Assembly (NCBI RefSeq): GCF_947498175.1
Contig: NZ_CANMJB010000005.1
Span: forward strand, 167,495-231,494
From: an uncultured Algimonas sp.
GTDB taxonomy: Bacteria > Pseudomonadota > Alphaproteobacteria > Caulobacterales > Maricaulaceae
Length of the DNA: 64,000 nt
Reading direction: 5' to 3'
Shown one piece after another: positions 1 to 64,000 of the stretch. Under the pieces are notes generated by a model. That model did not search any database. It was not told where the DNA came from and saw only the letters and a list, made by a program, of their open reading frames with translations. Position numbers and translations under genes: made by a program. The number at the start of each line of letters is the position of its first letter. The stretch's first letter is position 1.

Positions 1-1633
1 TGATCTCACCACCTAATTCGGGAACGGGCATCTGTGTTGGACTGAAAGCTAGCGCAACATTCTGCAATGTGCGGGCTTGAGAAAAAACTGCGTCGCTTTC
101 AATCTGCTGTAGATCCAGTCGGAAACGCGTATGGTCGTTCCAATCATAAGCGGCGTTTAATGACATAGTTAGGTTTTCGGAGTCTCGATCTTGCGAGACA
201 TAAGCCGCTCCGGTATATAGCGGCTCATCAATCTCCGGGTCGAATGGGAAATTAAAACTCTCGGGCACCCTGAATATATTAGCAAAACCTGCCGGAAGCA
301 CGGAGTCGAAACTCATTAACGCATTGGTGTTATAGTTAGTTCGCTTGGAATCTCGGTATTGTACTGTCGCCGACAGACCAAAGTCCGGGGTCAACTGGTA
401 AGCCCCTGTCGCGGACAGTTCGACCTCGTCGCCAAAGCCGCTTACAAACGGCGTTTGCCACTCAGCGCCAAGATTGAGATACCTTTCTCCATAATCGAGA
501 CCGGAACGTGTCTCGATCTCTACAAGCCCTCCCGAGCCAGTCGCCTCTTGACTTGGTAAGAGCGACTTCTGAATAGTCACCTGCTTAATGTTGTCGGTCA
601 AGAAGCCAGATAAATCGATACCCCGATCAATCCCGGTCCCCTGCAAATCGATACCGTTTAGTTGAATATTGATCGCCTGATCATTGAAACCACGAACCGA
701 AATCCGTTCCCCCTCACCAGTCGCGTCGTCGCGCGTGAAAGTTACGCCGGACACCCGCCGCAGCGCTTCGGACAAGGTCTCCGCCGGAAAATCCCCCATC
801 AGGTCCGACGATACCACCGTCGCGCTGTTCGTCGCCGCCCGTTGCTGGTTCAGCGCCTGCTGCAGGGCCGAGCGGTTGGCGTAGACGACGACCTGGTCGG
901 TAACGCTATCGGTCAGGGAAAAATTTGCCTGGGTTTCCTCCCCGGACGAAACGCTGACGCGCTGGCTCTGGAAGTCGGCGCCGAGATAGTTGACGGACAG
1001 GCTGTATTGCCCGGCCGGTGCGGCGGAGAAGCGGTAGAAGCCGCGCGTATCGGTCGATTCCGTGCGCCCCAGCCCTTCGATCAGGACGATGGCGCCGGCC
1101 AGCGGCTGGCCGGAGAACTGATCCACGACCTGGCCCGTGATGACGCCGGTCTCGGCGTCGAGATCGAAATCGTCCGCCATAACCGTGGCCGGTGTCTCCT
1201 CCACGACGGGCGCAGGCGTCGGCGCGGGTCTTGGTGCGGTCTGGGCCGTCTGCACGACTGGGCCTTGCGATTGCATCTGGGCGCCGGTTTGCATCGGAGT
1301 CCCCGACATGTCAGTCGTCGTGATGACAAAGACATTCGGGCTGGGTTCCGCGACGCGCAGATCGGTGCCACGCAGGATACGCCCCAGATCGGCGCGCGCA
1401 TCACCGGTCAGGCCGATCTCGGCCTCGACATGGCGGCTGCCGACATCCGCCGAATACATGACTTCGACGTTGGATTCACTGGCGAACCTGTTGAGCACGC
1501 TCGACAATGTGTCGTCGGACGGCGTCAGGGGCTGGGCCTGTGCCGCAGCGCAGATCAAACTCAGCGCGGACACGCCGCCCAGCAACCGTACGGCGCGACA
1601 GGCCAAGACATGCGTATTTGTCGATTTCGTCAT
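1..1633 (-). CDS. TonB-dependent receptor, N-terminal part (signal peptide, STN domain, P/A-rich linker, carboxypeptidase-regulatory-like domain, plug, start of barrel); runs off the window at position 1
   Basis: Manual minus-strand translation from ATG at 1633 (GGGGAG upstream) is open to position 1: LSSVLNRFASESNVEVMYSADVGSRHVEAEIGLTGDARADLGRIL (STN), GVITGQVVDQFSGQPLAGAIVLIEG (CarboxypepD_reg-like), TLSEALRRVSGVTFTRDDATGEGERISVRGFNDQAINIQLNGIDLQG (plug). Absent from the ORF track because it is truncated. Confidence 0.9.
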   Translation of the reverse strand, partial: MTKSTNTHVLACRAVRLLGGVSALSLICAAAQAQPLTPSDDTLSSVLNRFASESNVEVMYSADVGSRHVEAEIGLTGDARADLGRILRGTDLRVAEPSPNVFVITTTDMSGTPMQTGAQMQSQGPVVQTAQTAPRPAPTPAPVVEETPATVMADDFDLDAETGVITGQVVDQFSGQPLAGAIVLIEGLGRTESTDTRGFYRFSAAPAGQYSLSVNYLGADFQSQRVSVSSGEETQANFSLTDSVTDQVVVYANRSALQQALNQQRAATNSATVVSSDLMGDFPAETLSEALRRVSGVTFTRDDATGEGERISVRGFNDQAINIQLNGIDLQGTGIDRGIDLSGFLTDNIKQVTIQKSLLPSQEATGSGGLVEIETRSGLDYGERYLNLGAEWQTPFVSGFGDEVELSATGAYQLTPDFGLSATVQYRDSKRTNYNTNALMSFDSVLPAGFANIFRVPESFNFPFDPEIDEPLYTGAAYVSQDRDSENLTMSLNAAYDWNDHTRFRLDLQQIESDAVFSQARTLQNVALAFSPTQMPVPELGGEI

Positions 1634-1903
1634 GGTTCTCCCCTTGATGACCGGTCGTTCCGGAAACATGCAGATCCTTGGATCCCCTCGCGGACCTGCA
1701 CTTATTAGAACGCAGGCGGGACACGCCCCCTCAAAAGAAAACGTCGCAAATCCGACATTTTCCTGACACGCGCCCAGCGGCCCTTCGAAAAACCGTGCAA
1801 GAAGGAGGCCGCTCAAGCCGTTCATCCAAACGATAGGCGATCACGAATTCGATCGCGCGCGCCTGCGCGCACATCGAGGATGAGGAGTTCGCCGGACGAT
1901 GGA

Positions 1904-1940
1904 TCTGGCCATATTTGTCTGGCCATATTGATCCGGCCAT
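1904..1940. repeat. Short tandem repeat, TCTGGCCATATT at 14-bp period (2 perfect copies plus a degenerate third)
   Basis: tctggccatatt at 1904-1915 and 1918-1929, tccggccat at 1932-1940. Confidence 0.7.
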
Positions 1941-1970
1941 GGGGTCGGATGCTTCGGCAAGTATCACGGC

Positions 1971-2045
<75 letters not shown>

Positions 2046-2163
2046 CGCATCGCCATGCTTAAGCCGCAGGATGGTGCGGCGCAAGGCGATCTGCACCTGC
2101 ATCATGACGGCGTCATGCCGGCGCGTTATCTGAAGCGACACGCCGACAGCTGACGAGCCCGAC

Positions 2164-3222
2164 ATGATGCGTTTCCGCCCGATCCTTTCGCACTGCGCCG
2201 CCATGACGGTCGCCACCGCAACCCCGGCATTCGCGCAGACGGCCGAGCCCTGGGCGTTCAAGGATGCCGCCGCGAAGCTGCGCGCCGCGTCCTGCCCGGA
2301 CCGGGATCCGGCCATGACAGCCTTCATGGCCTTGGATGCGACGGTCGAGGCCGTGAGACTGGGGGCGCCCGACGCGGTCGCCGCGCAACTGCCCGGCCGG
2401 GTTCGCTTCGCGGGCGGCTGGGTGTTCGATGCACCCGGTCCGGAATTCGGCGGGCTGTCGGGTCTGGCCGCCGGGCCGGAGGGCGACCTGCTGGCCGTGG
2501 GGGATACGGGCCGGTTCGTCCGCATCGGCATGGAGGACGGCGCGCCGGACGGGCGGCTGTCCACCGCGCCGATGCGGTTCGAGACCCCGCTGGTCAAACC
2601 CGGCAAGCTGACGGCGGACGCCGAGGGGCTGGATTATCGAGGCGGCTTGGCCTTCGTATCGTTCGAACGGAATTTTCGCGTATTGGCTTTCGATCTGGGC
2701 CGCTGCGGCGCGAATGCGACCGGCGTGACGGTCGCGAACCCGCCCGGACGCTATGGCTGGACCCGGGTGCGCGCCAATGCTGGTCCGGAAGCGCTGTGGC
2801 TGGATGCGACCGGCACCATGCGCATCGCCTATGAACAGCCGCGCGACGGGCGCGCCGTGACGGGCACGGTTCTGTCGGACGGCACTGTCGGCCTGTCCGA
2901 TCCGGCCACGGATCCCGCGCTCGATCCCGGCTACCGCCCGGTCGGCGCGGACAGCACGACACTGTCCGACGGCCGCACGGTCACGGCGCGCCTGTTCCGG
3001 GCCTATGACCGCGACCGCGGCAACCGGGTGCGGCTCGACATCGAAGGTTTGCGCGGCGATCCGCTTGTCTCGCTCCGCCTGGCTCCGCCGCTGGCGACTG
3101 ATAATTTCGAAGGGGTCGCGCTGGTCGAGGCCGAAGACGCGTTGCGCGTCTTCCTGCTGTCCGACGACAATTTCTCGGACCGGCAGCGCACCTTGCTCTA
3201 CCGGTTCGACATCGCACGCTAG
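2164..3222 (+). CDS. Secreted esterase-like activity of phytase (phytase-like) family protein
   Basis: Signal peptide then FGGLSGLAAGPEGDLLAVGDTGRFVRI, LTADAEGLDYRGGLAFVSFERNFRVLAFDL, DNFEGVALVEAEDALRVFLLSDDNFSDRQRTLLYRFDI; typical of the phytase-like domain family. Confidence 0.8.
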   Translation: MMRFRPILSHCAAMTVATATPAFAQTAEPWAFKDAAAKLRAASCPDRDPAMTAFMALDATVEAVRLGAPDAVAAQLPGRVRFAGGWVFDAPGPEFGGLSGLAAGPEGDLLAVGDTGRFVRIGMEDGAPDGRLSTAPMRFETPLVKPGKLTADAEGLDYRGGLAFVSFERNFRVLAFDLGRCGANATGVTVANPPGRYGWTRVRANAGPEALWLDATGTMRIAYEQPRDGRAVTGTVLSDGTVGLSDPATDPALDPGYRPVGADSTTLSDGRTVTARLFRAYDRDRGNRVRLDIEGLRGDPLVSLRLAPPLATDNFEGVALVEAEDALRVFLLSDDNFSDRQRTLLYRFDIAR

Positions 3223-4229
3223 GATCCCGGCAAGGCGTCCGCCAGCACGGCGGCGCCGTAGCGCACCGGATCGGTCGTGGGCAGGTTTGTTTCGGCCGCG
3301 GCGCGGTCGATCGCCGCGCGCGCTTCCGCGTCCGGAAGGCCTTTCGTGTTGACGCTGACGGCGACGCTGCGCGCGGCCGGGTTGGTGAGCCGCGCGCACG
3401 TCAGATGCGCCTGCAGGCTTTCGGCCAGGCCGGGCACGGCCCAGTCCGGCAGGCCGCGCATCGTCCGGCGCCCGGCCGCGTGACAGAGGATCAGCGCATC
3501 GGGCTGCGATCCATGGACCAGCCCGGTCGTGACCGCTGCGAATGTGGGATGCAGGACGGTCGCCTGCCCCTCGATCACGTCCCAATGGTCCGGGTCGTTG
3601 TCGGGCGACAGAGCTTCGGCCACCCCGGCGATGAAGTCGCCCGGAATCGTGTCCAGCGCGGTGCCATGGCCCGCGATCAGCGCGCCCGTCTGCCCCGTCG
3701 GGCGGAAGGTGGCGGCCACGCCGCGCGCATCGAGCTCCCGCTGCAAGGCCAGCGCCGTGAATTTCTTGCCGACGCCGCAATCCGTCCCGACCATCAGCGC
3801 GCGGCGCCCGGTCCGCTTGCGGCCCGTGGCCAGAGGCATCGGCCCGCCCGGCCAGTGGCGGACATCATGCAGCGCCCGGCCATGTGCGGCGGCGGCTTGC
3901 GCGAGTTCCGGCACGTCCGACAAGCGCTGATGCAGTCCGGCGACGATGTCCAGCCCGGCCGCGAGCGCCTGCACCAGAGGCGGCACCCAAGCGTCCGGCA
4001 ACACGCCGCCCCGATTGGTCACGCCGATCAGCACAGTGCGCGCGCGCGCGGCCTGTGCCATTGGAAAATCCATGTCCGGCAGGCCCAGATCGATCTCGCA
4101 ACCCGGCAGGCGGAACTGCGCCAGGCAGTCTTCGGGCGTCCAGTGCAGCACGCCTTGCGCCGTCTTGGCGCCGAATTCCCGGCCCGCATCGCCGAGGAAC
4201 AGGAGGTAGGGTTTAGCGATCGTCCGCAT
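3219..4229 (-). CDS. dgcN: DUF1611-family protein, DgcN-like (D-glutamate N-acetyltransferase candidate)
   Basis: 336 aa; P-loop-like ALMVGTDCGVGKKFTALALQRELDARG, LIAGHGTALDTIPGDFIAGVAE. Adjacent to a dipeptide-epimerase-like gene, as in DgcN/DgcA pairs. Confidence 0.75.
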   Translation of the reverse strand: MRTIAKPYLLFLGDAGREFGAKTAQGVLHWTPEDCLAQFRLPGCEIDLGLPDMDFPMAQAARARTVLIGVTNRGGVLPDAWVPPLVQALAAGLDIVAGLHQRLSDVPELAQAAAAHGRALHDVRHWPGGPMPLATGRKRTGRRALMVGTDCGVGKKFTALALQRELDARGVAATFRPTGQTGALIAGHGTALDTIPGDFIAGVAEALSPDNDPDHWDVIEGQATVLHPTFAAVTTGLVHGSQPDALILCHAAGRRTMRGLPDWAVPGLAESLQAHLTCARLTNPAARSVAVSVNTKGLPDAEARAAIDRAAAETNLPTTDPVRYGAAVLADALPGS

Positions 4230-5247
4230 GGCGGTCCCCCGCTCCCCAGACGGCCGGATCTATGGGGGTGAACAGGCCGTCCTCATCCAGCCGCACCGGT
4301 TCGTCCGGGAACCAGAACGGTCCGTCCAGATCGACATAGTCCGCGCCCTGGGCCAGTAGGTGCGCGGGCGCAATGGCCACGGCCGGGGCGACCATGCAGC
4401 CCACGAAGATCCCCAGGCCCCGCGCGCGGGCCGCGTCGCGCAAGGCAAGTCCTGCGGTAAGCCCGCCGCATTTGTCGAGCTTGATGTTCACGTGGCTGTA
4501 GAGCGGGGCGACCCGGTCCAGATCGGCCAGCGTCTGCAGGCTTTCATCCGCGCAGAGGGGGATGATGTCCCCGGCAGCCCGCAGCGCATCCGCGCAGACG
4601 GGGTCGGTCTCGCCGCCCATGGGCAGGGGCTGTTCGAGCAGTTCGTAGCCCTGGTCCTTTGCGACAGGGGCGAGCGCGCCGAGTTGCTCCGGCGTCCAGG
4701 CGGCGTTGGCGTCGATCACCAACCGAGTCTCCGGCGCGGCACGCCGCACGGCACGCATCCGGGCGGCCTCCAGCGCCGCATTGCCGCCCAGCTTGACCTT
4801 CAACAGCGGGCGCCAGCTCTCGGCGGACGTTTGCGCCGCCATGGCGTCGGGCGTATCCAGCACGATGGTGAAGGCGCTGGGCAAAGCGCGCGGATCGACC
4901 CCGATCAGATCGGCAACCGTCCGGTTCGCGCGGGCGGCCTCCAGCTCCCACAGGGCGGCGTCCAGGGCCGCCATCGCGCCCCCTGCGGGCAGGTGATCGG
5001 ATAGCGTCTCCCGGACCGTGTCGCCCGGCAGTCCCGCCAGCTGTGCCTGCATCGCCTCCACGCTTTCGCCGCGATAGCGCACGCCCGTCGCCGCGCCGCG
5101 CCCGACATGGATGCCGTCGCCGACCGTGACACTCAGCACGGGCTGGTGCGTGCGGGCGCCCGTGGCAATTATGAAAGGCCGCACCAGTTCGGGTTGCGTC
5201 ACTCGCACCGTGATGTTGAGGGGTGTTGTCCGTGCCGCGTCCGTCAT
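4213..5247 (-). CDS. dgcA: Enolase-superfamily dipeptide epimerase / N-acetyl-D-glutamate racemase DgcA-like
   Basis: MTDAARTTPLNITVRVTQPELVRPFIIATGART...LLKVKLGG...RLVIDANAAWTPEQL...LEQPLPMG...CADESLQTLADL...NIKLDKCGGLTAGLALRDAARARGLGIFVGCMVAPAVAIAPAHLLAQ. The 496-aa track ORF is over-extended; ATG at 5247 preferred. Confidence 0.8.
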   Translation of the reverse strand: MTDAARTTPLNITVRVTQPELVRPFIIATGARTHQPVLSVTVGDGIHVGRGAATGVRYRGESVEAMQAQLAGLPGDTVRETLSDHLPAGGAMAALDAALWELEAARANRTVADLIGVDPRALPSAFTIVLDTPDAMAAQTSAESWRPLLKVKLGGNAALEAARMRAVRRAAPETRLVIDANAAWTPEQLGALAPVAKDQGYELLEQPLPMGGETDPVCADALRAAGDIIPLCADESLQTLADLDRVAPLYSHVNIKLDKCGGLTAGLALRDAARARGLGIFVGCMVAPAVAIAPAHLLAQGADYVDLDGPFWFPDEPVRLDEDGLFTPIDPAVWGAGDRHADDR

Positions 5248-5349
5248 GCGCACGCGATAGCGAGCGGGACCGGGCTTGACTAGGTGCCCTGCGGACCGCG
5301 CGGCGATGCGGCGCGTTGACGGTGGGACCGATAGCGGCGATCCGGACCC

Positions 5350-6102
5350 ATGCCCACGCCCTTTCCCTTGAAGTCCGTCTCCGGGTCTCTGGACACCCTC
5401 ACCGCGTCCGTCCGCACCCCGTCCCCCGGCGCGTTGCCGCCGCGCGACGGCGCGGTCCTGCAATCCGTCTATGACCGCGAGGCCCACCATATGCGCCGGA
5501 TGCGCGACGGATCGGCGCCCGCGCTCTGGTACGACTGGGTGCCGCAGGCCGCCTTGTCCGTCTCGGGGCGGGAGCACGGGCGTCTGGGAGACATCGATCA
5601 TTTCACGGCCGAGCCGGTCGCCATTCGCGGCACGGGCGGGACCGTGGTTCCGCAGGGGCCGGGCACGATCAACATCTCCGTGCTGAGCCGGCATCCGCGC
5701 CATCCCGGCATCCGCGAAACCTATGCCGCGCTATGCGAGGCGCTGCGGCAAGGTTTCGCCGCCATGGGGCTGGAGACGACGACCGGCGCGCGGCCTGGCA
5801 GTTTCTGCGACGGCGACCACAACATCCTGCTGGAAGGCCGCAAACTGGTCGGCACGGCCCAGCGCTGGGCGCTCGCGCCGGACGGCGGCGCGGTCTGCCT
5901 GCATCATTGCGTAATCCTGTCGGGCGGTTCGGCCGAAACGCTCTGCGCGCGAGCGGAAGCGCTCTACGCCCATGCGGGACGGGATGTGCGCTATGACCGG
6001 GATGCCCACTCCGCCGTCCCACTCGACCGCGCGGCGCTTGGGGCGGCGATGGAAAAACCTCTCCGGGCGTATATCGTCAGGTCCGAAGAGGACCGCCTAT
6101 GA
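5350..6102 (+). CDS. Lipoate--protein ligase family protein
   Basis: FCDGDHNILLEGRKLVGTAQRW (ligase motif with GRKLVGTAQR), VVPQGPGTINISVL. Confidence 0.7.
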   Translation: MPTPFPLKSVSGSLDTLTASVRTPSPGALPPRDGAVLQSVYDREAHHMRRMRDGSAPALWYDWVPQAALSVSGREHGRLGDIDHFTAEPVAIRGTGGTVVPQGPGTINISVLSRHPRHPGIRETYAALCEALRQGFAAMGLETTTGARPGSFCDGDHNILLEGRKLVGTAQRWALAPDGGAVCLHHCVILSGGSAETLCARAEALYAHAGRDVRYDRDAHSAVPLDRAALGAAMEKPLRAYIVRSEEDRL

Positions 6103-6470
6103 CGACCGAGACCGCCGCCGACAGGTCGCATCTGCCGCTGAACGGCATCTGCGTGGTGGAGTTGTCCACCATGATCGCGGCGAGCTACGCGGCCATGATC
6201 CTGGGCGAACAGGGCGCGGACGTGGCGCCCTGTTCCAGCGCGAACGCACGGGCAGAGGGTCGCGCATCGACCTGTCCATGATCGATGCGGGCATGCATTT
6301 TCTTCCCGGATGGATTGATGGGTGGCACGCTGTTGGACGACGATGTGGTGCACCTGGATCCTCTGACCGCGACCTATGCCGTGATGGAGGCGCGCGACGG
6401 CCCGGCCCGCGTCGATGCCGGACGAGCATGGGGCGGAAGTGCGGGCGGAGGCGGGCTGAACCGTCGCTAG
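6099..6470 (+). pseudogene. Decayed CaiB/BaiF family III CoA-transferase
   Basis: Family-like fragments in three frames: LPLNGICVVELSTMIAASYAAMILGEQGADV (from 6099), ALFQRERTGRGSRIDLSMIDAGMHFLP (about 6230-6310), FFPDGLMGGTLLDDDVVHLDPLTATYAVMEARDG (about 6300-6410). The central part of the expected protein is missing. Confidence 0.7.
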
Positions 6471-7684
6471 AGTTCCGGGAAGCCTTGGTCGGCCAGGAAC
6501 GCGGCCATGGATTGGAAGTGGCCTGGACATGTATCGCCCGTGTCTGTTCGGGTCACTTTTTCCAGCTTGTCCCCGAAACCGCAATCCTCGCAGATTTCCA
6601 TGAAATGATTGCAGTCCGGAAAGGTCGCAACCGTCAGATTTCCAGACCGACCGATCGTTTCTTCGTAAAGTCGTTTGGTCTCGCGCCAGTCGATCTGCGT
6701 ATCAGCTTCGCCGAGTTGAGCCAGCACGGGCAAGTCGAAGCCGCGCAGCATCTCGTCCATATCGTCAATGAACACGACCAGTCCCGTCTCGGGGTCGAGC
6801 GTTGGCGGATTGTCCTGCAGGAATCGGGCGTAATCGAGATAGCGCTCTTGCGTGTATTCCCCGCGCAAGAGTGTCATGAAAGGATCCGCCATGAGGTTGG
6901 GCGTCGCGGCGACATACGCCTCATAGGTCCCGCCTTGGAGTTGGATGGCAAAGCCTTCATGCCACTCTCCCAGCAGCGTCTCGATGGTATCCTCGTCATA
7001 GCCCCGCAATCGCCAGTTCGACGTCATCAGATGTTGCATGTTGCTGAGCGGCCCCGCTGCGCTGACGGAGATCCAGAAGTCTATGTCCTGATCGTCCTTG
7101 ATGACCAGCGGAGCCGTCCATCCGCCACGGCTGAGACTCCACAATCCGATCCGGTCTGCGCCTGCAACGCCGGCGTCGCGCAACGCCCGTATGGCCGCTG
7201 TGACCTCTCCGGCAGAGTTCTCGACCGGCTGCTCGGAATCGAACTCGCCTTCGCTGTCGCCATTGCCCGACTTGTCATAGGCGTATGTGGCAAGGCCGTG
7301 CTGAGCGAAAAACTTGCGCCAGCGCATATAGGCCCGCCCCGTCGAGACATGGGACCGGCCGCTGCCATGCACGAACACGACCAGTCCTGCTGCCTCCGTC
7401 CCGGGAGGTTGGTCCAGAAGCCCGGCATAGCGCTTTCCTTCGAAGTCGAAGCCGAAAGGCTCCGATATGAATGGCTCGGCCTCGGTTTGCTCCGTGACGG
7501 CGGTCTCGCTCGGCGCGGACGCCTTGGCTTTCACATCGACCCTGTTCGCATCCGAACAGGCAAGAAGCCCCGACAAAGTCACAGCAGCTATGCAAGGCCG
7601 CAAAGCCCATCGATGAAACGTCTTTTTGCCCGGTCCAGACCGAACAAGACCAAGAGACCGCACCAATCGCACCATGTTATCCAC
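6467..7684 (-). CDS. Alpha/beta-hydrolase family lipoprotein
   Basis: Lipobox-like LSGLLAC; LVVFVHGSGRSHVSTGRAYMRWRKFFAQHGLATYAYDKSGNGDSEG; nucleophile elbow LWSLSRGG; C-terminal NHFMEI. Confidence 0.8.
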   Translation of the reverse strand: MDNMVRLVRSLGLVRSGPGKKTFHRWALRPCIAAVTLSGLLACSDANRVDVKAKASAPSETAVTEQTEAEPFISEPFGFDFEGKRYAGLLDQPPGTEAAGLVVFVHGSGRSHVSTGRAYMRWRKFFAQHGLATYAYDKSGNGDSEGEFDSEQPVENSAGEVTAAIRALRDAGVAGADRIGLWSLSRGGWTAPLVIKDDQDIDFWISVSAAGPLSNMQHLMTSNWRLRGYDEDTIETLLGEWHEGFAIQLQGGTYEAYVAATPNLMADPFMTLLRGEYTQERYLDYARFLQDNPPTLDPETGLVVFIDDMDEMLRGFDLPVLAQLGEADTQIDWRETKRLYEETIGRSGNLTVATFPDCNHFMEICEDCGFGDKLEKVTRTDTGDTCPGHFQSMAAFLADQGFPEL

Positions 7685-7802
7685 CGCTCAGACCTGTTGA
7701 ACGACCTTCACCGACGTCCCCAGATCACATAAACGACATTTGACGTATTTCAATGGCTATTCGTGGTTTTCATGAACAACTGTCTACTTTCTCTGTTGGC
7801 AA

Positions 7803-7828
7803 GAAAAAAACCGCGCCCGAGGGCGCGG
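7803..7828 (-). terminator. Rho-independent terminator downstream of aceA
   Basis: + strand aaaaaaaccgcgcccgagggcgcgg; minus strand CCGCGCCCTCGGGCGCGG followed by TTTTTTT. Confidence 0.85.
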
Positions 7829-7915
7829 CTGGTCAACGTCATTCGGCCGAATATCGCGCGAGGTTGGCGAACTGGTTCCTTCAGTCGCCGATGCAGCTGT
7901 CAGGGCAATGTCGCC

Positions 7916-9511
7916 TCACGCGACGTTGGCGAACTGGTTCATCGTGTTGTGCGCCCCGCCCGCCTTGAGCGCGCGGTCGCCGCCGGTCATTTCCTTGAAC
8001 GTGTCGCCCAGGTCGGAGCCGACTTCGTGCTGGTGCTTGACCGCGCTGACGCCGCCGCGGATTTCCGCGCGCTGGACCTCGCGGACATAGGCCAGCATCT
8101 TCTCGTCGCCGTAATAGCCCTCCGACAGCCGGTCCATGCCGAGCGCGTCCATGTGGAAGGTCGGCAAGGTGATGAGGTTGTGGAACACCCCGGCTTCGCG
8201 CGCGATGTCCGTCTGGAAGGCCTGCAGGCGGGCGTCGGCTTCGATCCCGAGCGGATCGTCGTCGAAGTCGGCACTCATCAGGCGGGCTTCGTCATAGTCG
8301 TCCGCGGTGATCTTGCCTTGCTCGATCCAGTCCTCGCGCACCTGTTTGCGCAGGTTCAGCGTCCAGTTGAAGGACGGCGAGTTGTTGTAGGTCAGCTTGG
8401 CGTGGGGCGCTTCCTCGCGGATGCGGTTCACCATGCCGGCGATCTGCGCGACGTTCGGTGTCGCGGTTTCGATCCAGAGCAGGTCCGCGCCGCCATCGTT
8501 GAGCGCCGCGATGCAATCCTCGACCACGCGGTCCTCGCCCGTATCGGGCTTGAACTTGTAGAGGCCGTTGGGCAGGCGCGTCGGCTTGACGAGCTGGTCG
8601 CCCAAGCGGATCGCGACGTCGCCCTCTTCCAGGTCGGTCAGCGTTTCGACCGGCGTCGCGTCGAGCCATTTCGTATACTCAGCCGCATGGTCGCCGGCTT
8701 CGCGGGAGACGGGGATCTTCTGCGTCAGGCCCGCGCCAAGGCTGTCCGTGCGGGCGACGATGACGCCGTCATGCACGCCGAGTTCCTCGAACGCCATGCG
8801 CACGGCGCGCAGCTTCTCGATGAAGTCCTCGCGCGGAACCGTGACCTTGCCGTCCTGGTGCCCGCACTGTTTGGCGTCCGAGACCTGGTTCTCGATCTGG
8901 ATGCAGCAGGCACCCGCCTTGATCAGTTCCTTGGCCAGCAGATAGGTCGCATGGACGTTGCCGAAGCCCGCATCGATGTCGGCGATGATCGGGCGGACGT
9001 AGCTTTCGAAATTGTCGATCTTGGTGATCACCGCCTTGCGGGCGACGTCGCCCTCGGCGGCCTTCAGTTCCGCGAACAGGTCGTTCAGATCGACTTCGTC
9101 GGCTTGGCGCAGGCTGGTGTAGATCTCGTCGATCAGGTCCGTCACGGCCGTCTTCTCGTGCATGCTCTGGTCGGGCAGGTGGCCGAAACTGTTGCGCAGG
9201 CCCGCCACCATCCAGCCGGAGAGATAGACATAGGCGCGGTCGAGCGTGCCTTTCTGGCGCTTGATGGCGCGCATCATCTGCATGGCGTGGAAGCCGGACC
9301 AGCAGCCAAGGCTTTGCGTGAACTGCGACGTGTCCGCGTCGTAGCGGGCCATGTCCTGGCGCATCAGCGTCGCCATCGCCTTGGCGATGTCCAGATGCGT
9401 CTCGTAGGTGTTCTGGATCTTCAGCTGGGCGATGTCTTCGACGTCGATCCCGCCGGGCACGCCGTCGGGATAGCGGACGGTGATCTCTTGGATGGTTTGC
9501 GTGTAGCTCAT
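7916..9511 (-). CDS. aceA: Isocitrate lyase (long, ~531-aa form)
   Basis: KQCGHQDGKVTVPREDF (active-site KxCGH), IIADIDAGFGNVHATYLLAKELIKAGACCIQIENQV, NNSPSFNW. Confidence 0.96.
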   Translation of the reverse strand: MSYTQTIQEITVRYPDGVPGGIDVEDIAQLKIQNTYETHLDIAKAMATLMRQDMARYDADTSQFTQSLGCWSGFHAMQMMRAIKRQKGTLDRAYVYLSGWMVAGLRNSFGHLPDQSMHEKTAVTDLIDEIYTSLRQADEVDLNDLFAELKAAEGDVARKAVITKIDNFESYVRPIIADIDAGFGNVHATYLLAKELIKAGACCIQIENQVSDAKQCGHQDGKVTVPREDFIEKLRAVRMAFEELGVHDGVIVARTDSLGAGLTQKIPVSREAGDHAAEYTKWLDATPVETLTDLEEGDVAIRLGDQLVKPTRLPNGLYKFKPDTGEDRVVEDCIAALNDGGADLLWIETATPNVAQIAGMVNRIREEAPHAKLTYNNSPSFNWTLNLRKQVREDWIEQGKITADDYDEARLMSADFDDDPLGIEADARLQAFQTDIAREAGVFHNLITLPTFHMDALGMDRLSEGYYGDEKMLAYVREVQRAEIRGGVSAVKHQHEVGSDLGDTFKEMTGGDRALKAGGAHNTMNQFANVA

Positions 9512-9512
9512 C

Positions 9513-11144
<1,632 letters not shown>

Positions 11145-11221
11145 GAAACTCTCCATTGATGGGAGGGTCGGGTTAGCGCGCGAATTTGTACGTGTCTGTA
11201 AAAACGGGGTTGCTTTGTTGA

Positions 11222-11234
11222 GTTTGTAAAGTCA
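11222..11234. promoter_or_regulatory. Putative RamB/ScfR-type operator in the aceB/regulator intergenic region
   Basis: Reverse complement GACTTTACAAAC resembles the RamB consensus core AACTTTGCAAA recalled from Corynebacterium. Confidence 0.4.
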
Positions 11235-11288
11235 AAAATAGTCAATACGATAAGATTGAAAAGGCGCTGCGATCCCGCTGCGATCCCT

Positions 11289-12728
11289 ATGGCCAAGACC
11301 GAGAAACTCCTGATCGGGCCGCGCCTGCGCCGCCTGCGCACGCAGCTCGGCCTGACCCAGACGCGCATGGCCGAAGACCTCGGCATATCGGGCAGCTACC
11401 TCAATCTGATGGAACGCAACCAGCGCGCCATGAGTGCGAAAGTGCTGCTCAAGCTTTCGGAAACCTACGACATCGATCTGTCGGACCTGACGTCGGGCAC
11501 GGATCGGCAACTGGTCGGCGAGCTGTTCGACGCGTTGCGCGACCCGGCGCTGGGCCAGGACCGGGTGCCGAAATCCGAAGTGGAAGACGTGGTCGGGGCC
11601 AGTCCTGCCACGGCGCGCGCCCTGATCCGCCTGCATGAGCGCTACACGCAGCTGAGCCGCCGCCTCGTGCGCGAGGAAGGGGCGGACGAGGTGCTGGACG
11701 CGCTGGACGCCGCTGTGCCTGCGGATGAGCTGGTCCGCGACGCGCTGCACCGGGCGCGCAACTATTTCGATCCGCTGGACCGGGCGGCCGAAGCGCTCGC
11801 CCAGGAGATGCGCCTGCGCCGCGGCGAACCGATGGCGATGCTGCGCGAGCGGCTGGCCGAACGCCACAACATCGTGGTCCGCGTTCTGCCCTACGACCTG
11901 CTGCCCGGCATGCTGCGCTATTTCGACCGTCATAGCGGGCGGTTGAACCTATCGGAACTCCTGCCCGACTCCTCGCGGCGCTTTCAGGTCGCCGCGCGCC
12001 TCGCCATGCTGGAGCAACGGCCGCTGATCGACCGGCTGATCGCGGAGCTGGCGCTGGGCCGCCCGGAGGCCGAACGGTTGATGCGCACGACGCTGGCCAA
12101 CTATTTCGCCGCCGCCCTGCTCATGCCCTACGGCGCAATGCTGAAGGCAGCCGAAGATCTGCGCTACGACATCGACGCGCTGGCGCACCGGTTCGGAACC
12201 AGCGCCGAACAGGTCGCCCACCGGCTGACCACGCTGTCCCGGGCCGGGGCGCGCGGCGTGCCGCTCTTCTTCGTGCGGATCGACATCGCCGGCAACCTGT
12301 CCAAGCGGTTCAGCCAAGGACGCTTCACCTTCCCGCGCTTCGGCGGCGCCTGCCCGCGCTGGCACGTCCACGACGCCTTCGCCCACGCCGACCGCACCTT
12401 GGTCCAGACGGTCGAAATGCCGGATGGCGCGCGCTACCTGACCGTCTGCAAGCGCGTCACGCGGTCGGGCGGGACGACGCGCGCGCCCGCGCAGAGCTTC
12501 GCCATCGCGCTGGGCTGCGACATCGCCCATGCCGGGCGGCTGGTCTACGGCGACGACATCCAGGGCGAGCCGACCCCGATTGGCCCCAACTGCTATCTCT
12601 GCGACCGCGACGCCTGCCCCCAACGCGCCCATCCACCCCTGGGCCGCGACGCCGTCCACGACGAACGCGCGCGCGGGCTGGGTCAGGTGGCGTTGGCGCA
12701 GGAAGGCCGGAAGACCCCAGGACCGTGA
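11289..12728 (+). CDS. XRE-family regulator with IrrE-like/DUF2083 C-terminus (RamB/ScfR-like short-chain fatty-acyl regulator)
   Basis: HTH RLRRLRTQLGLTQTRMAEDLGISGSYLNLMERNQRAMSAKVLLKLSETYDIDL; ANYFAAALLMPYGAMLKAAEDLRYDIDALAHRFGTSAEQVAHRLTTL; C-terminal Cys-rich segment. Divergent from aceBA. Confidence 0.88.
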   Translation: MAKTEKLLIGPRLRRLRTQLGLTQTRMAEDLGISGSYLNLMERNQRAMSAKVLLKLSETYDIDLSDLTSGTDRQLVGELFDALRDPALGQDRVPKSEVEDVVGASPATARALIRLHERYTQLSRRLVREEGADEVLDALDAAVPADELVRDALHRARNYFDPLDRAAEALAQEMRLRRGEPMAMLRERLAERHNIVVRVLPYDLLPGMLRYFDRHSGRLNLSELLPDSSRRFQVAARLAMLEQRPLIDRLIAELALGRPEAERLMRTTLANYFAAALLMPYGAMLKAAEDLRYDIDALAHRFGTSAEQVAHRLTTLSRAGARGVPLFFVRIDIAGNLSKRFSQGRFTFPRFGGACPRWHVHDAFAHADRTLVQTVEMPDGARYLTVCKRVTRSGGTTRAPAQSFAIALGCDIAHAGRLVYGDDIQGEPTPIGPNCYLCDRDACPQRAHPPLGRDAVHDERARGLGQVALAQEGRKTPGP

Positions 12729-12753
12729 TCGGGGCCGGTCTTCCGATCGACGC

Positions 12754-14610
12754 CTAATAGCCGTCCGCCGATCCGTCCTTGCGCATCTCCGTCGCGGCGA
12801 TCCAAGCGCCGGAGTCGAAGTCGCGCATGATGGCCTGGTAGCCGCCCGCATTGGCCTGGCAGCAGCGGACCGCGTAGCCGCGGCGTTCCAGTTCGGCGCG
12901 GGTCGCCGCCGGGATGCCGCTTTCCAGCCAGATCGTGCCGAGCTCGGACTCACAGCCGCTGCCCGACAAATCGTCGGTCGGCTCGCAGCCGCCGCGATGT
13001 TCCCAGCGCGCCGCGTCCCCGGCTTCCTGCAGCCCCATGTCGTAATCGACCAGGTTGAGGATGATCTGCACGTGGCCTTGCGGCTGCATGCCCCCGCCCA
13101 TCAGGCCGAAGCTCAGCCAAGGTTCGTAACGGCCTCCGGCGTTCCTGTAGGCGAAGCCGGGTATGATGGTGTGGAACGGGCGCTTGCCCGGTTCGAACAC
13201 GTTGGGATGGTCCGGATCGAGGGAGAAGAGCTGCCCCCGGTCCTGGAGCATGAAGCCCAGACCGTCCGGCACGAGGCCCGACCCCATGCCCCGGTAGTTG
13301 GACTGGATCAGCGAGACCATCATGCCGCTCGCGTCGGTCACGGAGAGGTAGGTCGTGTCGCCGTCCTGGAGCTTGATGTCGACGCTGGGCGAGCCGGCGG
13401 GCACGGTCGCCATCGGCTTCGACAGATCGATCAGGCGGCCCCGCTGCGCATTGTAGCCCTCCCGGACGTACCAGTCGGGCGCCAAGCCGCTGAAGGCCGA
13501 GTCGGAATAGCCGAGCGCGCGGTCCGCGAAGGCCAGCCGCTTGGCTTCCACCTGCGCCATCAGCGCGTCGGCCGAGCCCCAGCCCATGCTCCGCAGGTCG
13601 AACCGCTCCAGCATCTGCAGCATCTGCAGCGCCGCGACCCCTTGCGTGTTCGGGCCGATCTCGCAGAGGCGGACTTCGTCGCGGTAGGTCACGCAGACCG
13701 GTTCGATCCACTCGCCCTCATGAGCGGCGAGGTCCGCGTAGCGCATGAACCCGCCGATGCGCGCCATGTAGCGGTCCATGGTCCGCGCGAGCGTGCCGGT
13801 GTAGAAGGCGTCGCGGCCGCCGTCGGCGATGGCGCTCAGCGTGTTGGCCAGGTCCGGATTGCGGAACAGGCCGCCCTCGCGCGGGCTGGGATCGAAGAAG
13901 GTCGCCTTGGCATTGGCGAACTCTTCCAACATGCCGCTGTCATGGGCCTCGGCGAGGCGCGTCTCATTACGGCCCCAATAATAGGCGATCACTTCCGGGA
14001 TCGGCGCGCCGTTGCGGCCATAGTCGATGGTGGGCTGGAGGATGTCGCCCATGGGCAGGGACCCGAAGCGGTCGTGCAGAGCGAACCACCCATCGACCGT
14101 GCCCGGGACGCTGACGGGCGCGGCGCCGAAGGGCGGGATTCCCTCGCCGTCCTCGTGCTTGTCGGCCGCGGCCTGCATGTCGGCGAGAGTGGCGCCCCGG
14201 GGCGACCGGCCCGAGCCGTTATAGCCGTAGAGCTCCTGCGTCTCGGGGTCCCAGACTAGCGCGAAGAGATCGCCGCCGATCCCGTTGCCCGTGGGCTCGA
14301 CCAGGCCCAGCATGGCATTGGCCGCGATGGCTGCGTCGACCGCCGTGCCGCCATCCTTCATGACGTCGAGCGCGACCTGCGTGGCGAGCGGATGGGCCGT
14401 GGCGGCGGCCGCGTTGGGCGCGACGACGGCGCTGCGCACGCCCAGATCTCGGCCCGACAGCATGCGGTCGCCGGGGCCGCTCGCGGAGGCGGTCGCGACC
14501 GACGCGTCGGCCCGCTGCTCGACGGATGTGGCGGTGGCGCAAGCCGACAAGCTGGCCAGGGCCGCGCAAGCGAGCGCGCACAAAGCAGGTTTCATCATTC
14601 TCATGGCCAT
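12754..14610 (-). CDS. ggt: Gamma-glutamyltransferase family lipoprotein
   Basis: AAATAHPLATQVALDVMKDGGTAVDAAIAANAMLGLVEPTGNGIGGDLFALVWD; DTTYLSVTDASGMMVSLIQSNYRGMGSGLVPDGLGFMLQDRG; Cys lipobox-like LSAC. Confidence 0.92.
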   Translation of the reverse strand: MAMRMMKPALCALACAALASLSACATATSVEQRADASVATASASGPGDRMLSGRDLGVRSAVVAPNAAAATAHPLATQVALDVMKDGGTAVDAAIAANAMLGLVEPTGNGIGGDLFALVWDPETQELYGYNGSGRSPRGATLADMQAAADKHEDGEGIPPFGAAPVSVPGTVDGWFALHDRFGSLPMGDILQPTIDYGRNGAPIPEVIAYYWGRNETRLAEAHDSGMLEEFANAKATFFDPSPREGGLFRNPDLANTLSAIADGGRDAFYTGTLARTMDRYMARIGGFMRYADLAAHEGEWIEPVCVTYRDEVRLCEIGPNTQGVAALQMLQMLERFDLRSMGWGSADALMAQVEAKRLAFADRALGYSDSAFSGLAPDWYVREGYNAQRGRLIDLSKPMATVPAGSPSVDIKLQDGDTTYLSVTDASGMMVSLIQSNYRGMGSGLVPDGLGFMLQDRGQLFSLDPDHPNVFEPGKRPFHTIIPGFAYRNAGGRYEPWLSFGLMGGGMQPQGHVQIILNLVDYDMGLQEAGDAARWEHRGGCEPTDDLSGSGCESELGTIWLESGIPAATRAELERRGYAVRCCQANAGGYQAIMRDFDSGAWIAATEMRKDGSADGY

Positions 14611-14740
14611 TCCACCCTTTGCGGCAGGAAGACGGAGTCCCGTCGTCCGTGTCCTTAAGAAGGCTTATAGTGAGCGGGACGGCGGACACAATGGTGTCGC
14701 GGAAGGCAGAGCGGGCTTCACGGCGAACCGCTACGTCGAT

Positions 14741-14768
14741 TGGAGCGGGCGAAGAGAGTCGACCCCTC
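14741..14768 (-). repeat. Partial copy of the tRNA-Gly 3' end (att-like or decayed tandem tRNA)
   Basis: tggagcgggcgaagagagtcgacccct vs tRNA-Gly(GCC) 3' end tggagcgggcgaagagattcgaaccct (two mismatches), about 125 bp downstream of the intact tRNA. Confidence 0.75.
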
Positions 14769-14769
14769 C

Positions 14770-14837
14770 CGCGCGGATACGCGTAAATCTGAAATGCGAG
14801 GGCCGCGCGGATGCGCGCAAATCTGAAATGCGAGGGG
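14770..14837. repeat. 34-bp tandem duplication, two copies
   Basis: cgcgcggatacgcgtaaatctgaaatgcgaggg then cgcgcggatgcgcgcaaatctgaaatgcgaggg at a 34-nt offset. Confidence 0.85.
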
Positions 14838-14891
14838 TCGCAGGAGGATGGACCTTGCAGGGTCAGTCCATGACGGGAGAAATATAACGAC

Positions 14892-14966
14892 TGGAGCGGG
14901 CGAAGAGATTCGAACCCTCGACCCTCACCTTGGCAAGGTGATGCTCTACCACTGAGCTACGCCCGC
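14892..14966 (-). tRNA. tRNA-Gly(GCC), CCA encoded
   Basis: Reverse complement GCGGGCGTAGCTCAGTGGTAGAGCATCACCTTGCCAAGGTGAGGGTCGAGGGTTCGAATCTCTTCGCCCGCTCCA; anticodon loop TTGCCAA. Confidence 0.96.
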
Positions 14967-15062
14967 ATCGCAGTCGTTGAAGCCGGGCGTATATCCACGC
15001 GCCTCCGGGCTTGCAAGCATCAAGATTTGAGTTTTTGCAGATGAATCGCTAGCCCGCTTTGC

Positions 15063-15563
15063 ATGACGGAACCGCACCCCGACGAACCCCGGCTCTACGC
15101 GCTTTTGGACAGTCTCGGCATCGAACATGTCACTGAGGAGCATGCGGCCGTCTTCACGGTCGAAGACGGACGGGCGGTCAAGGCACGGCTTCCTGGCGGC
15201 CATTCCAAGAACCTGTTCCTGAAGGACAAGGCCGGTCGTTTCGTGTTGGTCAGCGCCTTGGGAGAAACCGGGGTCCGCCTGAACCGGCTGCACCCGCATA
15301 TCGGGACGAAACGGCTATCCTTCGGGCAGGAAGACGCGCTGTTCGACAGGCTGGGCGTGCGGCCCGGCTCCGTCACGGTGTTCTCGATCATGAACGATGC
15401 CGACGATGCGGTCCGGCTGATCCTCGACAAGGCGCTGTTCGATCACGATCACGTCTGGTTCCACCCGCTGCGCAACACGGCGAGCACGCGGGTCCGGCCG
15501 GAGGATCTGCTGACGTTCGCGCGGGCGACGGGGCACGAGCCGGTCCTGCTGGACCTATCGGCG

Positions 15564-15581
<18 letters not shown>
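15063..15581 (+). CDS. YbaK/ProX-type prolyl-tRNA editing domain protein
   Basis: [65 protein letters not shown]. Confidence 0.9.
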
Positions 15582-17333
<1,752 letters not shown>

Positions 17334-17481
17334 GACTTTTATCTAGATAAAGAATCGTAACAGCAGGTTTACGCACCCGCCGGACGGAATCCCGGCGACC
17401 CGCGCATGCGGTTAGGCCGGGCGCGTCACTTTCTCGCGACCATCCGTTGAACCTTTCATGTGTCTCGCCCATTTAGCGGGC

Positions 17482-18378
17482 ATGACCGATACACTCGTTA
17501 AAGATTCCTCCGATGTCGCTTTCATGGCCGACGTCATCGAAACGTCCAAGGACACGCCTGTCGTGGTCGATTTCTGGGCGCCCTGGTGCGGCCCGTGCAA
17601 ACAGCTCATGCCCGCGCTGGAGCGGCAGGTGAAAGCCGCGGCTGGCAAGGTGAAGCTCGTCAAGATCAACATCGACGAAAATCCCGGCGTGGCCGGGCAG
17701 CTCGGTGTGCGGTCCATCCCGGCGGTCTTCGGCTTCAAGGACGGCCAGCCCGTGGACGGCTTCATGGGCGCGCAACCCGAATCCGAATTGTCGAAGTTCA
17801 TCGCCCGCCTGTCCGGTGACAGCGACCCGAAGGAAGAGGCGCAGACCTTGGTCGCCCGGGCGCATGACAGCCTGACGGCCGGCGATCCTGGCGGGGCGGC
17901 GCAGGATTTTGCCCAGGCGCTGCAACTCGATCCGGAAAACGGCTCCGCCCTGGCCGGGTTGGCGCGCGTCTATCTGGAGATGGGCAATCGCGACATGGCC
18001 GTCGAGATGGTCGAGAGCGCGACCGGCCCGCTGGCGGAGCATCCCGAGGTGGCGTCCATCCGCTCCGAATTGTCGCTGGGCGAAGGTGCGCCGCAAGCCG
18101 ACGCGGCGGAAGAAGACACGGAATTGCGCGATGCGCAGGCGGCTGTCGATGCCGACGCGACCGATCTGGATGCGCGGCTGGTTCTGGCCAAGGCGCTGGC
18201 GGCGCGCGGGCAACGCGGCGAGGCCGTGGACCATCTGATATATTCCATCGGGCGCGACCGGATGCATGACGACGAGGCGGCGCGGCGTTTCCTGCTGACG
18301 ATCTTCGAGGCCGAAGGGCCCGAAAGCGATGTTGCGATCGATGGCCGCCGACGCCTGTCATCCATCCTTTTCGCGTAG
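17482..18378 (+). CDS. Thioredoxin-TPR protein, CnoX/YbbN-like
   Basis: VVVDFWAPWCGPCKQLMPALE followed by TPR-like ALAGLARVYLEMGNRDMAVEMVESA. Start moved to ATG 17482. Confidence 0.9.
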   Translation: MTDTLVKDSSDVAFMADVIETSKDTPVVVDFWAPWCGPCKQLMPALERQVKAAAGKVKLVKINIDENPGVAGQLGVRSIPAVFGFKDGQPVDGFMGAQPESELSKFIARLSGDSDPKEEAQTLVARAHDSLTAGDPGGAAQDFAQALQLDPENGSALAGLARVYLEMGNRDMAVEMVESATGPLAEHPEVASIRSELSLGEGAPQADAAEEDTELRDAQAAVDADATDLDARLVLAKALAARGQRGEAVDHLIYSIGRDRMHDDEAARRFLLTIFEAEGPESDVAIDGRRRLSSILFA

Positions 18379-18398
18379 CTGGCCCGTATCAAGGTCGG

Positions 18399-19076
18399 AT
18401 GAGCGCGCATTACAAATCTCTGGCCCGACGGACGACACCGTCGCGCATCCCGATCTTCCCGCTGGGCGGGGCGGTGCTGTTGCCCGTCTGCGACCTTCCG
18501 CTCAACATCTTCGAGCCGCGCTATCTGAACATGATCGACGATGCGCTGAAGGGCGACCGGCTGATCGGCATGGTCCAACCGCAAGGCGACGACATCGCCA
18601 GTGTCGGCGGGCTGGGCCGCATCATCCAGTTTTCCGAAACCGATGACGGTCGCTACCTGATCGTGCTGAAGGGATTGCGGCGGTTCCGCATCACGGGCTT
18701 GCCGGAAACCGGCACACCCTACCGCCAAGCCGACGTCGCCTATGGCGGGTTCGAAGAAGACCCGGACCTGCATGCCGCGCGCCAGACTTCCGAAGCCCTG
18801 TCGGAGTCCGGACGGTCGGACCGCGCGGCGTTGACGGTCGCCATGAAGGCCTTGGCGAAAGCGGTCGGAGTCGATGTGGACTGGACCGCCCTGTCGGAAA
18901 TCCCGCTGCCCGTCCTCATCAACCAGGCCGCGATGATCAGCCCGTTCTCGCCTGAGGACAAGCAATCGCTGCTGGAAGCCGAAACCTCGGACGAACGCCG
19001 TCGTCTGCTCATCGGGTTGATGCATCTCTACGCATCCGGCGGAACGAACGATCCCCAGACGCAATCCACGCAATAG
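18399..19076 (+). CDS. Lon N-terminal (LAN/substrate-binding) domain protein
   Basis: RIPIFPLGGAVLLPVCDLPLNIFEPRYLNMIDDALKGDRLIGMVQP. Confidence 0.93.
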   Translation: MSAHYKSLARRTTPSRIPIFPLGGAVLLPVCDLPLNIFEPRYLNMIDDALKGDRLIGMVQPQGDDIASVGGLGRIIQFSETDDGRYLIVLKGLRRFRITGLPETGTPYRQADVAYGGFEEDPDLHAARQTSEALSESGRSDRAALTVAMKALAKAVGVDVDWTALSEIPLPVLINQAAMISPFSPEDKQSLLEAETSDERRRLLIGLMHLYASGGTNDPQTQSTQ

Positions 19077-19085
19077 GCTTTCACC

Positions 19086-19277
19086 GTGAGCAATACCAAG
19101 TCCGCCCCCGTGCCGATCGATCCGAAGATGCTCGGCGTTCTGGTCTGCCCCAAGACGCGCGGGCCGCTTGTCCATGACAGCGACACACACGAATTGATCA
19201 GCAAGAAGGCCAGGCTGGCCTATCCGATCCGCGACGGTGTTCCGATCCTGCTGATCGAGCGCGCGCGAGCGCTTTGA
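19086..19277 (+). CDS. Trm112 family protein
   Basis: 63 aa; [50 protein letters not shown] start. Confidence 0.9.
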
Positions 19278-19396
19278 AGCGCGCGGCAACGCAGTTTCTG
19301 GTGATCCACCGCCCATCCTGTCCGTAAACGCCCAGTTCACTTTCGTCGTGGCAGTGCGGAGGGGAACATTCGCCATGGGCAAACCGTTGGGCCGGC

Positions 19397-21286
19397 ATGA
19401 CATCATTTTACCAGACATCCGACCACAATGCCCGTTCTCCGGGCTTGAAACGGATTGCCGTGGGTGCCGCCGCTCTGGCCGCGGTTCTAGTGGCGGTTCC
19501 CGCCCTCCCCGCCATCGCGCAGACCCAAAACCCCGAAGCCCAGAGCCCCGAAGATCAGGCCCGGGCGACGGATGACATGCTGGGCGATCCCAAAAGCACG
19601 GGCATCGCCGCCGAGATCGAATCCCGGGTCATGGACGACAAGATCGATAGCGTGCTGGGAGACCGTGTGTCGCCGGGCGCCAAGGAAGCCGCCCGTCAGG
19701 CCTATGCACAGCGCGTCTTCGCCCCATTATGGAGCCGCGACGCCGCCGAAGCCCTTCTATCCGCAAGCCCGGACTGGCGCGACAAGGGTCTTGATGCCGG
19801 TATTTCGGACGAAGAGCTGCAAGGCGTCGTGGATGCCCGCTTTTCGGGTACGGACGCTGAAAAGGCGCTCGCCGACATCCGCTTGAGCGCGACCTGGATG
19901 GCGCTTGCCTCGGCCAAGAGCGGCGGGCTGTCGGACGAAGGCGGCATGGTCAAGTCGAGCGATACCCGGCCGACCCGCTCCGAGCTCGTCGCCGCTTTGA
20001 AACAGGCGGGTGAAGGCGACCCCATCAAGGCGCTGCAGGACTTCGCCCCCGACGCCCCGCAATATGGCATGCTGGAAGAGGCGCTGACCCGTTACCGCCA
20101 GTTCGCCGAAGCCGGTGGCTGGATGAAATTCCCCGAGGGCGGCGATATGCTGGAACCCGGCATGGACGATCCGCGCGTTCCGGCTCTGCGCAAGCGGCTG
20201 GCGGCGGAAGGCTATGTCGAAATGGCCGATGGGACGACCCTGCCGATGAACGATGGATACGAACCCGGCCAGGCCGAACTCACGCCTGCTTCGCTCAAGC
20301 AGGACGGCGGCAGTGTCGCTCCGACCGTCTATGACAACGATCTGAAGGCCCAGCTGAAATCCTTCCAGGCCGCGCACGGCCTGATGCAGGACGGCATCGT
20401 CGGGCCGGCCACGCTGGCGGCGCTGAACGAATCCGTCCAGTCCAAGATCGACCGGATCGGAACCGCCCTGGAATATTGGCGGACCAAGGGCGATCTGGGC
20501 GAACGCTATATCTGGGTCAACATTCCGTCCTATCGCGCCGAAGCCTGGACCGGCGACCGGCGAGACATCGCCATGGATACGATCGTGGGCAAGAAGCGCA
20601 CGCCGACCATCGCCTTCTCCGACGAGATCGAATATGTCGTGGTGAACCCGAAATGGTTCCTGCCAATCGGTTTGTTCAAGCGCCAGAAACTGCGCAAGTT
20701 GCGCAAGGATCCGGGCTACGCGGCCGCGAACAACTACATCGTCTATGACCGCTCATCGGGCGCCAAACTGGACCCGTACAACATCAACTGGAACGAAAAG
20801 GGCATATCGCGCCAGGTCCGCATGGTGCAGACGCCCGGCCCGCACAACGCGCTCGGCCAGTTGAAGATCATCTTCCCCAACAAACACGCCATCTATCTGC
20901 ATGACACGCCGGCGCGCGATCTGTTCGAACGCGACGTGCGAGCTTTGTCATCGGGTTGCATCCGCCTGGACGATCCCGTCAAGATGGCGAATTGGCTGAC
21001 GGATGGCGACGACGGCGTTTCGACCGAGGTCTTCAATGCCACGCTGGCCAGCCGCGACCGCGAACGGTTCTATCTGGACCAGCATGTCGACGTGCACCTG
21101 ACCTATCTGCCCGCTGTCGTCAGTCCGGACGGCCGGGCGGAATTCCCTGCCGACATCTACAAGGACTTCGAGAAACCCGTGTTGGCCGAAGGCGTCTATT
21201 CCGACAAGATCGCTCTGAAAGCTGACGAGACGTTGTATGCGGGCATGAACGGCGAGACCGGCCCGACGGCGGAAAACGCGCAATGA
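19397..21286 (+). CDS. L,D-transpeptidase (YcbB/LdtD-like) with peptidoglycan-binding domain
   Basis: LKSFQAAHGLMQDGIVGPATLAALN; IVGKKRTPTIAFSDEIEYVVVNPKW; catalytic YLHDTPARDLFERDVRALSSGCIRLDDP (HD...SxGCIR). Confidence 0.94.
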   Translation: MTSFYQTSDHNARSPGLKRIAVGAAALAAVLVAVPALPAIAQTQNPEAQSPEDQARATDDMLGDPKSTGIAAEIESRVMDDKIDSVLGDRVSPGAKEAARQAYAQRVFAPLWSRDAAEALLSASPDWRDKGLDAGISDEELQGVVDARFSGTDAEKALADIRLSATWMALASAKSGGLSDEGGMVKSSDTRPTRSELVAALKQAGEGDPIKALQDFAPDAPQYGMLEEALTRYRQFAEAGGWMKFPEGGDMLEPGMDDPRVPALRKRLAAEGYVEMADGTTLPMNDGYEPGQAELTPASLKQDGGSVAPTVYDNDLKAQLKSFQAAHGLMQDGIVGPATLAALNESVQSKIDRIGTALEYWRTKGDLGERYIWVNIPSYRAEAWTGDRRDIAMDTIVGKKRTPTIAFSDEIEYVVVNPKWFLPIGLFKRQKLRKLRKDPGYAAANNYIVYDRSSGAKLDPYNINWNEKGISRQVRMVQTPGPHNALGQLKIIFPNKHAIYLHDTPARDLFERDVRALSSGCIRLDDPVKMANWLTDGDDGVSTEVFNATLASRDRERFYLDQHVDVHLTYLPAVVSPDGRAEFPADIYKDFEKPVLAEGVYSDKIALKADETLYAGMNGETGPTAENAQ

Positions 21287-22200
21287 TGAAATTGCCGATC
21301 AAGCCGCTGATCGCGGCCGCCCTCCTGGTGCCTCTCTCGCACAGCCTTCCCGCCACCGCGCAGGACGGCAAGGTCGTGCGCACGGGCATGTCCACGGCCG
21401 ACGACGACGCCTACCGCCCGCGCTTCGACCGATGGTACGAAACCGTGATGCCGGGCAAACGGCTCGGCATAAAGCTTCCCAAGGGCCACACGCTGACCAT
21501 TAACGGTGAACGCTGGACGTCGAAATGGCGGGCGCCGTCATCGGCGCAGACCCTGTCCGCCACGCTGGAAGCCGATGGCGAGACCGTCGCGGACATCAAC
21601 ATCTTCGTGCTGGAACCGCATTCGAACATCGATTCCAAGGGTTGGCTGAACGGCTACCGGATCGGCACCTATCCGCGCAATCCGCCTAAGGGGTTCATCC
21701 GTCTGGACGGTCCCGAAGACCGCAAGCACGCCCTGTCGCCGCATTTCAAGCTCGGCCAGTTCCTCTGCAAGCAGCAGATGGACCATTGGCCGAAATATGT
21801 CCTGGTCAGCCAGAGCAACATCCTGCGCCTCGAAGCTTTGCTGGAGTCGCTGAACGAAGACGGCACCATCGAGGCCGAGACCTTTTTCGTCATGAGCGGC
21901 TTCCGCACGCCGTTCTACAATACGGCGATCGGATCGGCGAAATTCTCGCGCCACATGTATGGCGACGCCGCCGACATCTATGTCGATGTCCAGCCGCGCA
22001 ACGGCACGATGGACGATCTGAACGGCGACGGCAAGGTCAACAAGTCCGACGCGAACTTCCTCTACGACTATGCGCAGGATCTCTACACGTCGCGCGACAA
22101 CCTGCCCAAGGGCGGGATCGGGGCCTACAGGGCCAACGCCGTGCACGGTCCTTTCGTGCATGTGGACGGACGCGGCACGACCGCTCGCTGGGGTCGCTAG
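21283..22200 (+). CDS. YcbK-like peptidase M15 family protein (DUF882-like)
   Basis: FFVMSGFRTPFYNTAIGSAKFSRHMYGDAADIYVD and HGPFVHVDGRG zinc-ligand motifs; 4-bp overlap with the L,D-transpeptidase gene. Confidence 0.88.
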   Translation: MMKLPIKPLIAAALLVPLSHSLPATAQDGKVVRTGMSTADDDAYRPRFDRWYETVMPGKRLGIKLPKGHTLTINGERWTSKWRAPSSAQTLSATLEADGETVADINIFVLEPHSNIDSKGWLNGYRIGTYPRNPPKGFIRLDGPEDRKHALSPHFKLGQFLCKQQMDHWPKYVLVSQSNILRLEALLESLNEDGTIEAETFFVMSGFRTPFYNTAIGSAKFSRHMYGDAADIYVDVQPRNGTMDDLNGDGKVNKSDANFLYDYAQDLYTSRDNLPKGGIGAYRANAVHGPFVHVDGRGTTARWGR

Positions 22201-22254
22201 GCGCGCTTGACGACCGGCACGGGCATGACCACATGCCCGCTCATGGATACTGCC

Positions 22255-22809
22255 ATGAACACTGACTATCTCAATGAGCGCTGGCGCAGCACGACGATCC
22301 TGTCCGTCCGCAAGAACGGCAAGGTCGTGGTCGTCGGCGACGGTCAGGTCAGCGCCGGCAACACGGTGATGAAAGCGCAGACGCGCAAAGTGCGCCGCAT
22401 CGGCAAGGACAATGACGTGCTGGCCGGATTTGCAGGTGCCACGGCCGATGCCTTCGCCCTGCTGGAACGTCTGGAAACCAAGTTGGAGCAATATCCGACA
22501 CAGCTCGCCCGCGCCTGCGTCGAGCTGACCAAGGATTGGCGTACGGACAAATATCTGCGCAATCTCGAAGCGATGCTGGTCGTGGCGGACAAGGACCAGA
22601 CCTTCGTCCTGACCGGCAACGGCGATGTGGTCGAACCGGACGAGGGCATCGTCGCCATCGGATCGGGCGGAAACTATGCCTATTCCGCCGCGCTGGCCAT
22701 GACCGAATACGAAGCGGATGCCGAAACGCTCGCGCGCAAGGCGATGGAGATCGCCGACCGGATCTGCGTCTTCACCAACAACAATCTGACCATCGAGACC
22801 ATCGAATGA
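22255..22809 (+). CDS. hslV: ATP-dependent protease subunit HslV
   Basis: [62 protein letters not shown]. Start 22255 or 22243. Confidence 0.96.
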
Positions 22810-22839
22810 AAAAGCCCGCCGGTTCGGCGGGCTTTTTCC
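22808..22839. terminator. Bidirectional hairpin terminator between hslV and the redoxin gene
   Basis: aaaaagcccgccggttcggcgggcttttt. Confidence 0.92.
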
Positions 22840-22861
22840 TATGCGAAGATGATCTGCAGGC

Positions 22862-23476
22862 TCAGGACGCGTATTTGACCGAACATCCGTAGGGCTGTGT
22901 CTCGGCGACGGAAACCGTTTCGCCCGCATCCAGTTCGGCCAGGGCCTGGCGGACATAGTTGGTCGCCCCGTCGATCGTCTCGGGATTGGACGAGCTGTTG
23001 TCGTCGATCGCGCCCTGATAGACCAATGTCTGGTCTGCATCGATGATGTACATGTGCGGGGTCGTGCGCGCGGCAAAGGTCTGACCCATCTCACCGGACT
23101 CATCCAGAATGATCGCCGTGGAGGCAACATTATGCTTGTCGGCCCACTTGTTGGCCGCATTGCCGTCCTTGTAGCCCTGCTTGCCGGGCGCGGACGAAAT
23201 CACGGACAGCCAGACCGTGTCGGACGCCGCCGCGCTGCGTTGCAGGTCCTGCATGTTGTCGGTCTCGTAGTGCTTCTTCACATAGGGGCAGCCCTCATTC
23301 GTCCATTCCAGGACGACACGCTTGCCCGCAAAGTCCGATAGGGCGTGAGTGACGCCGTTGCTGTCCACGACGCTCATGTCGGACACGGTCGATCCCGTTG
23401 CGATCTTGGCGAAGGCAGGGGTGGAAAAGGCGAGGCAGGCGGCAGTCGCCAAAGCGAGGGTCTTCATCATTGTCAC
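22862..23476 (-). CDS. Periplasmic redoxin/thioredoxin-fold protein
   Basis: Signal peptide; LSDFAGKRVVLEWTNEGCPYVKKHYETDNMQ; ARTTPHMYIIDADQTLVYQGAIDD. Confidence 0.85.
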   Translation of the reverse strand: MTMMKTLALATAACLAFSTPAFAKIATGSTVSDMSVVDSNGVTHALSDFAGKRVVLEWTNEGCPYVKKHYETDNMQDLQRSAAASDTVWLSVISSAPGKQGYKDGNAANKWADKHNVASTAIILDESGEMGQTFAARTTPHMYIIDADQTLVYQGAIDDNSSSNPETIDGATNYVRQALAELDAGETVSVAETQPYGCSVKYAS

Positions 23477-23488
23477 TCTCCGGATTAG

Positions 23489-25567
23489 TTATCGGGTCCC
23501 CTTGAGGGTCTCTATTACCAGATCGGTGCGCAGGATTTGAGGAAGAACCTCCGCTCTCACGGAATTGTCACCGGCGGCGTAATAGAGGTAAAGCGGCACG
23601 CCCGCCCGGCCATAGGCTTCGAGTTCGCGCGCGATTTCGTCGTTCTTGTTGGTCCAATCGGCGACCAGGAACGCCGTATCGGTGTCCAAAAAGGCCTGCT
23701 GCACCGCGTCGGTCTTCAATACCAGACGTTCGTTCACCTTGCAGGTCACGCACCAGTCGGCCGTGAAGTCGACGAAGACGGCCCGGCCTTCGGCGCGGAG
23801 TTCGGCCACGCGCTCCGGGCTCCACGCGTCGGTCGCCAGATCGACGGACGCGACCGCCGGTGTCGTGCGCGACGTGAACGGCAGAGCCAGCGCCAATACG
23901 ATCGCCGCGGCGCCCGCGATGCGCCAGACGCCCCGGCGCTGCAACAACCAGACAGCGAGCGCGAATGCCAGCATGGCGATCAGCACGACGGCGATGCCGT
24001 CCACGCCCGCCTGGTTGCCCACGACCCAGACGAGCCAGAGCGCGGCGGCGAACATCGGAAAGGCCAGAACTTCGCGCAGGCGCACCATCCAAGGTCCCGG
24101 TTTGGGCAGGCGCATCAGAAGACCCGGCGCATAGGCCAGCACCACGAAAGGCGCCGCGAACCCGGCGGCGAGCGCCAGGAAGACAATGATCGAGACCATG
24201 GCGGGCTGCGCCAGCGCATAGCCGATCGCCCCGGCCATGAGGGGCGCCGTGCATGGCGTCGCCACGAGGACCGCAAGTGTGCCCGTGAAGAACGATCCCG
24301 TCAGTCCGCCTTTGCCGGCCAGCGTCGCGCCCGTTCCCTGATAGGCACCGCCCGAAATCTCGAATGCGCCGATCAGGTTCAGCCCGACGGCGAACAGCAG
24401 CAGGGCCAGCAATCCGACGACGACCGGGTTCTGTAGCTGGAAGCCCCAGCCGAGTGCCGCCCCGGTCGCTTTCACCGACAGCAGCAGCCCGACCAGAAGG
24501 ACGAAAGTCGCGAAGATTCCGGCCGTATAGGCCCACGCTTCACGCCGCGCGACAGCCCGTTCGGCATGAGCCGACTTGGCCAGACTGAGCGCCTTGAGCG
24601 AAATGACGGGAAACACGCATGGCATGAGGTTGAGGATCAATCCGCCGATGAAGGCTCCGAGAATTGCGCCGAGCAACGGAAAGGCGGAACGGATTGCCGT
24701 GTCGGAGCCGTCGCCCACGGCCCCGATCGCCAAAAGTGCGCCGCCGGGATTGACAGTCACGATCCGTCCCGTGCGGTCGCCGTTCAGATCGAAGGCGAGA
24801 ACACCTTGCTGAAGCTGCGAAAAGCCGTCGCCCCAGCCGAAGCTGGCGGTCGTGTCGATCCGGACACCGTCCGACCCAACCGTGACGGTTTGCGGGTCGG
24901 AATGGACCAGCACCGTGTCGTCATAGGGAAAGAAGTAGGCGTCCGAAAAATCGCCGTCCGGCAGATCGGCGAACTGGAGGGACAGCGCTTCTCCCTGCGC
25001 CTGCATGGCGGCGCGGACATCCATCTCATGCGGGGCGGCGTCGATGGCTGCGACGATCTCGGCGGCATTGCCGTCGTTCAGTTCGGCCATCTCCGCGACC
25101 TGCAAGACCAGCCGCAGAGTCCCGTCTTCTGGAATGCAGACGTCATAGCAAACGAGATAGTAGACATCCGCCTGCACCTCGATAACGGACCCGATCGGGG
25201 CGTCGTCGGCGACGGTGAAGGCGACCGGAAAGAGCGGCGCGCCTTCGAAGCCGTAATTGATGATCGGACCGGTCGGGATAGGTGCGGGCAGCGGCCAGAC
25301 GATCTCGCCCGCGCTGAGCGTCTCCGGCAGCGTCCAGCTGATCTGCACCGGTTCGCCGCTATCGCCCGGATTGCGCCAATAGGTGTGCCATTTCTCGTCC
25401 AGCTCGGTCTTGAGCGCGATCTGGAACGTCTGTCCGGGCACGACGCGGTGATGCGACGACAAGAGCGACGCTTCGACCCTGCCCGTATCGACCGGCAGGG
25501 ATGTGGCCCCAAGCGCAGCGGCAACGGCCGAAAACCACAGGATTAGCGTGAGCAGGACAAGGCGCAT
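23489..25567 (-). CDS. DsbD-family thiol:disulfide interchange protein
   Basis: N-terminal DsbD-alpha-like domain; multi-TM GLILNLMPCVFPVISLKALSL and LVATPCTAPLMAGAIGYAL; C-terminal thioredoxin VDFTADWCVTCKVNERLVL. Start moved to ATG 25567. Confidence 0.92.
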   Translation of the reverse strand: MRLVLLTLILWFSAVAAALGATSLPVDTGRVEASLLSSHHRVVPGQTFQIALKTELDEKWHTYWRNPGDSGEPVQISWTLPETLSAGEIVWPLPAPIPTGPIINYGFEGAPLFPVAFTVADDAPIGSVIEVQADVYYLVCYDVCIPEDGTLRLVLQVAEMAELNDGNAAEIVAAIDAAPHEMDVRAAMQAQGEALSLQFADLPDGDFSDAYFFPYDDTVLVHSDPQTVTVGSDGVRIDTTASFGWGDGFSQLQQGVLAFDLNGDRTGRIVTVNPGGALLAIGAVGDGSDTAIRSAFPLLGAILGAFIGGLILNLMPCVFPVISLKALSLAKSAHAERAVARREAWAYTAGIFATFVLLVGLLLSVKATGAALGWGFQLQNPVVVGLLALLLFAVGLNLIGAFEISGGAYQGTGATLAGKGGLTGSFFTGTLAVLVATPCTAPLMAGAIGYALAQPAMVSIIVFLALAAGFAAPFVVLAYAPGLLMRLPKPGPWMVRLREVLAFPMFAAALWLVWVVGNQAGVDGIAVVLIAMLAFALAVWLLQRRGVWRIAGAAAIVLALALPFTSRTTPAVASVDLATDAWSPERVAELRAEGRAVFVDFTADWCVTCKVNERLVLKTDAVQQAFLDTDTAFLVADWTNKNDEIARELEAYGRAGVPLYLYYAAGDNSVRAEVLPQILRTDLVIETLKGTR

Positions 25568-25661
25568 GGCAAGCCTATAGGCGGGCTGCGCCGGAAAATC
25601 GACGCCTGCCTGTCCGCTTTGACGCAAAGGTGATGCAGGCAGGCACGACGATCGCGCAAGG

Positions 25662-27311
25662 TCAGTGACGGAAGTGGCGCATGCCTGTGAACACCATGGC
25701 GAGCCCGGCCTCGTCGGCGGCGTCGATCACGTCCTGGTCGCGGATCGAACCGCCGGGCTGGATCACGGCCGTCGCGCCGGCCTTCGCGGCGGCGAGCATG
25801 CCGTCGGGAAACGGGAAGAAGGCGTCCGAGCTGACGACGGAGCCGACAGTCCTGGGCTTGTCCCATCCGGCGTCCTCGGCGGCATCCTGCGCTTTGCGTG
25901 CGGCGATGCGCGCAGCGTCGACACGGCTCATCTGGCCGGCGCCGATCCCGGCCGTCGCGCCGTCCTTGACATAGACGATGGCGTTGGACTTGACGTGCTT
26001 GGCGACTTTCCAGGCCATGCGCAGATCGGCCAGCTCGGCATCGGTCGGCGCGCGTTTGGTGACGACCTTGAAGTCCGCCTCCGACGCGTGGCCGCTATCG
26101 CGGTCTTGCACCAGCACCCCGCCCGCCACGTTGCGATAGGTCAGTGACGCCTTGGCCGGATCGGGCAGGCCGCCCGCCAGCAGCAGACGCAAGTTCTTCT
26201 TCTTCGCGAAGACGGCCACAGCCGCATCCGTGGCATCGGGCGCGATGACGACTTCGGTGAAGACCTTCACGATCTCTTTGGCCGTCTCTTCGTCCAGCAG
26301 GCCGTTCAGCGCCACGATCCCGCCGAAGGCGCTGACCGGATCGCAGGCCAGCGCGTCGCGGTAGGCTGTGGAAAAGTCGGCGGCCGTGGCCACACCGCAC
26401 GGATTGGCATGCTTGACGATGGCCACGGTCGGGCGGGCGCCCTGCCCTTCGGGAGCCGGGCGCGCATCGCCGAACTCCGCGACCAGTTCGTAGGCCGCGT
26501 CCGTATCGTTGATGTTGTTGTAGGACAGCGCCTTGCCCTGGACCTGTTCCGCCGTCGCGACGCCGGGACGATTGGATCCGTCCGTGTAGAAGGCCGCCGA
26601 CTGGTGCGGGTTCTCGCCGTAGCGCAAGGTCTGGCGCAGGCGCGCGCCCTGCGTGCGGAAAGGCGGGGACTGGTCGCCGCGCTGTCGCGCGAACCAGTTC
26701 CCGATCGAGGCATCGTAATGCGCCGTGCGCGAGAATGCCTTGTGGGCCAGGCGCTGGCGCAGCGTCCCGGATGTCTGTCCGTCATGGGCACGCAATTGCT
26801 CGATCACGGCGTCCACATCGTCCGCATCGACACAAACCGCGACATGAGCGTGATTCTTCGCCCCGGCCCGGATCATGGCCGGGCCGCCAATGTCGATATT
26901 CTCCACGCAGGTCTCGTAATCCGCACCCGATGCGACGGCATCTTCGAACGGGTAGAGATTGACGATCAACAGATCGATCGGCGCGATATCGTGCTCGCTC
27001 ATCGCTGCGACATGGCTGTCCAGATCGCGCTCGCCGAGCAATCCGCCATGCACCATCGGATGCAGCGTCTTGACGCGTCCGTCCATCATCTCCGGAAAAC
27101 CCGTCAGCTCTGCCACGTCGGAAACGGCCAGTCCGGCCTCGGCGATGGCGCGCTTCGTCCCGCCCGTGCTGACGAGCTCGACCCCCAATTCCGCCAGAGC
27201 CTGCGCCTGCGCGACCAGCCGCGACTTGTCCGACACACTCAGAAGAGCGCGTGACACGGGACGCATCCTGTCCGGGTCGAACGCAGGGAGATCGGGGTTG
27301 GGGTTGGGCAT
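25662..27311 (-). CDS. purH: Bifunctional AICAR transformylase/IMP cyclohydrolase
   Basis: [108 protein letters not shown]. Confidence 0.97.
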
Positions 27312-27429
27312 GGGTCGGTCCGTCTTTGATGCGTCCGCCGCCTAACACCCGCACGCCGGAACCGCCAAGCCGCAGGCGCGCTTATCCAGACTTTTTACCC
27401 GGACCAAGCGTCTGTGGCTGATTTGAAGA

Positions 27430-29418
27430 TTACCGGGGTTTATTCCGTTGCGAAACACCTAGGCCCGGCATGTCCGCCGGTTCGGGCAGGTCGTGATTGG
27501 TGGCGAGGCCGTCGAGCGTGTCTTTCGGCACGAAACCCTTGAGGAGACCTGTCAACGCCTTCTTGATCTGGCCCCTGTCACGCTGGTCGATGGCGTCGAG
27601 AAGACTGTCGACGTTCCGCAGCACATCGGTCGGATCGAGCACGCAGGCGTCGAAGCGCGTGACGCCGGAGACGGATGTTGGCGACAGCATTTCCTCGCCG
27701 TGGGTCAGGCGTTCGGACAGTTTCTCGCCGGGTCGCAGACCGGTGTAGTGGATCTCGATGTCTTCGTCGGGCACCTTTCCGCGCAGGCGGATCAGGTTGC
27801 GGGCGAGCTGGGCGATGTTCACGGGTTCGCCCATTTCCAGCACGTAGATGTGCGGGGCGTCGCAATCGTCATGCGCATTCAGGGCGGCGGCCTGCAACAC
27901 CAGCGAGGACGCTTCCTGCACCGTCATGAAATAGCGGTTCATGTCGGCATGGGTCACGGTGACGGGGCCGCCCGAGGCGATCTGTTCCTCGAACAGGGTG
28001 ACGACCGATCCGGTCGAACCGAGAACGTTGCCGAACCGCACCGCCGAGGCGTGCATCGCGGGGATCTGGCTCTGGCGCGCCAGCGTCAGCAGCTCGACGA
28101 CACGCTTGGACGCGCCCATGACATTGACGGGGTCGACGGCCTTGTCGGTCGAGATCAGTACGAAATGCGACACGCCATATATTTCGCACATGTCCAGCGT
28201 CACGTGCGTGCCGAGCACATTGGTGCGCAGGGTCTCGACCGGGTTTCGTTCGCCGGACGGCACGTGTTTCAGGGCGGCGGCATGCAGCACGATGTCCGGG
28301 CGTTCGGCCTTGAAGATCTCGGCCATCCGGCCCCGGTTGCAGACATCGCCCAGATAGGTCCGCCATGGCGCGGATTGGCCGAAAGGCTGCATCGGCGTCA
28401 GTTCGCGCTCCAGATTGAACAAGTTGAGTTCGCTGGCGTCTACTAGCGCCAGACGGCTCGGGGCCAGCCGGGCGATCTGGGTGGACAGTTCCGAGCCGAT
28501 CGAACCGCCCGCCCCGGTCACGAGCACCCGCTTGCCCGAAATCATTTCCGAAACCGGCGTCATGTCGAGCAGGCGCGGTTCGCGCCCGATCAGGTCGGCG
28601 GCTTCGAAGCGGGTCAGGGCCGAGTTGGATCCGGATACCGAACGCGATAGCGGGGCGCCGAGTTCGGCCGCCACCTTGATGAGTTGCTGTGTCTGACGCC
28701 GGTCCGGCGACGGATCGAGCGATAGGATATGCAGCGGATGGTCCCGCCGGGCGGCAAGCGGGGGGTAGATGTCCGACAGATCGGATGTACCGCCCAGGAT
28801 GGGCACGGACCGGATCGAACGCCCGGCATACTGGCCCGACGTTTCGATCAGGGCGACCGGGTTGAAACCCTTGGTCCGGTCATGGCGCGAATTGTCGCGA
28901 AGGTAGTTGTACAAATTGGATGCCTGGCCAACCAGTATGGCATCGTGATTGTAGCCCGAGGGCGAACGGTAAAGCGCGCGCACGTCGCCGTTCCTCACCA
29001 CCATGGAGATCAGTCGCGACAGGACGATGCCCAGGGCGAACAGAACGCCGGCGATGAAGGGAGCCGTGCGCGGGAAGAACTCTCCGCGTTCGAAACCCAG
29101 GAACATGATCAGCGGCACGATCGCCATGACGATCACGACGCCGACGAACAAACGCCGGAAATCGGTCAACGATGTGAACCGCCAGATCAGCCGGTCCTGC
29201 CGCATGACCACCCACACGGCCAGTGCCGCTAGACCGGTGACGGCCGCCGAGCGGTAGTCGATATTGGCGTTGATCGGAATCCCCAGCACATCATAGCGCA
29301 AACGGACGGCGACGAACATCGCCAAAGCCGCCATGAGCGCGTCCGTGGACAGGACCGTGACGATGGTCAGGAGCGACTTCGCCTGGCGCGGCGCATGTTT
29401 GCGGACGGCGCGCCTCAC
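27430..29418 (-). CDS. FlaA1/CapD-like nucleoside-diphosphate sugar epimerase/dehydratase
   Basis: N-terminal TM segments; VLVTGAGGSIGSELSTQIARLAPSRLALVDASELNLFNLERELT; HAAALKHVPSGERNPVETLRTNVLGT; FVLISTDKAVDPVNVMGASKRVVE. GTG at 29418 forms a GTGA overlap with the heparinase stop. Confidence 0.93.
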   Translation of the reverse strand: MRRAVRKHAPRQAKSLLTIVTVLSTDALMAALAMFVAVRLRYDVLGIPINANIDYRSAAVTGLAALAVWVVMRQDRLIWRFTSLTDFRRLFVGVVIVMAIVPLIMFLGFERGEFFPRTAPFIAGVLFALGIVLSRLISMVVRNGDVRALYRSPSGYNHDAILVGQASNLYNYLRDNSRHDRTKGFNPVALIETSGQYAGRSIRSVPILGGTSDLSDIYPPLAARRDHPLHILSLDPSPDRRQTQQLIKVAAELGAPLSRSVSGSNSALTRFEAADLIGREPRLLDMTPVSEMISGKRVLVTGAGGSIGSELSTQIARLAPSRLALVDASELNLFNLERELTPMQPFGQSAPWRTYLGDVCNRGRMAEIFKAERPDIVLHAAALKHVPSGERNPVETLRTNVLGTHVTLDMCEIYGVSHFVLISTDKAVDPVNVMGASKRVVELLTLARQSQIPAMHASAVRFGNVLGSTGSVVTLFEEQIASGGPVTVTHADMNRYFMTVQEASSLVLQAAALNAHDDCDAPHIYVLEMGEPVNIAQLARNLIRLRGKVPDEDIEIHYTGLRPGEKLSERLTHGEEMLSPTSVSGVTRFDACVLDPTDVLRNVDSLLDAIDQRDRGQIKKALTGLLKGFVPKDTLDGLATNHDLPEPADMPGLGVSQRNKPR

Positions 29419-31112
29419 CCTGTGCGCCCTTTCAGGCGGCGCAGCGACCAGCGTACGCGGTTTTCGCGTCCCTGCCCGTCGCCGTCGCCCAGCGCGCGGC
29501 CGGAAATCACCAATTGCTGGCACCGCAACGGGCGCGGGCCCGCCCCCAGATAGACGGACGGTTCGACCACGAGCGGCCCGCCATCCGTCCGGAATCGCCA
29601 GCCCGCCTTCCCTTTCTGAACGAGAAGCGCACTGGACAGATCCTGCGCCAAGCTCACGCGGACCTCGGGATGGAAATGGAATCGCAAAGCGAAAGGCACC
29701 GGATCGCGCGACAGGGGGACGTCTCCGACCGGCACGAACAGGCTGTCTTCGCCGCGTATGTCATCGCCTGTCTCCCCGACAAAGATGCGGCGCTTGTGCA
29801 CCAGGCCGTGCACGTCCTTATAGCCGTCATGGGAACTCTCCAACCAGATACCGCTGCTCTGCTCCTTGCGGCGCGCCTGTACATTGTCCGGCACGTCGGA
29901 GACGGCGGGACCGAGCGCGTCGGCCATGAAGCCGGTTTCGAGAATCTCTCCCGGCGAGCGATCGTCCAGCGTCAAGGTGGAGTGCGCCGCGCTGGCACGC
30001 ACCGGGCGGCGCCAGGCCGGAGCCGCGCCGGGATGCCATCCGCAGCTGGTTATGAGGCGCCCGTCGGCGGTCGAGACTTCCATGGCGAGCGGGGCGAGAT
30101 GCGCTTGCAGATCGTAAGGCCGCGGAGGGACGCTGGCCGTATCCAGCAGGACGATGCTGCCACCCGCCTCCAATCTGTGATATCCGGTATGCGGACCGTA
30201 GGCAAAGGCCTGGACCTCGCCTTCGCGGCGCTCCAGCAGAGCGTCGATGTGAGCCGGATCCTCCTCGTGACCGCCATGGAACAGGGCCAGGCCGCCATCG
30301 GTGTGGCGCAACGTCGCCAGCATCGGCAACAAACGGTCGATGGCGCGGTCCAGCGCCCGCGATCCTTCCACGCCGACCGCCTGCAGCACGCCATCCACTT
30401 GGAGAAGCGTATCGAGCGCTTCGAATGTCGCGGCGGGGGAGCGGCTGACATGACCGCCGTCCGGCAGAATCTGGACCGCGATTTCGGCGTCCAGCGCATC
30501 GAGCGCGCGTTCGAAGACAGCGTCGCCGCGGTCGGCTAGGCGGGCGCCGAAGATCGTCAGCGAGGCCTGCGCCCGCAGCGAACCCGTCCCGTCGGAGACG
30601 CGGGACAACAGACGGCGCAAGCGCCGCACCTGCAATGCGTAGCGCGCCGCGACGACGTCGTCCGGACCGGTGATCCGGTCCAGGGCGCATCCCCATTCGA
30701 AGGTCCGCCGTGCCAGCAGATCGGGCGAGAACACGAACGGGCTGCCTCCGGGGAACGCTTCCGTCCATTGCCGGACAAGCTGCACGGCTTTGGCTTGCCC
30801 CCCTGCCGCGCCGAGAACGTCGCTCAACCAGGCGAACCCATGGATCCAGCCGGCGAACCGTTCCGATGGCAGCGAGACGGAAAAAGGGTGGCCGTGCGAT
30901 CCGACATCGATGGTCTGGCCGCCATAGGTCCAGCGGCCTTCGATCAGGGCCGCGCCCCTTGCGGCATCGGCGTGCCGGGGTGGAACGTCGACAGGTTTGA
31001 ACGTCGGGGCGCGGCCGCCCTTGCGGTAAGGCCGCAGAGCCGTGAGCGCTTGAGCGGCGCCGTCGCCCAGACGGGCTTTCAACGCATCCGTTATGCCGAT
31101 CCGGCGGGACAA
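29415..31112 (-). CDS. Heparinase II/III family protein (start uncertain)
   Basis: FAWLSDVLGAAGG...FVFSPDLLARRTFEWGCALDRI...FHPEVRVSLAQDLSSALLVQKGKAGWRFRTDGGPLVVEPSVYLG. Track start lies inside rpe; a TTG at 31112 is one option. Confidence 0.82.
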   Translation of the reverse strand: MSRRIGITDALKARLGDGAAQALTALRPYRKGGRAPTFKPVDVPPRHADAARGAALIEGRWTYGGQTIDVGSHGHPFSVSLPSERFAGWIHGFAWLSDVLGAAGGQAKAVQLVRQWTEAFPGGSPFVFSPDLLARRTFEWGCALDRITGPDDVVAARYALQVRRLRRLLSRVSDGTGSLRAQASLTIFGARLADRGDAVFERALDALDAEIAVQILPDGGHVSRSPAATFEALDTLLQVDGVLQAVGVEGSRALDRAIDRLLPMLATLRHTDGGLALFHGGHEEDPAHIDALLERREGEVQAFAYGPHTGYHRLEAGGSIVLLDTASVPPRPYDLQAHLAPLAMEVSTADGRLITSCGWHPGAAPAWRRPVRASAAHSTLTLDDRSPGEILETGFMADALGPAVSDVPDNVQARRKEQSSGIWLESSHDGYKDVHGLVHKRRIFVGETGDDIRGEDSLFVPVGDVPLSRDPVPFALRFHFHPEVRVSLAQDLSSALLVQKGKAGWRFRTDGGPLVVEPSVYLGAGPRPLRCQQLVISGRALGDGDGQGRENRVRWSLRRLKGRTG

Positions 31113-31123
31113 GCCAAAGCGCC

Positions 31124-31798
31124 TTAAGCGGCTGCGCGGCCGACGCCGCCTCGCAGGGCGTCGATGTTCTGCGACAAGCTTCCCGCGCCCTTGAACACGG
31201 CACTGCCGGCGACCAACGCAGTCGCCCCGGCCGCGATGCAACGCGGCGCCGTTTGCGGATTGACCCCGCCATCCACTTCCAAAACGATGTCCCGGCCCGT
31301 CCGGTCTATCATGGCGCGCAGGGTCTCGATCTTGGACAGCTGGCTGTCGATGAAGCTCTGGCCGCCAAAACCGGGATTGACGCTCATCACCAGGATCAAG
31401 TCCAGCAGATCGATCAGCGGTTCCACGACCTGGACGGGCGTGCCCGGATTGAGAACGAGTCCCGGTTTCGCGCCCCGGTCGCGGATGGCCTGCAGGCTGC
31501 GGTGCGGGTGCGGTCCGGCATCGGGGTGGATCGACAGATAATCCGCGCCCGCATCGACGAAGGCATCGATAAAGGGGTCGGCCGGCGCGATCATCAGATG
31601 GACGTCGAACGGTTTGGCGGAATGCGGTCGCAGCGCCTTCACGACGGCCGGGCCGATCGTGATGTTGGGCACGTAATGGCCATCCATCACGTCGACATGG
31701 ATCAGGTCGGCCCCAGCGGCGTCGACATCGGCGACGGCACGGCCGAGCGCGGCGAAATCGGCCGACAAGATGGACGGGGATATGAGAACGTCGCTCAC
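31124..31798 (-). CDS. rpe: Ribulose-phosphate 3-epimerase
   Basis: ISPSILSADFAALGRAVADVDAAGADLIHVDVMDGHYVPNITIGPAVVKALR; LVMSVNPGFGGQSFI; EVDGGVNPQTA. GTG start at 31798. Confidence 0.96.
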   Translation of the reverse strand: MSDVLISPSILSADFAALGRAVADVDAAGADLIHVDVMDGHYVPNITIGPAVVKALRPHSAKPFDVHLMIAPADPFIDAFVDAGADYLSIHPDAGPHPHRSLQAIRDRGAKPGLVLNPGTPVQVVEPLIDLLDLILVMSVNPGFGGQSFIDSQLSKIETLRAMIDRTGRDIVLEVDGGVNPQTAPRCIAAGATALVAGSAVFKGAGSLSQNIDALRGGVGRAAA

Positions 31799-31932
31799 GG
31801 GCTGCCTTTGGATGCCATGGATCGGGATTCCATGGGTTGGCGGTTGAAGGCCGGTTTTCGCCGCACGCGAAAACACCGTCCCGGTTGCGGACCGATTAGC
31901 AGCGCATTTCCTCTTCCGCAACGCGCGCATAC

Positions 31933-31970
31933 AAAAAGCCCGGTCCGGCCCCATGAGGGCCGGACCGGGC
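31933..31970 (-). terminator. Rho-independent terminator of the 32014-32610 lipoprotein gene
   Basis: caaaaagcccggtccggccccatgagggccggaccgggc: 14-bp stem, T tract on the minus strand. Confidence 0.88.
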
Positions 31971-32013
31971 ATGATGCGTCATGCGGGCACCAAACCCGCC
32001 ATGGTGGACCCGC

Positions 32014-32610
32014 CTATTTGCGGATCGGCAGATAGGTGGAAGAGCCTCCGCCCGATGTCGCGTAACCGCCATAGGTGGTGGTCGTGGACGGGGCTACATA
32101 GGTGGATGTCGTCACGGGAGCGCAGCATTCGGTCGTCAGTTCCGGGGCGATGTAGGTCGAGGTCGTCCCGGAATAGGTCGTGACCGGCGGCGTGTAAGTG
32201 CTGGAATAGCTCGAAAAACCGGAAGACTGAAGGCAGGAGCCATCGGGCTGCGGGGTGGTTCCGGCCGGACAGGGGGCAACTTCGCTCGAGAACGTCGGTG
32301 AAGCCACATGCGACGACACGACGCCTGTCGAGACGCCTCTGGAGACGACACCGGTGGTGGCGACGCCGCAGCGCGTGCCGCACGTCACGCCTTCATAGCC
32401 GTAATGAGTGGTGGCGACGACCGGCGCGGAGCGGATCGGCGCCGCGGCGACCACGCCCGGTGCGCAGTTCACGCCGCAGGGAATGCCTTCGTAATCATAG
32501 ACGGTGGCCCCGCCATAGTGGGGGCTGGTATTGGCGCAGGCGGTCAAGCCCAGCGCGGCTAGTCCGGCGGTCGCCATCAGACCGTTGCGGAAAATCTGTT
32601 TCGTGCTCAT
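32014..32610 (-). CDS. Low-complexity Thr/Ser/Val/Tyr-rich lipoprotein with duplicated YxYEGxxCGxxC motif
   Basis: Lipobox LGLTAC; YDYEGIPCGVNC and YGYEGVTCGTRC; TTSTYVAPSTTTTYGGYATSGGGSSTY. Confidence 0.75.
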   Translation of the reverse strand: MSTKQIFRNGLMATAGLAALGLTACANTSPHYGGATVYDYEGIPCGVNCAPGVVAAAPIRSAPVVATTHYGYEGVTCGTRCGVATTGVVSRGVSTGVVSSHVASPTFSSEVAPCPAGTTPQPDGSCLQSSGFSSYSSTYTPPVTTYSGTTSTYIAPELTTECCAPVTTSTYVAPSTTTTYGGYATSGGGSSTYLPIRK

Positions 32611-32750
32611 CGTGAGCCTCCCATTTTGACACATCGCTTTGCGGTCCGCTTCAAGTTTCGTGCCAGTTCGGCCTCTGCCCTAGACGGGCCGAGTTAATAC
32701 GGCCTTTAGGACGCGCTGCCCGGCCGCAAATAGCGGATGCAACGCCTCTC

Positions 32751-34304
32751 TCAGGCCGCGTCTTCGCCTCGCCTCAGGACCGCGATGAAGAATCCGTCCA
32801 TGCCCCGGCCGTCCGGCGCATCGGGTGGCAGGACGCGCAACATCCCGCCCTCCAACCGGCTGTCCGGCAGGTCCAGACCCGGCACCGCATCGATTGCCAC
32901 GAGGCTGAAATCCGGTGCGGTCTTGAGGAACTTCGACACGCGCGCTGCCCCCTCGCGGTCCTGCAGCGAACAGACCGAGTAAAGCAGCGTGCCGCCCGGC
33001 GATACGCATTTCGCCGCATGCTTGAGCAGCTTGTCCTGGAGTCGGGTCAGAGGCGTAATATCGCGTTCGCGCCGATTGTAGAGCACATCCGGGTGACGCC
33101 GGAACGTGCCCGTTGCGGAACAGGGCGCGTCGAGCAGCACCGCGTCGAACGTCTCCTCCGGCGTGTACTCCGTCAGGTCCGCCGTGACGATCTCGGCCTC
33201 CATCTTGGTCCGCGCCAGATTGCGGGACAGCCGTTCGGTTCTCGCTTCTGACAGGTCGATAGCCGTGACCGACGCCCCCATGGCGACGAGTTGCATCGTC
33301 TTGCCGCCCGGTGCGGCACACAGGTCCGCAACGCGTTTTCCGGACAGTCCACCGCTGGCTTGTTCGAGCAGGCGGGCGGGAAGAGCGGCGGAGACATCCT
33401 GAGCCCACCAGTCCCCATCTTCATATCCGTCCAGTTTGGCGACGTTGCCGATCGTGTCCAGCCGGACAGTGTAATCGGCCAGCACCTTACCTTCCAGCCG
33501 CGCGGCCCAGCTTTCGGGACCGGATTTGACGGACAGGTCGAACGGCGGCGCGGATGCGAGCAGCACCGCCATGCGGCGTACGACCGCCTTGCCGTAGAGC
33601 CGGTCCCATTCGGAACGCAGCCAGCCCGGAAAGTTCTTGACCGGTGGCACCTGGGCCGCGTCCGCCTTGCCCGTTTCGGCCACCTTGCGCAGCACGGCAT
33701 TGACCAAGCCGGAAAAGGGTTCGCCCTTGCTGTCCGCCTTCACCAACGTGACCGTGTCGCCGACCGCGGCGTGCGGCGCGACGTCCATGAAGACCATCTG
33801 TGCCGTGGCCGTTTGCAGGAAAGCCTGCACGCGGCCGGGCGGCGGGCGCTTGACCAGCGGGGCCAGCACGGCATCGATCTGGCCCAGCCGACGCAGGGTC
33901 GTCGCGGCGATGGCACGCGCAAACGCCCGGTCGCGCGGGTCGAGCCCGTCCAGCGCCGGGTTCTTGGCCAGAGAGCTTTCCAACCGGAAGCCGCGCCCCA
34001 GTACGTCGGCGACCGCCATGGCCGCCGCCTTGCGCGCCCGCTGGGCGTTGGACAGGTCCGGTCGCGCAGACTTGCGATAGGATCCACCGGCCGGCTTGGC
34101 ATCGGCTCGCCCGCGCCCGCCGCCCTTGCCGTAGGCGCCTTTCGGTCCGTCGCCACGCCCTTTGCCGTCTCTGCCGCCTTTGTCACTTTGGCTGCCTTTA
34201 GCGCCTTTGCGGGATCCACCCGGTTTCCGGCGATCGGGTCCGCCGCCTTGCGATGAGCGTTTGGGTCCGCGCGGGCGGTCTGGTCGGGATGGGGTGTCTG
34301 ACAT
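32751..34304 (-). CDS. rsmB: RsmB/NOP family 16S rRNA m5C methyltransferase with basic disordered N-terminus
   Basis: KRVADLCAAPGGKTMQLVAMGASVTAIDLSEARTERLSRNLARTKMEAEIVTADLTEY; LLDAPCSATGTFRRHPDVLYNR; GTLLYSVCSLQDREG. Confidence 0.9.
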   Translation of the reverse strand: MSDTPSRPDRPRGPKRSSQGGGPDRRKPGGSRKGAKGSQSDKGGRDGKGRGDGPKGAYGKGGGRGRADAKPAGGSYRKSARPDLSNAQRARKAAAMAVADVLGRGFRLESSLAKNPALDGLDPRDRAFARAIAATTLRRLGQIDAVLAPLVKRPPPGRVQAFLQTATAQMVFMDVAPHAAVGDTVTLVKADSKGEPFSGLVNAVLRKVAETGKADAAQVPPVKNFPGWLRSEWDRLYGKAVVRRMAVLLASAPPFDLSVKSGPESWAARLEGKVLADYTVRLDTIGNVAKLDGYEDGDWWAQDVSAALPARLLEQASGGLSGKRVADLCAAPGGKTMQLVAMGASVTAIDLSEARTERLSRNLARTKMEAEIVTADLTEYTPEETFDAVLLDAPCSATGTFRRHPDVLYNRRERDITPLTRLQDKLLKHAAKCVSPGGTLLYSVCSLQDREGAARVSKFLKTAPDFSLVAIDAVPGLDLPDSRLEGGMLRVLPPDAPDGRGMDGFFIAVLRRGEDAA

Positions 34305-34521
34305 GGCGCGCGCATAGGGCAGAGCCATCCAAGGGTCCATCCCGCTGCGACAGCCCGTCATTCCGGCAGCCAGCGGATAGCTGCCTGGAAAAGATGCGTC
34401 ATGGTAAACATCGTCCTAGCGTGGGATTCATGCGATTTTCAGGCTTGGACTGTAACGGATCGGCACAGCGGGACATCGTGTCCGGTTTGACGTTTCGGGT
34501 CGGTCTTCCTACCTGTCGGGC

Positions 34522-34731
34522 ATGTCAGAGACATTGTCCGATACACCGGAAAACGCCGCCCCCGGCAAGGCCTTGACGCCCGCCGCCAAGCGCGCCCTGC
34601 AAGAGGCCGCCGCGCGACGGCGTGAAGCCCGTGCCGACACGGATCGTCCGACCGAACGCAACGGCCCGAGCGGCGAGGAGCCGACGCGTTACGGCGATTG
34701 GGAACGGGGCGGCATCGCCTACGATTTCTAA
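34522..34731 (+). CDS. DUF1674/SDHAF4-like succinate dehydrogenase assembly factor
   Basis: 69 aa ending NGPSGEEPTRYGDWERGGIAYDF, the family C-terminal signature. Confidence 0.85.
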   Translation: MSETLSDTPENAAPGKALTPAAKRALQEAAARRREARADTDRPTERNGPSGEEPTRYGDWERGGIAYDF

Positions 34732-34820
34732 ACGCCTCCCTCCGCGTCGCTGACACGCCCGACAGGTGAATCTTCGCGCCGGCGGCAACGACCTTCAGCG
34801 CAACAGGCGGGAGTGACGAG

Positions 34821-35429
34821 ATGGCCATCAAGAAGGCTTTACTGGGTGTCGGCGGCCTGCTGGCGCTGCTATGTCCGACAGGCGCCGTCGCCAATCCGGG
34901 CGAGGCCTGCAACGTTGCCGGGTCGCCCGGTTGCGATGCGGGTCTGGCCTTGATGCCCGCACCGGTCGGACATGGCGGACCGGGTACGGTCGAAAACCGC
35001 ACGCCTTACGATTTCCTCGACAGCGTCCACTTTCAGCGTCTGCCGCATGTGTCCATCACCCGCATCCACGGCCTGGACGCAACGGTCGGCCTGCCGGACG
35101 CGCCCGTCGCCTTCACATCCGGCTGCTATCCCGGCAGCACGACCTATTGCCGCTCCGGTGCGGCCGCCGCGCCCGTCATCAAAGCGCCCGCAATCCCGCA
35201 ACCCGTCATCCGGCCTCCAATCGTCGCGGCGCCTACGATCCACCGCCCGCCTGTCTATCGGCCCATCGCAGCGCCGACCTGCCGCGTGGTTCCGCCGGCG
35301 CCCGGACCGGTGCGCTGGACGCCCTGCGCCGGGACCGCAGCACTGGCGGGCGGACGCCCGCTTCCACCCCGACCCGTCGCGCAACACCCAGTCCCCCGCG
35401 CTCTGACCGGTCGCCGGTACGGATCATAG
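34821..35429 (+). CDS. Secreted Pro-rich protein, function unknown
   Basis: Signal peptide KKALLGVGGLLALLCPTGAVA; PVIKAPAIPQPVIRPPIVAAPTIHRPPVYRPI. Confidence 0.65.
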   Translation: MAIKKALLGVGGLLALLCPTGAVANPGEACNVAGSPGCDAGLALMPAPVGHGGPGTVENRTPYDFLDSVHFQRLPHVSITRIHGLDATVGLPDAPVAFTSGCYPGSTTYCRSGAAAAPVIKAPAIPQPVIRPPIVAAPTIHRPPVYRPIAAPTCRVVPPAPGPVRWTPCAGTAALAGGRPLPPRPVAQHPVPRALTGRRYGS

Positions 35430-35551
35430 GCGCCGCACTTCGCCGGATCATAGCGAGACTTTTCGGTTGAAGACCCGTCTGGCACAATCGTTGCACGCCT
35501 TTCTTTCGAACGGGGCCGTCCGGGCCGACGTACGAAAAGAAGGGCGCGACC

Positions 35552-36064
35552 GTGTCACGACTCATCAAGACCATGTTGGGAACCGTCGGCCTTTTCGGCA
35601 CGCTCGGCCTTTCGGGAACCGCGCAAGCGACCCATTGCCGTATCGTCGACCCCGCACCGGTCAAGCCCTGCGTGCGCTGTGACGGTCCGGTGACGGGCAC
35701 GTCCACCCTACCGCCCCTATCGTCCTATTTCGATCATCAATCGAAATGCGTGGCCAGACACCAGCCGCCCATCAAGCATCGTCCCGACCCGGTTCCGTGC
35801 AATGTCGCGGTTCACAAAACGGTGAACTGCTACACGATCGTCAAGCGGCCCGCCCCCGTCATCCACCGTCCCGTCGTGAAGCGCCCCGTCATCGTCAGAC
35901 CGCCCATCATCAGCCCGCCCGTCATTATCCATCGCCCTGCGCCGCCCCCGACTTATTACCGGGTCGTGCGGCCGGTCGTGCCAGTGCCCTATCCGGTCTG
36001 TGTCAGTGCAGCATGTGCGCCCGCGCCTTACAAACGGCGCTACAGGTCCCGTTACGGCTATTAG
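35552..36064 (+). CDS. Secreted Pro/Val/His-rich protein, similar in style to the preceding gene
   Basis: Signal peptide IKTMLGTVGLFGTLGLSGTAQA; PVIHRPVVKRPVIVRPPIISPPVIIHRPAPPP. Confidence 0.65.
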   Translation: MSRLIKTMLGTVGLFGTLGLSGTAQATHCRIVDPAPVKPCVRCDGPVTGTSTLPPLSSYFDHQSKCVARHQPPIKHRPDPVPCNVAVHKTVNCYTIVKRPAPVIHRPVVKRPVIVRPPIISPPVIIHRPAPPPTYYRVVRPVVPVPYPVCVSAACAPAPYKRRYRSRYGY

Positions 36065-36786
36065 CGCGTCCTGAAATCCACGCCGGCGATCTCCGCCATC
36101 ACGGCGCGGGCCGCGGCGACAGGGTCGGACGCCTGCGTCACGGGTCGGCCGATCACCAGGTGCGAGGCGCCGGACGCCAGCGCGTCCGCCGGGGTGGCGA
36201 TGCGTTTCTGGTCGCCCGCCGCCGTGCCGCGCGGACGCACGCCCGGCGTCACCACTAGGAACCCGTCCGGCACCGCAGCCCGGATCGCCGCCGCTTCGAG
36301 CGGCGATGCCACGACCCCGTCCACACCCGCTTCCAATGCTTGCCGCACGCGGCGCATGACCAGGTCTTCGGCATTGTCATTATAGCCGATATCCTCCAGC
36401 GCCTGCTTGTCGAGCGAGGTCAGCACGGTTACGCCGAGGATCTTCAGGCTTGCCCCGCCCTTGCCCTTCACGGCCGCCCGCATCACGTCCGGCCGTGCAT
36501 GGACGGTCAGCAGTTGCGCATCCAGCCCAGCGACGGACGCCGTCGCCTTTTCGACGGTCGCGTCGATGTCATGGAATTTGAAATCCAGGAACACGTTCTT
36601 GCCCATGGCGCGCAGGTCGCGGCCCAGTTGCACCCCGCCGACGGGAAGCAGCTGCAGACCGATCTTGTAGCTCGCCACGGCGTCGCCGAGCCGGTCGACC
36701 ATGGCACGCGCCTCGTCCACGCCCGGCAGGTCGAGCGCCACGAAGACGCGCTCATCCGTCCGGATGTCCTGTGCCAGCGCCGTCAT
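36061..36786 (-). CDS. pyrF: Orotidine-5'-phosphate decarboxylase
   Basis: VFVALDLPGVDEARAMVDRLG; FLDFKFHDIDATVEKA; LVVTPGVRPRGTAAGDQKRIATPADALASGASHLVIGRPVTQA. Start set to ATG 36786. Confidence 0.96.
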   Translation of the reverse strand: MTALAQDIRTDERVFVALDLPGVDEARAMVDRLGDAVASYKIGLQLLPVGGVQLGRDLRAMGKNVFLDFKFHDIDATVEKATASVAGLDAQLLTVHARPDVMRAAVKGKGGASLKILGVTVLTSLDKQALEDIGYNDNAEDLVMRRVRQALEAGVDGVVASPLEAAAIRAAVPDGFLVVTPGVRPRGTAAGDQKRIATPADALASGASHLVIGRPVTQASDPVAAARAVMAEIAGVDFRTR

Positions 36787-37604
36787 CGGCCATCTCCCAT
36801 GTTTCGGTAACTTTCCGAGCGCTTCAGCATCATGCGCTTGACGCGTTGCTGCGGCAGGACCCGGCCCAGCCGGGCGATGGTCCGGTTGACCTTGCCCGGA
36901 ATGAAGACGTCGACATTGTCCTCCAGCGCGTCCGCGCCCAGCCGCGCGCACTCTTCTGCGCTCATCACCATATATCCCGGCAGCCGGTCGATGCCGTCGC
37001 GCGTGCTGTTGACGTCGTGGAATTCCGTCAGCGTGAAGCCGGGGCAGAGCGCGGATACATGCACGCCCGTACCGTCCAGCTCGACATTCAAGCTCTGGCT
37101 GAATTTGATCAGATAGGCTTTCACCGCGGCATAGAGCGTATGGCCCCGACTGCCCGGCATGTGCCCAGCCAGGCTGGCCACGTTCATGACGCGCCCGAAA
37201 CCGCGCTCCACCATGCCCGGCAGCAGCTTGTGGGTCGCTTCGACGACCACGCCCACCATCAGCCGGTTGAAGCGCTCATGCTCTTCCCAGGAACTGTCCA
37301 GGAACAACCCGGGATGGCCGTAGCCCGCATTGTTGACCAGCCCGTCGATCGTCAGCCCCTGCCCGGCGATCTCTGCCAGCAATCCGTCCACGGCGCCGTC
37401 TTCCATCAGGTCGGCCGTGACGCAGGCAACGCGGACGCCGTATGCGCCTCCGATCTCGGTCCTGAGCGCTTCGAGCCGCTCGGTCCGCCGCGCGGTCACG
37501 ACCAGGTCCCAGCCGCGCCGCGCATAGTCGCGCGCCAGCGCCGCGCCGATCCCCGCCGACGCGCCGGTGATGAGCATGGTCCGCCGCACCGCATCTGCCA
37601 TCAT
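36783..37604 (-). CDS. Short-chain dehydrogenase/reductase
   Basis: MLITGASAGIGAALARDYARRGWDLVVTARR; LVNNAGYGHPG; HTLYAAVKAYLIKFSQSL. ATGA overlap with pyrF. Start 37604 or 37601. Confidence 0.92.
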   Translation of the reverse strand: MMADAVRRTMLITGASAGIGAALARDYARRGWDLVVTARRTERLEALRTEIGGAYGVRVACVTADLMEDGAVDGLLAEIAGQGLTIDGLVNNAGYGHPGLFLDSSWEEHERFNRLMVGVVVEATHKLLPGMVERGFGRVMNVASLAGHMPGSRGHTLYAAVKAYLIKFSQSLNVELDGTGVHVSALCPGFTLTEFHDVNSTRDGIDRLPGYMVMSAEECARLGADALEDNVDVFIPGKVNRTIARLGRVLPQQRVKRMMLKRSESYRNMGDGR

Positions 37605-37654
37605 GACCCCTTTATGTGTTTCCACCCGCCCGGCCGCTTGCTAAACGTCCGATC

Positions 37655-37963
37655 ATGACATGGCAAACGCTCTCCCCCATCCTAATCGCCGCAGCGTTGC
37701 TCGGCGGTTGCAAGACGCTGGATTTCAGGGAAGCCGATCCTGAGAAATATATGGCCTATGATTGCGAACAGCTTGGCCAATTGGCCGAAAGCTTCCGCCC
37801 GCTGACGCAGGAAATCGTCTTCGCCGACCGCAGCGAACTGGAACGGCGCAACGAGGGATCGCGCAATGTCGGCCTGCGCGACGATCCCCGCCCCTACGAA
37901 GTCGGACAGGACCGCGAACGCCGCTCCATCGCGCTGGCCCGGCGCAAGAAGGGCTGCATGTAA
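37655..37963 (+). CDS. Small lipoprotein, hypothetical
   Basis: MTWQTLSPILIAAALLGGCKTLDF lipobox; 102 aa. Confidence 0.65.
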   Translation: MTWQTLSPILIAAALLGGCKTLDFREADPEKYMAYDCEQLGQLAESFRPLTQEIVFADRSELERRNEGSRNVGLRDDPRPYEVGQDRERRSIALARRKKGCM

Positions 37964-38749
37964 TTGGAGACGGCCGGGCTGATCCGGCTCGGCGCCTTCA
38001 TCGGCGTCCTGCTGCTGTTCACCGCATTGGAATGCGTCGTTCCGGCCCGCACCCGCGTTCTGCCCCGCTTGGCCCGTTGGCGCACCAATCTGTCCCTGTC
38101 CGTTCTCGGCACGGTCGTCAGCGCGCTGATGGCGCCGGTGCTGGCCGTCAGCGTGGCGGCGGCCGCCAGCGCGCAAGGGTGGGGCCTGTTCAATGTCCTG
38201 TCCTTCGACCCCTGGATGGAAGGCGCGCTCGCCGTCGTGCTGCTCGACTTCGCCGTCTGGGCGCAGCATGTCGCCTTTCACCACGTACCCTGGCTGTGGC
38301 GCCTGCATAGCGTCCATCACACGGACCGCGACCTGGACGCAACGACCGGCGTACGGTTCCATCCGGTCGAGATCGGGATCAGCCTGCTGTGGAAAGCGCT
38401 CGTCATCCTTGCGCTCGGTCCGTCGGTGCTGGCCGTGATCGCGTTCGAGGTCGTGCTGAACGCCACGTCCATTTTCACGCACAGCAACACGGCTCTGCCG
38501 CGGCGTCTGGACCGCGCGCTGCGTCGCCTCATCGTCACGCCCGCCATGCACCGGATCCATCATTCCGTGCGCCATACCGAAACCGACAGCAATTACGGCT
38601 TCAACCTGTCCGTTTGGGACCGGCTGTTCGGCACCTATCGCGGCCAGGCGGCCATGCCGCTGACACTCGGCCTGTCGGACCACCAGACGGAGCGGCCCGC
38701 CCGTCTGGTCGCCTCGCTGGTCCTTCCCTTTGCGAGGCGCAAGCCCTAG
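37964..38749 (+). CDS. Sterol desaturase / fatty acid hydroxylase family protein
   Basis: His clusters HHVPWLWRLHSVHHTDRDLDATTGVRFHPVE, MHRIHHSVRHTETDSNYGFNLSVWDRLFGTYR. Confidence 0.9.
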   Translation: METAGLIRLGAFIGVLLLFTALECVVPARTRVLPRLARWRTNLSLSVLGTVVSALMAPVLAVSVAAAASAQGWGLFNVLSFDPWMEGALAVVLLDFAVWAQHVAFHHVPWLWRLHSVHHTDRDLDATTGVRFHPVEIGISLLWKALVILALGPSVLAVIAFEVVLNATSIFTHSNTALPRRLDRALRRLIVTPAMHRIHHSVRHTETDSNYGFNLSVWDRLFGTYRGQAAMPLTLGLSDHQTERPARLVASLVLPFARRKP

Positions 38750-38758
38750 GCTGGTCTC

Positions 38759-39313
38759 ATGTTCTGGGCCCTCCTGATCGTCCTCGCCGCGTTGGTTCTG
38801 GGCGGAGTGCTGATTTTCAACCGGCTTGTCGGCCTGCGCCAGATGGCCAATAATGGCTGGTCGGACATCGATGTGCAGCTCAAGCGCCGGGCCGACCTGA
38901 TCCCGCGCCTGGTCGAGACGGTGCGCGCCTATGCCGAGCACGAGCGCGACCTGTTCGAAGATGTCGTGCGCGCCCGCCGGGCGGCGCTATCGGCCGGGGA
39001 CGATGTCGGCGCGCGCGGCGTAGCGGAAGGCCGTGTCGAACGGGACGCCTCGCGCCTGATCGCACTGGCCGAAAACTATCCGGATTTGCGTGCCAGCGAG
39101 AACTTCCTCGACCTGCAAGAGCAGCTGTCCGCGACCGAGGACAGGATCGAAATGGCCCGCCGCTTCTATAACGGCGCCGTGCGGGAGCTGAACACGGCCG
39201 TCGGCACCGTGCCATTCAATCTGATCGCCGGGCCGTTCGGATTCGAACGGCAGCTCTATTTCGAGATCGATCCGGCCGAAGCTTCCGTACCCGGTGTGGA
39301 GTTCGACGCGTGA
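38759..39313 (+). CDS. lemA: LemA family protein
   Basis: FNRLVGLRQMANNGWSDIDVQLKRRADLIPRLVETVRAYAEHERDLFEDVVRAR; RFYNGAVRELNTAVGTVPFNLIAGPFGFERQLYFE. Confidence 0.94.
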   Translation: MFWALLIVLAALVLGGVLIFNRLVGLRQMANNGWSDIDVQLKRRADLIPRLVETVRAYAEHERDLFEDVVRARRAALSAGDDVGARGVAEGRVERDASRLIALAENYPDLRASENFLDLQEQLSATEDRIEMARRFYNGAVRELNTAVGTVPFNLIAGPFGFERQLYFEIDPAEASVPGVEFDA

Positions 39314-41271
39314 GAGTCTGGCTCGGACTGCTGCTGGCCTTGGTCTGGGCCGCTCTGGCCGCCGCACAGACGCCCGACCCGGAAACGCCCGCGCCGGAGC
39401 CGGAGCCGACGCTTCTGCGCGAAGACCCGCGTGACGAATTGATCCGGATGTTCGAGGATATATCCGCGCGACAGGATGCGCCGGACCCGGAACTCCAGAA
39501 CACAATCGACCGGATGAAGGCCGAACGCGACGGCCCCGTCTTCGATCCTTTCGGAACGGGTCATAATGCAGACCTGCGCGACGACACGATGCGCGAAGCC
39601 ATCACGCTGTTCGATGTCGAGATCGACGTGGCGACATCGGGCGACATCGTCGTGACCGAGACAATCGACCTCGTTGCCGCCGGCCGTGACATCCGGCGCG
39701 GCATTTTCCGCGAACTCCCGGCGCGCTACACCTTCATGGGCGTGACGCTGGATTACGACTACCGCCTGCTGGAAGTCACGCGCGACGGAGAGCCGGAGAG
39801 CGTCACCACATCGTATAACGGCAATGCCGTCACGTTCAGGCTCGGGCGGCAAAACTATTTCCTGCGGCCCGGACCCTACACGTACCGCATCCGTTACAGT
39901 GTCGCCGACCGGATCCGTCGCCACGACGACCGCGATGAGCTCTTTTGGAACGCGACCGGCACTTATTTTTCTTTCCCCATCGACCGGGCCCGCGCAACGG
40001 TGCGGTTCCCGGACGGCGCAACCGTCACGGACGTCGCTTTCACCACCGGCCCGTTCGGTAGCCGGGCGCAAAACGCCAGGGCGGAGGTCGACGGAGGAAC
40101 CGTAACCTTCGAAACCACGCAGCCCTTGCCGTCACGGGCGGGTCTGACGGTCTCCGCCTCCATCGCACCGGGCGTCATCGCACCGATGAGCGCGGCGGAA
40201 AAACAGGCCTTTTTCTGGATCCGCCGCGGCGCGGCGATCCTGCTCGGTCTCGGCGGCGCGGCGATCCTGCTCTATTACGGTGTGCTGTGGCACCGGATCG
40301 GGCGCGATCCGCAGAAGCCGCCTGTGTTTCCCCGCTACGCGCCGCCTCGCAAGGGCCGCCGCTCCTATAGTTCGGCTGCCGTGCATTACATCCACCATAA
40401 GGGCTTTCGCGGGTTCGACGCGCTGTCCGCCATGCTGATGCATCTGGGCGGGCAAGGCGTTCTGGATATCGAAGCGGACAAAACGCGCACCACCATCCGT
40501 CAATTATCCGACGGAGCGCTTCATCCGGATGCGCACGTGCTGATCGATGCGTTGATGGACGGTCGCGACGGTACGCTCGTCCTGGACGGCGGGACCGATA
40601 CGGCTTTCCACCGCGGCGTCATGAAATTCCACAGGATCATGGGCGAACGCTACGGCTCGGACTATCATCGCCACAATCTGGGCTGGATCCTGCTGGGCGT
40701 GCTTCTGTCCGTCGTCCTCGCCGCACTCGTCTTCCTCCAGCCCGTAGCCAAGAGCACGCCATTGGCGCTCGGCCTTTTCGCGGGCCTGCTCGGCCTCAAT
40801 ATCCTGTTCTTCATCCTTCTGCCAGCGCCGACGAAGCACGGCGCGAAGGTCGGCGCCGAGATCGAGGGCTTCAAGCTCTATCTGGAGACGGCCGAGAAAG
40901 ACCGGCTCAACATGGCCGATCCCGTGTCGGGACGTCCGCCCGCCATGACGGTCGAACTGTATGAACGCTTCCTGCCCTACGCCATGGCGCTGGGCGTGGA
41001 AAAGCCGTGGACGAAGCAGTTCGAGACATCCTTGCCGCGCGAAGCGGCCGAATACCGTCCCGCCTACGCCCACGGCGACATGCTGTCGGGCCGGGGCGAT
41101 CCCGTCGACTTCACCCGCTCGCTCAACAAGACGCTGACTTCAGGCGTCGCGGCGGCCGCCCCGGTCAGCCAGAGCAGCGGTTCCGGCTCCAGTTCCGGTT
41201 TCAGTTCGGGATCGGGCGGCGGCGGGTTTTCCGGCGGCGGCGGGGGCGGCGGCGGGGGCGGAGGCTGGTAG
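39310..41271 (+). CDS. DUF2207 membrane protein with Gly-rich C-terminus
   Basis: ITLFDVEIDVATSGDIVVTETIDLVAAGRDIRRGIFRELPARY; C-terminal SGSGGGGFSGGGGGGGGGGGW; 4-bp overlap with lemA. Confidence 0.88.
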   Translation: MRVWLGLLLALVWAALAAAQTPDPETPAPEPEPTLLREDPRDELIRMFEDISARQDAPDPELQNTIDRMKAERDGPVFDPFGTGHNADLRDDTMREAITLFDVEIDVATSGDIVVTETIDLVAAGRDIRRGIFRELPARYTFMGVTLDYDYRLLEVTRDGEPESVTTSYNGNAVTFRLGRQNYFLRPGPYTYRIRYSVADRIRRHDDRDELFWNATGTYFSFPIDRARATVRFPDGATVTDVAFTTGPFGSRAQNARAEVDGGTVTFETTQPLPSRAGLTVSASIAPGVIAPMSAAEKQAFFWIRRGAAILLGLGGAAILLYYGVLWHRIGRDPQKPPVFPRYAPPRKGRRSYSSAAVHYIHHKGFRGFDALSAMLMHLGGQGVLDIEADKTRTTIRQLSDGALHPDAHVLIDALMDGRDGTLVLDGGTDTAFHRGVMKFHRIMGERYGSDYHRHNLGWILLGVLLSVVLAALVFLQPVAKSTPLALGLFAGLLGLNILFFILLPAPTKHGAKVGAEIEGFKLYLETAEKDRLNMADPVSGRPPAMTVELYERFLPYAMALGVEKPWTKQFETSLPREAAEYRPAYAHGDMLSGRGDPVDFTRSLNKTLTSGVAAAAPVSQSSGSGSSSGFSSGSGGGGFSGGGGGGGGGGGW

Positions 41272-41882
41272 TCCCATTTGCCAAGCGCGCTGCGGCCCAT
41301 TCATCTCCTCGCCTTTCTCCATCCCCGGTCATGAAAACCAAGGACGACCTTCTCCCCTCCTCACCCCAGGCTCGACCCCGGGGTCCATCGCTTGCCGTTT
41401 CGTTCGGCTTTCGGAGTTGAGCGACGGAGCGCGGCGTAAGGGCCAGGGCTTTCGGGTATGGCCTCAAATGCGACCGGGCATCGGGAGTCACGTCGCGGTG
41501 AGTGCGTGTCGCGCACCGGCCTTCATTGAGACTGGCCGGACGTTCCAGAGGGATGAACGGTGTATTCTGAAAGAGTTCAGACAGTCTGGCAGGAGATCTG
41601 TTCGAGGCCTGTCTGCTCATGCCTCAGCTAACCTTCATAGCGCCACCCCGGGCTCCACAACAGGACGGCTGACCTAGCCGGTAAGGTTAGGCGATGGAAC
41701 CCGGATCAAGTCCGGAATGAGGATCATAGCAGGATGGGCGGTCAGGGCCTGTCTGGGCTTGCCCCGCACCAGTCCCTTTCATGCATTGAAAGGAACAGCC
41801 GATGGGCGGCATTTGCGACGGGCCGGTTCGCGGCCTTTGGCCCCTATCGGGGACGCAAAATCCGTGGAACCAGTCTGGGAAG

Positions 41883-42293
41883 TTACGCGTCGACAGTGTC
41901 GGCGCGTTCGCGGTCGATCTTGCCTTTGGCGTCTTCGTCGCGGTCAACGAATTCGATGACGGCCATGGGGGCGTTGTCGCCGTAGCGGAAGCCCGCCTTC
42001 ATGACGCGGATATAGCCGCCGGACCGATCCGCATAGCGCGGGCCGATGACGTCGAAGAGTTTCTTGGCCTGATCCTTGTTGCGCATGCGCGCGATGGCGA
42101 TGCGGCGGGAGTTCAGATCGCCCTTCTTGGCCAGCGTGACAAGCTTCTCCACGAAGGGGCGGAGCTCCTTGGCCTTTGGCAGGGTTGTGACAATCTGCTC
42201 GTGCTCGACCAGGGAAGAGGACATGTTGGCGAACATGGCCTTGCGGTGGCTGGCGGTGCGGTTCAGTTTGCGGTGGGCAATGCGATGGCGCAT
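41883..42293 (-). CDS. rplQ: 50S ribosomal protein L17
   Basis: [56 protein letters not shown]. Confidence 0.97.
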
Positions 42294-42357
42294 TTGACTA
42301 TTCCTTCAATTCAAGCTGTGGCAGCTTTAAAACGTGCGTCCATTATCAGGCGGGAGC

Positions 42358-43374
42358 CTAGATGTGGTCGTCGTATTTCTTGGCGAGTTCTTCGATGTTT
42401 TCCGGCGGCCAGTTCGGCGCGTCCATGCCAAGGTGCAGGCCCATGGCGGCGAGCACTTCCTTGATCTCGTTCAGGGACTTGCGGCCGAAGTTCGGCGTGC
42501 GGAGCATTTCGGCTTCGCTCTTCTGGATTAGGTCGCCGATATAGACGATGTTGTCGTTCTTCAGGCAGTTGGCCGAACGGACGGACAATTCGAGCTCGTC
42601 CACCTTGCGCAGCAGCGCCGGATTGAAGTCGAGTTCGGGTTTCTCTTCGCCGCGAACCGTGTCTTCCGGATCGTCGAAGTTCACGAACACCTGGAACTGG
42701 TCCTGCAGGATGCGCGCGGCCACGGCCACGGCGTCTTCGGGCGTGACGGCCCCGTTGGTCTCGATGTCGATCAGCAGCTTGTCATAGTCCAGCACCTGGC
42801 CTTCGCGCGTATCTTCCACGCGGTAGGCGACACGCTTGACGGGCGAATAGAGCGCATCGACGCTGATCAGACCGATCGGCGCGTCTTCGGGGCGCGATGC
42901 GGCCGCGGCGACATAGCCCTTGCCCGACGTGATCGTCAGTTCCATGCGGATGTCCGCACCTTCGTCCGCAGTGCAGATGATGTGGTCCTTGTTGAGGATC
43001 TCGACATCGGCCGACTCCTCAATGTCATGACCCGTCACGGGGCCCGAACCGGTCTTGCGCAGCAGAACCTTTTTCGGCCCTTCATTGTGCAGGCGGACCG
43101 TCAGGCCCTTCAGATTGAGGATGATGTTAGTCACGTCCTCGCGAACACCCGGAATGGACGTGAATTCGTGGACAATCCCGTCGATCTGCACGGCCGAGAC
43201 GGCCGAGCCCTGCAGGGAAGACAGCAGCACGCGGCGCAGCGAATTGCCCAGCGTCATGCCGAAGCCGCGCTCCAGCGGTTCGGCCGTGATTGTGGCCTTG
43301 CGTTCGGGGTTGCGGCCCGGCTCGATTTCCGGGTTGATCGGACGGATCAGTTCCTGCCAATTCTTTTCAATCAT
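42358..43374 (-). CDS. rpoA: RNA polymerase subunit alpha
   Basis: [66 protein letters not shown]. Confidence 0.97.
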
Positions 43375-43492
43375 TACGTGTCCTTCTCCTGGGACGTGCC
43401 TCTCGCAAGAGGCGAAGCGCCGAGCCGGAACGTCTCCCGGTTGGCGCTGTAGGTGCGAGCGACCGCAAAAGGCCGTCGCGGGGAAGCTCAGA

Positions 43493-43882
43493 TTAGACGC
43501 GGCGGCGTTTGGGCGCGCGGCAACCATTGTGCGGGATCGGCGTCACGTCGCGGATGGTCGTGATGGTGAAGCCCGTCGCCTGCAGCGCGCGGACCGCCGA
43601 TTCGCGGCCCGAACCGGGACCGTTCACATTGACTTCCAGCGTGTTCATGCCGTGCTCCATCGCCTTCTTGGCGGCGTCTTCGGCCGCAACCTGGGCGGCG
43701 TAAGGTGTCGATTTGCGCGACCCCTTGAAGCCCATGGCGCCAGCGGAACTCCAGGCGACAGCGTTGCCTTGCGCATCCGTGATGGTGATGATGGTGTTGT
43801 TGAAGGTCGAAGCGACGTGCGCGACGCCCGACGTGATGTTCTTGCGATCCGCGCGGCGGATGCGACCGGGTTCCTTGGCCAT
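43493..43882 (-). CDS. rpsK: 30S ribosomal protein S11
   Basis: [50 protein letters not shown]. Confidence 0.97.
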
Positions 43883-43893
43883 TGTTCCTGGTC

Positions 43894-44262
43894 CTACTTC
43901 TTCTTGCCGGCGATGGCTTTGGCGGGACCCTTGCGGGTGCGGGCATTGGTGTGGGTGCGCTGTCCGCGAACCGGCAGGCCACGGCGGTGGCGCAGGCCGC
44001 GATAGTTGCCCATATCCATCAGGCGCTTGATATTCTGGCTGACTTCGCGGCGCAGATCGCCTTCGACCATGTGGTCGCGGTCGATGGCTTCGCGAATGGA
44101 AAGCACTTCGGCGTCGGTCAGGTCCTGCACGCGGCGGTCGTCGGCGATGCCCACGGCCTTGGTGATGCCGGCGGCCGTGGCCGGACCGATCCCGTGAATG
44201 TAGGTGAGCGCGATCTTGACGCGCTTGTTGGTGGGGATGTTGACCCCGGCTATACGAGCCAT
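43894..44262 (-). CDS. rpsM: 30S ribosomal protein S13
   Basis: [26 protein letters not shown]...[19 protein letters not shown]. Confidence 0.97.
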
Positions 44263-44477
44263 ATCGGTTCGTTCCTCTTCGCCTGGCGGCCCTTGCGCCA
44301 CGATCGGCCGGGGGACGCTTCGGCCCGCTTGCGCTGGGCCTCTGGTTAGGTTTTCCCATAAGGAAACGGGCGGATTACGCGCCGCCGCGTCGCGAAGGCG
44401 GTCCTTTAGGCGCAGGTGCGCGTGCCGTCAACCGGGGCGGTGCAGCATCCTGCAGGCTGCGGGACGGAGACTCCCGC

Positions 44478-45083
44478 TCAGCACGCCGCGGCGTTCGTCA
44501 CCATGTCCAGAACGTCGGCGATCTGGGCGGAGACGTCCTCGATGGCGCGCATACCGTCCACTTCGGCCAATTTCCCTTGCGCGGCATAATAGGGCAGCAG
44601 CGGCGCGGTCTGTTCATTGTAATTGTCCAGGCGGACCTTGAAACTGTCCGGATTGTCGTCCTTGCGGCCCTGTTCGGCAAACCGGGTCTTGATGCGCTCC
44701 ATCAGCGCGGCGTCGTCCACCTTGAGACGGATCACCGAATCGATCCCCATGTCGCGTTTCGTCAGTGCGGCATCGAGGGCTTCGGCCTGCGGCACGGTGC
44801 GCGGGAAGCCGTCATAGATGAAGCCGGCGGCGTCGGGGCTGGATTCGATCCGGTCCTCGATCAGGGCGATGACGATGTCATCGGATACAAGGTCGCCCCG
44901 GTCCATGATCTGCTTGACCCGCTCGCCCAGTTCCGACCCCGACGCGACGGCGGCGCGCAGCATGTCGCCGGTCGAAAGCTGCACCAGGCCGTGATTCTCG
45001 ACGAGCGTCTTGGCCTGCGTGCCTTTCCCGGCTGCAGGCGGGCCGAACAGGATGATGTTCAGTTTTCTATCGTGCATCGCCAT
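44478..45083 (-). CDS. adk: Adenylate kinase
   Basis: [59 protein letters not shown]. Start 45083 or 45077. Confidence 0.96.
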
Positions 45084-45108
45084 GACGCTCACTCCCCCTC
45101 AAGGATTC

Positions 45109-46482
45109 CTACGTCTTGCCCTTGGACCGTCGGCGCATGCGCGACTTCTTGATCAGGCCCTCATACTGGTGTGCGATCAGGTGCGACTGGATCTGCGCGA
45201 CCGTGTCCAGCGTGACCGACACGATGATGAGCAGGCTCATCCCGCCGATCAGCATCGCCACCGAAGGCGGGATCCCGTCATTCTGCGCGATCACCAATTC
45301 CGGAACGACGCAGACGAAGGCGACATAGACCGCCCCGATGAACGTCAGGCGCGACAGGACGTAGGTCAGATAGTCGGCCGTGCGCGCGCCCGGACGGATG
45401 CCCGGCAGGAAGCCGCCATTCTTGCGCAGATTGTCGGCCACGTCGTCGGGCTTGAAGACGTAAGGAACGTAGAAGTAGCAGAAGAAGATGATCAGAAGAC
45501 CGTAGAGCGCCAGATAGATGGGCTGGCCGTAGCCCAACGCCGCCAGCAGCGTCGTTGCGATGCCCGACGCACCCTGACCGTCGGCGCCCAGCATGAGCGG
45601 GGCGAGCGTGGTGGGCAGGATCAGCAGGGAGCTGGCGAAGATGGGCGGGATCACCCCGGCCGTGTTCAGCTTCAGCGGCATGAAGGAACTCTCGCCGCCG
45701 AACTGGCGGCCGCGCGCCATCTGGCGCTTGGGATACTGCACCAGCAAACGCCGCTGCGCGCGTTCGACATAGACGATCAGCATGGACAGGGCGATGAACA
45801 TCACGATCAGCAGGATGAGCAGCTGGGTCGAGACGACCGAGGACGTGCTGTTGAGCGAAAACACCTGGAAGATGGCGCGCGGCAATTCCGCCACGATGCC
45901 GGCGAAGATGATGAGCGATACGCCGTTGCCGACGCCGCGCGCCGTCACCTGTTCGCCGAGCCACATCAGGAACATTGTCCCGCCGACCAGCGTGATGACG
46001 GTGGACGCCTGGAAGAACAGGCCCGGATCGATCGCGGCGCCGGACGTCTCGATCAGCTTGGCGACGCCGAAGGCCTGGAACGCAGCGAGCACGAGGGTGA
46101 GATAGCGCGTGTACTGGTTGATCTGCTGGCGGCCTTGCTGACCTTCCTTGTCCAGCTCCTTGAGCGACGGGATCGAGCCTTTCATCAGCGTCATGATGAT
46201 CGACGCGGAGATGTAAGGCATCACATTGAGCGCGAAGACGGCCATGCGTTCGACCGCCCCGCCCGCGAACATGTTCAGCCTGTCGCCGAATCCTCCGGCC
46301 GTGCCGCCGTCGAGAAAGCCCGAAAAGACGGCGAGATCGACCCCCGGCACCGGAATGTAGGTGCCGAGCCGGTAGATGATGAGGATGCCGAGCGTGAACA
46401 GCAAACGCTGTTGCAGCTCCTTGGCCTTGAAGAAAGTTCCGGGCCGGAAATTCTGCGCGAGCTGTTCGGCGGCTGATACCAT
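45109..46482 (-). CDS. secY: Preprotein translocase subunit SecY
   Basis: MVSAAEQLAQNFRPGTFFKAKELQQRLLFTLGILIIYRLGTYIPVPGVD. Confidence 0.97.
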   Translation of the reverse strand: MVSAAEQLAQNFRPGTFFKAKELQQRLLFTLGILIIYRLGTYIPVPGVDLAVFSGFLDGGTAGGFGDRLNMFAGGAVERMAVFALNVMPYISASIIMTLMKGSIPSLKELDKEGQQGRQQINQYTRYLTLVLAAFQAFGVAKLIETSGAAIDPGLFFQASTVITLVGGTMFLMWLGEQVTARGVGNGVSLIIFAGIVAELPRAIFQVFSLNSTSSVVSTQLLILLIVMFIALSMLIVYVERAQRRLLVQYPKRQMARGRQFGGESSFMPLKLNTAGVIPPIFASSLLILPTTLAPLMLGADGQGASGIATTLLAALGYGQPIYLALYGLLIIFFCYFYVPYVFKPDDVADNLRKNGGFLPGIRPGARTADYLTYVLSRLTFIGAVYVAFVCVVPELVIAQNDGIPPSVAMLIGGMSLLIIVSVTLDTVAQIQSHLIAHQYEGLIKKSRMRRRSKGKT

Positions 46483-46818
46483 GATGGGGAGGTCCCTTGT
46501 CGCGGAGGCGCGCCGGTCATCGGCGCGAACATCCGTCATCCCAAGTGGGGACGACCGCCTGTCGGCGAAAGCCCCGTCGTGAAGTCCGCGCCCCTAGCAA
46601 GCGAGGGATGGCGTGTGAAGGGGGCTATGTGGCTGGTCGCAGCGTTCGTGATGAGCGCCGCTTGCAACACCGCGACTTTAGGGTTTTGTCGCGAGTCGCT
46701 TCGAGCGCCTTCAAACTTGGAACGGCAAGCCTCCGAAACTCGGTCGGTGGCCACTTGCCGAATGCATGGCCACTGCTAGTGATAGATCACAATCCTCTCT
46801 GTTCTGGTGACGGTCTGT

Positions 46819-47898
46819 ATGAAACATCTTTTCGGACTTCCGGCCGCAATGATCATGCTGGCCTCTTGCGCTCATGATGGTCTTCCTGATGGCGCCTTGA
46901 ATTTCAGCGGCGTGGATCCGGCGCTGACCGTCCAGCCGACGCAGGTCATGGTGTTGGGAACGGTCCATCTATCCCGTCATGACGACACGCTGTCGCAGAA
47001 TGACCTGGAGCCTCTGATCGAGCGTCTGGCAGCTTACAGGCCCGACGTCATCACGGTCGAAAACTCTTCGGGCATGACGTGTCACCGGGCGCGCGCCTTT
47101 GTGCGCGAACATGAGGGCTATGCCGAGAATTACTGTTTCGACGGGGCGCCTTTTCGCAAAGAGTCAGGCCTGTCCGTCGCGGAAGCGAGCTTCCAGGCCC
47201 GCCAGGCTTTGTCGGATTGGCCGGAAGCTCCCACGGCGGCACAGCGCCGCGCCCTTGCAGCCGCATTCATCGCAAGCGAGGATCCCGACTCGGCTCTGGT
47301 GCAATGGCTCCGCCTGAACGAAGCGGACCGCATGGCGCGAGACGGACTCGGGCCCCAATCCGTCGCTTTGCTGAACGCGCGAAGCGGGTCGCTGAACGAG
47401 AGCCGGTCCATCGCGGCGCGGCTTGCAGCGCGGCTCGGGCTCGAACGCGTTTTTCCAGCCGACGACCACGGCTCCTATTTCAGAACCGAGGACGATCAGG
47501 CGGCATACGGCGCACGCATCGAAACGCTTTGGCGCGGTGACGGCGAGCCGTGCGGCGCCCATGTCGAAGCCGCGAAAGCGAAACTGACCGGCGGCGATCT
47601 GCTGGGGGCCTACCGGGACTATAACAGTGTGGATTACCAGCGTGGGCAGATGGAATGCGACTGGACACGGACCATGAACGATTCCGAGCCGGACAGGTAT
47701 GGGCGTCAATACACCATGGGATGGCAGGCCCGGAACCTGCGCATGGTGTCGCTAATCATGGATGCGGCGAAAACGGACCCCGGCGGGCGCGTTCTATCCA
47801 TCGTCGGCGTGTCGCATAAACCCTATTTCGAAGCCTATCTCGATCAGATGCACGATGTGGAGATCGTGAGCACGGATACCGTTTTGAAATCGCCATGA
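46819..47898 (+). CDS. DUF5694/TraB-like lipoprotein
   Basis: Lipobox MIMLASC; TQVMVLGTVHLSRHDDTLSQNDLEPLIERLAAYRPDVITVENSSG; VLSIVGVSHKPYFEAYLDQM. Confidence 0.75.
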   Translation: MKHLFGLPAAMIMLASCAHDGLPDGALNFSGVDPALTVQPTQVMVLGTVHLSRHDDTLSQNDLEPLIERLAAYRPDVITVENSSGMTCHRARAFVREHEGYAENYCFDGAPFRKESGLSVAEASFQARQALSDWPEAPTAAQRRALAAAFIASEDPDSALVQWLRLNEADRMARDGLGPQSVALLNARSGSLNESRSIAARLAARLGLERVFPADDHGSYFRTEDDQAAYGARIETLWRGDGEPCGAHVEAAKAKLTGGDLLGAYRDYNSVDYQRGQMECDWTRTMNDSEPDRYGRQYTMGWQARNLRMVSLIMDAAKTDPGGRVLSIVGVSHKPYFEAYLDQMHDVEIVSTDTVLKSP

Positions 47899-47954
47899 CC
47901 GGATGAAGACCCGATGCATTTGCGACCGGCCAAGCCTCTGCGGCGGTCCGCGAC

Positions 47955-48839
47955 CTAACTCCGTCCCGACAGGCGCGTTTCGATGTGGGCGATGACCTTA
48001 TCGGCGACGTCGATGCCCGTGGCAGTTTCGATGCCTTTCAGGCCGGGCGAGGAGTTGACTTCCATGACCACCGGCCCGCGGTCGGAGCGGAGCAGGTCCA
48101 CGCCGCACATTTCCAGACCCATGGCGCGGGCGCAGGCGAGCGCGGTGGAACGTTCCATGTCGCTGATCTCGGTCACGGTCGCACTGCCGCCCTGGTGCAG
48201 GTTGGAGCGGAAGTCGCCCTCCTTGCCCTTGCGCAGCATGGCGGCCACGACTTCGTCGCCCACGACCAGACAGCGCACGTCTTCGCCGCCGGCTTCCTCG
48301 ATGAATTCCTGCAGGATGATGTCGGACTCGGTGCCGGCGAATGCCTGCATGACCGCCTTGGCCGAACTGTCGTCCTTGAGCAGCATCACCCCGACGCCGT
48401 GCGTGCCTTCCGTGACCTTCAACACGACGGGCGCACCGCCCAGCAGGCCGATCTCTTCGCCCGGATAGTCGTCGCGATGGGTGAAAATGGTGCGCGGCAT
48501 GCCGATGCCGCGTTCGGACATGAGTTGCAGGCTGCGCAGCTTGTCGCGCGATTGCGTTATGCCGAGCGAGGGGTTGAGCGCGAAGACGCCCATGACTTCC
48601 ATCTGCCGCACGATGGTGGTGCCGTAATAGGTGACGGACGCGCCGATGCGCGGGATCAAAGCATCGTAATCGAGCAGCGGCGTCCCTTTATAGAGCAAGC
48701 GAGCGCCGTCGGAGCTGACATCCACGAGGCACTTCATGTGGTCGATGGCGTTGATTTCGTGGCCGCGAGCCTCGGCCGCTTCACGCAGGCGCTTATGCGA
48801 ATAGAGATTGCCGTTGCGGGTGAAGAGGGCGATTTTCAT
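47955..48839 (-). CDS. rimK: RimK-type S6--L-glutamate ligase
   Basis: MKIALFTRNGNLYSHKRLREAAEARGHEINAID; ATP-grasp VVLKVTEGTHGVGVMLL, FIEEAGGEDVRCLVVGDEVVAAMLRKGKEGDFRSNLHQGGSA; MEVNSSPGLKGIE. Confidence 0.95.
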   Translation of the reverse strand: MKIALFTRNGNLYSHKRLREAAEARGHEINAIDHMKCLVDVSSDGARLLYKGTPLLDYDALIPRIGASVTYYGTTIVRQMEVMGVFALNPSLGITQSRDKLRSLQLMSERGIGMPRTIFTHRDDYPGEEIGLLGGAPVVLKVTEGTHGVGVMLLKDDSSAKAVMQAFAGTESDIILQEFIEEAGGEDVRCLVVGDEVVAAMLRKGKEGDFRSNLHQGGSATVTEISDMERSTALACARAMGLEMCGVDLLRSDRGPVVMEVNSSPGLKGIETATGIDVADKVIAHIETRLSGRS

Positions 48840-48943
48840 GGGGCGTTCCGATCGGATGTCCGGACCGGCCGGTACGGAGTTCTGGTCCTACAGCGCCCGG
48901 CACGTCTTTCCGTTCCAAAGCCGCCTCACCTAGATGAGCGCTC

Positions 48944-49393
48944 CTACCCGTTCGTTGAAGACGGCTTGCCGAGAAGGTAGGAGCGGCTGGGGTCGACGAT
49001 CATGTTGCAGGCCCGCATCGCCCGCCGACCCAGGATCATGTCGTAGCGCATGCGCGTGCGGTCGGCCAAGGTCAGTTCGATCACATGCTCCTGCCCGCCG
49101 AAGGACAGAACCGTTTCGACCGAGTAGCGCACATCGATCTGCCCGCCCGAATTCTTGACCGACCGCATGGCATGGACCGGCAGAACGTGGCGCTGCCAAA
49201 TATCGGTGGACACGCAGTCGACACCGAACTGCACATAGTCCCGGCCGTCCACCGTCACGGGCAAGACGTTATGCGCATGCAGGGCCGACGTCTTCGCGCC
49301 TGTATCGGCTTTCACCTTGAGGGACTGAACGCTGAGGGACGGCAGCGCCACGACTTCGCGCCAACCGATTGTAATGAGCGGACTATCCGTCAT
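48944..49393 (-). CDS. Retropepsin-like 'ATP-dependent zinc protease' family protein (RimB-like)
   Basis: ITIGWREVVALPSLSVQSLKVKADTGAKTSALHAHNV; MRYDMILGRRAMRACNMIVDPSRSYLLG. Confidence 0.9.
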   Translation of the reverse strand: MTDSPLITIGWREVVALPSLSVQSLKVKADTGAKTSALHAHNVLPVTVDGRDYVQFGVDCVSTDIWQRHVLPVHAMRSVKNSGGQIDVRYSVETVLSFGGQEHVIELTLADRTRMRYDMILGRRAMRACNMIVDPSRSYLLGKPSSTNG

Positions 49394-49503
49394 GCCTATC
49401 CTTTTCCGAGGCCGGGCCGAGCATCATGCAACGGCGAAAGCGTGATGACGCGAACCGGTAGCGGTATGAACCGTGGAACGAGTATCCATATCGGCATCCG
49501 GAG

Positions 49504-50026
49504 TCAGACCGGGGCCTTTTCGGCACGCCTCATCCACCGGACACCTGCCACGATCAGGAGGCCCATGGCGAGACCCAATGCCGGAATGTAGAGAGCGAGC
49601 TTGAGAGACGTCGCGATCGCTTTCACGCCGAGATAGTCCAAACCGCCATTCAGAATGAGGAGCTGTGCGAAGCCTTCGATCAGGTCGAACGGCACGACAG
49701 CCAATGCAACCGCGATCATGACCCATCCAAACCGGCTCGGCAGGAACCGTCGGAACACCCCGACGAAAAAAGCCGAATAGGCAAACGGGTAGACGATATC
49801 GACCGTACCGGTCAGCCATAGATGCGCGCGGCGCTGCGCGTCCGTCATCTCCGCCACATAAGCGGCAACGTCAGCGGGGCGAACCGTCTCATCGACGACC
49901 CCTGAAATCCCAGATCGTCATGACGAAACCGAATATCAGGGTCAGTACGATTGTCGCCGCACCGTAGCCAAGGATCGCCCTCGGTCGGCTGACATGATCG
50001 ATATAGGAGCGGAACAGCTTCGGCAT
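49504..50026 (-). pseudogene. Small multi-TM membrane protein gene interrupted by an apparent frameshift
   Basis: Frame 1 from ATG 50026: MPKLFRSYIDHVSRPRAILGYGAATIVLTLIFGFVMTIWDFRGRR*. The next frame continues VVDETVRPADVAAYVAEMTDAQRRAHLWLTGTVDIVYPFAYSAFFVGVFRRFLPSRFG. Joined by removing one G from a GGGG run. Confidence 0.65.
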
Positions 50027-50150
50027 AACGAGCTTATGGCACATTGCCGGCATCGGGGACCAACGGGACCTCAACGCGTCGATGCCAATCGAATCCGGCT
50101 GATTGGCGCAATGGGCCGCGCCGTTCGCTCATGTCGAAAAGGCCGAAACG

Positions 50151-50179
50151 AAAAGACCCGCCACGATTGTGACGGGTCT
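50151..50179 (-). terminator. Rho-independent terminator downstream of rplO
   Basis: + strand aaaagacccgccacgattgtgacgggtct; minus strand hairpin followed by TTTT. Confidence 0.82.
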
Positions 50180-50263
50180 TGTTGATCGTTTTTACAAGAT
50201 CCGGAATGCGTTGGACTTGTGCTTGATGAAGTCCTCGGTGCGGAATCCACCGCCGCCCAGAGC

Positions 50264-51115
50264 CTATTCGTCAGACGATTTCTTCTTGGCGGCAGGCGTT
50301 TTCTTCTTGGCTGGCGCTTTCTTGGCCGGAGCCTTCTTCGCCTTGGCGGCCGTATCGGCCTTGGCCGGGGCTTTCTTGGGCGAAGCCTTTTTGGCGGGCG
50401 CCGTCTTGGCCGGGGCTTTCGCTTTGGCGGCCGGTTTCTTCTTGGCCGGAGCTTTCTTCTTCGGCGCCACTTTCTCAGCCACATCGCCGGCCTTGTCGGC
50501 CACGGCATCGGCGGCGTCGGAGACGGCTTCGGCTGCATCTTCGACGGCGGCAGCCGTCTTGGCGACGGCTTTCTTGGCCGTTTTCTTCACGGCCTTCTTG
50601 GCGGTCTCTGCGGCTTTCGCGACCACGCCCTTGTCGCGCGTCACGCGCTCAGGCTTGCCTTCGACGACCGTGATGCTTCCCTTGGCCCCTTCGACGATGC
50701 CCAACGCGCCCTTGGTGGCGGAAGCGACGTGCAGGTCGAGCGCACTCGACAACTCGCCATTGCCGATGATGCGCACGCCGTCATGGGCGCGGCGGATCAC
50801 GCCGGCGCGCACGAGCGCTTCGGCGTCGAGCTTGTCGCCTTTCTTGATCTTGCCGGACTGGATGGCGCGTTCGAGATTGGCGATGGAAAGTTCGGCATAG
50901 CGCTTGCGGTTGGGCTTGTTGAAGCCGCGTTTGGGCAGGCGCATATGGATCGGCATCTGGCCGCCCTCGAAGCCGTTGATCGAAACACCGCTGCGGGACT
51001 TCTGACCCTTGACGCCACGACCGGCGGTCTTGCCCTTTCCGGAGCCGATACCGCGACCGACGCGCTTGCGCTGTTTTGTGGCGCCGGGATTGTCGCTCAG
51101 TTCGTTGAGACGCAT
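50264..51115 (-). CDS. rplO: 50S ribosomal protein L15 with ~120-aa Lys/Ala/Pro-rich C-terminal extension
   Basis: [44 protein letters not shown]...; tail [64 protein letters not shown]. Confidence 0.96.
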
Positions 51116-51244
51116 TGTTCTTGCCTTTCTCCGCCTACGGCTCCGCTCGGGATGCCCGCTTCGGCGTCGCCGGATCTGTCCGGCTTAGGAGTGAAAAGAG
51201 CGCGGATAGCCGCGCCCCTCTTGAAAACGAAAGCAGCGCGGGCG

Positions 51245-51433
51245 CTACTCTTCGACGATCTCCACCATGTGGGAGACCTTGGCGATCATGCCGCGCACGG
51301 ACGGCGTGTCTTCGAGTTCGCGCACGCGGCCCATCTTGTTCAGTCCGAGACCGACCAGGGTGGCACGCTGGTCCGGCTTGCGGCGGATCGGCGAGCCCGT
51401 CTGGCGAACCTTGAGTGTCTTTTTACTAGCCAC
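51245..51433 (-). CDS. rpmD: 50S ribosomal protein L30
   Basis: [56 protein letters not shown]. Confidence 0.96.
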
Positions 51434-52015
51434 TTAAGCCTCCAACGCTTCCGGGGCCGACGCGCCGTCATTGCGGCGTTCGATGATGTCGGCGACCTTC
51501 TTGCCACGCTTGGCGGCCACGGTCCGCGGAGATTCCATCCGCTTCAGGCCGTCGAACGTCGCCCGGATCATGTTGTACGGGTTGGACGTGCCGTTGGACT
51601 TGGCGACGACGTCCTGGACGCCGAGGCATTCCATGACGGCGCGCATCGGACCCCCGGCGATCACGCCCGTTCCGGGAGGCGCCGCCCGCATCATGATCTT
51701 GCCAGCGCCGTGACGGCCCTTGACATCGTGATGCAGCGTGCGGCCTTCGCGCAGCGGCACGCGGATCATCGTCTTCTTGGCTTCCTCGGTCGCCTTGCGG
51801 ATCGCTTCGGGCACTTCGCGGGCCTTGCCCTTGCCGAAGCCGACCCGGCCGTTTTCGTCACCGACGATGACCAGAGCGGCGAAGCTCATGTTCCGGCCGC
51901 CTTTGACCGTCTTGGCCACGCGGTTGATGTGGACCAACCGGTCGACCATGCCGTCATTGTCGTCGTCGCGACCCCGGCCGCGGCCACCGCCGCGATTATC
52001 GTTTCTTCCTGCCAT
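51434..52015 (-). CDS. rpsE: 30S ribosomal protein S5
   Basis: [61 protein letters not shown]. Confidence 0.97.
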
Positions 52016-52024
52016 GATCGTTCC

Positions 52025-52378
52025 TTAAAACTTCAGGCCGGCTTCGCGCGCGGCATCGGCCAGCGCCTTGACGCGGCCATGATAGAGGTAGGCGCCGCGG
52101 TCGAAGACCACGTCGGTCACGCCGGCCTTGGTCGACCGCTCGGCGATGAGCTTGCCGATGCGGCTCGCGGCGGCCATGTCGCCGCCCTTTTGGCTCTTGT
52201 CTTCGAGCGTCGACGCCGACGCGACGGTCACGCCGCGTGCATCGTCGATGACCTGGACGGAGATGTTCTTGTCCGACCGGTGAACCGAGAGACGCGGACG
52301 GCCCTGGCTGTGTTTCTTGAGGCGGCGGCGCACGCGTTGCGCGCGGCGCTTCATGGATTTGTGAGCGGAGGAAGCCAT
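52025..52378 (-). CDS. rplR: 50S ribosomal protein L18
   Basis: [49 protein letters not shown]. Track ORF over-extended; ATG at 52378. Confidence 0.96.
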
Positions 52379-52911
52379 TATTTCTTCTTCCCTTCTTTCT
52401 GGCGCACATATTCGCCGACATAGCGCACGCCCTTGCCCTTGTAGGGCTCGGGCTTGCGGAAGGCGCGGATTTCCGCGGCGACCTGGCCGACTTTCTGCTT
52501 GTCGATACCCGACACGACGATCGAGGTCGGCTTGGGCGCCTCGATCTTGATGCCTTCGGGCGGCGTGTAGTTGACGTCGTGGGAATAGCCCAGCTGCATG
52601 GTGATGCCGGTGCCCTTGGCCTGGGCCCGGTAGCCCACGCCGCGCAGTTCCAGCGCCTTGGTGTAGCCGTTCGTGACGCCTTCGATCATGTTGGCGACCA
52701 TGGTGCGGGCCATGCCCCACATGGCGCTGCCATTCTTGGCGCCGTCGGCGACATCGAGACTCAGCTCATTGTCGGCGAACGAGCCTTTGACGACGTCCGG
52801 AAGCGTGAAGGACAGCTCGCCCTTCGGACCTTTGACGGACACGGTCTGGCCGGTTTGCGTCAGCGTGACGCCGCTTGGCACCGTGACGGGCTTTTTGCCG
52901 ATACGTGACAT
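52378..52911 (-). CDS. rplF: 50S ribosomal protein L6
   Basis: [39 protein letters not shown]. Confidence 0.97.
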
Positions 52912-52925
52912 GGTTCGCCCTTTCC

Positions 52926-53324
52926 TTAAGAGACCTGGCAGAGGACTTCGCCGCCGACATTGTTTTCGCGGGCAGCGGTGTCGCTCATGACGCCCTTGGG
53001 CGTGGACAGGATGGAGATGCCGAGACCGTTGCGCACTTGCGGCAGGGTCTTGACGGATGAATAGACGCGGCGGCCCGGCTTGGAGATGCGCTTGATCTCG
53101 CGGATGACCGCTTCGCCTTCGAAATATTTCAGCTCGACCTCGAAGACGCGGAAACCCTTGTCGTTCTTGGCTTCGGAATAGCCGCGAATGAAACCTTCGT
53201 CGGCCAGCACGTCGAGGACGCGGCCGCGCAGGTTCGACGCCGGCGTCGTGACGGACGAGCGGCCGCGCATGATGGCATTGCGGATGCGGGTGAGCATATC
53301 GCCGAGGGGATCGGAAAAAGACAT
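52926..53324 (-). CDS. rpsH: 30S ribosomal protein S8
   Basis: [49 protein letters not shown]. Confidence 0.97.
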
Positions 53325-53335
53325 GTCCTGTCCTC

Positions 53336-53641
53336 CTACCAGCTGGACTTGGTGAGACCGGGGATCAGACCCTGGCTGCCGAGTTCGCGCAGGGCGATCC
53401 GGCTCATTTTCATCTTGCGATAGTAACCGCGCGGACGGCCCGTGACCTGGCACCGGTTGCGCACGCGCGACGGGGCGGAATTGCGCGGCAGCGAAGCGAG
53501 CTTCAACTGCGCGGCGAACCGCTCTTCGACCGGAAGATCCTTGTTGCGCGCAATATCCTTGAGCAGCGCGCGCTTGGCGGCATATTGGGCCACCATGCGC
53601 TGGCGCTTCATGTTGCGCTCGACTGAACTGACTTTAGCCAT
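53336..53641 (-). CDS. rpsN: 30S ribosomal protein S14
   Basis: [49 protein letters not shown]. Confidence 0.97.
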
Positions 53642-53729
53642 TCAAATTTTCTCCTGTTGCGGCGCCATCAAAGGCCCGCTTCGCTCGCTGCGTTCGCTCT
53701 ACTTCCAACCCGAAATCCCTCGGGGCCCA

Positions 53730-54284
53730 TCATTTGGGGAAAGGGAAGTTGAGCGCGGCCAGCAATGCCTTTGCTTCTTCGTCCGTCCGGGCGCTTGTCT
53801 GCACCACGATATCCATCCCGCGGGTGGCATCGGACTTGTCGTAATTGATTTCCGGGAAGACCAGCAGGTCGTTCAGACCCATGGCGAAGTTCCCGTTGCC
53901 GTCGAACGACTTGGCGTTCAGTCCGCGAAAGTCGCGCACGCGCGGCAGGGCGATGTTGGTCAGACGGTCGATGAATTCCCACATCCGGTCGCGCCGCAGC
54001 GTGACCTTGGCGCCGATGACCATGCCGTCGCGCAGCTTGAAACCGGCGATGGATTTCTTCGACGTCGTCGGCAGAGGCTTCTGGCCGGCGATGAGCGACA
54101 GCTCCTCGATGGCGGCTTCGACCTTCTTCTTGTCGGCGACGCCTTCGCCCAGACCCATGTTCAGGACGACTTTCTCGACCTTGGGAATCTGCAGCTCGTT
54201 CGTGTAGCCGAACTGTTCCTTGAGCGCAGGACGGATCTCGTCGCGATAGACGGCCGCGAGGCGGGGTTCGTAAGGCTTAGACAT
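53730..54284 (-). CDS. rplE: 50S ribosomal protein L5
   Basis: [49 protein letters not shown]. Confidence 0.97.
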
Positions 54285-54597
54285 CGATGACCTCCCCGGA
54301 TTTGCGGGCGACGCGCACTTTCTGGCCGTCCTTGAGCGTCTTGAAACCGACGCGGGTCGGCACATCGTCCTTCGGATCGATGTGGGCGACGTTGGAAATG
54401 TGGATCGGCGCCTCGAAGGTGCGGATGCCGCCTTCGGGATCGACCTGGCTGGGGCGGACGTGGCGTTTGACGACGCGCACCCCTTCGACGACGACGCGAT
54501 GTTCCTTCGGGATCACGCGAAGGACGTTGCCCTTCTTGCCCTTGTCGGCACCCGCGATCACGACGACATAGTCGCCCTTCTTGATCTTCGCAGCCAT
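54277..54597 (-). CDS. rplX: 50S ribosomal protein L24
   Basis: [48 protein letters not shown]. Confidence 0.97.
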
Positions 54598-54599
54598 GA

Positions 54600-54968
54600 C
54601 TACAGCACCTCCGGTGCCAGCGACACGATCTTCATGTGGTTCTTGGCGCGCAGTTCGCGGGGAACCGGGCCGAAGATCCGCGTGCCGATCGGCTCGCCAT
54701 TATTGTTGATGATGACGGCCGCATTGCCGTCGAAACGGATCACGGAGCCGTCGCGGCGCTGGATGTCCTTGCGGACACGAACGACGACGGCCTTGCGCAC
54801 GTCGCCCTTCTTGACCTTGCCGCGCGGAATCGCTTCCTTGACGGACACGACGATGGTGTCGCCGACATGGGCGTAGCGGCGCTTGGAGCCGCCCAGCACC
54901 TTGATGCACTGGACACGGCGGGCGCCGCTATTGTCCGCGACATCCAGATTGGATTGCATCTGAATCAT
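54600..54968 (-). CDS. rplN: 50S ribosomal protein L14
   Basis: [56 protein letters not shown]. Confidence 0.97.
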
Positions 54969-55018
54969 GGGTTTCTTCCTTAAGCTTGGGAGTATCGTCG
55001 TGACAGGAGGCGCGAGCC

Positions 55019-55249
55019 TTATGCCGTGACGACTTCCCAGGTCTTGGTCTTGCTCTTGGGCGGACATTCGATGATGCGCACCTTGTCGCCGACCTTGTGG
55101 GCGTTGGCTTCGTCGTGGGCGTGGTAACGCTTGGACCGGCGAATGGTTTTCTTCAGCAGCGGATGCAGGAACTGACGCTCCACCTTGACCACGATGGTCT
55201 TCTCACCCTTGTCGGACACGACGGTCCCGGACAGAATACGTTTGGGCAT
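55019..55249 (-). CDS. rpsQ: 30S ribosomal protein S17
   Basis: [49 protein letters not shown]. Confidence 0.96.
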
Positions 55250-55253
55250 GCGC

Positions 55254-55478
55254 TTACGCCTCCGTTTTCTTGGCGTCAGCTTTACGCTGGTTCTGCAGTG
55301 TCTTGACGCGCGCGACGGCCCGACGGACTTCGCGGACGCGCGCCGTGCTTTGCAGCTGGCCGGTCGCGTCCTGGAAGCGCAGGTTGAACTGCTCCTTCTT
55401 CAGGGTCAGCAACGTGTCGGACAGCTGGTCGTCGGAGAGCTGGCGCAGCTCGTCCACTTTGAGATTCTTGTCGGCCAT
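55254..55478 (-). CDS. rpmC: 50S ribosomal protein L29
   Basis: [52 protein letters not shown]. Confidence 0.96.
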
Positions 55479-55480
55479 GG

Positions 55481-55903
55481 CTAGTTCGCTCCCTCACCCG
55501 GACGCGTGACAATCTTCGTCTTGATCGGCAGCTTGGCGGCGCCCAGGCGCAACGCTTCGCGCGCGACGTCATCGGAGACGCCGTCGATTTCGAACATGAT
55601 CCGGCCCGGCTTGACCTTGCAGGCCCAGAACTCGACCGAACCCTTACCTTTACCCATGCGGACTTCGGTGGGCTTCTTGGTCACGGGCACATCCGGGAAG
55701 ATCCGGATCCAAACGCGGCCGGCGCGTTTCATGTGACGCGTGATCGCACGGCGGGTCGCCTCGATCTGACGCGCGGTCACCCGCTCGGGCTCCAGAGCCT
55801 TCAGACCGTAGGAGCCGAAGGTCAGCGCGGTGCCGCCCTTGGCCGTTCCCTTGATCCGGCCCTTAAAAGCCTTGCGGAACTTGGTTCTTTTTGGCTGACG
55901 CAT
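55481..55903 (-). CDS. rplP: 50S ribosomal protein L16
   Basis: [71 protein letters not shown]. Confidence 0.97.
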
Positions 55904-55915
55904 AGCGGAAGCCTC

Positions 55916-56664
<749 letters not shown>

Positions 56665-56665
<1 letters not shown>

Positions 56666-57048
56666 TATGCGGCCTCCTCTTCGACTTCTTTCACGACGAT
56701 GGTGAGCTCCGAGAACGGCTTGAGGATCCGCGCGCCGCGACCCCGGGCCCGGGCCCGGAAGCGCTTCATCACGAAGTTCTTGCCGACATAGGCTTCGGAA
56801 ACGATCAGATTGTCGATGTCCAGATTGTGATTGTTCTCGGCGTTCGCAATGGCGGACTCCAACACCTTCTTCACTTCACCGGAAATCCGCTTGTGCGAGA
56901 ATTCCAGATCGGCGAGCGCCGCGTCCACTTTCTTGCCGCGGATGAGCTGAGCCACGAGGTTCAGCTTCTGCGGCGAGATGCGGATCATGCGCAGCTTTGC
57001 GCGAGCCTCGTTGTCGGCGAGCCGACGAGCTTGTTTCTGTTTGGCCAT
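56665..57048 (-). CDS. rplV: 50S ribosomal protein L22
   Basis: [58 protein letters not shown]. Confidence 0.97.
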
Positions 57049-57053
57049 CGGGT

Positions 57054-57332
57054 CTATCTCCGCTTGGCTTTTTTATCGGCCGTGTGGCCGTAATAGGTGC
57101 GCGTCGGCGCGAATTCGCCGAGCTTGTGACCGACCATGTCTTCGTCCACCAGAACGGGCACGAACTTGCGGCCATTGTGGACCTGAAAGGTCAGCCCGAC
57201 GAAATTCGGCATGATGGTGGAGCGGCGCGACCAGGTCTTGATCGGCTTGCGGCGACCTTCGGCGTGGGACGCCTCGGCCTTCTTGAGCAGATACCCGTCG
57301 ACAAACGGGCCTTTCCATACGGAGCGTGGCAT
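57054..57332 (-). CDS. rpsS: 30S ribosomal protein S19
   Basis: [21 protein letters not shown]...[24 protein letters not shown]. Confidence 0.97.
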
Positions 57333-57346
57333 AGTCCGGGCCCTTC

Positions 57347-58180
57347 CTAGCGTTTCTTCTTCGCGTGACGCGAACGGATGATGAATTTGTCGGTCGACTT
57401 GTTGGACCGCGTGCGCGCGCCCTTGGTCGGCTTACCCCAGGGCGTCACCGGGTGACGACCACCGGAGGTCCGGCCTTCGCCGCCACCATGCGGGTGATCG
57501 ACCGGGTTCATGGCCACGCCGCGAACGGATGGGCGAACCCCCAACCAACGCTTGCGGCCGGCCTTGCCGAGATTGATGTTCATGTGGTCGGGGTTGGACA
57601 CGGCACCGACCGTCGCCAGACAGGTCTGGTGGATCATGCGCATCTCGCCGGACTTCAGGCGGACCTGCGCGTAGCCTTCGGACCGGCCGACCAGCTGGGC
57701 GTAGGCACCGGCGGAGCGGGCGATCTGACCGCCCTTGCCAGGCTTCATCTCGATATTGTGGATGATCGTCCCGACCGGCATGGCGCGCAGCGGCATGGTG
57801 TTGCCGGGCTTCACATCGGCACGCTCGGCCGACAGGACGGTGTCGCCCTCGGCCAGGCGCTGCGGCGCGATGATGTAGGACTTCTCGCCGTCCTTGTACT
57901 GGATCAGGGCGATGAAGGCCGTGCGGTTCGGATCATACTCCAGCCGCAGCACGGTCGCTTCGCCACCCTTGGTCCGCTTGAAGTCGATCTTGCGGTAGAG
58001 GCGCTTGTGGCCCCCGCCCTGACGGCGCGACGTGATGCGGCCCGTATTGTTGCGGCCGCCGGTCTTGGTCAGACCTTCGGTGAGGCTCTTTTCGGGGCGG
58101 CCCTTGTGGAGCTCCTTGCGGTCGACCTGAACCAGGTGACGCCGGGACGGGCTCGTCGGATTGAATGTCTTCAAAGCCAT
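57347..58180 (-). CDS. rplB: 50S ribosomal protein L2
   Basis: [24 protein letters not shown]...[35 protein letters not shown]. Confidence 0.97.
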
Positions 58181-58183
58181 GAT

Positions 58184-58480
58184 CTAGAGTCCTGTCGCAA
58201 TATCGATGGTGTCGCCGTCTTTCAGCGTCACGACGGCTTTCTTGACGTCGGACCGGCGACCCGGGCGACCGCGGAAGCGCTTCGTCTTGCCCTTGGTCAG
58301 GATCGTGTTCACGGCGGTCACGGACACGTTGAACAACTGCTCGACGGCGGCCTTGATCTCGGTCTTGTTGGACGAGATCGGCACCTCGAACACGATTTGG
58401 TTGTTCTCGGCGACGATGGTCGATTTCTCGGTGATGACCGGAGTCAGGACCGTATCGTAATGTTTCGGCGTCGCGCTCAT
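58184..58480 (-). CDS. rplW: 50S ribosomal protein L23
   Basis: [47 protein letters not shown]. Confidence 0.96.
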
Positions 58481-59097
58481 TTCAGACGCTCCTGCAGGTC
58501 AGCGACGGCATCCTTGGACAGCACCAGCGTGTGGCGGCGCAGGATGTCGTAGACGTTGGCGCCCTGGCTGGGCAGCACGTCGATGTTCGGAATGTTGCGG
58601 GCGGCCCGGCCGAACGCATCGTCGATGGCGTTGCCGCCGACGATCAGCGCGTTGGTCACGCCGATCTTTTGAAGCTGTTTGGCCAGCGCGGAGGTTTTCG
58701 CATCCTTCAGCGCCAACTCATCGACGATGATCAGCTCGCCTGCGCCCTGCTTGGCCGACAGAGCATGGCGCAGCGCCATCTTGCGAACCTTCTTGGGCAG
58801 TTCGTGGCTGTGATCGCGCGACCGCGGACCGTGCGCCTTGGCACCGCCGCGGAACTGCGAGACCGAGCCGTTGCCGTGACGGGCCGTACCGCCGCCCTTC
58901 TGGCGACCGATCCGCTTCGTCGTCTTGGCAACGTCGCCGCGTTCCTGCACCTGGTGCGTGCCGGAGCGGCGCTTGGCCAGCTGGTAACGGACCATGCGGT
59001 GGAGAATGTCCTTGCGGGGCTCCTGGCCGAAGATGCTCTCGTCGAGATCGACAGAGCCGCCGGTCTTGCCATCGAGTTTCGTCACATCGATTTTCAT
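58477..59097 (-). CDS. rplD: 50S ribosomal protein L4
   Basis: [73 protein letters not shown]. Confidence 0.97.
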
Positions 59098-59942
59098 TGT
59101 TCGTCACCACCCTTGTTTTCAGCGGCTTTGTCTTCGTCGCCGTCATCGGCGGTGGTTGCGGCCATGGCGGCGTCGCGTTCGGCCGCGATGCGCGCGGCTT
59201 CGGCCTCGGCTTCGGCGGCGGCGGCCGCTTCGGCATCCTCGGCGGCTTTCTGCGCGGCCTTGCGGTCGGCATTCGTCGCGGCCGGGAAAATCAGGTCTTC
59301 GGGCTGCGCCGCTTTCACCGCGTCGCGGATCTCGACCCATCCGCCCTTGGACCCGGGAACGGCACCCTTGATGAGGATCAGGCCTTCGTCGATCTCGACG
59401 CGGGCGACCTCGACATTCTGTTGCGTGCGGCGGACGGCGCCCATGTGGCCAGCCATCTTCTTGCCCTTGAAGACCTTGCCCGGATCCTGGCACTGGCCCG
59501 TCGAGCCGTGGGAGCGGTGCGAGATCGACACGCCGTGCGTCGCGCGCAGGCCGCCGAAATTGTGGCGCTTCATCGCCCCGGCAAAGCCCTTGCCGATGGA
59601 GGTTCCGGAGACATCGACCTTCTGGCCCGGAAGGAAGTGACCGGCGATGAGCTCCTCGCCCACCTCGACCAGATTCTCTTCCGCGACGCGGAATTCGACC
59701 AGTTTCTGTTTCGGGGTCACGCCCGCCTTGGCGAAGCGTTCGCGCTCGGCCTTGGACACGCGCTTGACCTTGGCCTCGCCCGCGCCGAGCTGCACGGCGG
59801 CGTAGCCGTCGCGCTCGGTCGTCTTCTGCGCCACGACGGCACAGCCTTCGAGCGACAGGACGGTGACGGGGACATGGTTGCCGGCGTCGTCATAGACCCG
59901 GGTCATCCCGAGTTTGCGCGCCAATAGACCTGAACGTTGCAT
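59094..59942 (-). CDS. rplC: 50S ribosomal protein L3 with acidic Ala/Glu-rich C-terminal tail
   Basis: [47 protein letters not shown]...; tail [49 protein letters not shown]. Confidence 0.96.
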
Positions 59943-60002
59943 CAGCAGGTTATCCTTCACGAAATTCGCCCGACCTCACCACGAGGCACGAGCGTCATAT
60001 GC

Positions 60003-60075
60003 ACAGCATTCGGGAGATGGGTCTGCGATCTAACAAAACCGGGCCAGCGCGCCGCGAAAGGCGCCTGGCCGGATA
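60003..60075 (-). other. Structured element copy A: terminator/attenuator-like hairpin plus conserved flank upstream of rplC
   Basis: 60039-60072 folds ccgggccagcgc...gcgcctggccgg (two single-nt bulges); on the minus strand it is followed by TTTTG. Flank matches copy B (60866-60943). Confidence 0.6.
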
Positions 60076-60316
60076 GTCGGTACAAGATCGTCAGCCGCGT
60101 CTGCCTAAGCACTGCCAGCTATGAACGAGGCGCCCTCTACGGAAGCGACTCGCAAAGGTCAACGGGCGAATGCAGGAAAGTGGGTTGCCGGACCTCATTC
60201 GAAAAATCATGCAAGGCTTTGCAAGACCATCGTCGAAAGCACATCGCGAACCGTGCGCCCATCCCGCAAGCACAGAGCCTGCAAACCGCATATTTTCAGG
60301 CATTGTCAATCCAACC

Positions 60317-60440
60317 CGTGACCGACCTGGCGACATCCGCTCCGACCGGACGCCGCGACGTGTCCATCGTCACGATCAACCGTCCGGACCGGCGCAAGGC
60401 CATGGACTGGACGACGGCATGGAAGGAGGCACTGGATTTC
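60317..60440 (+). pseudogene. Possible enoyl-CoA hydratase/isomerase N-terminal relic
   Basis: PVTDLATSAPTGRRDVSIVTINRPDRRKAMDWTTAWKEALDF resembles an ECH N-terminus; downstream sequence does not continue as ECH. Confidence 0.35.
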
Positions 60441-60865
60441 GGCAGCGTCAACCGCGCCGCACCCGAAGTCACCGCGCTGCTAACCGCCCGGAACCCTCCC
60501 CTGTCGGAACGTCGCCTTCCCTTCGACCCGTTCTGCGCAACGACCGCCATTCCCTGCCGGATCAGTGAGGGATCAGCAAAACGGAGACCCTGGCGTACGA
60601 AGCCCGGCTCGGTCTTGGAGACGATCGGCATGGGAGAAGCGGCCGCGGCGGCGATGTGGGTCAAGAGCGGCGACGGGCGGATCGGGCGTTTCGAGCAAAT
60701 GAATAAGAGCGCTCCTAAGGACGCCGTCATGTTGTAACGGGAAAAGCGCTGCGCGCGTACAACTCAATGTTCACTTCAGCGCCGATGAGGTCTGAAGTTT
60801 GCATCGACAACTTGCCCCCCTCGAAAAATCGACCGGACCTGCCATGCCGAACGGACGCAAGAGTC

Positions 60866-60943
60866 ACAGCATTTCGAAAGATGGGCCTGCGACCTGGCAA
60901 AACCGGGTCGGCACTGCGGAAGGCGCTAGGCCGACCCGGAGAT
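60866..60943 (-). other. Structured element copy B: perfect 10-bp stem, terminator-like, downstream of the TonB-dependent receptor
   Basis: 60903-60912 ccgggtcggc pairs with 60930-60939 gccgacccgg; minus-strand TTTTG follows. Confidence 0.65.
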
Positions 60944-60994
60944 GGTCTTACAGAACCTTCAAAGCGGCGCGGTGTGAAAGCCGCTGTATCATCG

Positions 60995-63097
60995 TCAGAA
61001 TTGGTCCGACACCGTCAGAGTTATGAACTCTCCACGTCTTCGATCCAGAAATTCGGACCCGGTTAAGGCGCCGCTCCGGTCCGGGGAGAACAGGGTACGG
61101 TCGCGCGGCAGCCCAAGGCCTCCGATGTTGCGGACATTGATCCGCATCTTTACCCCGGCAAACCGTGTCGTCTCCACGAAGGCTGACCATTGGTTCCCAG
61201 TAACGTCCCGCAACACCTCGTTGGCGAAAAAGATGTCGGTCGTTACTTCCGACTCGTAGGTCACGCCCCATGAGATTTTCCGAGAAGGGATGTCCTGACG
61301 AAAGTCGATCTCGATATCGGGATTGGAAATCCGCGTGATTTTCCGGGTGCGACCCGTGATCGGATCAACGAAACTCGCGTCGAGGAACGACGCGGTCACT
61401 TCGAGCAGGCCGCCCGGAACGAGGCCCGAAAGCGGCAGCGCGCCGTTGGCGTCCAGTCCCCACACGCGTGCGTTCCCCGCATTGGCCAGGCCCGGAACGC
61501 CGTTCGGCAGAACCACTTGTTCCAGCACATCCTCGCGCCATTCGTGGAAAGGTTCGACATTTAGCGCAATCCCGCCCTCCGTCCGGAAGTCTGCCGATAT
61601 GCTCGCGCGCCAGGTCTGGTCCGGGCCAAGGCCTGGGTTTCCGGCAAGCAGGCGATCATCCTCTGCGTTGGCAGACGCCGCAAAGTCGTTGAAGTCGAGC
61701 TGTCCGACGCTGCGCCTGAGCGCCGCGCGGAACTGCAACGATGCGGACGGCTGGTAGATGAGGGCAAGCGAAGGTTTGAGAAAGACGAAATCGTTGCTGT
61801 TTCCGGCATCTCCATCGACGGTGATTTGCGACAGTTCCACCGCCAAGCCACCTTCGGCAGTCCATTGAGGCGCAGCTTGCCAGACGATATTGGCAAAGGC
61901 TTCGCCGCGATACTCCCGGACCTGCACATCGGACGCGGGAAGATCAATGGCGCGGATACCGCCATCGGCATCTTCCACTTCCAGAGCGATACGAGAGTCG
62001 AGCTGGTTATAGGCGACTTCGACACCGAATTCCGGTCGGAACTCGCCATTGACCCGCCCGAAAGTGGCGCGCGACAGGATTTCCAAAGGCCGACGCCGGG
62101 TTTCGAACCGGCTGATAGATTCGGTCCGTCCAACAGGACGCTCGTTCAAAGTCACTGCGCTTTGTTCGGAGTCGCGGGCAGACCCCAAGGCCAGCAGTTT
62201 GAGAACGGAATTGCCGCCGACACTCCGCGTCCAGTCGGCACTAAGCTCGCCGTCCCAGAAGGCGCTGTCGAAGTCGATATCGGTCAAGCGATCCGGCCCG
62301 TTCTCGTCCGCCGTGCGGCCAGCGAACCCGGTCCGTTGCGTGTTCCTCCCGAATTCGCTGTAGCCGAACCGACTATTTAGGGTCAGAGTCCCCCCGCCAA
62401 ACAGACGCTCGGCTTCGCTGGCGACAAATGCTTCGCCAAGACTGGACGGGGCAGATTCGACTTCGAACAGATCCAGCGCGCCCTCGGCGCCGAATGTCTG
62501 CCGCTCGAAGCGGGTAAAGGGGAACTTTTCCCAGAAGGCGTTGAGTTTCGTGGTGGTCCGCCAGCGGCCTAGCGGTGCAGTGATCGACAGCTCGCCGCGC
62601 GGATAGACAAGGCCGTCCGAATTACGTTCCAGTTCCGCCGACCAGGTTCCTGCGACGACATCCGACTTGCGAACGACATTCGCGACAAGCCCTTGGCCTG
62701 CTGTTTCCCCGGCCCGTTGCGCACCGCGCGAAATAACGATGCGCTCGACGGCGTTCGCGGGAATGCGGGAGAGGAAATCTTCGATTCCCCCCGCCTTGAT
62801 GGTCGGACGCTCGCCGTCGATCAGCACGTTACCCGCCCCGCCAGCAAAGCCGCGCAGGCTTTCGCCGCCTTCAATGCTAAAGCCAGGTACGCGTTGAAGC
62901 AATTCGAGGGCTGTTTGCGGAAAGAACCTGTCGAAAAAAGCGCGTGGATATGAATCGGCATCTGATGTGGATGCGTCAACCGGTTGGCCGACAACCGAAG
63001 ATTTGCGAGCGTCTAGTTCCCTTTGTGCGAAGGCTGTTGGGGCGTGGAACGCAATCGCGAAACAGAAGGCGAGCATGCTGCGGACGTGATGGGTCAT
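60995..63097 (-). CDS. TonB-dependent receptor
   Basis: Signal peptide; plug-like FPQTALELLQRVPGFSIEGGESLRGFAGGAGNVLIDGERPTIKAGGIEDFLSRIPANAVERIVISRG; beta-barrel pattern; C-terminal FITLTVSDQF ending in aromatic residue. Confidence 0.93.
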   Translation of the reverse strand: MTHHVRSMLAFCFAIAFHAPTAFAQRELDARKSSVVGQPVDASTSDADSYPRAFFDRFFPQTALELLQRVPGFSIEGGESLRGFAGGAGNVLIDGERPTIKAGGIEDFLSRIPANAVERIVISRGAQRAGETAGQGLVANVVRKSDVVAGTWSAELERNSDGLVYPRGELSITAPLGRWRTTTKLNAFWEKFPFTRFERQTFGAEGALDLFEVESAPSSLGEAFVASEAERLFGGGTLTLNSRFGYSEFGRNTQRTGFAGRTADENGPDRLTDIDFDSAFWDGELSADWTRSVGGNSVLKLLALGSARDSEQSAVTLNERPVGRTESISRFETRRRPLEILSRATFGRVNGEFRPEFGVEVAYNQLDSRIALEVEDADGGIRAIDLPASDVQVREYRGEAFANIVWQAAPQWTAEGGLAVELSQITVDGDAGNSNDFVFLKPSLALIYQPSASLQFRAALRRSVGQLDFNDFAASANAEDDRLLAGNPGLGPDQTWRASISADFRTEGGIALNVEPFHEWREDVLEQVVLPNGVPGLANAGNARVWGLDANGALPLSGLVPGGLLEVTASFLDASFVDPITGRTRKITRISNPDIEIDFRQDIPSRKISWGVTYESEVTTDIFFANEVLRDVTGNQWSAFVETTRFAGVKMRINVRNIGGLGLPRDRTLFSPDRSGALTGSEFLDRRRGEFITLTVSDQF

Positions 63098-63133
63098 CGG
63101 AGCGGCCTCGTGGCGACAGAATAGTGTAATATA

Positions 63134-63151
63134 CTAACACTTTCCTAACAC
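63134..63151 (-). promoter_or_regulatory. Direct-repeat operator candidate upstream of the TonB-dependent receptor
   Basis: Minus strand GTGTTAG-GAAA-GTGTTAG (11-bp period) next to AT-rich TATATTACACTATT. Confidence 0.4.
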
Positions 63152-63241
63152 CAACGACTCGTCAAACCGATCTGTGACATTTTCTTTGGAGTATGCCGGA
63201 CTGTCGGCTCCGTATGCGTTTCTGCTGATTGCTTCGAACCC

Positions 63242-63268
63242 AAAAAAAAGCGCCCCGAAGGACGCTTC
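63242..63268 (-). terminator. Rho-independent terminator downstream of rpsJ
   Basis: + strand aaaaaaaagcgccccgaaggacgctt; minus strand AGCGTCC-TTCG-GGGCGCT followed by T8. Confidence 0.88.
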
Positions 63269-63362
63269 TATCAACATGTCGCGTATGTAATCGCGCCTGC
63301 TATCTATCGGTTAGGACATTTCGTTTCGAAAAGTCTTCCAGAGTTTCGTCTATCCAGAAACT

Positions 63363-63677
63363 TTACGCGCCCAGCTTGATCTCGACATCGACACCGGCTG
63401 CCAGGTCGAGTTTCATCAGCGCATCGACCGTCTGGGGCGTCGGGTCGACGATGTCGAGCATGCGTTTGTGCGTGCGGATCTCGAACTGCTCGCGGCTCTT
63501 CTTGTTGACGTGGGGCGAGCGGTTGACGGTGAATTTCTCGATGCGGGTCGGCAGCGGGATGGGACCGCGGACGCTGGCCCCGGTACGCTTGGCGGTGGCG
63601 ACGATTTCGCCAGTGCTTTTGTCGAGAATGCGGTGATCGAACGACTTGAGTCGGATGCGGATGTTCTGTGCGGCCAT
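63363..63677 (-). CDS. rpsJ: 30S ribosomal protein S10
   Basis: [74 protein letters not shown]. Confidence 0.97.
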
Positions 63678-63763
63678 TGTTCTAGTCTCTTGCGGTCAAA
63701 AAAGGTCCAGGGTGGGAAGACGAACTCCCACCCCGGCGTTGTCGTTTGGAAGCGGGCTGACCC

Positions 63764-64000
<237 letters not shown>

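Follow-up and report, generated by a model that had tools for sequence, protein, structure and literature searches.

Upstream of rplC, on the minus strand of the window (the whole 64,000-nt stretch of DNA analyzed here), lies a conserved element of ~170 bases which, judging from its sequence, is likely a conditional attenuator or autoregulatory leader of the rplC operon that arose when the S10 operon was split; attenuation, feedback, and a ligand, possibly L4, are the parts of this reading that we infer. A preliminary description of the window had reported two copies of a structured element, A (60003-60075) and B (60866-60943), and had suggested a new leader or attenuator. Both copies are present at these positions and are related. 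Copy A is part of the conserved element, which reaches past the interval first described, to about 59967-60162. The suggestion stands for A, which forms part of a structured minus-strand RNA of the rplC operon that resembles a leader or attenuator and is kept in relatives with compensatory changes; it does not extend to A and B as equivalent copies.

The element was found in front of rplC in five species, all of one genus (Hellea/Robiginitomaculum group): G000, from which the window comes, and G006, G007, G012, and G015. The search of related genomes with a covariance model, which had been proposed as a check, recovered the leader before rplC in these five genomes, all with a split S10 operon, with scores of 115-141 bits and one match per genome; the next match in the family scored 25 bits and lies inside a coding frame. 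Neither the box pattern nor the covariance model detected the element in any other of the 137 genomes of the family. A model match in G081, with a reading frame running through it, was dismissed as chance, and one in G471 (28.7 bits), with several closing pairs broken, was treated likewise. DNA matches of 17-35 bases in ~130 relatives cover mostly the GC-rich hairpin core and are at chance level. Between species, the leader core is 65-94% identical, compared to 48-77% for third codon positions of rplD, and the core is the more alike of the two in every species pair. Upstream of the promoter, similarity between species is at random level.

Because the surrounding genes lie on the minus strand, it is this strand that gives the relevant RNA. 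The promoter pattern, TTGAC[CG], 17 nt, TA[GA]NNN, and 7 nt to GUUCAUAGC, shows no indel across the five species, and the predicted +1 is at 60126, 7 nt downstream of the −10 element TAGAGG; a simple sigma-70 scan did not pick it out. After the promoter follow the 5′ box, a variable part, the GC hairpin with UUUUG, a UGU-N-CAUAUG box, a small hairpin, and the Shine-Dalgarno sequence. On the minus strand, the order is hairpin, UUUUG, and conserved flank, as given earlier, followed in the case of A by rplC. The 5′ box contains the 5′ strands of both P1 and an alternative 5′ hairpin, and the rplC start, ATGCAACG, is common to the split clade in the alignment. A leader peptide beginning at the conserved CAUAUG was considered and rejected: the ends of the frames differ, the G015 frame enters rplC, and no Shine-Dalgarno sequence precedes it.

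Features of the rplC leader region and of the separated rpsJ locus (positions in the window)
Feature	Position	Strand	Evidence or remark
rplC (L3), first gene of the separated operon	59094..59942	(-)	Pfam PF00297, alignment
Shine-Dalgarno AAGGAT of rplC	59952..59957	(-)	sequence
P4 hairpin, between rod and Shine-Dalgarno	59967..59996	(-)	covarying pairs in helices 5 and 6
Predicted leader RNA core (copy A extended): P1 closing stems, P2, P3	59994..60126	(-)	alignments, pair counts, covariance model 140.8 bits
P3 terminator-like hairpin CCGGCCAG..CUGGCCCGG, then UUUUG at 60034-60038 (hairpin of copy A in the preliminary description)	60034..60072	(-)	3 compensatory pairs, 96.9% of cells paired
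Invariant 5′ box GUUCAUAGCUGGCAGUG	60110..60126	(-)	17/17 identical in five species
−10 element TAGAGG	60134..60139	(-)	TA-initial hexamer, identical distance in five of five species
−35 element TTGACC of the rplC promoter	60157..60162	(-)	TTGACC/TTGACG, 17-nt spacer, five of five species
Copy B, 5′-truncated duplicate of P3 and 3′ part of leader	60866..60936	(-)	77% to A; in this genome only
TonB-dependent receptor, between rpsJ and rplC	60995..63097	(-)	Pfam PF00593 and PF07715
Classical terminator directly after rpsJ, AGAAGCGTCCTTCGGGGCGCTTTTTTTT	63242..63269	(-)	equivalents after rpsJ in G006, G007, G015
rpsJ (S10), apart from rplC	63363..63677	(-)	ORF; same separation in G006, G007, G015

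The consensus fold and most folds of single sequences form one rod closed by the 5′ box, with stems P1a UCAUA/UAUGA, P1b GCAGUG/CACUGU, P2 CGAUCU/AGAUCG, and P3 GGCCAGGCGC/GCGCGCUGGCC. Pairing is found in 93.9% of cells in an alignment not fitted to this fold, compared to 28-48% when slid, and 11 pairs carry a change on both sides, which none of 500 shuffles reached; since the structure was derived from the same five sequences, these pair counts are biased in its favor. The compensatory changes are located in P2, at the top of P3, and in P4. At one end of P2, CGAUCU/AGAUCG has been replaced by CGACA/UGUCG, and P2 pairs poorly in G007 and G012 in the alignment used for the pair counts. The top of P3 covaries, while its base never varies among the five species. 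The pairs of P1 are nearly invariant, and P1 therefore receives little covariation support, only consistency. Folding z-scores of whole leaders are modest (−1.0 to −2.6). Overall, the compensatory changes support the predicted leader fold. A lack of copies or covariation in relatives had been named as evidence against the proposal; we find both the element and compensatory changes when A is compared to the four other species.

Because the promoter lies upstream of the hairpin and full termination would silence an essential operon, termination at the hairpin, if any, would be partial or conditional. In four of the five split genomes (G006, G007, G012, and G015), the upstream neighbor is divergent. 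The hairpin therefore cannot terminate the transcript of an upstream gene in those four, which suggests that it acts on the rplC transcript itself. An explanation without attenuation, which we consider unlikely, is that the leader is a structured 5′ end: a rod within 2-3 nt of +1 would shield the mRNA from 5′-end-dependent decay, P4 would tune translation, and UUUUG would be incidental. Single-sequence folds do close the rod at the predicted 5′ end, P4 covaries, and the terminator scan did not call P3, whose U-tract is weak and consists only of UUUUG, the hairpin itself being conserved. However, the invariant UUUUG after the hairpin, the invariant base of P3 beneath a covarying top, and the conservation of the 5′ box sequence beyond the needs of pairing would all be left unexplained.

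Copies A and B align locally with 77.5% identity over 71 bp (E 7e-8); the alignment score is 61, compared to a maximum of 28 among 500 shuffles. In the whole 2.85-Mb genome, a shared 29-mer (up to 3 mismatches) occurs in A and B only, and a control pattern was found 0 times. The A and B hairpins both fold well, with z-scores of −2.7 and −3.3 on the plus strand and −1.7 and −2.2 on the minus strand. The preliminary description had also claimed that the stems of A and B covary. This held up only in part: the outer portion of the perfect stem of B pairs with sequence that lacks a counterpart in A. Since the homology starts inside the sense 5′ arm of the hairpin, at CGGCC, the covariation is partly new outer sequence rather than base-for-base compensation.

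Copy B begins ~50 nt past the stop of the TonB-receptor gene, and its hairpin (60904-60940, UUUUG at 60899-60903) has a perfect 10-bp stem. It aligns solely with the hairpin and 3′ flank of A, the promoter, 5′ box, and closing stems being missing; it matches the covariance model weakly (11.9 bits, unfiltered) and is closer to the A of its own genome than to the leader of any other species. B is thus not the equivalent of A that it had been taken for. It is confined to this genome, is placed like a terminator after the TonB-receptor gene, and is probably a partial duplicate of the 3′ half of the leader that now serves as an ordinary terminator of that gene. The view that A and B are both ordinary intrinsic terminators against read-through from upstream genes would suit the location of B 50 nt after the receptor stop and its 10-bp stem with UUUUG, and B alone may fit it; for A, it is very improbable, since in four of five species no transcript arrives from the divergent upstream gene and a conserved promoter stands upstream of the hairpin. 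Even less credible is a mobile or repetitive element that has A and B as its ends or copies and the genes of the rpsJ-rplC gap as its cargo: although B is a duplicate and the gap genes differ per species, the genome holds only two copies, 0.86 kb apart, no copy was seen beside rpsJ in the other split genomes, each split genome has one model match, and no transposase-family match was found among the window proteins searched. A search of phages, plasmids, and viral contigs likewise gave no match, only chance 15-mers.

Bacteria usually have rplC immediately after rpsJ. Among ~80 named alphaproteobacterial loci, this adjacency is plain in 70, and most of the others are without a recognized motif or contig. 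Nine of the 14 genomes of the genus with rplC are unsplit, with rplC a few nucleotides after rpsJ and no element; the other five are the split genomes. The order in the window is rpsJ, terminator, TonB receptor, copy B, ~0.7 kb, copy A, and rplC-rplD-rplW-rplB onward. No protein was recognizable with Pfam in the ~0.7 kb between B and A, and a crotonase-like run of letters seen there by eye was without Pfam support. In four split genomes (G000, G006, G007, and G015), rpsJ was located 2.4 to 10 kb from rplC, with a strong terminator within ~120 nt after it; rpsJ was not found in G012, the assembly of which is 70% complete. In a tree built from L4, L23, and L2, the five split genomes are monophyletic (100/99), by which the operon split has a single origin.

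Several other features of the locus were observed. The contents of the rpsJ-rplC gap vary by split species and include a TonB receptor, a permease, an AMP nucleosidase, and a periplasmic-binding-like protein (L123, L124, L125, and L126; window 59960-63360); in G015, the gap is about 10 kb. Since the gap genes differ per species, insertions seem to have entered the site freely after the split. In split genomes, the tuf-rpsJ spacer (63678-63770 and relatives) contains a GC-rich hairpin and, directly behind it, a T-run, e.g., CCGGGGTGGGAG..CTTCCCACCCTGG ACCTTTTTT, and unsplit genomes have a hairpin at a similar place; a possible role is that of an attenuator between tuf and rpsJ. The window rplC (59094-59942) looks mosaic: over residues 1-30 it agrees with the split clade (29/30 with G015), while the rest groups with Hellea and unsplit genomes (100/100), contrary to the L4, L23, and L2 tree, a pattern suggestive of gene conversion or transfer within rplC. 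Close relatives differ strongly in the C-terminal tail of L3 (L005 402-1418, L006 658-1416, window 59094-59300), and the G007 tail has an extra segment resembling a helix-hairpin-helix region, IQLVDGIGPKGAEALKAAGVGTLTGL.

Our preferred reading of A as a conditional attenuator implies the following course of events. In the ancestor of the clade, the S10 operon would have been cut after rpsJ; rpsJ would have gained its own terminator, and the remainder its own promoter directly before the leader. Copy A would be the core of the structured 5′ leader of the rplC-rplD-rplW-rplB... transcript. The RNA would start at or near GUUCAUAGC, and the rod would place its invariant 5′ end beside the CAUAUGA element and bear the strong GC hairpin ending in UUUUG. 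This hairpin would most likely act as a conditional or partial attenuator, with read-through according to need, and the feedback signal would be a ribosomal protein of the operon, with L4 as the first candidate. When the leader was compared to the 23S rRNA of the same genome, no local similarity above that of shuffles was detected, and this sequence comparison, purely structural mimics aside, therefore lends no support to a mimic of the L4 or L3 site.

A switch between two pairings can be envisaged. The GCUGGC of the 5′ box recurs in the 3′ arm of P3 (GCUGGCC), which gives the 5′ arm GGCCAG two potential pairing partners. When folds are predicted without the 3′ arm, pairing between the 5′ arm and the box forms in G007, G012, and G006 but not in G000 and G015. 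The base of P3 is without covariation, as expected for a segment with two partners, a weak indication in a set of only five sequences. Tentatively, the element may be a ribosomal-protein leader born at the operon split, in which a protein of the operon decides between antitermination and termination, and as such would found a new attenuator family.

Rfam scans (gathering thresholds and E<=10) of the element matched no ribosomal leader and no other family. L4 is the protein that reads the S10 leader of E. coli, which works on both transcription and translation, and the E. coli-type L4 site is not widely conserved in gammaproteobacteria, not even in Pseudomonas (PMC10931766). The element resembles this leader in the gene cluster, in a strong hairpin and U-run (here only UUUUG) after the promoter, and in having rplD (L4) in the transcript; unlike it, the element comes after rpsJ, directly before rplC, has another fold, and shows no sequence or Rfam match. 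Its location between rpsJ and rplC and the lack of an Rfam match place it outside the gammaproteobacterial S10 leader (L4) family. Candidate leaders have been described for L2 in Alphaproteobacteria (rplB, rpsS, rplV, and rpsC) and for L4 in Archaeoglobi (rplC, rplD, rplW, and rplB), and an S10 leader of Firmicutes is cited in the same work (PMC7247131). The L2 leader shares class, gene cluster, and the status of a candidate ribosomal-protein leader with our element, but it precedes rplB, not rplC, and was not detected here by Rfam. The Archaeoglobi leader also stands before an operon with rplC listed first, but is archaeal, and the Firmicutes leader is likewise a lineage-specific leader of the S10 operon, but precedes rpsJ and belongs to another phylum; the window element has no Rfam match to either.

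As a conserved structured RNA in the 5′ UTR of a ribosomal-protein operon, which is the general mark of ribosomal-protein leaders, the element most likely works like one, outside any described family. In the literature searched, no described regulator of rplC in Alphaproteobacteria was found. Lineage-specific leaders of ribosomal-protein operons are known; to our knowledge, how they arise is not. Since the leader, a new promoter, and a broken operon occur together in a single clade whose sister species in the genus are unsplit, this case opens the origin of such a regulator to direct study. If the leader was indeed born at the split as a new attenuator family, the origin of this family would be datable on the species tree, with the unsplit sister species as a control.
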